Part shown: in pieces, positions 1 to 31,399 of the stretch | Numbering within the stretch: the stretch's first letter is position 1 | How the letters are laid out: each line of letters starts with the position of its first letter | IMG/VR virus record: IMGVR_UViG_3300005605_000578 | Location: 1 to 31,399 of that record | Strand: one strand, 5' to 3' | Source: a virus | DNA length: 31,399 nt | Made by a program: the position numbers and the translations under genes | Notes under the pieces: model-generated | Seen by the model: only the letters and a program-made list of their open reading frames with translations | Told to the model about the DNA's origin: nothing | Database searches by the model: none

Positions 1-310
1 AGCCTGTGGTGATATGATGAATGTGTATATTAAATGTGATAAGGTAACGGATTGTATTAAAGATTGTAAGTGGTTAACTTTTGGTTGTGCTTCAGCAATA
101 GCAAGTACATCAATGATGTCCGAAATGGTAGTAGAAGATGGTGGAATGCAAATAGAAGAAGCATTAGAAATAAAACCAAAACAGATTATGGAAAGATTGG
201 GTGGATTACCATCAAGGAAATTTCATTGTTCAGTATTGGGTGATAAGGCATTGAAAGGTGCTATCCACGATTATTTTGAAAAGACAGGACAAGAAGAAAG
301 AATTACATAA
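1..310 (+). CDS. IscU/NifU-N-like Fe-S cluster scaffold (5' partial)
   Basis: The reading frame is open from the window edge, so the gene is 5'-truncated; the first in-frame Met (position 14) is internal. The frame begins A-C-G-D-M-M and continues with GCASAIAST and FHCSVLGDKALKGAIHDY. These match the three conserved cysteine blocks of IscU/NifU N-terminal scaffolds (ACGD, GC.SAIAS and HCS.L), which assemble [2Fe-2S]/[4Fe-4S] clusters for transfer to apo-proteins. All three ligand cysteines are kept, as is the Asp after the first, so the protein looks competent. In cells IscU is usually beside iscS, but the upstream neighbour is outside the window. A phage copy might supply clusters for phage enzymes or redirect the host pool (inference). 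The family call is confident; the role is not. Confidence 0.88.
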   Translation, partial: ACGDMMNVYIKCDKVTDCIKDCKWLTFGCASAIASTSMMSEMVVEDGGMQIEEALEIKPKQIMERLGGLPSRKFHCSVLGDKALKGAIHDYFEKTGQEERIT

Positions 311-346
311 AAAATTGATTTTGATAAGGTAAGGAGATATTTATAT

Positions 347-919
347 ATGAGTGATTATGAGAAACCATCATTGTTTGAAAAAATTATGATAAGTGAAAAA
401 TTAAAATACTTATGTGCTGGATTAGTCGTAGTACTAATGTTTAACACATTCGTATGGACAACGCTTTTTGAAAACTATAAAGATTTCCATGAGCAAACGC
501 TTGTGGGATTGAGAGATGAGAACAAGAAACTCAATGATTTAGTTCATGAGTTTAAACTTGAGGGATTGAATGTGACTGTAACAATGTATCATCCTGTTCG
601 ACATCAAACTGATTCTACACCGAACATTCTCGCGGATGGAACGCGCATAAGGGTAAATAAAGCTAGTGAATACCGATACATAGCGGTGAGTAGAAATCTT
701 TTGAGTCGATATGGTGGATGGATTGATTACGGTGATTTCATTTATCTTAAAGGAACAGGTGGTAAAGATGGTATGTACCAAGTACGAGATACAATGAACC
801 CAAGATTTGTAAATAGAATAGACATCTTGGAAACTCCAGGTACACAACCATATAAATTTACTGATGCTCAAATTATGAAGCATTCGATAGAAGTAGTTGA
901 TGGAGATAGAGATAGTTAA
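347..919 (+). CDS. Membrane-anchored 3D-domain (MltA/RlpA-like barrel) protein
   Basis: 190 residues, starting at ATG after a strong AAGGAG. Residues about 18-41 form one transmembrane segment, followed by a short helical linker (about 45-72). The C-terminal part has the 3D-domain pattern of a small double-psi barrel: TMYHP near residue 80, LADGTRI, a YIAVSRNLL strand, DYGDFIYLKG, and YQVRDTM...NRIDIL carrying the conserved Asp residues. 3D domains occur in MltA-type lytic transglycosylases and in Sps/YuiC-like proteins that cut peptidoglycan. The topology (short N-terminus, one membrane helix, globular C-terminus) suggests a barrel facing the periplasm. It is the only recognisable muralytic-type domain in the window, so a part in lysis or wall remodelling is plausible (inference). 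Confidence 0.78.
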   Translation: MSDYEKPSLFEKIMISEKLKYLCAGLVVVLMFNTFVWTTLFENYKDFHEQTLVGLRDENKKLNDLVHEFKLEGLNVTVTMYHPVRHQTDSTPNILADGTRIRVNKASEYRYIAVSRNLLSRYGGWIDYGDFIYLKGTGGKDGMYQVRDTMNPRFVNRIDILETPGTQPYKFTDAQIMKHSIEVVDGDRDS

Positions 920-928
920 AAAAAAAGC

Positions 929-957
929 TTGACATTGATATAAAAATGTCGTATAAT
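929..957 (+). promoter_or_regulatory. Consensus sigma70 promoter for the modification cassette
   Basis: TTGACA at 929-934 and TATAAT at 952-957 are separated by exactly 17 bases, a perfect match to the vegetative sigma70 consensus. Transcription should begin near 964, giving a leader of about 30 nt before the ATG at 993. The spacer holds an inverted repeat, GACATT (931-936) and AATGTC (945-950), which could be an operator or chance. This is the only perfect promoter of this kind I found, and it points to early or host-polymerase expression of the downstream genes. Confidence 0.85.
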
Positions 958-992
958 TAAACAATAAAAATTATTAAATAATAAGAGATTGA

Positions 993-2537
993 ATGACAAA
1001 ACGGTTTTATGAAAAATCAAATATAGCGGATAAGAACAATCCGATTAACATCACATATGGTGAGTTACTAAATAAAAGTGATTCAGAGATTGATGTGTGG
1101 ATTGACGAACTTCGTACATATGTAATTACACAATGGGATGATAATGGTCAGCCTCCAGTCATAGGACAAAACGAGGAAACCATTATTTCTAATTGGAAAA
1201 AACTTTTTGGTTACGATATTAAATCATTCTATATAGAAGATTTAAAAGTAATCAAGAATTTCAATAAGTTTGCCACGGCAGTAAACCAATTCTTTCCAAC
1301 AATGTTAAAAACAAAAATATCAAGTGGAGTTAGTAGTGAGGGAGCTACATCCATTTATGATATGTTTAAAGAAGATGATTTACGAGATAATTTTAAAAAG
1401 GCTATGTTGAGAGCTTTGTATAAAGATTCAATGTATAGTTTTAGTAAAAGTATTTTAAAGAATGAAGTGGATAGAAATGTCGGTGAGTATTTAACTTATC
1501 TGAATAGTAATGATAAGTATGGTATTACTGTAGTACGACAAACTGAAAAACATCCAGTAGATATTAATTCAAAGTATTTGTTATTAAAGGGTAGTGAAGT
1601 ACAAATGTATTTAACGAATGGAAACTTAACCGAACAGAATGTTCGCACAATAGATGGTGAGTTAGATAATAGTATTACATTAAAGAATGGTGAGTTAAGA
1701 TATTATCATTACTATATAAGAAAGTATAAAAGGAATCATAAGATATTTCCTACGGCATTACAAGTGTTTAGATTATCATTAGGACAACCTGCGGTAAACT
1801 TCCCACCATTAACTGCTAAATTCTTATATGAACATTTTACAGAACATATTAAAGATGATAAGATTACAGTATATGATCCATCAAGTGGATGGGGTGGAAG
1901 AATATTAGGAGCTATGTGTAGTGATAGAGATATACATTACATTGGTACTGATCCCAATCCAGATAATATTGGACGATATGAGAGAGTAGCAGAGTTCTAC
2001 AATACTCATTGTTTCCAAAGTAATCCATTTTGGGGGAAAGACAAGCCAAATACTTACGAAGTTTTTCAAGATGGTAGTGAGGTTATATGTGATAATCCTA
2101 AGTTTGATAAATATAAAAATTCGTTAGACTTTGTTTTCACAAGTCCACCTTATTTTAACCGAGAACAATACTCACAAGATGAGAACCAATCGTTCAAGAA
2201 ATTTTCGGCGTACGAAGACTGGAGAGATAACTTTCTAAAACCTACTTTGACTACGGCGTATACTAATCTAAAAAACGATAGGTTTCTTTGTTGGAACATT
2301 GCGGACATCAAGATAGGTGAAGACAAATACATTCCATTAGAACAAGATTCAATTGATATCGTAGAGAGTTTAGGTGGGGAGTATCAAGGAATATATAAAA
2401 TGTTGATGACTCGAATGGTAGGAATCGATACATCTAAAATAAAGAATTCAGTACAAGTAAAACACCATCCATTACAACGAGGTGGTGATGTTTATAAATT
2501 TGAACCAATTTTGGTTTTTTACAAAGGAAAGAAATGA
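993..2537 (+). CDS. SAM-dependent DNA methyltransferase, N4/N6-amino type
   Basis: 514 residues. The C-terminal half holds a Rossmann methyltransferase domain: the SAM-binding motif DPSSGWGGR starts at D295, an acidic strand end follows (GTDPNPDN), and the catalytic motif TSPPYF lies at 383-388. The (S/N/D)PP(Y/F) motif is typical of enzymes methylating exocyclic amino groups (N6-adenine or N4-cytosine). The motif I-before-IV order is seen directly; the target base cannot be read from sequence. The N-terminal about 260 residues have no domain I recognise and may bind the substrate. No restriction endonuclease partner is adjacent. It is the first gene behind the sigma70 promoter, and its stop overlaps the next start by four bases, implying translational coupling with the GIY-YIG, PLP and glycosyltransferase genes. 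Confidence 0.82.
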   Translation: MTKRFYEKSNIADKNNPINITYGELLNKSDSEIDVWIDELRTYVITQWDDNGQPPVIGQNEETIISNWKKLFGYDIKSFYIEDLKVIKNFNKFATAVNQFFPTMLKTKISSGVSSEGATSIYDMFKEDDLRDNFKKAMLRALYKDSMYSFSKSILKNEVDRNVGEYLTYLNSNDKYGITVVRQTEKHPVDINSKYLLLKGSEVQMYLTNGNLTEQNVRTIDGELDNSITLKNGELRYYHYYIRKYKRNHKIFPTALQVFRLSLGQPAVNFPPLTAKFLYEHFTEHIKDDKITVYDPSSGWGGRILGAMCSDRDIHYIGTDPNPDNIGRYERVAEFYNTHCFQSNPFWGKDKPNTYEVFQDGSEVICDNPKFDKYKNSLDFVFTSPPYFNREQYSQDENQSFKKFSAYEDWRDNFLKPTLTTAYTNLKNDRFLCWNIADIKIGEDKYIPLEQDSIDIVESLGGEYQGIYKMLMTRMVGIDTSKIKNSVQVKHHPLQRGGDVYKFEPILVFYKGKK

Positions 2538-4066
2538 ATAATACACCATATATTGTAACCTTTTATAAGGAACAAAAAAATAAAAAAAATGGAATCAAGG
2601 TAATTCTTAGTGAAGATTGGTATCCATCAGCAACTGGATATGTTTATCTATGGACATTTGAATTAGAAGGAGATGTTTGGTATTATCTTGGATATCATTC
2701 TATAAAGATTGATGAAAAGAAGTTCTATGATTTTTCATCCGAAGTTCCTAAGATGAAAGAACTTTATGGAAACGAAAAATGTCAAAAGACATTAATAGTT
2801 AAACATTGGGGAACTGCAGAGCAAATGAAGAAGAAAGAAGAAGAATTACTTGAAGAAGTAAAACATAGATTCTGGAATAATGGTAAAGGTGATTACTTTA
2901 ACCAAAGAATACAATACACTTCTGGCAATCAAATATCTGGTGTTGATTTGGATATTGTATCAACGGTAAATAAAGAACTTGAAATACTAAAGGATAAAAG
3001 AACTGATAAGTATAATGAATTAGAAATTTTAAATCCTAATTTAATTGTAGAAGATTATTCTGCAAAAGAATTATCTGGTATGAAGAATTTACAAGTTAGA
3101 GAAGTTGCAAAAATTCAATCACTAATTATAGAACTTCAATTTTTAATTCAAACACAAATTGATAATCAAGAAGATATTAAAGAAGGTGCTAAATGTGTTG
3201 TTATTTTAGAAGATAGGGATTGGAATCTAAAGGGTGTAGAAACTCATTGGGATAAAGTTCTTATTTGTGGTAAACATACTGCAGATTCATATGGTGGTGG
3301 AGATAAAAAGTGGATAGATTATGCCACATTAGATGTTATAATAATACCAAAAGAAATACATCAACATTGGAATGATGTGGAAGTTTGGAAAATAGCAAAT
3401 GGTGATAATGAAAAAAATAATTCTGTAGAACCATTAACCAAAGATGACATTGTACGAGAATATCAAATTATGGTTGAGAATAATTTAGATTGGGAAACGG
3501 ATGAAGAACACAATAGAATTAAAAAACTATTGAAGTCTAAAGATGCGTGGAAGTATATAAAAACTCAAATGGGAGATTATCTTGTAAATAAACAAAGAGC
3601 ATCACAAGGAAAGGGCCCAAGAATTAGTTGGGGAACTACTACAAACCAACATGCAATACTTCAACGGAAAAAATGTGTAAAGTTAAATGGTGGAACTGAT
3701 GATGAATTAATAGCTAATTTTATAGAAAATGGTATTTCACCAAAAGATGTGTACCACAAAGGCCCCATTACTTGTGAAATCGTTAATCCATATATACAAC
3801 TCTTTGGCCCGTTAAATACGAAGATAATAAAATATTGTACAGAAAATAACATAAGTGATAAGAAACAAAAACAATATATTGAAGAGTTTCAAAATAGTAT
3901 AAAAAAAGTAAAGTATTATTTATATTATCCAAATCCAGCAGCTAAAGAAAAGTTTGCTAAAGATAATAGTCATAGAACTCAAATATTTGGTAACGGTGCT
4001 CATTTTCTTTTTCACGACTATGACTATGAAATACTTGATGAATTTGAAAAGGGAATTACTACATGA
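2534..4066 (+). CDS. GIY-YIG-like nuclease-fold protein with possible ParB-like middle
   Basis: 510 residues; the start overlaps the methyltransferase stop (ATGA). The N-terminal about 130 residues look like a GIY-YIG domain: GYVYLWTF (GIY strand), WYYLGYHS (YIG strand), a later helix GTAEQMKKKEEELLEE with the expected Glu, and a closing GDYFNQ that supplies the Asn. A clear catalytic Arg is not obvious, so activity is uncertain. A helical linker (about 150-210) follows. The middle region has WKIANGDN...PLTKDDIVREYQ, faintly like the end of ParB-nuclease domains followed by an HTH; this is a weak impression. The rest is unrecognised. Its place inside a co-translated run with methyltransferase, PLP enzyme and glycosyltransferase suggests work on the same substrate, perhaps modified DNA. 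It could also be a homing-type nuclease remnant. Confidence 0.55.
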   Translation: MNNTPYIVTFYKEQKNKKNGIKVILSEDWYPSATGYVYLWTFELEGDVWYYLGYHSIKIDEKKFYDFSSEVPKMKELYGNEKCQKTLIVKHWGTAEQMKKKEEELLEEVKHRFWNNGKGDYFNQRIQYTSGNQISGVDLDIVSTVNKELEILKDKRTDKYNELEILNPNLIVEDYSAKELSGMKNLQVREVAKIQSLIIELQFLIQTQIDNQEDIKEGAKCVVILEDRDWNLKGVETHWDKVLICGKHTADSYGGGDKKWIDYATLDVIIIPKEIHQHWNDVEVWKIANGDNEKNNSVEPLTKDDIVREYQIMVENNLDWETDEEHNRIKKLLKSKDAWKYIKTQMGDYLVNKQRASQGKGPRISWGTTTNQHAILQRKKCVKLNGGTDDELIANFIENGISPKDVYHKGPITCEIVNPYIQLFGPLNTKIIKYCTENNISDKKQKQYIEEFQNSIKKVKYYLYYPNPAAKEKFAKDNSHRTQIFGNGAHFLFHDYDYEILDEFEKGITT

Positions 4067-4848
4067 TGAATAATATATTTATACAAAATGAAATAGATGA
4101 ATACATAGATGTGATATCTAAAGAATGGACAGACCCATTACCATCACCTATTATTCAAGAACATGAGGGATTCCAAGTTGTAAGAGAAGACTTAATCAAT
4201 GGTAGTTCTAAAGTTAGAGCAAGTGATTATTTAGTCAGTACTTTAACTGGAGTTGAAGAATTAGTTTATGGAAGTTGTCCTGCAACTGGACATGCTCAGA
4301 TAGCACTATCAGTATTGGCAAAACGATATGGAAAGAAATCAGTTGTATTTATGGCAGAAAGAAGTGAAGATAATTTAACCAAACAACAAAAACATGCAAT
4401 CAAAGAGGGTGTAGATTTTCGTTGGGTTAAGATGGGATATCTAAATGTAACGGAAAAACACGCAAGGGATTATACAAATGAGAACCCAGAGAAAAGACTT
4501 CTTGTTCCAATAGGTGTAGACCATCCTGCAGTTATTGCTGGTTATGCAGTTATAGCAAAACGAATGGGAATACAACCAAAAGAAGTTTGGACGGTAGGTT
4601 CAAGTGGTACTCTTACGAGAGGATTACAACAAGGTTGGCCTGATGCAGATTTTCATTGTGTTGCAGTTGGACATAAAGGTGATTACGGAAGAGCTAAGGT
4701 TTATCAATGTCCATTAACATTTCCACAAAATGTTAAGAAAGAAGATGCTCCACCATTTCCATCGGTTAGTAATTATGATGCAAAGGCGTGGAAATATATG
4801 AGAGAACACGCTTCACCAGGAGCATTATTTTGGAATGTAAGCGGATGA
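4063..4848 (+). CDS. Fold-type II PLP enzyme, ACC deaminase/D-Cys desulfhydrase-like
   Basis: 261 residues, ATGA overlap with the previous gene (a second ATG lies at 4066). NGSSKVRASDYL places K50 where ACC-deaminase/D-cysteine desulfhydrase relatives (GG.K.RK..YL) carry the Schiff-base lysine. VGSSGTLTRG (178-187) fits the phosphate-binding loop (GSGGT..G). GSCPATGHAQIA (70-81) occupies the position of the usual QSNH loop that holds the substrate carboxylate, but is altered, so the substrate probably differs from the textbook enzymes. At 261 residues it is shorter than typical members (about 320-340). Placement between a nuclease-fold protein and a glycosyltransferase makes an amino-acid-derived base modification more likely than core metabolism (inference). 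Confidence 0.8.
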   Translation: MMNNIFIQNEIDEYIDVISKEWTDPLPSPIIQEHEGFQVVREDLINGSSKVRASDYLVSTLTGVEELVYGSCPATGHAQIALSVLAKRYGKKSVVFMAERSEDNLTKQQKHAIKEGVDFRWVKMGYLNVTEKHARDYTNENPEKRLLVPIGVDHPAVIAGYAVIAKRMGIQPKEVWTVGSSGTLTRGLQQGWPDADFHCVAVGHKGDYGRAKVYQCPLTFPQNVKKEDAPPFPSVSNYDAKAWKYMREHASPGALFWNVSG

Positions 4849-6005
4849 AGAAAGTAGTTATAACGAGATTGAGAAATAGTGAATATTATAAAGGAGAACC
4901 ATTAACACAAATTGTGGATTCAATTTATCATTTGTGTAACAACTATATAAAGACACATACAAAATTTCCGAACCCATATGATAGTTATAATGTTTCTTTA
5001 CTTGAGATAGAAAAGAATAGAAAAACTATTAGAAATATTGAAGCAATAGAACAATCTGATGTTTTGATTATACCAACAGAATCAGAATTTGCATATCATA
5101 TTTATGGTAGAATATCTAATATAATGTTGGGTAGAGGATGGACAATGGTTCAAAATATTAGAGAGGGATTATTAAGAAATCCAAAACCAAGAAAAGTTAT
5201 TTTGTTATCAAGTGATAAGGCAGATACAATAGATTTATTTAAAGAAAGGGTGTTTCATGATATACCTGATTTAGATTTTTATAGAATAGATGAGAGTGAG
5301 TTTCCTGGGGGAGTTCATCATTTAAAATATTTAAACATTAATAAATTAAATCTGGATACAACAAAGAAAAAAGATTTTGGTTATTGGGGAACATCAAAAA
5401 GATTTAAAATAGATTTAACTACAGAAGAAAAAGAAGTTGGTATTAAAGATTGGTATGATAATGAGACTCATGAATTAACACAAAGTTCTAATAAAAATAA
5501 AAATTATCTTAAAGAAAGAATGAAAATAAAAATGTTAAAGGGTGTTGAATCAAAAGATGAAAGACATATTATATTGAAACAAATTAATAATGATGAGAGT
5601 ATAAGTAATAACTTAATTGGTTATTTTGATGGTTTTAAATACACACACAAGTTCGATAAAAATATGACAAACATTTTACCACACATTGCAGAATGTAAAT
5701 ATACATTATGTTTTAATTGGCCTGGACAAGAAGAACATTTAACTTCAAGATATAATGAGGCATTAGCATGTGATACGATTCCATTAGTGTGGCAAAATTA
5801 TGATTCAAAAAATCAGTTAGTTGCAGATAATTGGCAAAGATGTTTTTCTTTCCAAGATGTAAAACATAGACTTAGTACTCCAGAAAATCTTAGAATAAAA
5901 AAATTAAAAAAAATAAAAAAGAAGTATGAAGAAGTAACTAAACCTTTAGAATATTATGAAAAAGAATTTAATAAAAAATTAGAAAAACTAATAAATGGAG
6001 AATAA
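4845..6005 (+). CDS. GT-B/exostosin-like glycosyltransferase
   Basis: I choose ATG 4845 (386 residues) because it makes an ATGA overlap with the PLP gene; the frame also opens upstream at 4788, but that would be a 61-base overlap. The C-terminal part has YTLCFNWPGQEEHLTSRYNE followed by ALACDTIPLVW (near residues 287-315). This resembles the donor-binding signature of GT-B enzymes and exostosin-like GT47 proteins (small residues, R..EAL..G.IPV). The N-terminal half (QSDVLIIPTESE, PRKVILLSSDKA) is compatible with a first Rossmann-like domain. Lys-rich helices close the protein. Phage glycosyltransferases often act on modified DNA bases. Here the neighbours support that, but a surface-polysaccharide or protein target cannot be excluded. 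Confidence 0.68.
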   Translation: MKKVVITRLRNSEYYKGEPLTQIVDSIYHLCNNYIKTHTKFPNPYDSYNVSLLEIEKNRKTIRNIEAIEQSDVLIIPTESEFAYHIYGRISNIMLGRGWTMVQNIREGLLRNPKPRKVILLSSDKADTIDLFKERVFHDIPDLDFYRIDESEFPGGVHHLKYLNINKLNLDTTKKKDFGYWGTSKRFKIDLTTEEKEVGIKDWYDNETHELTQSSNKNKNYLKERMKIKMLKGVESKDERHIILKQINNDESISNNLIGYFDGFKYTHKFDKNMTNILPHIAECKYTLCFNWPGQEEHLTSRYNEALACDTIPLVWQNYDSKNQLVADNWQRCFSFQDVKHRLSTPENLRIKKLKKIKKKYEEVTKPLEYYEKEFNKKLEKLINGE

Positions 6006-6008
6006 ATA

Positions 6009-6788
6009 ATGAAACAGTTAACACCTGAACAAATCCAAGAGAATTGGATTAAACTTCGTGAACTAATAAATAATACATTTAGTGGTGAACGATTAGAAAA
6101 GTTAAATCAAATGTATGATTACTTTGAAGACAGGATGGTTATGGCACCAGCAAGTGGTAAGGAACATTACCACAATGCATTCGTTGGTGGTTATGTAGAC
6201 CATGTACTTCATGTAACTGATTTGGCTTTAAAAATAAATAAGTTGTGGAAAGACAATGGAGCATCAATAAATTATACTGATGAAGAACTTGTTTTCGCAG
6301 CTATACATCATGACTTAGGAAAAGTTGGTGATTTAGAAAATGATTATTATACACCAAACGAATCAGATTGGCATCGTAAGAATCAAGGATTAATTTTTAA
6401 ACACAACGAAGACCTTCAGTTTATGACGGTTACAGATAGAGCAATCTTTCTGTTAAATCACTTTGGAGTTAAGTATTCCGAGTGGGAATATATTGGTTTG
6501 AGATTAACCGATGGTATGTATGAAGAAGCTAACAAGAATTATTATGTTGGTTATCAACCATCAAGAAGTTTGAAATCAAATATTGCTTATGTTCTTCACC
6601 AAGCAGATTCTATGGCAACACACATTGAATATGATGAGTGGAAACATGGAGAACAAAAGAGTAAAGAACAAGTAAATAAAAAAGTCATCAATATTAAAAA
6701 GGCAGTAGAAACAGAAGTTGAAACTAAACTTGGTGGTGGGGATAGTGCTAAAGATTTGTTTGATGAATTGTTTGGAGATAAAAAATGA
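6009..6788 (+). CDS. HD-domain metal-dependent phosphohydrolase
   Basis: 259 residues. The metal-ligand set of the HD superfamily is visible: HYHNAFVGGYVDHVLHV supplies the first His, AAIHHDLGK carries the H101-D102 pair, and a later Asp occurs in VLHQADSMA. Members hydrolyse nucleotides or other phosphate esters. This layout (His near residue 58, HHDLGK near 100, Asp near 200) is common in phage HD proteins, whose substrate is usually unknown. A Lys/Glu-rich tail ends in DLFDELFGD, a short acidic peptide that could be a docking motif. It starts three bases after the glycosyltransferase stop and overlaps the next gene by four bases, so it may be expressed from the same operon. Nucleotide-pool trimming in support of the modification cassette is possible but inferred. 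Confidence 0.78.
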   Translation: MKQLTPEQIQENWIKLRELINNTFSGERLEKLNQMYDYFEDRMVMAPASGKEHYHNAFVGGYVDHVLHVTDLALKINKLWKDNGASINYTDEELVFAAIHHDLGKVGDLENDYYTPNESDWHRKNQGLIFKHNEDLQFMTVTDRAIFLLNHFGVKYSEWEYIGLRLTDGMYEEANKNYYVGYQPSRSLKSNIAYVLHQADSMATHIEYDEWKHGEQKSKEQVNKKVINIKKAVETEVETKLGGGDSAKDLFDELFGDKK

Positions 6789-7045
6789 TATTAGAAATAC
6801 TATTAGGGATTACAACAATTCTATCTATAGTATTTGGTTGGACAACATTCAATCAATTACAAAAGGTAGAACGATTAGAAGAATGGGCAGAAGAATATTC
6901 TCAAAAACTAATCGACACTAAAACAACATTGGATTTATTAGATTCAGAAGGCAAGTTTGAATCTGATGATGAAATTGGAACTGTATTTGAGGGAATCAAA
7001 GATGCAGTTAATGACTTAAATCAATTAACCGAAAAGGAAATTTAA
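6785..7045 (+). CDS. Small membrane-anchored coiled-coil protein
   Basis: 86 residues, ATGA overlap with the HD gene. The N-terminus (ILEILLGITTILSIVFGW) is one hydrophobic helix. The rest is acidic and helical with heptad-like spacing (NQLQKVERLEEWAEEYSQKL), then a charged stretch. No catalytic motif is seen. It lies directly before the late sigma factor gene with a one-base gap and is presumably co-transcribed with it. Function unknown; a membrane tether or adaptor is the most that topology suggests. Confidence 0.7.
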   Translation: MILEILLGITTILSIVFGWTTFNQLQKVERLEEWAEEYSQKLIDTKTTLDLLDSEGKFESDDEIGTVFEGIKDAVNDLNQLTEKEI

Positions 7046-7046
7046 C

Positions 7047-7781
7047 ATGCCAAGAAAAGCCAAAAAGGGTTCACCAAGATATTACTTCCATCAGGGAACT
7101 GAGGATGCTATCATAAGACACAATAAAGAAACTCGCCCTTATATGAGGGAGAGAATTTATAATGAACATATTCGTACACCATTTGAGAAATTGGCAGAGA
7201 ATATCATTCATACATTTAAGTTTTATTACTTTGATGTACCAAGTGCAGATGTCGTGCATGAGGTGGTTAGCTTCCTTTATATGAACATGCATAAATTCGC
7301 TGAGGGTAAGGGTAAGGCCTTTTCATACTTCAGTATTGTTGCTAAGAATTATTTAATTCTACACAATAATAATAACTACAAACGATTGAAACAACACGAT
7401 GGTGAAGAAGTTACGGATTACAAACGAGATGCAATTTCAGAAGAAAGTGCAAGAGAAAATCGTGAAGTTAAAATTGAGTATCTAACTCAGTTGGCTGATT
7501 ATTGGAGAAACAATCTAACTGTAGTCTTTAAACGAAAGAAAGATTTAGATGTTGCAAATGCTGTTGTTGAGTTGATGGATATGAAAGATAATATCGATAA
7601 CTTCAATAAGAAGGCTTTGTATATCTTGATTCGTGAGATGACAGGTTCAAACACACAACATATTACGAGAGTAATTAATGTGATGAAGAAACATCACAAT
7701 CAGTTACAGAAATCATATCTGGCTACAGGTTCGATTGAAACTCGATGGACAGGAAGTTGGTTTAATCAACCAAAGAAATAA
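7047..7781 (+). CDS. T4 gp55-like late-transcription sigma factor
   Basis: 244 residues, longer than the 185 of T4 gp55. The central part (about residues 45-115) has the sigma region-2-like block typical of marine T4-type gp55 proteins: FEKLAENIIHTFKFYYF, VVHEVVSFLYMNMHKF, and GKAFSYFSIVAKNYLILHNN. gp55 family sigma factors bind host RNA polymerase core and recognise only a -10-like late promoter element. A basic N-terminus and a C-terminal helical segment flank the conserved core. It is followed immediately by a strong convergent terminator. The TATTTAT motifs found before late gene blocks in this window are candidate targets (inference). Confidence 0.87.
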   Translation: MPRKAKKGSPRYYFHQGTEDAIIRHNKETRPYMRERIYNEHIRTPFEKLAENIIHTFKFYYFDVPSADVVHEVVSFLYMNMHKFAEGKGKAFSYFSIVAKNYLILHNNNNYKRLKQHDGEEVTDYKRDAISEESARENREVKIEYLTQLADYWRNNLTVVFKRKKDLDVANAVVELMDMKDNIDNFNKKALYILIREMTGSNTQHITRVINVMKKHHNQLQKSYLATGSIETRWTGSWFNQPKK

Positions 7782-7811
7782 AAAAAAGGGGAATTAATTT
7801 TCCCCTTTTTT
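7782..7811. terminator. Bidirectional intrinsic terminator
   Basis: A 12-bp perfect stem, AAAAAAGGGGAA (7782-7793) against TTCCCCTTTTTT (7800-7811), closes a six-base loop. The A-run on one side and T-run on the other give a U-tract in both directions. It sits exactly between the plus-strand sigma factor gene and the convergent minus-strand gene ending at 7820, so it should stop both. Confidence 0.9.
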
Positions 7812-7819
7812 CTTTAATA

Positions 7820-8011
7820 CTACTTCGACCCAAAGACCTTTGAGAAGAAACCTTTTTTCTTCTTCTTACCTTTGGATATTTTCTTACCCTTCTTCTTTTT
7901 CTTTTTCTTAACTTCTTCCATATTGTTCATCTTCATATCAGATGCATTCAATGTAGGTACAGAACCAAAGAAAATTAAAAAAGAAAGTATACCAGTTAAA
8001 ATAGTTTTCAT
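7820..8011 (-). CDS. Exported small Lys-rich protein
   Basis: 63 residues from the ATG whose first base is 8011, chosen because GGAG lies six bases upstream; the frame stays open to 8056 without a better site. The start MKTILTGILSFLIFFGSVPTLNA is a classic signal peptide, with likely cleavage after LNA. The mature part is about 40 residues and extremely basic: a run of seven Lys, GKKISKGKKKKKG, ending FFSKVFGSK. Such a peptide could bind anionic envelope polymers or DNA, or disturb membranes; no family is recognised. A TATTTAT motif lies on the minus strand about 25 bases upstream of the start. Confidence 0.72.
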   Translation of the reverse strand: MKTILTGILSFLIFFGSVPTLNASDMKMNNMEEVKKKKKKKGKKISKGKKKKKGFFSKVFGSK

Positions 8012-8061
8012 AATATGCTCCATCGAACTGTTACATATAAATAGAAAAAAATGCATAAAAA

Positions 8062-8092
8062 AAAGGGGGCCATTTTACAATCGACCCCCTTT
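8062..8092 (-). terminator. Intrinsic terminator, minus strand
   Basis: AAAGGGGG (8062-8069) pairs with CCCCCTTT (8085-8092). Read on the minus strand, the hairpin is followed by about eight T (8064-8057). It lies 20 bases past the stop of the minus-strand membrane protein gene and separates it from the exported Lys-rich gene, which therefore probably has its own promoter. Confidence 0.85.
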
Positions 8093-8112
8093 ATTATCTA
8101 TCCGATATAGTA

Positions 8113-8334
8113 CTACTTACGGAATAAACCCACTAACACTAACAATGCGACGAGTCCAGCGAAACCCGATTCGCCGAAGTTGTTGATTATAGCTGTTAGG
8201 TTACCAATAACATTAACGCCGAAGATACCGCTTCCAAATATTACTTCAGAAACCGCACCAATGGCTACAAAGGATAAGAGTAAATGAGCAATGTCATCAA
8301 CCCATCCCCTTACGAGTGCTATGATTTCCTTCAT
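8113..8334 (-). CDS. Small hydrophobic membrane protein (holin-like candidate)
   Basis: 73 residues, start supported by GGGAG eight bases upstream. An amphipathic N-terminus (KEIIALVRGWVDDIAH) is followed by a hydrophobic helix (LLLSFVAIGAVSEVIFG). A Gly/Ile-rich stretch, then a second helix (GFAGLVALLVLVGLF) and a basic end (RK) complete it. Two membrane segments, small size and a charged tail are compatible with a holin or a small membrane-active protein, but no family signature is decisive. It is transcribed opposite to its neighbours, has its own terminator, and faces a divergent intergenic region with a palindrome, suggesting separate control. Confidence 0.65.
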   Translation of the reverse strand: MKEIIALVRGWVDDIAHLLLSFVAIGAVSEVIFGSGIFGVNVIGNLTAIINNFGESGFAGLVALLVLVGLFRK

Positions 8335-8510
8335 GGTTTTTATCTCCCGTTAGTTATCAATTAGTCGGATTTTATACCCGACATTAATAACTATAGTATA
8401 TATTTCAAAAAATTAATGGGTATATACACTTGTATATATTTATATATAACTATTTTTTGAAGTTTTAATATTTATTATTGAATCAAATCAATCAAATTAT
8501 AGGTAAAATT
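8335..8510. promoter_or_regulatory. Divergent control region between minus island and virion block
   Basis: This 176-base AT-rich gap separates the minus-strand membrane protein gene from the plus-strand virion genes. It contains a small inverted repeat GTCGG...CCGAC (about 8364-8382). A perfect 8-bp palindrome with a two-base spacer, TATATACA-CT-TGTATATA, lies at 8421-8438. TATTTATA at 8437-8444 reads as TATAAATA, the T4 late-promoter word, on the minus strand. A further TATTTAT lies at 8469-8475 facing the virion genes. The palindrome may be an operator, but alternating AT runs form palindromes easily, so that part is weak. Confidence 0.5.
8469..8483 (+). promoter_or_regulatory. Candidate late promoter before the virion block
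   Basis: TATTTATTATTGAAT at 8469-8483 is identical over 15 bases to 22911-22925, which also precedes a plus-strand gene block. The start codon of the next gene is 35 bases past the TATTTAT core. Late T4-type promoters have a single -10-like element and no -35, which fits. Proposed by comparison within the window only. Confidence 0.55.
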
Positions 8511-8891
8511 ATGGCAATCGATTTTGAAGTTTTCGAGGGAAAATCCCTTTCAGATGTATTTAAAGACATCTATGATAATTCAGTAACTAATAAAAAACAA
8601 TTAGAAGTGTTAATGAAAGAAGTTGTTGGATTTATCAAAGATGGTGATACAGCTGTGCAAATAATTCCAATGCTAAAAGAGTATTTGGAAATCAATGTTA
8701 AGAATGATGAACAATTAGTTAAGTTGGCAACAATAGTTCAGAGGTTGGCTACTGCTGCTAAACATGGTGATTCGGATGAAGAATTCGGTTTATCTGATAA
8801 AGAGAAAGAACAATTGATGACAAGTATAGAACATACAGTAAATGAATTACAAGATCATTCTGATAGTATAACATCCAAGTTAGATAATTAA
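8511..8891 (+). CDS. Unknown protein at the head of the virion block
   Basis: I place the start at ATG 8511 (127 residues), with AGG eight bases upstream; a TTG at 8478 is in frame but has no ribosome-binding site and overlaps the candidate promoter. The protein is acidic and predicted to be almost entirely helical (residues 25-75: KKQLEVLMKEVVGFIKDG...IIPMLKEYLEINVKNDEQ). It ends in a charged helix (HTVNELQDHSDSITSKLDN). No family is recognised. The next gene begins at the base after its stop, and the run leads into the gp5-like and wedge genes, so a structural or assembly role is likely by position. Confidence 0.6.
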   Translation: MAIDFEVFEGKSLSDVFKDIYDNSVTNKKQLEVLMKEVVGFIKDGDTAVQIIPMLKEYLEINVKNDEQLVKLATIVQRLATAAKHGDSDEEFGLSDKEKEQLMTSIEHTVNELQDHSDSITSKLDN

Positions 8892-10034
8892 ATGCCAGTA
8901 AAAATGAAAAAGAAAGGTGGTGCTAAATCAGGACCACTTCAATCTAATAGAATACAAAATGTAGAATCAACGATGAGACTATTTAAACAATTAGTCCAAT
9001 CGGAAGAATTTTATGAATTAGAACCAGTAGAAATTTTGGATGTACATTTAGATGAGAGTAAATCATCTTTTCCAAAAACATCTGAAGATAAACCAGATTA
9101 TGCTTTTATTGGTGGGATTCTTGGTAGGTTTGTTTATTCGGAACAGGGTAAGACAATAGATAAATGTAAAAATTTTAAACCGATGAATCCAAGTATAAAC
9201 AATTTACCAGCAGTTGGAGAGATTGTGATAGGAGTTCAGTATCTTGGACAATATTATTATACAACACAATTAAATGTATTTGGTAATCCTAATTTTAATT
9301 CACAACATGGAATTAGTAGATTAAAAAGAAAGAACACACTTAAATCTTTGTTTGGTTTAGACACACCAAATACAGATGATAAAAGTGCTGAACTTGGATA
9401 TTATTTAAAGAAGACAAAAGATTCTCGCAAATTATTACCACACGAGGGTGATGTAATATTTGAAGGTAGACATGGAAACACTATAAGAATTGGTAGTGAT
9501 ATAAAGAATGAAAATGAAGATTCACCAAACATTATTTTAAATGTTGGACAAAGTAAAGATGAGTTTCCTGAACCAAAACAACCAGTAGAAGAAAAGATTG
9601 ATACGGATGGTTCAAGTATTTACTTGACTACAAATCAAAAATTAGAGTTTACTTCAGGAATAGAAAGTAAAGTAGTTACAGCTCCATATGAGGGTAAAAA
9701 TATTTTATTAAGTTCGGATAGGATTATATTTAATACTAAGAACGGTGGAGATATTGGAATGTTTAGTCATAACAATGTTTCGATAGGAGCAGTTAGTGAA
9801 GTAGTAATTGAATCGCCAGTAACAAAAATTGGTAGTTCAGGTGCTACTGAACCATTGGTGTTGGGAGATAAATTAGAAGCAGTGTTAAATGATATTTTAA
9901 CATTAATAGAAACTGGATTGTTGGCACCTACGGGTCCTGTACAAGTTGTTGCAGGATTACCAATACTTGAAAAAATAAAAAGTGAGACATTAGGTATACC
10001 ATCAATAAAAAGTCCAAAGAATAGGGTAGAATAA
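8892..10034 (+). CDS. gp5-like baseplate spike/OB-fold protein without lysozyme domain
   Basis: 380 residues. A basic N-terminus is followed by a beta-rich region (about 45-145: EPVEILDVHLDE, DYAFIGGILGRFVY, LPAVGEIVIGVQYLGQYYY) compatible with the OB-fold of T4 gp5 and gpV-type spike proteins. Middle segments read like repeated beta-strands: GDVIFEGRHGNTIRIGSD, GSSIYLTTNQKLEFTS, KNILLSSDRIIFNTKNGGDIGM, SVIG-type strands and PVTKIGSSGATEPLVLGD. This matches a beta-prism or beta-helix needle and the PLVLG(D/E) end common in phage spike proteins. No lysozyme insertion is present, unlike T4 gp5. Position just upstream of gp25 and gp6 supports a hub/spike role; the exact gp number is inferred. 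Confidence 0.62.
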   Translation: MPVKMKKKGGAKSGPLQSNRIQNVESTMRLFKQLVQSEEFYELEPVEILDVHLDESKSSFPKTSEDKPDYAFIGGILGRFVYSEQGKTIDKCKNFKPMNPSINNLPAVGEIVIGVQYLGQYYYTTQLNVFGNPNFNSQHGISRLKRKNTLKSLFGLDTPNTDDKSAELGYYLKKTKDSRKLLPHEGDVIFEGRHGNTIRIGSDIKNENEDSPNIILNVGQSKDEFPEPKQPVEEKIDTDGSSIYLTTNQKLEFTSGIESKVVTAPYEGKNILLSSDRIIFNTKNGGDIGMFSHNNVSIGAVSEVVIESPVTKIGSSGATEPLVLGDKLEAVLNDILTLIETGLLAPTGPVQVVAGLPILEKIKSETLGIPSIKSPKNRVE

Positions 10035-10035
10035 A

Positions 10036-10554
10036 GTGGCAGAAAAAATAGGTTGGGAATTATTTAGAGTTGAATATAAAGCATCCTTAGAAAAGGGTGA
10101 TGACATTGGTACGGCAATTGCTGATTCATATGATAAAGCAGTTAAAACCGCGGTACCAGGTATACCATATTTTGGTGGAACACAAAAAGGACAAGGAAGT
10201 GCAGCTGTTCCAGGAATAATAGTTAAATCACCATTAAAAAAATTAATGGCAGGAATGTTAAATATGTGTTTGAAAAGTCCATTACCATTCCCACCATTTT
10301 CAGTAGCATTAGATACGGCATTAAAAATATATTGGACAGGAGCCGTTTCAAGTAATATGTGTGTTGTAGTAGTTCCAGGTGTAACTGGAGCATATATTGA
10401 CGCGGCAGGAATTAAAAATAAAAGTGTAGATGATTTTATTGATCAACTAATAAAAGCATTTGATACACATCTAAAACAAGTACAGGGAATTGGAGTTCCA
10501 TTGGGAACTGTACCAACTGTATTTACAGGCTATAAAGTACCAAGTGGTGCGTAA
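10036..10554 (+). CDS. Virion-associated protein of unknown function
   Basis: 172 residues, GTG start one base after the previous stop. The sequence is rich in Gly, Pro and Ala with hydrophobic stretches: GMLNMCLKSPLPFPPFSVALD, SNMCVVVVPGVTGAYIDAAG. It has a Pro/Gly-rich end (GVPLGTVPTVFTGYKVPSG). There is no signal peptide and no motif I recognise. It sits between the spike-like protein and gp25, where tailed phages often encode baseplate hub or plug components, so a baseplate role is likely by position only. Confidence 0.62.
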   Translation: MAEKIGWELFRVEYKASLEKGDDIGTAIADSYDKAVKTAVPGIPYFGGTQKGQGSAAVPGIIVKSPLKKLMAGMLNMCLKSPLPFPPFSVALDTALKIYWTGAVSSNMCVVVVPGVTGAYIDAAGIKNKSVDDFIDQLIKAFDTHLKQVQGIGVPLGTVPTVFTGYKVPSGA

Positions 10555-10565
10555 AGGAGTTAGAC

Positions 10566-11033
10566 ATGACTAAAAAAGACCTAGTAAAAATAATACGAGA
10601 AGTCGTTAAGATTGAAGTTAAAAAACAGGTGAATGAGATATTTATACAAGAGGAGAAATCTTCTTCTCTAAAATCACTTACTGAAACAGAGTTCAAAGAA
10701 CCGATTAGAAAAAAGTATAAGAAACGAGAGAAGGTTACCTATACATCAAATTCAACTTTGAATGATATATTAAATGAAACGGTTGGTGGAATTGAAGGAA
10801 ACGGCGAAATGGATGAATACCCAACTATGGGAGGCGGAGCATTCGATTCAAGTAGAGTATCTGAGTTAGCAGGGTTCGGTGGTGATAAACAAACACAAAG
10901 AGAAGTTGGAGCAGTTCAAACTATGAAAGAAGCTGGAGTTACAACAAATCAAGTTCCAGACCATGTACAAGATGCTCTAACAAAGGATTATAGTAAGTTA
11001 ATGAAACACGATAAAATGAAGAGTAATAGATAA
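10566..11033 (+). CDS. Unknown protein, basic N-terminus and Gly-rich middle
   Basis: 155 residues, start supported by AAAGGAG. Residues 1-30 form a Lys-rich amphipathic helix (KKDLVKIIREVVKIEVKKQV), residues 40-60 are basic, and the middle (about 75-105) is Gly-rich and probably unstructured (GGIEGNGEMDEYPTMGGGAF). The C-terminus is helical and charged. The layout resembles small capsid- or baseplate-assembly factors with disordered linkers, but there is no family match I can name. Its stop overlaps the gp25 start by one base (TAATG). Confidence 0.55.
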   Translation: MTKKDLVKIIREVVKIEVKKQVNEIFIQEEKSSSLKSLTETEFKEPIRKKYKKREKVTYTSNSTLNDILNETVGGIEGNGEMDEYPTMGGGAFDSSRVSELAGFGGDKQTQREVGAVQTMKEAGVTTNQVPDHVQDALTKDYSKLMKHDKMKSNR

Positions 11034-11467
11034 TGCCAGATAACCCATCAGTAGCAGCATTAAATGATGACGAAGATAGTTTCTTTGGATGTACCTTTCC
11101 ATTAACATATGGAGTAGGTGGAGAGGGATTTTTTCCCCGCTCAAGAACATTAAAAGAACAAGCATCATCTAATATAAAAAATCTTTTATTAACAATGAAA
11201 GGTGAGAGAGTATCTCAACCTGAATTTGGTAGTGATTTACCTGCAATTATATTTGAACCAATTGATGGTACAATTGGAGAAAAAATTGATAATGCAATTA
11301 GAGAAGCTTTAGCAATATGGTTACCTTATATTACAGCAGAAAATATTTTTACTTTACAGGATGAATCCAATCCTAATCAAGTAACGGTTTCTCTTGAGTT
11401 CAGAGTAGATACAGATGACCCTGATGCACTTGAAACAATGACATTTAATTTTAATACAGGAGGATAG
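11033..11467 (+). CDS. 25: Baseplate wedge subunit gp25 (GPW/gp25 family)
   Basis: 144 residues, the usual size for gp25/GPW proteins. The family pattern is clear: LKEQASSNIKNLLLTMKGER followed by PEFGSDLPAIIFEP, then a helix GEKIDNAIREALAIWLPY and a beta hairpin (NQVTVSLEFRV). gp25 forms part of the wedge core and is the nucleation point that joins baseplate to sheath. An AGGAGG ribosome-binding site for gene 6 lies inside its last codons, so the two are translationally linked. N-terminal extension of about 35 residues before the core. Confidence 0.92.
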   Translation: MPDNPSVAALNDDEDSFFGCTFPLTYGVGGEGFFPRSRTLKEQASSNIKNLLLTMKGERVSQPEFGSDLPAIIFEPIDGTIGEKIDNAIREALAIWLPYITAENIFTLQDESNPNQVTVSLEFRVDTDDPDALETMTFNFNTGG

Positions 11468-11468
11468 A

Positions 11469-13433
11469 ATGGCTGTAGATTATAATACAAATCAAAAAGT
11501 AGAGAAAAAGGAAGTTCAATATCTCGGTAGAGAATTTAGTGATATACGAAGTAACTTAATTGAATTTGCAAAATCTTATTTTCCTAAAGCTTATAATGAT
11601 TTTAATGAGGCAAGTCCTGGAATGATGTTTATAGAGATGGCAGCATATGTTGGTGATGTATTATCATTTTATGTTGATAATCAATATCGTGAATCGTTAT
11701 TACATGCAGCAGAAGAAAAGAAAAATATTTATAAAATTGCTCAATCATTTGGATATGAACCTAAACTTTCAAGTCCTTCCACAGCAATATGTGATTTTAG
11801 TGTAGAAGTTCCAGCGGTACAAGTTGGAGAAACTTATCAACCAAATTTAGATTATGCACCAATATTAGCAGGTGATAGTACATTTTCATCTACCAATGGT
11901 ATAACATTTAGATTGACGGATGATATTAATTTTAAAGTATCAAGTTCATTAGATGATATGGAACAAGAGATTTCACAATTTTCAGATGAAATACCATCTC
12001 ATTTTAAATTAACTAAAAAAGGAATTTGTAAATCAGGAACTAAAACATCACAAGAATTTACATTTGGAAACTCTACTAAATTTGATAAAGTTATTTTAAG
12101 TAATGATAAAATAATTGATATTATGTCAATAACAGATAGTAAAGAAGATAAGTGGTATGAAGTTCCATTCTTGGCTCAAGATACTGTTTTTGCTTCAATG
12201 GAAAATTCTGATTTGAATAGTCCTGATTTATCAACAGATAAAAAGGAATCACCTTTTTTATTAAAGTTAATTAAAACGGCTAAAAGATTTACAAAGTATG
12301 TTCGTAGTGATGGTAAAACAGAAATAAGATTTGGTAGTGGTATTAGTGCAAATGCGGATGAAGAAATAATTCCAAATCCAGATAATGTTGGTTCATCGTT
12401 ATCGATGGGTGTTAATAAATTAGATGATTCATTTGACCCAAGTAATTTTTTAAAGACAAGAACATTTGGATTGGCTCCAAGTAATACTACATTGACTGTA
12501 ACTTATACTTATGGTGGTTCAGTTAAAGATAATGCACTTTCTGGTACAATTACAAATCTTGATAATGTTAGTTGGACATTCGATGATACAGGATTAGATG
12601 GTACAAAAGTAAGTGATATGAAAACAAGTTTAGTTGTTACTAATGAGGGCCCTGCAACTGGAGGTTCTGGTGGTGAGAGTAATGAAGAAGTTAGACAAAA
12701 TGCATTAGCATACTTTAATTCTCAAAATAGAGCAGTTACTAAAGAAGATTATATTATTAGAGTTTATTCATTACCACAAAAGTATGGTAATATTGCTAAA
12801 TGTTTTATTGTTCAAGATGAACAATTGGAAGCAAATACTAAAGAGATAGTTAAGAATGGCAAGATTGTAAAAAATACAGCTATAAGTACTTTACCTAATC
12901 CTTTGGCATTAAACTTTTATGTATTGGGTTATGATGCTAATCAACATTTAGTAGCATTAAATCAAGCAGTTAAACAAAATTTAAAAACTTATTTATCACA
13001 ATATAGAATTTTAACAGATGCAATTAATATTAAAGATGCTTATACTGTAAATATTAGTTGTAGATTTTCAATTATTACTCAACGAGGATTTAATAAAAAT
13101 GAAGTATTGTTAAAGGCAATAGAATCAGTTAAGAAATATTTTGATATTAAGAAATGGCAAATTGGACAACCAATTATACTGAGTGATATTGCTTATGCAA
13201 TTTCATTAGTTGATGGTGTGGCAAGTATAGTTCCACCAGGAGATGATAATCCACAAAAACAAATGGTAGTTATTGAGAATGAATGGCAAACAGAAAGTGG
13301 ATATAGTGGCCATGTATATGATTTACAATCAGCAACAAAAGATGGTGTAATATATCCATCATTAGACCCTTGTATCTTCGAATTAAAATTTCCGAATACA
13401 GATATTCAGGGTAGAGTAGTAGGAGATGTATAA
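11469..13433 (+). CDS. 6: Baseplate wedge subunit gp6 (baseplate J-like)
   Basis: 654 residues, close to T4 gp6 (660). The N-terminus has the marine T4-type gp6 signature: LIEFAKSYFPKAYNDFNEAS, then GMMFIEMAAYVGDVLSFYVD and NQYRESLLHAAEEK. A middle beta-rich part contains FGSGISA. The gp6/baseplate-J block GGSGGESNEEVRQNALAYFN then TKEDYIIRVYSLP lies near residues 395-435. gp6 dimers form the ring of the wedge that drives sheath contraction. It follows gp25 by one base and overlaps the next gene by one base (TAATG). Confidence 0.93.
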   Translation: MAVDYNTNQKVEKKEVQYLGREFSDIRSNLIEFAKSYFPKAYNDFNEASPGMMFIEMAAYVGDVLSFYVDNQYRESLLHAAEEKKNIYKIAQSFGYEPKLSSPSTAICDFSVEVPAVQVGETYQPNLDYAPILAGDSTFSSTNGITFRLTDDINFKVSSSLDDMEQEISQFSDEIPSHFKLTKKGICKSGTKTSQEFTFGNSTKFDKVILSNDKIIDIMSITDSKEDKWYEVPFLAQDTVFASMENSDLNSPDLSTDKKESPFLLKLIKTAKRFTKYVRSDGKTEIRFGSGISANADEEIIPNPDNVGSSLSMGVNKLDDSFDPSNFLKTRTFGLAPSNTTLTVTYTYGGSVKDNALSGTITNLDNVSWTFDDTGLDGTKVSDMKTSLVVTNEGPATGGSGGESNEEVRQNALAYFNSQNRAVTKEDYIIRVYSLPQKYGNIAKCFIVQDEQLEANTKEIVKNGKIVKNTAISTLPNPLALNFYVLGYDANQHLVALNQAVKQNLKTYLSQYRILTDAINIKDAYTVNISCRFSIITQRGFNKNEVLLKAIESVKKYFDIKKWQIGQPIILSDIAYAISLVDGVASIVPPGDDNPQKQMVVIENEWQTESGYSGHVYDLQSATKDGVIYPSLDPCIFELKFPNTDIQGRVVGDV

Positions 13434-14611
13434 TGTATTATTTTGAATATCCTATAGTAGACTCAACAATTTATGAAGGTAATATAAGTTCTTCTATTAA
13501 TACAGGAATTGATCAAATATTAGAAGTTAGAAAGGAAGTTAATTCAACAGGAACTACAGTTGGAGTATCACGAATTTTGATGAAGTTTGATTATGGATAC
13601 ATTTCATCTTCTGTACAGAGTGGAGTGATTCCAAGTGATGCAAAATTTTATATAAATCTTTATGATGCACAATCATCTGAATTGGCAGTAGAACAATCTT
13701 TACATACATATATTGTTAGTGGAAGTTGGACAGGTGGAACTGGATATTATAGTAGAGACCCAGTATTGAGTGATGGAGCAAGTTGGAAGTATCGAGATAA
13801 TGATACAACAAAAACAGAATGGGTTAGTGGTAGTACTACACAAGGTGGTACTTGGTTTACTTCAAGTATCAGTAGTCAGTATGAAGTTAGTTCTTCACAA
13901 AATTTAGTATACGAGACAACAGACATTCGTATGGATGTAAGTGATTTAGTTAAGAACCATATTTATTCAAGTTCAGTATTTCCAAACAATGGGTTTATTG
14001 TAAAGAGACAAAATTTAGCAACATCACAAAGTATGTATTCAATATTTGATCCAACAACCGCAACAGGTTCGGCTGAAGGTGATTCTACACACTATGGACA
14101 TTTAAAGTTTTTCTCACGAGAAACAAATACAATATTTCCACCAAAGTTAGAAGTTGAATGGGATGATTCATCTTGGAGTACAGGAAGTTTAAGTGCTTTA
14201 GGTTCAACCGATTTAGATAATCTAACTGTTTATTTTAAAAATCTTAAACCAGAATATAAAGAAAAATCAAAAGTAAAATTCAGATTAGTAGGTAGAGAAT
14301 TATATCCAACAAGAGGATTTGATACAACACCTGCAGCTTTAACTGTAAAATTTTTACCAAGTGGTAGTCAATCACTTGGCCATGGAACTTACTATTCAGT
14401 AAAGGATTCATTAACAGATGATGTTATAGTTCCATTTGGAACAGGTTCAATAGTTAGTTGTGATTCACAAGGTAATTATTTTAATATTTGGATGGATGGG
14501 TTTCAGTCAGAAAGACATTATAAGTTTGAAATTAAAGTAGTAAGTGGGAGTGGATCAGATGAATCTTCAATAGTATATGATGATGGTTATGAATTTAAAG
14601 TGGTGAGATAA
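13433..14611 (+). CDS. Beta-rich baseplate/tail protein, DNRLRE-like N-terminal domain
   Basis: 392 residues. The N-terminus (YPIVDSTIYEGNISSSINTG, then ILEVRK and SRILMKFDYGYI) follows the DNRLRE-type pattern (D-T-.-Y.....N.G....L.V, then .R.L..FD). That is a jelly-roll domain found in secreted and tail-associated carbohydrate-binding proteins. Ser/Thr/Gly-rich strands continue to about residue 240. The C-terminal 150 residues (LTVYFKNLKPEYKEKSKVKF and HYKFEIKVV) look like a further Ig-like or barrel domain. It occupies the place after gp6 where T4 has gp7/gp8, but I see no homology to them. Peripheral baseplate or receptor-contact role inferred. Confidence 0.65.
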   Translation: MYYFEYPIVDSTIYEGNISSSINTGIDQILEVRKEVNSTGTTVGVSRILMKFDYGYISSSVQSGVIPSDAKFYINLYDAQSSELAVEQSLHTYIVSGSWTGGTGYYSRDPVLSDGASWKYRDNDTTKTEWVSGSTTQGGTWFTSSISSQYEVSSSQNLVYETTDIRMDVSDLVKNHIYSSSVFPNNGFIVKRQNLATSQSMYSIFDPTTATGSAEGDSTHYGHLKFFSRETNTIFPPKLEVEWDDSSWSTGSLSALGSTDLDNLTVYFKNLKPEYKEKSKVKFRLVGRELYPTRGFDTTPAALTVKFLPSGSQSLGHGTYYSVKDSLTDDVIVPFGTGSIVSCDSQGNYFNIWMDGFQSERHYKFEIKVVSGSGSDESSIVYDDGYEFKVVR

Positions 14612-14612
14612 A

Positions 14613-15113
14613 ATGCCTTATAGATATAGTAAAGCTAGAACTTCCGATTATTATAAAAATGTACAAGATGCAGATGAACAAAAACTTTTAAAATCTTTAG
14701 AAGAAGAAAAGAAAAGAGCTGCAATATCTGGTTCAGCACTTGACGCAACAGACCCATTGAGAGATGATAATGGATATTTGTTATCATATGAAGACCCTAA
14801 AAATAAAGGTAATTCAATGGAAAAAGAACATCAATATGTTAGACTTCCAGTAGTACAAAAGTCTTCTAATAAAGAAACATTTATAAAGTTTTTTGGTCCT
14901 GAAGAATTGGGTGGAAATGGTGCATCAATGTTCAATGAGTTACTTAGTGAAATACCACCTGAAGAACCAGAAGTAACAGCTCCTGAACTTGAAGGTATGA
15001 GAAAAGAATTACAAGCCAAGATAGATGCTCAAGATGAATTAAATACAACCTTAAACGAAACTATAGATGAATTACAAGTAGAACTTGAAAAAGTAGCAAC
15101 AGAGGGTGATTAA
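14613..15113 (+). CDS. Small virion-block protein with C-terminal coiled coil
   Basis: 166 residues, starting one base after the previous stop and ending on the start of the large tail gene (TAATG). A basic N-terminus (PYRYSKARTSDYYKN) precedes a charged helix (EQKLLKSLEEEKKRAA). The middle is polar, and the last about 45 residues form a strong coiled coil (MRKELQAKIDAQDELNTTLN and on through ELQVELEKV). No family recognised. Coiled-coil ends in this setting often mediate trimer assembly, so it may connect wedge and fibre or chaperone the following protein. Confidence 0.6.
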   Translation: MPYRYSKARTSDYYKNVQDADEQKLLKSLEEEKKRAAISGSALDATDPLRDDNGYLLSYEDPKNKGNSMEKEHQYVRLPVVQKSSNKETFIKFFGPEELGGNGASMFNELLSEIPPEEPEVTAPELEGMRKELQAKIDAQDELNTTLNETIDELQVELEKVATEGD

Positions 15114-18100
15114 TGTTACAATATGGATTAAATAAAAAAGATAAAGAACAATTAGAACTTCCTGGATTCCTGCCTTCTGGATTTGGTAGAAGAAATGAAG
15201 ATTATATTCATATCTATGTTTACCAATCAGACGACTTAACTACTGATGAAAACGATGTATTAGTTGGTGATGAAATATTTCCTGCAGGAGATATATTTCC
15301 AGATGATAGAAAAGTTGACTTAGATATTGGTGGCCACCTACGAGAAATGGGTTTCACAGAAGGTACTTATAAAGTTAAGTATTTATTTTTAAAAAGACTT
15401 GCTGGTAAACAACAAACTGTATTTGTAAATGAGTTTGGTGAGGTTCATGTTGGTAGAGTTCAAACAAAAGTTATTAATGGTAAAACTAAATATTTTTCAA
15501 CTAAAAAATTTGGTAAAAGACAATCAAGACAAGAATTAAAAGAAATATTTGAAAAAGAATTAAAATATGTTGTAAAGAAAATATCAGCCGATAAATCAGA
15601 AGTTGAAGTAGATACTCAACATATTCAAAATTCACTTTATAGAAAAAGAATAAAAGAAATAAATTCATGGATGACTTATACGCCACTTACAAATTCTACT
15701 TCAGGTAAAATAAGATTTGATTTAACAGACCCTAATATTTTGATATTAACACCACATGATAAAGAACCAGGTTTTAGTGATGCAATGATTGGTGGACAAA
15801 TAACAATTAAAGGTATGTATAGTGTTACTGGACAACAGATTTTAGAAAATATTAAACCTGTAGAAGTTCCACCAATTTTTACCCCAGAAGATGTGTCAAA
15901 TATAGATATTTTTGCTGGTGTAACTACAGGAGAAGAACAACCATCTGTAGATGAACAGATTCAAGAAAGAGCTGCAGATGAAGAAGAACGGGGTATGGAA
16001 AAATACGATAGATTTTCAGGTGTTTGTTTTACAGGAGATACAAAAGTAAAATTAAGTAATGGTAGACAAGTTCCAATAAAACATCTAAGACAAGGAATGA
16101 AAGTCAAAACAGAAATTGGTTATGCAAAAATATTAAAATTAATTAAAGATGAAAGACCATATGGTGATACACTTTCTAAATTTAAGAATCTAATAACTAC
16201 AGATAACCATCCAATGAAGTATCGTGGTAAATGGTATAAGGCTCATGAGATTGGTAAGTTGTTTGAATCTAAACCACTTAATGTTTATAATTTAATTCTT
16301 GATAAACACCACACAATAGTTGCAAACAATGTTGTTTGTGCTACTCTTGGTAAGTGGGAATCAATGAAGAAGTTTGAAATGTGGAGAGAAAAACAAATCA
16401 CTATGTTGAGAACCTTTGATGAGGAAGACGATAATTTAGGTCGCGGTAGCGGGGGAACGACTTATAGTACACCATATATTGCTAATAATGAAGTTGTAGT
16501 TAATGACCCACCACCAAGTGTAACTCCAGAAAATATTAGAACGACAATAGCAGTGAGTCGGGCAGCTCCTGAAGTACCAACTGTTCCAATACCAGAACCA
16601 ACAATTGAAATACCAATTGATTATGTTGGAACAATTGTTGAGGTGTTGGATAATAATAGAATTAGAGTTGATACATCATATGAAGAGGGTGCAAATAAAT
16701 TTGAACATAGTGGTGAAGATAATTCAAGAGCAATATTTGATGAGTGTTTTGTTAAATTTAAAAAAGGACAAATTGAACGATTAAATACTTATATGGTTTG
16801 TAATGGAAATTATCATTTAGTACTTAATTATTTAAAAAATCCATATGGACAAGAGACTTCAAGACTTGTAAAGTTATATGAAAAGTTACCTGATGAAACG
16901 GAAGAAATGGATTTATGTTATTTCGTAGAAGAGAAAATGGAGCCATATGAAGATACCATTACCTTAGTTCCATTTAATGAGGAAGACCCTGAGATATTAT
17001 TTTTAAGATTACCAGATTTTAATTCAACTAATAATCCTATAAATTTTAGAGGAACAAAATTTAATAATTATACTCAATTGATAGGTACTGATTCGGGTGT
17101 ACAAGAAGATATTCAAAACAAATTAGTTTCTCAAAGTTTACTTGATACACAAGTTAATGTTGATTATTCTAAAAGAAAAGATGTATTTGGAAAAGATATT
17201 TCAGATTATGGGTTTAGTAATTTTGCACACTTCGGTAGTGCTGAAAAAAGAATTGATAATTTTAAAAAGAAATTGGAGTTAATAGAATTATATACTTCAT
17301 CAAGTTTATCGTTTGGGAATGTAACGGGTTCAGAGAGAACAATTGGAGCATTTAATGCTAAAAAACGAAGAGTAATAAATAGTTTTGATCCTTATGAACA
17401 TTATTTATATTTTGAAAGTTCATCATATGCCACAAGTTCAGTTGGAGAATTTTATTCTGCTAGTTGGCCAAAAGAAAATTCAACTTCACCATATACATTA
17501 GTTCATACTTCAGGTTCAGCAGCAACAGATTGGTATAGTACATTTGGTGGGTATGCAAAAAATTATGATAAAAGAAATGGAAATAGATTAGTAAATAATT
17601 TACCACATCATATAACAACCGATACTGAAAATAATGTATTCTTAGATTTTATGGATATGATAGGACAACAATTTGATGAGATATTTGTTTACTTGAGACA
17701 CTTTACAGATATGAATGAAAGAACGAATAAATTATCAGAGGGTATTTCAAAAGATATTGTAAGAGAAGTTGCAAAAACTATGGGATTTAGTGTAGTTCAG
17801 GGTAATGATTTAATGATACTACCAAATTATTTGTTGGGTAAAAACCCAGATGGTACTTCAAAGTATGAATCACCACAAGAACAAGTAACAGAAGAAATAT
17901 GGAAAAGAATTTTAGCAAATATGCCGTACTTTATGAAAACAAAAGGTACTATGAGAGCAATGAAAGGATTGTTAAATTGTTATGGTATTCCAAGTTCAAT
18001 ATTAAGAATTAGAGAATATGGTGGTCCTGATAAAGGAACGAGAGTTACACATGAGGTAAAGAGAAAGTTTACATACGCATTAGATTTTAAATCTTCAGAG

Positions 18101-19906
18101 TATGTTGATGTGGAATGGACATGGGATGGGGATGGAATTTCTACAGGGAGTGGAATAAGACCTGAAACAGTAGAATTTAGATTTAGAAGTCCAGTATCAA
18201 AAGACCAAGTTATAATGAATCAAGCAAGTAATTGGGCAATATCATTACGAGATAATGGAGCAACTGATGATTATGGATATTTAGAATTTGCTATGAGTGG
18301 TAGTTCTCTTGCATATGTTACTTCATCTTTATTACCAGTTTATAATGATGAGATGTGGAGTGTAATGTTAACAAGGAAATTAGCAACAGGTGTAGATTTA
18401 GATGGTGATGGTACACCACAAAATATAAAATATGAATTAACTACAAAACAATATGATTCAAGTAGGGAAGTAATTTTATTCCAAGATAGTCAAAGTTTAA
18501 CAACAAATACTGCAGGGATAAATACTAAATTTGTACAAGATGGTAATGTAAGTATTGGTGGTAGTGGAACTGGTTTTTATACAACACAATTTAGTGGTTC
18601 AATTATGGAATATAGATTGTGGAGTGAACCATTATCACAAAGTGTATTTGATAATCATGTAAAGGCACCAAAGTCATATAATGGAAATACTACTGAATCT
18701 TTCTTTGATAATTTGATACATAGAACACAATTTAATGATAATGTAACTTTACATTCGACTTCAAGTTTTACTGATAATAGTTTTTCAGGAACATATAATG
18801 CAACTGGTAGTGCTAAGGGTTTTAGTGGAAATCAATTTAGAAGTCTTGTAGATAAAGAAGAATTAAGAGTTCCTAATTTGGGCCCAAGTAGAAGAAATGC
18901 AACCAAGATAAGATTAGAGGGAACAAGTTTAAACGGCCCACTATCATCTAATATTAGGAGAGAACAATCTTCACAAGATTTTGCACCAATAGATAGTAAT
19001 AAACTTGGTGTTTACTTTTCACCGACTGATGTGGTGAATGAAGATATAATGTATTCCATAGCGGATTTTGATTTTAATGATTTGGTTGGAGACCCACGAG
19101 ATGTTTATGAAGATAGTTATCGTGGATTAGAACATACACAAAGAAAGTATTGGAAAAAATATTCAAAAACAAATAGTTTTTGGGATTATTTAAGAATTAT
19201 AGATTTTTATGATAGTGGTATTTGGACTCAACTTAGAAAACTATCACCTGCAAGAGCAAACACAACTCTTGGTGTATTGATTGAACCAAATATTTTAGAA
19301 AGAAGTAAAGCAGTTGTTGGTAAAATTCCAGAATTTGATAATCAATATTTTGAGAATGCAGACCATTTTGGTTATGGAATAAATATGACTAATTTTATAA
19401 GTGGTTCTGATGATAGGTTGATAGTTATTACTGGGGAATATCCAAACTATGAGGGAGTTGTAAATGTACATAATAATGAATCAGGTTCACTTGGAACATT
19501 AGCAATACCATCATTAGTTAGATTGGGAGAAATAGACCCAAGAACTGAATTTGGTGCCACATATGCAACAGCAAGTACTTCACAAGGAGCTGTATCCAGA
19601 GTATTTACTGAAGCAGTACAACCATTTATTAGTTCTTCAAGGATATCAGAACACAATGAAATAAAATACAAGAATTATGCGAGTTCACAAGATGCTTATA
19701 CCGATACACCACTTAGTTCATCATTTGAACCAGCGGAATATCAGAGTATGGCATATGACTCAAAGCTTTTTAGACTTTTTTATAAAGGTCAATTATTAAC
19801 AAAGAAAAATACAATTGATGGAAAAGAACCTGTCGAGATAACTATAACATCACCAACTAAACTTGTAACTCAAGAACCTGGTGATTCTAAACTTAAAGTT
19901 GAATAA
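15113..19906 (+). CDS. Giant tail/baseplate protein with internal Hint domain and LamG-like region
   Basis: 1597 residues. Residues 1-300 are a beta-rich tail domain interrupted by a Hint (hedgehog/intein) domain at about 305-412. GVCFTGDTKVKL places the nucleophile-type Cys at 305, TTDNHPM gives the block-B His at 366, and VYNLILDKHH with VANNVVCATLGK forms the end strands. The usual intein C-terminal His-Asn is absent, so splicing is doubtful. Later, RILANMPYFMKTKGTMRAMK and LLNCYGIPSSILRIREYG (about 930-970) resemble phage tail protein I-like segments. VEFRFRSPVSKDQVIMNQ and the strands up to about residue 1185 look like a LamG/concanavalin fold. It lies directly after the wedge genes and is probably a gp7/gp10-like wedge or fibre-base protein (inference). 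Size and composition match virion proteins. Confidence 0.75.
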   Translation: MLQYGLNKKDKEQLELPGFLPSGFGRRNEDYIHIYVYQSDDLTTDENDVLVGDEIFPAGDIFPDDRKVDLDIGGHLREMGFTEGTYKVKYLFLKRLAGKQQTVFVNEFGEVHVGRVQTKVINGKTKYFSTKKFGKRQSRQELKEIFEKELKYVVKKISADKSEVEVDTQHIQNSLYRKRIKEINSWMTYTPLTNSTSGKIRFDLTDPNILILTPHDKEPGFSDAMIGGQITIKGMYSVTGQQILENIKPVEVPPIFTPEDVSNIDIFAGVTTGEEQPSVDEQIQERAADEEERGMEKYDRFSGVCFTGDTKVKLSNGRQVPIKHLRQGMKVKTEIGYAKILKLIKDERPYGDTLSKFKNLITTDNHPMKYRGKWYKAHEIGKLFESKPLNVYNLILDKHHTIVANNVVCATLGKWESMKKFEMWREKQITMLRTFDEEDDNLGRGSGGTTYSTPYIANNEVVVNDPPPSVTPENIRTTIAVSRAAPEVPTVPIPEPTIEIPIDYVGTIVEVLDNNRIRVDTSYEEGANKFEHSGEDNSRAIFDECFVKFKKGQIERLNTYMVCNGNYHLVLNYLKNPYGQETSRLVKLYEKLPDETEEMDLCYFVEEKMEPYEDTITLVPFNEEDPEILFLRLPDFNSTNNPINFRGTKFNNYTQLIGTDSGVQEDIQNKLVSQSLLDTQVNVDYSKRKDVFGKDISDYGFSNFAHFGSAEKRIDNFKKKLELIELYTSSSLSFGNVTGSERTIGAFNAKKRRVINSFDPYEHYLYFESSSYATSSVGEFYSASWPKENSTSPYTLVHTSGSAATDWYSTFGGYAKNYDKRNGNRLVNNLPHHITTDTENNVFLDFMDMIGQQFDEIFVYLRHFTDMNERTNKLSEGISKDIVREVAKTMGFSVVQGNDLMILPNYLLGKNPDGTSKYESPQEQVTEEIWKRILANMPYFMKTKGTMRAMKGLLNCYGIPSSILRIREYGGPDKGTRVTHEVKRKFTYALDFKSSEYVDVEWTWDGDGISTGSGIRPETVEFRFRSPVSKDQVIMNQASNWAISLRDNGATDDYGYLEFAMSGSSLAYVTSSLLPVYNDEMWSVMLTRKLATGVDLDGDGTPQNIKYELTTKQYDSSREVILFQDSQSLTTNTAGINTKFVQDGNVSIGGSGTGFYTTQFSGSIMEYRLWSEPLSQSVFDNHVKAPKSYNGNTTESFFDNLIHRTQFNDNVTLHSTSSFTDNSFSGTYNATGSAKGFSGNQFRSLVDKEELRVPNLGPSRRNATKIRLEGTSLNGPLSSNIRREQSSQDFAPIDSNKLGVYFSPTDVVNEDIMYSIADFDFNDLVGDPRDVYEDSYRGLEHTQRKYWKKYSKTNSFWDYLRIIDFYDSGIWTQLRKLSPARANTTLGVLIEPNILERSKAVVGKIPEFDNQYFENADHFGYGINMTNFISGSDDRLIVITGEYPNYEGVVNVHNNESGSLGTLAIPSLVRLGEIDPRTEFGATYATASTSQGAVSRVFTEAVQPFISSSRISEHNEIKYKNYASSQDAYTDTPLSSSFEPAEYQSMAYDSKLFRLFYKGQLLTKKNTIDGKEPVEITITSPTKLVTQEPGDSKLKVE
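16025..16348 (+). other. Hint domain coding segment inside the tail gene
   Basis: Codons 305-412 of the tail protein. Visible elements are Cys305 with FTGDTKV, IKHLRQGMKVKT (block A extension), ITTDNHP with His366, a KWYKAHEIG strand, and the closing VYNLILDKHHTIVANN. The last block runs into VVCATLGK instead of ending His-Asn before Cys/Ser/Thr, a variant also seen in hedgehog-type Hint proteins with a C.TLG end. Length of about 108 codons means there is no homing-endonuclease insertion. Confidence 0.75.
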
Positions 19907-19922
19907 AAAACGAGTAAGTATA

Positions 19923-19929
19923 TATTTAT
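19923..19929 (+). promoter_or_regulatory. Candidate late promoter TATTTAT
   Basis: TATTTAT lies in the 69-base gap after the giant tail gene, 46 bases before the ATG at 19976, which has AGGAG. Same motif, orientation and approximate distance as before other late blocks. Confidence 0.45.
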
Positions 19930-19975
19930 CTATGAGGTTTTCCATCTCAAATACAATTCAATTAGGAGTATTTAA

Positions 19976-20833
19976 ATGAATAAAAAATCAGTCGTTTGGA
20001 CATCCCCAAGACGCGTAAAAATGGGATTTCTAAACAATACAAGTGTAACCGTTGATGCTATACTTACCAAGAAAGGTCGAGAATTATTGGCAAGGGGGCA
20101 AGACGAGTTCAAAATCACAAAATTTGCATTAGCAGATGATGAGATTGATTACAGTTTGTGGGATACAGCACATCCAAATGGTTCAAACTATTATGGGGCT
20201 GTTATCGAAAATATGCCATTGTTGGAAGCCTTTGTAGATGAAAACCAAGTTATGAGATATAAGTTAGTATCCTTACCTAAGAATACTGCTAAATTACCTA
20301 TACTTGAAATTCCATCACCAACATTAGTTTTCAATGGCCCTGGCATTACACAAACTATATCACCAAATACGCGAAATGGTAGTGATAATGAAAGTGGATA
20401 TAACTTCATCTTACATGATGCTGTTATAGCTAATTTGACACCAGTAATCGTTGCTTCAAAGAAGAAAAGAAGTAAAAGAAAGCGTGGTATCTTAGGAAGA
20501 GGTAGAGGAATGAAAGGTAGAATGGGTGGCTTAGGTGCATTTAGTGCAGAGGCTGCAGGAAAATTCTTACCAGGTGGAATACTCGAACCAGACTTTCTAG
20601 CAGATATTGAAAGAGATATCGCTGACCTACAAATGAATACAGGTGCAACTACTCCAGTATTCTTAAACGAGGAAGAAAGAAAGAGTTCAATAACAATTAC
20701 AGGAAAATCTGTTAATGTTGTTTCTCGTTCTGTAACTTCAGACACTTCAACAAATGTAACCGTGATTGGGTTAGACACAGGGGCAACATATAATGTTGCA
20801 GTTACTGTTAAAGCAGACCCAAGTAAATTATAA
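19976..20833 (+). CDS. Tail-collar-like virion protein with basic Gly-rich linker
   Basis: 285 residues; start fixed by AGGAG seven bases upstream, although an in-frame ATG at 20021 begins the conserved part (MGFLNNTSVTVDAIL). Residues 16-90 (LTKKGRELLARGQDEF, ITKFALADDEIDY) match the pattern of tail-collar/tail-fibre N-terminal domains (LT..GR..LA, I..FA.GD), which attach fibres to the baseplate. Residues about 160-190 are an extreme basic, Gly-rich segment (SKKKRSKRKRGILGRGRG). The last 60 residues (SSITITGKSVNVVSRSVTSD) are Ig-like beta strands. Next gene starts seven bases later, so co-transcribed. Structural role likely; the basic insert is unexplained. Confidence 0.65.
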   Translation: MNKKSVVWTSPRRVKMGFLNNTSVTVDAILTKKGRELLARGQDEFKITKFALADDEIDYSLWDTAHPNGSNYYGAVIENMPLLEAFVDENQVMRYKLVSLPKNTAKLPILEIPSPTLVFNGPGITQTISPNTRNGSDNESGYNFILHDAVIANLTPVIVASKKKRSKRKRGILGRGRGMKGRMGGLGAFSAEAAGKFLPGGILEPDFLADIERDIADLQMNTGATTPVFLNEEERKSSITITGKSVNVVSRSVTSDTSTNVTVIGLDTGATYNVAVTVKADPSKL

Positions 20834-20843
20834 GGAGTGAATG

Positions 20844-21860
20844 ATGTCAGTATTTACAAGATTCGATTTTAATAATGATGTAGTTGAAAACCAACGAACT
20901 AAAGTATCAAGTGGTATTTTTAGTGGTGGAAGTGGAACATTAGCCACATTCTACACTGCTTCAGCATTGGGTGATGTTAGTGGTTCTTATTATGCAGTTT
21001 ATAATAAAGTAACTTCTGATGCAACATCTGAAATCCAATTTGATATTGGATATGCAAATCATGGTGGTAGTGGAAGTGCTGGAAACACAACTAAATTAAC
21101 AAGTGGTGGAAGACAGACGGCTGGAATGTATAGACAATTCAGAAATGTTTTGTTATCACCTAACACCGAGAAATTTACATTCACAAGTGCACCAAGTGCA
21201 TCGAATGATTTCTATTTTATGTCATTCAACAGAGCTCGTATGAGAGAAAAGATTGACCCAGGTAATTGGGAAATTCATATGGGTAGTGGAGCAGCTAAAA
21301 GAAAATTCATTGATGATAGTGGAGCAACTAATAATCCAACTGTTAATGAGGGTGGACGAGTATACAATATCGTTTCAGGTTCATTAGAAACTGGTACTGG
21401 AGTTATCAAGACTGCAGCAGCATCTGAAACAGGTGGGGCAATTGGTTCATTCTATCCAGATTTAGGAATTATACTATTTAATGCCGCATCATTAGATACT
21501 AAAGTATCTATGGGAACAGTAAGAGCTTCAGACACATTTAATGATAATGGTAAGAAGTTTTTTCAAAAGTTAGCAGATGGTGGTAAAGTTCAAGTTCGTA
21601 GAGAAGAAGAAATAACTTCAACAAACTTTTTCTGTAGAGTGAATAACAAAAGATACAACTTTAGTGCTAATCCAACTTTCTTTACAGGTTCTGATGGAGC
21701 ATTAGTTCAATCAACATTCTTCAAAGACCCTAAAGTTTATATTACAACTGTAGGTTTGTACAATGATGATAATGAGTTGTTGGCTGTTGCTAAATTAAGT
21801 AAACCTATTTTGAAATCATACTCAAGGGAAGCTATTATAAAAGTAAAACTTGACTTCTAA
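20844..21860 (+). CDS. Virion structural protein A of a paralogous pair
   Basis: 338 residues from the second of two adjacent ATG codons (20841 and 20844); GGAG is six bases from the second, which I prefer. The sequence is Ser/Thr/Gly-rich and mostly beta. Its last 50 residues (KVYITTVGLYNDDNELLAVA, then KLSKPILKSYSRE) are shared with the end of the next gene. Conserved marine T4-type phages carry virion proteins with this ending. No enzymatic motif. A tail sheath-associated, neck or fibre component is possible; which one cannot be said from sequence. Confidence 0.65.
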   Translation: MSVFTRFDFNNDVVENQRTKVSSGIFSGGSGTLATFYTASALGDVSGSYYAVYNKVTSDATSEIQFDIGYANHGGSGSAGNTTKLTSGGRQTAGMYRQFRNVLLSPNTEKFTFTSAPSASNDFYFMSFNRARMREKIDPGNWEIHMGSGAAKRKFIDDSGATNNPTVNEGGRVYNIVSGSLETGTGVIKTAAASETGGAIGSFYPDLGIILFNAASLDTKVSMGTVRASDTFNDNGKKFFQKLADGGKVQVRREEEITSTNFFCRVNNKRYNFSANPTFFTGSDGALVQSTFFKDPKVYITTVGLYNDDNELLAVAKLSKPILKSYSREAIIKVKLDF

Positions 21861-21871
21861 GGGAAACTATA

Positions 21872-22885
21872 ATGTTAAAAAACATTGACCCATCGAATAA
21901 GTCAATTAAACCTTTTAAAGCACATAAGTCATTTACTCTTACTAATAATGATAGTGGGAGTGGACACTTTGTTTTAAAAGCAGTTAGTGGTTCTACATAT
22001 AATTTCATAACAGGTTCAGCATCTTCACAGAGTTTTGGTAGCTATGTTCCTTCTGCAAGTGCATTTGAATATGGTACATTTTATGACTTACCTAATTGGC
22101 ATACAATAAACCAACTCTATTACAAAAGAAGTTCTGATCCATATGGAAACTATGGAAGAAATAATCCTAAAAAGATTAATCGAGAACTAAATGGTACAGC
22201 AAGAATCTTTTCTGTACCAAGACAAATGTTCGGTGAAGAAATAAAACCAGAAAGTATAAAACTATCAGTAACTACGGGTGGACAGACATTTGATATTCGT
22301 GATGACGGAGATGGTAATTTATATGATTATGCACATTCTGCTAGTTTTGCAGCATTCAAGTCAAGTTCTTTTGACAGAGCACAAGGTGTCCAATCAAACG
22401 GAAGTGGAAGTGAAGTAGGAAATGTTTTTTATGAACATGGGCAAGTAATCGTAACAGATACAGGTTCATATTCAGATGCAGGAACTTCAACAGGACACAC
22501 TTTAAATTATAAAGCAACTTCTACATTATACGAATACGAATATGTTGTAGATGCTACACCAAGTGAATTTAATTTAAGTACTAACATTAGTACTACATTT
22601 CAACGAAGTGGTAGTATAACAGCGGCAGAGGGAACGGTTTCAATGTCAAGATTTTTCCCACCAAGTGATCAACCAACAGGAATGGGTACGGGAAGTTATA
22701 ATTCATTTTATAATGCAGCTTCTAAAGTTGAAGGTTTCGTAACACATTCAGAGTTTCAACCATATGTCAGTACAATAGGATTATATAATGATAATAATGA
22801 ACTTATGGCGATAGGTAAGTTAAGTAAAGCATTGAAGTTAAATAAAGATGCAAATACATCTATTGTTGTGAGATTTGATGTATAA
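21872..22885 (+). CDS. Virion structural protein B of a paralogous pair
   Basis: 337 residues, eleven bases after protein A. The body (residues 1-280) is Ser/Gly/Tyr-rich beta sequence (SGSGHFVLKAVSGSTYNFIT) that differs from protein A. The end, PYVSTIGLYNDNNELMAIGK followed by LSKALKL and IVVRFDV, matches A almost position for position. The two are the same length within one residue. This suggests gene duplication followed by divergence of the outer part with the attachment module kept. It is the last virion-type gene before a gap with a candidate late promoter. Confidence 0.65.
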   Translation: MLKNIDPSNKSIKPFKAHKSFTLTNNDSGSGHFVLKAVSGSTYNFITGSASSQSFGSYVPSASAFEYGTFYDLPNWHTINQLYYKRSSDPYGNYGRNNPKKINRELNGTARIFSVPRQMFGEEIKPESIKLSVTTGGQTFDIRDDGDGNLYDYAHSASFAAFKSSSFDRAQGVQSNGSGSEVGNVFYEHGQVIVTDTGSYSDAGTSTGHTLNYKATSTLYEYEYVVDATPSEFNLSTNISTTFQRSGSITAAEGTVSMSRFFPPSDQPTGMGTGSYNSFYNAASKVEGFVTHSEFQPYVSTIGLYNDNNELMAIGKLSKALKLNKDANTSIVVRFDV

Positions 22886-22910
22886 CACACCTTAAATTAA
22901 ATATATATTC

Positions 22911-22925
22911 TATTTATTATTGAAT
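22911..22925 (+). promoter_or_regulatory. Candidate late promoter before the envelope island
   Basis: TATTTATTATTGAAT is identical over 15 bases to 8469-8483. It lies in an 86-base AT-rich gap, 54 bases from TATTTAT to the ATG at 22972, which has AGGAG. A repeated 15-mer at two block starts is hard to explain by base composition alone. Confidence 0.55.
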
Positions 22926-22971
22926 ATTACAATAGAAAGTAATTTTTTATAAATTAAAATAGGAGACTACG

Positions 22972-23397
22972 ATGGAAACCGATGTTCAAGGTTTGATGGA
23001 AAACCTTATAGGACATTATGGTTGGATAGTAGTTACATTTGCAATTGGTTTCTTTTTTAAGGAATCAATTATGAGTTGGATACAAGGCATGATGGTTTTT
23101 ATGGATAACAATTTCAATAATGATGATGTTGTCTATATAAGTGGACGAGAGGCCAGAGTCGTAAGAGTCGGATTCACAAAAACCGTTTTTTATATGACTG
23201 ATAGAGGGAGTAAGATGGTAGTACCCAATGAAAAACTAAAAGACCTAACATTAGAAAAGAGATTACCGCCTGGGTCAAGAAGGGCGAAAGATGGCTATTT
23301 GCCTAAATCAACTGATAAACTATCAGATAAACAAAAGCAAGGATTACATGCGGTTGCAGCAGAAAAATCGGTTGTAGATAGGGGAAAAAAGATATAA
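22972..23397 (+). CDS. MscS-like mini-protein (one membrane helix plus beta domain)
   Basis: 141 residues, AGGAG eight bases upstream. Residues 15-35 are a membrane helix (YGWIVVTFAIGFFFKESI). Residues about 45-95 follow the MscS beta-domain pattern: NNFNNDDVVYISGREARVVR corresponds to F..GD.V.I.G..G.V, then VGFTKTVFYMTDRGSKMVVP and NEKL to the IG...T......VPN..L part. The pore helix preceding the beta domain (ESIMSWIQGMMVFM) is roughly in place. MscS proper has three membrane helices and an alpha-beta C-terminal cage; those are absent, and the tail here is basic and polar. It could be a minimal channel, a modifier of host MscS, or a tension-sensing holin-like factor. Confidence 0.62.
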   Translation: METDVQGLMENLIGHYGWIVVTFAIGFFFKESIMSWIQGMMVFMDNNFNNDDVVYISGREARVVRVGFTKTVFYMTDRGSKMVVPNEKLKDLTLEKRLPPGSRRAKDGYLPKSTDKLSDKQKQGLHAVAAEKSVVDRGKKI

Positions 23398-23426
23398 GGT
23401 TTTAGATCCAATCTTCCAGAATTTAA

Positions 23427-23433
23427 TATTTAT
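23427..23433 (+). promoter_or_regulatory. Candidate late promoter TATTTAT
   Basis: TATTTAT in the 78-base gap before the exported basic protein, 42 bases from its ATG at 23476. The preceding TTTAA and following TAATAG differ from the 15-mer copies, so this is the weaker form of the motif. Confidence 0.45.
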
Positions 23434-23475
23434 TAATAGATAGATGATCAATAATTCAATTTGAAAGGATTGAAC

Positions 23476-23829
23476 ATGAATAAAATAATAACTATTTTGG
23501 CACTATGTGTACCATTAGTGGCACAAGATGTACCAAAACAAGAAGAGAAACAAGACAAAAAGAATGTTGAACAACGAGAACAGAGAAAATCTTTTGGCAA
23601 ACGAGTTTGGATGGGAGTCCAAGATGCTGAATGGAAGAAATTTGATGCAGCTCACAGACGAGCTCATTCAAAACGAGGTGAACATGCAGGTAGAGAACAC
23701 AAAAAACACAGAAGTGGTTGGGTTCGTAAGGCTGTAGGAATTGTTGTGATAGGTGGAATAGGATATTACATTGGTGTAAACGAAAGAAAACATCATCGTA
23801 AAGGTGGATTTAAAAGACCAACAAAATAA
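23476..23829 (+). CDS. Exported basic protein with C-terminal membrane segment
   Basis: 118 residues from ATG 23476 (AAGGA six bases upstream); an in-frame TTG at 23461 is unlikely. MNKIITILALCVPLVA is a short signal peptide with Gln at the mature N-terminus (QDVPKQ). The mature part is highly charged, with a His/Arg/Lys-rich block (AHRRAHSKRGEHAGREHKKH), then a Gly-rich hydrophobic helix (AVGIVVIGGIGYYIGV, about residues 87-103) and a basic tail (RKHHRKGG). The His-rich region could bind metal. The Gly-rich single helix resembles glycine-zipper segments that insert in or span the outer membrane. No family recognised. Confidence 0.68.
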   Translation: MNKIITILALCVPLVAQDVPKQEEKQDKKNVEQREQRKSFGKRVWMGVQDAEWKKFDAAHRRAHSKRGEHAGREHKKHRSGWVRKAVGIVVIGGIGYYIGVNERKHHRKGGFKRPTK

Positions 23830-23856
23830 CATTCAAAGGGAGAGAGTGAACGAAGT

Positions 23857-25119
23857 ATGAGAAAATTATGGATGATACCATTGTTATTTAGTTTTGTGTT
23901 TTCACAAAATGTAGTAGTAGACTTCTTTAAATATTCAACTGTATATGCTGGATTTAATTTATCTTCACCTAAGTGGGAAGATGATAGATACAGATTATCA
24001 TTGTTAGATGAAGATGGAAACCCAGATTGGTATAATGGAACAATTAGTGTAAATAAAGAAGACAGAGAATTAGACCCAGACTTTGATTTCTCATTTGGTA
24101 TAAGAAAAATCGGAAGATTTCAATATGAACCAAAACGAGGAATTAAAAATGCTGGAGTAGGTGGAGATTGGTATAAAGGAAATGAATCAAATCCTAATGA
24201 GGCTGCCACAATTGGTAGAGTTAAAGGATTTGAGTATTTAGTAAAGTATGAAGAAAATCGTAGATGGGATGAGAAATTTACATCTCAAGAATATAATTTA
24301 CGATATCTTGGTGATTGGTTTATTGCTAAAATAAAATACCATGATTTACAATTAGAAGATATTAAATATTCACAGGCTGATTTAAGATATAGAAAAGAAT
24401 TTCTATTAGAAGATGCAAGTTTAAATCTATCAGTTGGTATTGGAGCAAGAGAACATCCAGTTTATGGATTTGCCCCTACCGTTATAGATACATCTTGGTA
24501 TACAGGAGCATGGTGGGAATTTGCAGCAGATGAGTTTGGTGTAGAAGATAAATTTTATTGGGGTGATACAGATGGAGATGGACAACCAGATGGTGGAATG
24601 TCTATATACGATGCAGCTACAGGAGAAGTAGTTGGTTGGGTAGGCCAAGACTTCAGGTGGTTTGATGCCAATGGTGAATTAATGGCAATGAGTGATAGAG
24701 AATTTTATCAATATCATTTTCCAGGATTATTAGAAAATTGGTTTGAAGACAGAACAAGAGGATTAGGAAATCAAAAAGAAATATCATTATCATTCGGTTT
24801 AGATTATTATAAATATACTGAAAATTTTTGGATTCATGCATGGGGAACTTTATTTCCAATACACTATGGTTTAGATAAATATTCATTCCATAATGCATTT
24901 TCATTTAAAGAACATGAAGAAAGAGGTGGAGACCCACTTGATTTTGAATTTAAAGATGCAGAATTAGAACAATGGAATGATTATGACTTTGGTGCAGTAA
25001 TAGGATTTAAATTAAAAGATAATTTAGGTTTTTATGCTGAAGGTAAATATTTATACTATTGGGAACGCCCTACATATGATGTACGATTAGGGTTAAATTA
25101 CCAATTTGTACAGAATTAA
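23857..25119 (+). CDS. Predicted outer-membrane beta-barrel protein
   Basis: 420 residues. Signal peptide MRKLWMIPLLFSFVFS, then Gln. The mature part has many alternating amphipathic strands with aromatic girdles (FEYLVKYEENRRW, YNLRYLGDWFIAKIKYHDL, EISLSFGLDYYKYTENFW). It closes with YDVRLGLNYQFVQN, a last strand with the aromatic near the C-terminus that recalls the barrel-assembly signal. Residues 237-245 (DTDGDGQPD) form a calcium-binding-type Asp loop, probably extracellular. No phage receptor-binding or fibre signature is seen. Phage-encoded outer-membrane proteins are rare; known examples replace or mask host porins to block superinfection, which is a reasonable hypothesis here. Alternatively it is a virion-attached protein. 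Barrel nature is inferred from strand pattern. Confidence 0.65.
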   Translation: MRKLWMIPLLFSFVFSQNVVVDFFKYSTVYAGFNLSSPKWEDDRYRLSLLDEDGNPDWYNGTISVNKEDRELDPDFDFSFGIRKIGRFQYEPKRGIKNAGVGGDWYKGNESNPNEAATIGRVKGFEYLVKYEENRRWDEKFTSQEYNLRYLGDWFIAKIKYHDLQLEDIKYSQADLRYRKEFLLEDASLNLSVGIGAREHPVYGFAPTVIDTSWYTGAWWEFAADEFGVEDKFYWGDTDGDGQPDGGMSIYDAATGEVVGWVGQDFRWFDANGELMAMSDREFYQYHFPGLLENWFEDRTRGLGNQKEISLSFGLDYYKYTENFWIHAWGTLFPIHYGLDKYSFHNAFSFKEHEERGGDPLDFEFKDAELEQWNDYDFGAVIGFKLKDNLGFYAEGKYLYYWERPTYDVRLGLNYQFVQN

Positions 25120-25133
25120 TATAGGAGATACAA

Positions 25134-25217
25134 ATGTTAAAATCGTGTAAAAACCCAAATTGCAAATGTGAAAATTGCAAATGTGAAAATTGCAAATGTA
25201 AAAATTGTGATTGTTAA
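25134..25217 (+). CDS. Metallothionein-like Cys-rich micro-protein (27 aa)
   Basis: A 27-codon gene with TAGGAG placed six to seven bases before its ATG, filling the gap between the beta-barrel gene and the MshEN gene. It encodes nine cysteines in 27 residues (positions 5, 10, 12, 15, 17, 20, 22, 25, 27) as repeated C-K-C-E-N units. The density of C-x-C and C-x-x-C is typical of metallothioneins and other metal-thiolate peptides. The DNA is a 15-base tandem repeat (25158-25217, three near-exact copies and a partial one), so the protein may have grown by repeat slippage. There is no signal peptide, so it is presumably cytoplasmic. Metal binding is inferred from composition; the family is not one I can name. 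Confidence 0.72.
   Translation: MLKSCKNPNCKCENCKCENCKCKNCDC
25158..25217 (+). repeat. 15-bp tandem repeat coding N-C-K-C-E
   Basis: Units AATTGCAAATGTGAA at 25158-25172 and 25173-25187 are identical; the third (25188-25202) differs by one base and the fourth (25203-25217) is diverged and ends in the stop codon. The unit length keeps the reading frame. Confidence 0.92.
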
Positions 25218-25236
25218 TTAAAATCGGAGATATTTT

Positions 25237-25797
25237 GTGGACGAGAAAAAGTTAGGTCAGATATTACTCGATAAAGATGTAATAACTAAAAGACAATTAG
25301 CATCAGCTGTACAATCACAGATAAAAGGTGATAATAGAAAAATTGGGGAAATCTTAATTGATAAGGGATTTCTTACTATGGAAGATTTAACAGATATTTT
25401 GTTAGAGAATGGCCATAGTGAGCCTGAACCATTATCAGTTGTAGAAAAGGAAGAACCTAAAGAATTAAGTGAAAATACAAAATTTTCATTATCTATACAA
25501 ACTATGATTAGTGCAGCAGTTGGTATTGCTACACTCGTTGGATTTTATTATATGATGATGGGAGAGATTCAAGAAGCAAAAGAATTACCATCATTAGAGA
25601 ATTTATACTCAAATGAATATCCATCAAAACCAGAAGGTTATAACTGGCCGCGTTCTTATGAACAATATAAGGATCAGGTTGGTTCACTTCAAGAGGACAT
25701 GGATGATGTATTTGATAAATTAGATGAATATAAAGAAAAGATTGAAGAGTTAGAAAAACAAGTTACAGAATTAAGAATCAAGGTGGGAAGCAAATGA
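25237..25797 (+). CDS. MshEN-domain membrane protein with coiled-coil tail
   Basis: 186 residues, GTG start with CGGAG seven bases before it. Residues 5-59 contain two tandem copies of the MshEN/GspE-N motif: KLGQILLDKDVITKRQLASA and KIGEILIDKGFLTMEDLTDI, matching R-L-G-.-.-L-V-.-.-G-L-I-.-.-.-.-L. In type II secretion/pilus ATPases such as MshE, this pair binds cyclic-di-GMP. Here no ATPase follows. Instead there is a membrane helix (about 88-109, MISAAVGIATLVGFYYMMM) and a C-terminal coiled coil (about 145-180). The protein might bind cyclic-di-GMP or dock on a host pilus/secretion component from the inner membrane. The first copy has D where Gly is usual, so ligand binding is uncertain. 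Confidence 0.68.
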   Translation: MDEKKLGQILLDKDVITKRQLASAVQSQIKGDNRKIGEILIDKGFLTMEDLTDILLENGHSEPEPLSVVEKEEPKELSENTKFSLSIQTMISAAVGIATLVGFYYMMMGEIQEAKELPSLENLYSNEYPSKPEGYNWPRSYEQYKDQVGSLQEDMDDVFDKLDEYKEKIEELEKQVTELRIKVGSK

Positions 25798-26231
25798 AAA
25801 AAATGATAAGAACTTTTATATTTTGGTTTGTATTTGGTTTCGTTATGATGAGTTCAGTATCAGGTCAAGACAAACCTGTACCAAAACGAACTCCAACCAA
25901 AGTAGAAATTACAGATAAAACTTTTAAGTCAAATATAGCTAAAGGTGTTGTTGTAGTGATATTTAATGCAGATTATCAAATGTCAAGTATAGACCCAAAG
26001 ATGATAAAAGCTATTGAAGGTCATGAAAAAGCAGTAGTTATAATTGTAAATGAAAATAATGTTAAAGCAGTTGTAAAAAAATTAAGGTTGAGAAATTATC
26101 CATCCATAGCCCTATTTCATGATGGTGCAAAGAAGAAAGTTTGGAAACCTGACATGGATGGTAATTTAGGTATTGATCATAAAGATGTTAAAAAAGAAAT
26201 AACTAATATATTTTCAGGTGATGTATTTTAA
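25794..26231 (+). CDS. Exported thioredoxin-fold protein lacking the CxxC motif
   Basis: 145 residues, ATGA overlap with the MshEN gene. Signal peptide about 1-24 ending SVSG, then Gln. The mature part follows thioredoxin order: VEITDKTFKSNI, central strand VVVVIFNADY (52-61), a helix, strand AVVIIVNENN, helix VKAVVKKLRL, and NYPSIALFHDG (101-111) with the conserved cis-Pro site at P103. Where thioredoxins have W-C-G-P-C, this protein has YQMSSI, so it has no redox cysteines and cannot act as a disulfide enzyme. Such relatives often serve as chaperones or binding scaffolds in the periplasm. Tight coupling to the membrane gene suggests they form one complex. Confidence 0.68.
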   Translation: MKKMIRTFIFWFVFGFVMMSSVSGQDKPVPKRTPTKVEITDKTFKSNIAKGVVVVIFNADYQMSSIDPKMIKAIEGHEKAVVIIVNENNVKAVVKKLRLRNYPSIALFHDGAKKKVWKPDMDGNLGIDHKDVKKEITNIFSGDVF

Positions 26232-26243
26232 GAGGAGATTGAT

Positions 26244-26834
26244 GTGTTTAAAAAATTATTAATATTAATACCATTATTGTTTGTACTTGGTTGTGAGGAC
26301 AACATTAGTGAAGTACCAGAACCAGTAATGAAATTGTGGTTGGATGGGGAAGAGGTAGATGTGGAAGCTAATTATAAAAGTATTACTACATTTGCTGAAC
26401 AAGCTGAGTATTTTAATGATGAAGACAGTACTACATATATTAAAAAGATACTTGTCATTCACTTTCAAAAATTAGATGGTGAAGTAAGATTGGACAAAGA
26501 ACACTATGCAGTGATATTTGTAGATTGGAATGGCGATTCAACCAATGGATTACCAATTGATATGGGAGCGTATCCATATCCAGGAGAAGAATCAGATAAA
26601 AAAGTATATATGGAAATAATCGGTGCATCTGATTATAGTGTATCTGGTATCGCACATATAGAATCAATAACTGAAAGTGGTGATGGTTGGATAGTAAGTG
26701 GTGATGGAGATGGATATTTTTATAATCCATATGCAGAAGTTGATATGCACGGTATAATAGAGTTTACAGATTTGAAGGTTAGTGGAGATATAGATATTTC
26801 AAGTACACCTTATCATAACTATGGTGGTAGATAA
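26244..26834 (+). CDS. Lipoprotein of unknown function
   Basis: 196 residues, GTG start with AGAGGAG seven bases before it. MFKKLLILIPLLFVLGC has a lipobox-like end with Cys17, indicating signal-peptidase II processing and lipid attachment. The mature protein is acidic with beta-strand features (KKILVIHFQKLDGEV, HYAVIFVDWNGDS, GDGWIVSGDGDGYFYN), suggesting a beta-sandwich with Asp-rich loops. Asp at +2 after the Cys (CEDN at +2 Glu, +3 Asp) does not give a clear sorting signal in the inferred host. No family recognised. Part of the envelope island by position and spacing. Confidence 0.68.
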   Translation: MFKKLLILIPLLFVLGCEDNISEVPEPVMKLWLDGEEVDVEANYKSITTFAEQAEYFNDEDSTTYIKKILVIHFQKLDGEVRLDKEHYAVIFVDWNGDSTNGLPIDMGAYPYPGEESDKKVYMEIIGASDYSVSGIAHIESITESGDGWIVSGDGDGYFYNPYAEVDMHGIIEFTDLKVSGDIDISSTPYHNYGGR

Positions 26835-26854
26835 ACCACTTAGAGGAGTTTATA

Positions 26855-27379
26855 ATGGATGAATTAAATAAAGTTAAAATTGAAGAGAATCAAGTAGAAA
26901 TAGAAGAATCTATAGAGGAAGTAATCGAAGAAACACCTGAAGAGGAAGTAGTCGAAGAAACACCAGAAGAAGAAGTAGTCGAAGAAATATCTGAAGTCGT
27001 TTTCCCAATGTTTGCAAACGAGGAAGTAGTCGAAGAAATATCTTTAGAAGCTGAAGAAGAAGCAAAACGACTTGCACAAGAGGCGAAAGATGTAAAGAGA
27101 ATTGCAGAACAACAAGCAGCAGCAGCTCAACGAAAAGCTGATGAAGCTAAAGCCGAATCAAAACGACAAGCCGAAGAATCCAAGAAACAGGCTGAAGAAC
27201 AAAAACGACAAGATGAAGAAGAAGCAAAACGAATTGCTCAAGAAGCTGCAGATATAAAAAGAATTGCAGATCAAGCAAAACCACAAGTTGAAGAAATTGA
27301 GATAAAACAACAAATTAAGAAAACCGCCAAGAAAGCAAATCCTGCTAATTGGGGTAAGAAAAAGAAGAAGAAGAAATAA
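26855..27379 (+). CDS. Acidic-repeat and TolA-like charged helical protein
   Basis: 174 residues, AGAGGAG seven bases upstream. Residues 10-70 are acidic repeats (EEVVEETPEEEVVEEISE). Residues 70-150 form a long Ala/Lys/Glu/Gln helix with the composition of TolA domain II (EEAKRLAQEAKDVKRIAEQQ and KRQAEESKKQAEEQKRQDEE). The end is basic (NPANWGKKKKKKK). No membrane segment or signal peptide is present, unlike TolA, so it is probably cytoplasmic or virion-associated. The charge switch from acidic N-terminus to basic C-terminus could bridge two surfaces. Similarity to TolA is compositional only. Stop and next start overlap by one base (TAATG). Confidence 0.6.
   Translation: MDELNKVKIEENQVEIEESIEEVIEETPEEEVVEETPEEEVVEEISEVVFPMFANEEVVEEISLEAEEEAKRLAQEAKDVKRIAEQQAAAAQRKADEAKAESKRQAEESKKQAEEQKRQDEEEAKRIAQEAADIKRIADQAKPQVEEIEIKQQIKKTAKKANPANWGKKKKKKK
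26945..27038 (+). repeat. Interspersed 16-bp coding repeat
   Basis: GAAGTAGTCGAAGAAA occurs at 26945-26960, 26972-26987 and 27023-27038, in the same frame (E-V-V-E-E). The second and third copies extend to a shared 21-base match (through ATATCT). A non-repeat segment coding for FPMFAN separates them. Likely duplication within the gene. Confidence 0.85.
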
Positions 27380-27639
27380 TGGCTGTTACAGATTACGATG
27401 AATTACATGGTGGTGATGGCCTACCAGATTGGATGCAATTTACTATTACAGCATCTATGTTTGGATTATTTGTATGGATAATTTATTTGTTATTTCATAA
27501 TACTTTAGACCCACAGTTTAGAGACTTACTTAACATTATTGTTGGTGGGTTTTTAGCATCCTTTGGTAAAGTAGTAGACTTTTGGTTTAAACACGAAAAG
27601 TCTAAAAAGGGTGTAATGAGATGTACAGGAGGTAAATAA
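27379..27639 (+). CDS. Two-helix membrane protein, holin candidate
   Basis: 86 residues. A polar N-terminus (DYDELHGGDGLPDW) precedes membrane helix one (about 20-42, MQFTITASMFGLFVWIIYLL), then a short loop with Asp/Pro (NTLDPQFRD) and helix two (about 50-68, LLNIIVGGFLASFGKVVDFW). A basic end follows (KHEKSKKG). Small size, two helices and a charged C-terminus resemble class II holins and related phage membrane proteins; Gly residues in helix two allow packing. Location in the envelope island with PAP2 and 49-residue basic protein supports a late membrane role. No specific holin family match can be claimed. Confidence 0.6.
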   Translation: MAVTDYDELHGGDGLPDWMQFTITASMFGLFVWIIYLLFHNTLDPQFRDLLNIIVGGFLASFGKVVDFWFKHEKSKKGVMRCTGGK

Positions 27640-27789
27640 ATGCCAAACAGAAAAGCAAAAGATAGAAAAGCTAAACGACAGAAGTTAAATGAAAAATGGA
27701 AACGAGAAGGTCGTACTGCCGTTCAACATAAAAAATGGTTGAAGAAAAATGGTGGTAAACAAAAACCAAAATATGGAGTTTATTCGTGA
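27640..27789 (+). CDS. Basic micro-protein (49 aa)
   Basis: A 49-residue gene starting on the base after the previous stop (TAAATG) and overlapping the next start (GTGA). The ribosome-binding site AGGAGG lies inside the end of the upstream gene, ten bases before the ATG. The product is extremely basic (PNRKAKDRKAKRQKLNEKWK and VQHKKWLKKNGGKQK), with no membrane segment. It could bind nucleic acid or an acidic partner such as the preceding acidic-repeat protein. Overlaps on both sides make it a convincing gene despite its size. Confidence 0.72.
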   Translation: MPNRKAKDRKAKRQKLNEKWKREGRTAVQHKKWLKKNGGKQKPKYGVYS

Positions 27790-28424
27790 TTAAATTAAAA
27801 GAACTTATAGAATTAAAATCTATGATTTATTCCGAAGAAGTGAAACCAAAACACCAGAAAAAAATAGATATGAAGTTGAGTGTATTTCGTGAAGATTTAC
27901 AATTACCTTATAGTTTGGGTACTTCATTAAAACCTGATAATGATTCACCAACGACAATGAGAGAATTGAAATATCTTAGTGGTTTAAAAACTAATAATGA
28001 TTTAGTAGAAGAGGGTGATGATATCAAAGAAAATTTTATACCATTAATTGAAGAGAATGATATACCAATTTCTAAAACATATGTAGAAAAAGTTATTAAA
28101 GAAAGTTCAAAATTTGTCATGGAGATGAAATACCATTATAATCGTCCAAGACCATTTCAGGTTGCAGAAGTTTATGGTATAGATTTAAAAGGACATAAAA
28201 CTGATAGTATGAATACACCAAGTTATCCAAGTGGACATGCAATTCAAGGATATTTAGTTGCAGAATTATTCTCATTTGTAGACCCAAAGAATTCAAAACA
28301 ATATCGTTCAATAGGTGAGAAAATTGCACACTCAAGAATAAATGCTAAAGCTCATTATCCAAGTGATAAGAAATTTGGTAGTAAGGTAGCAGAAACTTTA
28401 TTTAAAGGATTAATAAAAAAATGA
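27786..28424 (+). CDS. PAP2-family phosphatase
   Basis: 212 residues, GTG start overlapping the upstream stop. The three-part signature of the PAP2/acid phosphatase superfamily is perfect: K-x6-R-P at K115...R122-P123, PSGH at 148-151, and S-R-x5-H-x3-D at S183...D194. His190 is the expected nucleophile for the phospho-enzyme and His151 the general acid. There is no signal peptide and no membrane helix set, so it is like the soluble, class A acid-phosphatase/haloperoxidase-type branch rather than the six-helix lipid phosphatases. Substrate may be nucleotide, sugar or lipid phosphate. Within the envelope island a lipid or wall-precursor phosphate is attractive, but a cytoplasmic nucleotide phosphatase is equally possible. 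Confidence 0.88.
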   Translation: MIKLKELIELKSMIYSEEVKPKHQKKIDMKLSVFREDLQLPYSLGTSLKPDNDSPTTMRELKYLSGLKTNNDLVEEGDDIKENFIPLIEENDIPISKTYVEKVIKESSKFVMEMKYHYNRPRPFQVAEVYGIDLKGHKTDSMNTPSYPSGHAIQGYLVAELFSFVDPKNSKQYRSIGEKIAHSRINAKAHYPSDKKFGSKVAETLFKGLIKK

Positions 28425-28801
28425 AATTAAAAACAATACTATTAAGTGGTATTATTTTATTCGGATTTTCAGATATAGGATATTCACAACTTAAAATGCC
28501 ATCATTACAAAAATTAAAAGAAATAACTAAAAAAGTTCAAGGTAGAGCAAAAAAGAGTGGAAGAATTTATTCTACTGTTACCAGTTTAAAACAAATTACA
28601 AAACAAGATTTTATAACTGGTAGACATAAGAAACTTGTCATACCATATGAAGAAGGTGGTAAAATAAAAACAATTATATCTGATTATAAAAATGGACAAT
28701 ATATAAAGGTAATTCCACAAGGTAGGGGAAAAACAAAAACCATTAGTATTAAAGCTGATTCTGCCACATATGATAAGTGGAAAAAGAAAAAGGGTTGGTA
28801 G
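28421..28801 (+). CDS. Exported basic protein of unknown function
   Basis: 126 residues, ATGA overlap with the PAP2 gene. MKLKTILLSGIILFGFSDIGYS is a signal peptide, with Gln at the mature start (QLKMPSL). The mature part (about 104 residues) is Lys-rich and predicted beta in its second half: HKKLVIPYEEGGKIKTIISD and YIKVIPQGRGKTKTIS, ending KWKKKKGW. The conserved-looking strands with Gly turns suggest a small barrel or SH3-like fold, but no family is recognised. It would work in the periplasm; its charge fits binding to peptidoglycan or LPS phosphates. Confidence 0.66.
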   Translation: MKLKTILLSGIILFGFSDIGYSQLKMPSLQKLKEITKKVQGRAKKSGRIYSTVTSLKQITKQDFITGRHKKLVIPYEEGGKIKTIISDYKNGQYIKVIPQGRGKTKTISIKADSATYDKWKKKKGW

Positions 28802-28804
28802 ATA

Positions 28805-29191
28805 GTGTTTTCATTAAAAGAATATCATTTACTTATGGAGAGAACAGATTTTCAATATGTTGCTACTGAATTGGTTAAACATTATGGATTAAAAAGTAAG
28901 GTTAAATTTGGTAGTGGTAACTATGGAGATTATGACTTTGATAATGATGTTATAAAATTAAAAAGAAATTTTTCAAAAGTCAAAGATTTTATTATAACGG
29001 TTTTACACGAAATACACCATGCAACTCAAGTAAAGAAATATGGTAAAAAAAGATTTATAAAGAAATATATGCAAGCTGGTGATATGGCTGCTTTTGATGG
29101 TTTTAATCGATATGACAACAATAAATGGGAAAAAAGAGCAGAAAATTGGGCAAAAGATGAATATAATAGAAGATGGAAAAATAAATTTTAA
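28805..29191 (+). CDS. Small HExxH zinc metallopeptidase-like protein
   Basis: 128 residues from GTG 28805, just after the upstream stop; an ATG at 28838 (residue 12) is the alternative, but neither has a strong ribosome-binding site. VLHEIHHATQ holds the zincin motif H68-E69-x-x-H72, and KRAENWAKDE has Glu113 in position to be the third ligand, as in gluzincin-type folds and SprT-like proteins. The protein is short for a peptidase, but the core (strand FDNDVIKLKR, active helix, ligand helix) is complete. There is no signal peptide, so a cytoplasmic target is likely, though lysis-time action is possible. Proteolytic role inferred from motifs only. Confidence 0.7.
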   Translation: MFSLKEYHLLMERTDFQYVATELVKHYGLKSKVKFGSGNYGDYDFDNDVIKLKRNFSKVKDFIITVLHEIHHATQVKKYGKKRFIKKYMQAGDMAAFDGFNRYDNNKWEKRAENWAKDEYNRRWKNKF

Positions 29192-29209
29192 TTTGGGGAT
29201 TTTAGGTTA

Positions 29210-29216
29210 TATTTAT
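29210..29216 (+). promoter_or_regulatory. Candidate late-type promoter TATTTAT near a leaderless start
   Basis: TATTTAT lies only eight bases before the ATG at 29225, which has no ribosome-binding site in the right place. If this is a -10 element, the mRNA would begin at or next to the ATG. Could also be chance in an AT-rich gap. Confidence 0.3.
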
Positions 29217-29224
29217 ATATAGTT

Positions 29225-29578
29225 ATGAAAACTCGTTCTGCGAAAAATAAAGGTAAACGCCTACAAAATTCAGTTAGAGACATACTTCTCGAAACTTTCA
29301 AAAATCAATTAGAAGAAGATGATGTTAAATCAACCACAATGGGAGAAAGTGGTGAGGATATTCAGTTATCACCAGCCGCTCGTAAACTCATTCCTTATGC
29401 ATTCGAGTGTAAAAATCAAGAAAAATTAAATGTATGGAGTGCTTTAGAACAAGCAGAATCCAATGGTGAGAAAGGAACACCTGTATTGGTGTTTAAAAGA
29501 AATCGTAGTAAAACCTACGCAGTTATAGAGTTTAAGGAGTTTATAGATTTAATTAGAGGTTTATACGTTAGAAAATGA
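29225..29578 (+). CDS. PD-(D/E)xK nuclease-fold protein
   Basis: 117 residues. The helix KRLQNSVRDILLETF is followed by GESGEDIQLSP (Asp45), a strand PYAFECKN with E61-x-K63, and a helix WSALEQAESNG. The last strands are TPVLVFKRN and YAVIEFKEF. This order, with D45...E61-x-K63, is the PD-(D/E)xK core seen in Holliday-junction resolvase-like and phage endonucleases. All predicted catalytic residues are there. Length (117) fits a minimal nuclease. Recombination or DNA-branch processing is likely; a role in host DNA degradation is possible. Followed by a 65-base gap without a clear signal. Confidence 0.75.
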   Translation: MKTRSAKNKGKRLQNSVRDILLETFKNQLEEDDVKSTTMGESGEDIQLSPAARKLIPYAFECKNQEKLNVWSALEQAESNGEKGTPVLVFKRNRSKTYAVIEFKEFIDLIRGLYVRK

Positions 29579-29643
29579 TACATTTACAAATAAAAATTCC
29601 CATGCTATATGTTTTAGATTTTTAGTTAATAATAAATTATAAA

Positions 29644-30474
29644 ATGATTAATAAAATAGAACAAGTAGTTAAAACCCACTACACAGAGGGAATAGGTTAT
29701 AAAAGTAAAGTAGGCAGTAAAGATACTTGGAAGATAGATAGGTGGGAAGAGGATACATATGAAAATATGATACCTTCATATCATACAGATTTCAAGGGTG
29801 GTGGAGACCTAGAGTTACCTAACAAATATCGTAATAATATAGACACCTTATCTTTATATCTTACAGATATGATATTTAATGAACACTGGTTTCGTAGTGA
29901 TACATTTGATACAAATGATGATGGTATATTGTTTCTTGGGTGTAGTTTAACTATGGGTGTTGGTATTGACGATGAACAATTAGTATGGCCTTGGATAGTT
30001 GGAAAACACTTTGATATGAAAGTATGGAATCTTGGTATGGCAGCTCAAGGTGAGGATATGTGTTTTTTACTTGGTAATAAATGGATACCTAAATTAAAAC
30101 CAAAGGCAGTTTGTATGTTGATTCCACCAAAAGGTAGATATTATTTTACAAGACCAGAAGATGTTAAGTGGTTAGAGTGGAAAAAAGAACCATTCTGGTT
30201 TCGTAATAGAGAAAAATGTTTTACACACAACATACGAGAAATGTTCATGACATTGTATGAAAAAGAAAATTTGTATTACAATACATTAAAAGATATTTAT
30301 AGTATTAAGAGTATATGTAATGATTTAAAAATACCATTTATAGTGGAGAGTTATGAAAGATGGATTGATTATGATAAACATGGAACTGCAAAAGATACTC
30401 ATCCAGGCCCATTATACCACGAATGGGTAAGCGAGTTTTTTATCAAGGAATTAAATGAGTCAATTAGTAATTAA
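29644..30474 (+). CDS. SGNH/GDSL-type hydrolase
   Basis: 276 residues. ILFLGCSLTMGVGI places Ser101 in the block I motif (G-x-S-x-x-x-G). Block V is DTHPGPLYHEW with Asp251 and His253. The middle has NLGMAAQGEDM, near where block II/III Gly and Asn are expected (the catalytic Asn is not clear). The family includes esterases, lipases and acetyl-hydrolases acting on carbohydrate or lipid esters. There is no signal peptide. Similar SGNH-like proteins occur in marine T4-type phages with unknown substrate. It overlaps the primase start by 20 bases, so the two are co-transcribed, though functionally unrelated at first sight. Start has no strong ribosome-binding site. Confidence 0.75.
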   Translation: MINKIEQVVKTHYTEGIGYKSKVGSKDTWKIDRWEEDTYENMIPSYHTDFKGGGDLELPNKYRNNIDTLSLYLTDMIFNEHWFRSDTFDTNDDGILFLGCSLTMGVGIDDEQLVWPWIVGKHFDMKVWNLGMAAQGEDMCFLLGNKWIPKLKPKAVCMLIPPKGRYYFTRPEDVKWLEWKKEPFWFRNREKCFTHNIREMFMTLYEKENLYYNTLKDIYSIKSICNDLKIPFIVESYERWIDYDKHGTAKDTHPGPLYHEWVSEFFIKELNESISN

Positions 30475-31375
30475 TATTTTAGACAAAGCCCTTAAATCTA
30501 AGGGTAATAAATTAAAGAAAACAAATGAGTATATGTGGTGGAGTCCATTTATATCTCATCACAAACCAAAATTACAAGTTAATATAGAAACTGGTAAATG
30601 GCATTGTTGGGTTTCAAATCAAGGTGGACATAATCTGTTCCAATTATTAAAACAAGTAAATGCAAATAGAAGTCTATTTAAAGAGTTGAGTGATGCTGTC
30701 GGTTCTACTTATTATACTTCAGATAAAAAAGATAAGAAAGATATTGTATTAAATCTTCCGAAGGAAGCTAAACCATTATATGATGAGAGTGAGTCGGTAC
30801 AGAAGTTACATGCATTAAAGTTCTTATATGAAAGAGGATTATCAGACGAAGATATACTACGATACAATTTACACTATTGTTTAAGTGGTGTGTATCAGAA
30901 TAGAATCATTATACCGAGTTATGATAGTGATGGAGTATTGAATTATTTCGTAGGGAGAGATTTTTATAAAGGTGGAATGAAATATAAAAATCCCCCTATA
31001 CCTAAAGATATTATCGGATTCGATTTATATATAGATTGGAGTCAACCGATTGTTCTTTGTGAGGGAGTATTTGATGCCATTGCTATTAAAAATAACTCTA
31101 TACCATTATTCGGTAAAACCATATTACCTAAACTTTATGAAAAGATTATAAAAAATCGGGTTAAACATATAATAATTTCTTTGGATGAGGACGCATTTGA
31201 CGACTCTCTAAAGATGATAAAAAAATTCTTTAACTCTGGAATTTCCGTAAACTTTGTCAAACTAACGGAAACCGACCCAAGTGAATTGGGGTATATAAAA
31301 ATGATTGACAAATTAGATACTTCAACCGAAGTAAACTTTAAAGAACTAATGAGAATGAAAATCTATGGAAAATAA
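30455..31375 (+). CDS. DNA primase, DnaG/gp61-type
   Basis: 306 residues. The N-terminal region WWSPFISHHKPKLQVN...WHCWVSNQGGHNLFQLL follows the DnaG zinc-ribbon pattern (C-P-F-H...F.V....W.C..C...G), but most zinc-ligand positions are replaced. The catalytic core has NRIIIPSYDSDGVLNYFVGR (about 149-168). The TOPRIM motif is IVLCEGVFDAIAI with Glu203 and IIISLDEDA with Asp244 and Asp246. It would make RNA primers for lagging-strand synthesis with the phage helicase (T4 gp41 partner). Length is close to T4 gp61 (342). Call is confident; the loss of zinc ligands is a variation noted separately. Start overlaps the upstream gene. Confidence 0.85.
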   Translation: MSQLVINILDKALKSKGNKLKKTNEYMWWSPFISHHKPKLQVNIETGKWHCWVSNQGGHNLFQLLKQVNANRSLFKELSDAVGSTYYTSDKKDKKDIVLNLPKEAKPLYDESESVQKLHALKFLYERGLSDEDILRYNLHYCLSGVYQNRIIIPSYDSDGVLNYFVGRDFYKGGMKYKNPPIPKDIIGFDLYIDWSQPIVLCEGVFDAIAIKNNSIPLFGKTILPKLYEKIIKNRVKHIIISLDEDAFDDSLKMIKKFFNSGISVNFVKLTETDPSELGYIKMIDKLDTSTEVNFKELMRMKIYGK

Positions 31376-31399
31376 AATAAAAGTTCCTTTTAGGAAACT
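31365..31399 (+). CDS. Start of a further gene (3' partial)
   Basis: ATG 31365 overlaps the primase stop by eleven bases and reads MENKIKVPFRK to the window edge without a stop. Too short to identify. Listed because the tight overlap is the usual gene junction in this genome. Confidence 0.45.
   Translation, partial: MENKIKVPFRK

Follow-up and report, generated by a model that had tools for sequence, protein, structure and literature searches.

A 27-codon cysteine-rich gene of an uncultivated tailed phage encodes a peptide resembling metallothioneins in composition and cysteine spacing

Metallothioneins typically contain few or no His and aromatic residues. The short fungal copper metallothioneins are ∼25 aa long with 7 Cys, and the beta-domain of animal metallothioneins has 9 Cys; a set of nine thiolates suits an M3S9 cluster, as in the animal beta-domains, whereas a set of seven fits the fungal copper peptides. 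Bacterial metallothioneins of the PF02069 group possess His ligands and a zinc-finger part (PMC7387436). None of the open-access papers found describes a phage metallothionein. Here we describe a very small Cys-rich phage gene and compare its predicted product with these peptides.

The DNA analyzed here, called the window as a whole, spans the 31,399 bases of an IMG/VR virus record. It encodes a T4-type baseplate wedge protein whose nearest cultured relatives are found in Microcystis phage Mel-JY01 (48%) and Flavobacterium phage immuto (40%). The window is accordingly assigned to a tailed phage of an uncultivated, myovirus-like group. The features discussed in this work are as follows.

25134..25217, + strand: gene of 27 codons whose product is the Cys-rich, metallothionein-like peptide (sequence, Markov simulations, relatives with invariant Cys)
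25123..25127, + strand: AGGAG, Shine-Dalgarno-like, 6 nt ahead of the ATG of the Cys-rich ORF
25157..25207, + strand: 15-bp in-frame tandem repeat encoding a C-K-C-E-N unit (Tandem Repeats Finder, 3.4 copies, 97% matches)
23857..25119, + strand: upstream neighbor, 420 aa, with signal-peptide-like N-terminus; marks the conserved block
25237..25797, + strand: downstream neighbor, 186-aa membrane/coiled-coil protein (34 related loci)
25794..26231, + strand: thioredoxin-fold protein with signal-peptide-like N-terminus (PF00085, E = 9.8e-6; conserved block by synteny)
2..310, + strand: NifU/IscU-like Fe-S scaffold, truncated by the left contig edge (PF01592, NifU_N, E = 4e-30)

The small ORF begins with an ATG at 25134-25136, ends with a TAA at 25215-25217, and encodes MLKSCKNPNCKCENCKCENCKCKNCDC, a product of 27 aa with 9 Cys (33%). 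The Cys residues are arranged as CxNPxC followed by an overlapping CxCxxCxC, giving CxC and CxxC spacing along the whole length; the peptide has zero His, Phe, Trp, and Tyr and lacks a signal peptide and a hydrophobic core. Each 15-bp unit of the tandem repeat contributes two more Cys. The ORF fills the gap between the end of the 420-aa gene at 25119 and the GTG start of the next gene at 25237, and only 19 bases separate it from the latter. A preliminary description of this DNA had placed the gene in this gap, and its coordinates proved exact to the base; the good ribosome-binding site, the in-frame tandem repeat of C-K-C-E-N, and the nine Cys in C-x-C/C-x-x-C spacing (one third of the 27 residues, as confirmed from the translation) were likewise found as it had claimed. 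When the window was simulated 200 times with a first-order Markov model, ORFs of ≥15 aa with ≥30% Cys arose by chance at a rate of 0.015 per window. The actual window contains exactly one, 25134-25217.

Among the genes around the Cys-rich ORF, the 420-aa upstream neighbor has no family in Pfam or PHROG and is presumably outer-membrane-like, and the 186-aa downstream neighbor has no confident family in either database. The thioredoxin-fold protein contains zero Cys and is thus not a classical thiol oxidoreductase. Further genes of the block encode an MscS-like domain protein (PF00924) and a PAP2 phosphatase. Neither a metal-responsive regulator nor a metal transporter was observed next to the Cys-rich ORF. 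Elsewhere in the window, 4063-4845 encodes a PALP-type PLP enzyme (PF00291, sub-threshold), and a 1597-aa late protein (15113-19906) contains a stretch, VCFTGDTKVKLSNGRQVPIKHLRQG..., that by eye resembles a Hint/intein-type domain.

Relatives were taken from loci related to the two neighboring genes, with the 420-aa upstream gene used as a query, and were screened for Cys-rich ORFs. In a codon alignment of 11 sequences, all seven core Cys codons were invariant, with pN of 0 and pS of 0.28 in the Cys columns and pN of 0.18 in the non-Cys core columns; as the Cys columns offer just ∼2.3 synonymous sites in each sequence and the core was defined by the motif, these values are strong in direction and not in precision. 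Beyond the number of Cys, the residue spacing (CxNPxCxC) is conserved among the relatives. Repeat number shifts by whole 5-residue units: the window and locus L193, whose upstream neighbors are 97% identical in protein, are one 15-bp unit apart, and so are loci L189 and L195. The intergenic gaps and their sequences vary freely and the position of the ATG shifts in some relatives, with a GGAG/AGGAG-type site retained upstream. The preliminary description had proposed the conservation of Cys spacing as a check and had named frameshifts, stops, or a lost Cys pattern in related phages as evidence against the gene; the core Cys codons were kept, and none of these defects occurred in the 11 codon-aligned relatives. 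From the Cys invariance with synonymous change, the whole-unit repeat variation, and the retained ribosome site, we concluded that the ORF is a real coding gene under selection.

Seven of 11 related contigs (27-106 kb) each carry, on the coding strand, exactly one small Cys-rich ORF preceded by a ribosome site, always within one and the same gene block, and a profile search agreed with this screen for the window-type peptide. One extra small Cys-rich ORF match, on the opposite strand, was present in G007. The other four long contigs have no such ORF, absences that are soft given incomplete contigs; the gene is therefore dispensable, unless it is located beyond the sequenced part. Its slot shifts within the block, being directly after the 420-aa gene or before the 26244-type, 25237-type, or 420-aa gene. 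The gene downstream is of the 25237 type in the window, G001, L193, and G012, of the 26244 type in G008, G011, and L192, of the 23857 type in L016, and of other types in G006, G010, and L026. In G011, G012, L016, and L026 the block carries a dissimilar Cys-rich peptide with CxC/CxxC spacing, for example MRDCECNGCQCEYACECGCCCECECEACACVVICECECCKDTE or MCNCCDCCDCGCGCKS. Here the window type has given way to a peptide that differs in sequence and matches it in chemistry, which suggests that thiolate content is what the block retains.

The motif recurs well outside this phage group. A DNA pattern search for CxNPxCxCxxCxC gave at least 119 stretches in viral contigs, mostly in small ORFs. Among the matches listed there were 55 distinct cores with a start codon and ribosome site, in peptides of 19-62 residues; nine Cys was the commonest number (34 of these 55 peptides), followed by seven in 12, and any His, Phe, Trp, or Tyr was present in 27 of the 55 listed vs. 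94% expected. Pattern matches without a start codon (many CKCKNCKC; FNIPVHCNRIKYF... frames) were discarded as noise. These viral-contig relatives (MCNNPECKCENCTCDPCECSSENPCGC...) share the CxNPxCxCxxCxC core with the window peptide, and their profile matches the window-type peptide of G001 (E = 3.9e-6), but they are longer, contain CDPC and PCGC segments, and occur in other phages with other neighbors. Their immediate large neighbors include tail assembly chaperones, head-closure, structural, PAAR, and NifU-like proteins and many unknown proteins; the ORFs thus lie largely among late-region genes of diverse phages, and a marine setting appears likely for many of the contigs. One nearly identical 40-aa Cys-rich peptide (MADEDKKNCNCENCDCENCTCSEENPCACMTDKQGED(T/N)NG) was seen in viral contigs of different samples (L126, L135, L140, and ∼15 more loci). 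Two secreted-looking phage-contig proteins (L113 and L118) combine a DnaJ-like CxxCxGxG stretch with a tail of C(D/T)NPNCKCKNCKCKNCGC at the C-terminus; in them the Cys motif of the phage peptides is fused to a larger protein. A local control showed that queries such as the window and L195 peptides are masked entirely by the low-complexity filter of tblastn. In cultured phages, tblastn with CDPC-type queries, which escape this masking, gave no convincing match (best E of 0.9), and profile searches with the A4 alignment in 8 records and with the A1 alignment in 7 records and Mel-JY01 were all empty, with working positive controls. The viral-contig examples put to search had no Pfam, PHROG, or NCBIfam family. 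As relatives in many other viral contigs retain the Cys while their remaining residues vary, these viruses probably carry metal-binding metallothionein-like peptides of their own.

A scan of the genome collection gave eight matches. In two of them (L173 and L179), an ORF for MSC(D/N)NPKCNCKNCNCENC... is flanked by an MBL-fold hydrolase gene on one side and by cysE-cysK on the other; L179 is labeled Polaribacter, yet its gene order is that of L173. SAR11 loci L353-L363 (G016, G159, G105, G101, G032, G172, and G208) contain a conserved Cys-rich ORF of 39-43 aa, MxCxNPKCxCxxC...CDG...CCC, without a recognizable ribosome site. In the five loci examined it is directly upstream of cysE, mostly in the order MBL-fold hydrolase gene, ORF, cysE-cysK, and a profile of six SAR11 peptides found matches in nine of 197 genomes of the SAR11 family. 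The SAR11 peptide resembles the phage peptide in its N-terminal CxNPxCxCxxC, and the phage profile matches one of them (E = 6e-5); it differs in its length, in its C-terminal CCC and CDG parts, and in its chromosomal, cysteine-synthesis neighborhood. Homology of the two is possible from this similarity, and convergence of low-complexity sequence fits equally well; it is also possible that the SAR11 peptides beside cysE are the cellular source of the phage peptides. The SAR11 ORF itself may encode a metallothionein or act as a leader that senses cysteine. Three loci of Erysipelotrichaceae/Tenericutes MAGs (L175, L176, and L178) encode GrpE-like proteins extended at the N-terminus by a Cys-rich stretch (CKCKNCECENCNCESC...), suggestive of a metal-responsive co-chaperone, and a Saccharibacteria MAG (L180) encodes an HtrA-like serine protease whose cytosolic N-terminus bears CKCENCKCKNCKH ahead of the membrane helix. 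A 35-aa Cys-rich ORF, MKTYKIDCTCNCEGCKNGDCKNCECTNCTCKNCSC, lies right behind a sigma-factor-like gene in L352 (G017 contig C28).

The window peptide was also compared with known families. No family in Pfam, NCBIfam, or PHROGs includes it, and no metallothionein family gave a significant sequence match; the only sub-threshold Pfam match was PF12749, a eukaryotic metallothionein, and the solved-structure look-alikes, also sub-threshold, included the metallothioneins 6gv6, 6gv7, and 1m0j. Sub-threshold matches to surface glycoprotein and channel toxin structures were put down to chance. The PF02069 profile did not match in five records, with positive controls that included Synechococcus elongatus. 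Because of this result, and because there is no room for His ligands and a zinc-finger part, the peptide is by profile not a PF02069 bacterial metallothionein. It can nevertheless be called metallothionein-like in composition and spacing: the peptide and its relatives are small, with Cys within the ∼20-33% range of metallothioneins and CxC/CxxC spacing, and His and aromatic residues are absent from the 11-sequence alignment as they are from the window peptide. Such resemblance can arise by convergence in a low-complexity peptide. The preliminary description had stated that no phage family with this repeat was known, which held for the databases and the open-access literature searched; undescribed relatives, however, are abundant in viral contigs.

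We consider it rather probable that the ORF is a real phage gene of the late, structural region for a small cytosolic metallothionein-like peptide that buffers or holds metal in late infection. A peptide with no hydrophobic core, aromatics, or His and with an overlapping CxCxxCxC has no obvious non-metal fold, which favors a cytosolic metal-thiolate buffer. We infer that the Cys thiolates of the CxNPxC and the CxCxxCxC run probably wrap d10 ions, Zn(II), Cu(I), or Cd(II), in a metal-thiolate cluster, for which nine Cys would be sufficient in the M3S9 form of the mammalian beta-domain. As each 15-bp unit brings two Cys, the number of units would tune the metal capacity. Its most likely job would be to buffer or hold metal, probably Zn(II) or Cu(I), inside the host late in infection. 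The overall interpretation in the preliminary description thus stands as far as a real, selected, Cys-spaced, familyless small gene of a tailed phage is concerned, and its metal role is a prediction from composition and spacing.

Four other explanations were weighed. Instead of buffering bulk metal, the peptide might supply a phage metalloprotein, such as a NifU/IscU-like scaffold, a PAAR-type spike tip, or zinc enzymes, with Zn, Fe, or clusters. A NifU_N scaffold is encoded at 2-310 of the window; NifU_N (3), PAAR (3), and glutaredoxin (1) occur among 94 neighbors of ∼60 Cys-rich loci of other phages, and NifU immediately adjoins the Cys-rich ORF in L201, L244, and L256. Those three loci, however, belong to a single related lineage (84-89% identity), most neighbors are head, tail, or unknown genes, and no NifU homolog was found in the 11 related contigs, which are incomplete. 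Since NifU was not found in close relatives of the window, the scaffold at 2..310 is a weak candidate for a functional partner; delivery to it, the main variant of the metal-thiolate explanation, is weakly indicated, and we regard the delivery reading as unlikely. The very high thiol density and the thioredoxin-fold protein in the same block would also fit a peptide that buffers thiol redox state or scavenges reactive species and binds metal only incidentally, but that protein has no Cys of its own and bulk buffering does not need strict CxC/CxxC spacing, which makes a redox role quite unlikely.

Polycysteine ORFs are reported to be cysteine-responsive attenuators in mycobacteria (e.g., PMC9094748), and the phage ORF resembles them in being short, Cys-rich, and just ahead of other genes; the similar SAR11 peptides just upstream of cysE, usually followed by cysK, point the same way. 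If the phage ORF were such a leader, its translation would sense the cysteine supply and attenuate whichever gene follows, and the product would have no function of its own. However, the polycysteine leader ORFs act in cis on one operon, and the phage ORF has no fixed cis position, its slot and downstream gene differing among relatives. There is also no terminator-like site at the ORF, the next gene is only 19 bases away, RNA folding at the ORF is weaker than in shuffles (z of 1.63), and the CxNPxCxC spacing is conserved in addition to Cys number. This explanation was rejected on the variable synteny and the lack of a terminator or strong fold, and we hold it to be very improbable. That the ORF is a non-functional low-complexity repeat, open by accident, is suggested by the 15-bp tandem repeat and is scarcely credible: Cys is invariant with synonymous change across relatives, ribosome sites are kept, and the background of such ORFs on the 11 contigs is near zero. 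A DNA-repeat artifact was rejected on the codon-level Cys conservation.

If the metal-buffering interpretation is true, many environmental phages encode metallothionein-like peptides of their own, in genes that have been missed because they run to only ∼20-45 codons and are hidden by low-complexity masking. Virus infection would then be tied to cellular zinc, copper, or iron-sulfur handling and to trace-metal recycling at lysis, and the genes would be a source of tiny natural peptides that bind metal and gain or lose Cys in steps as repeat units are added or removed. More tentatively, and with somewhat less confidence than doubt, we suggest that CxNPxCxCxxCxC peptides form a widespread, never-annotated superfamily in environmental tailed phages (many probably marine), serving host trace-metal control late in infection, with capacity tuned by repeat units, and exchanged with hosts such as SAR11.

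Compared with known systems, the phage peptide is similar to SmtA/BmtA and the Pseudomonas metallothioneins (PF02069; 6gv6/6gv7) in being small, Cys-rich, and presumably cytosolic, and has a CxCxxC-type stretch in common with them (weak alignment at CGCPDCHC). It differs from SmtA in having no His and no zinc-finger-like second half and in being about half as long. Compared with the fungal copper metallothioneins and the animal beta-domain, it has no detectable sequence homology and is phage-borne; in length, Cys number, CxC spacing, and the scarcity or absence of aromatic residues and His, it is like them.
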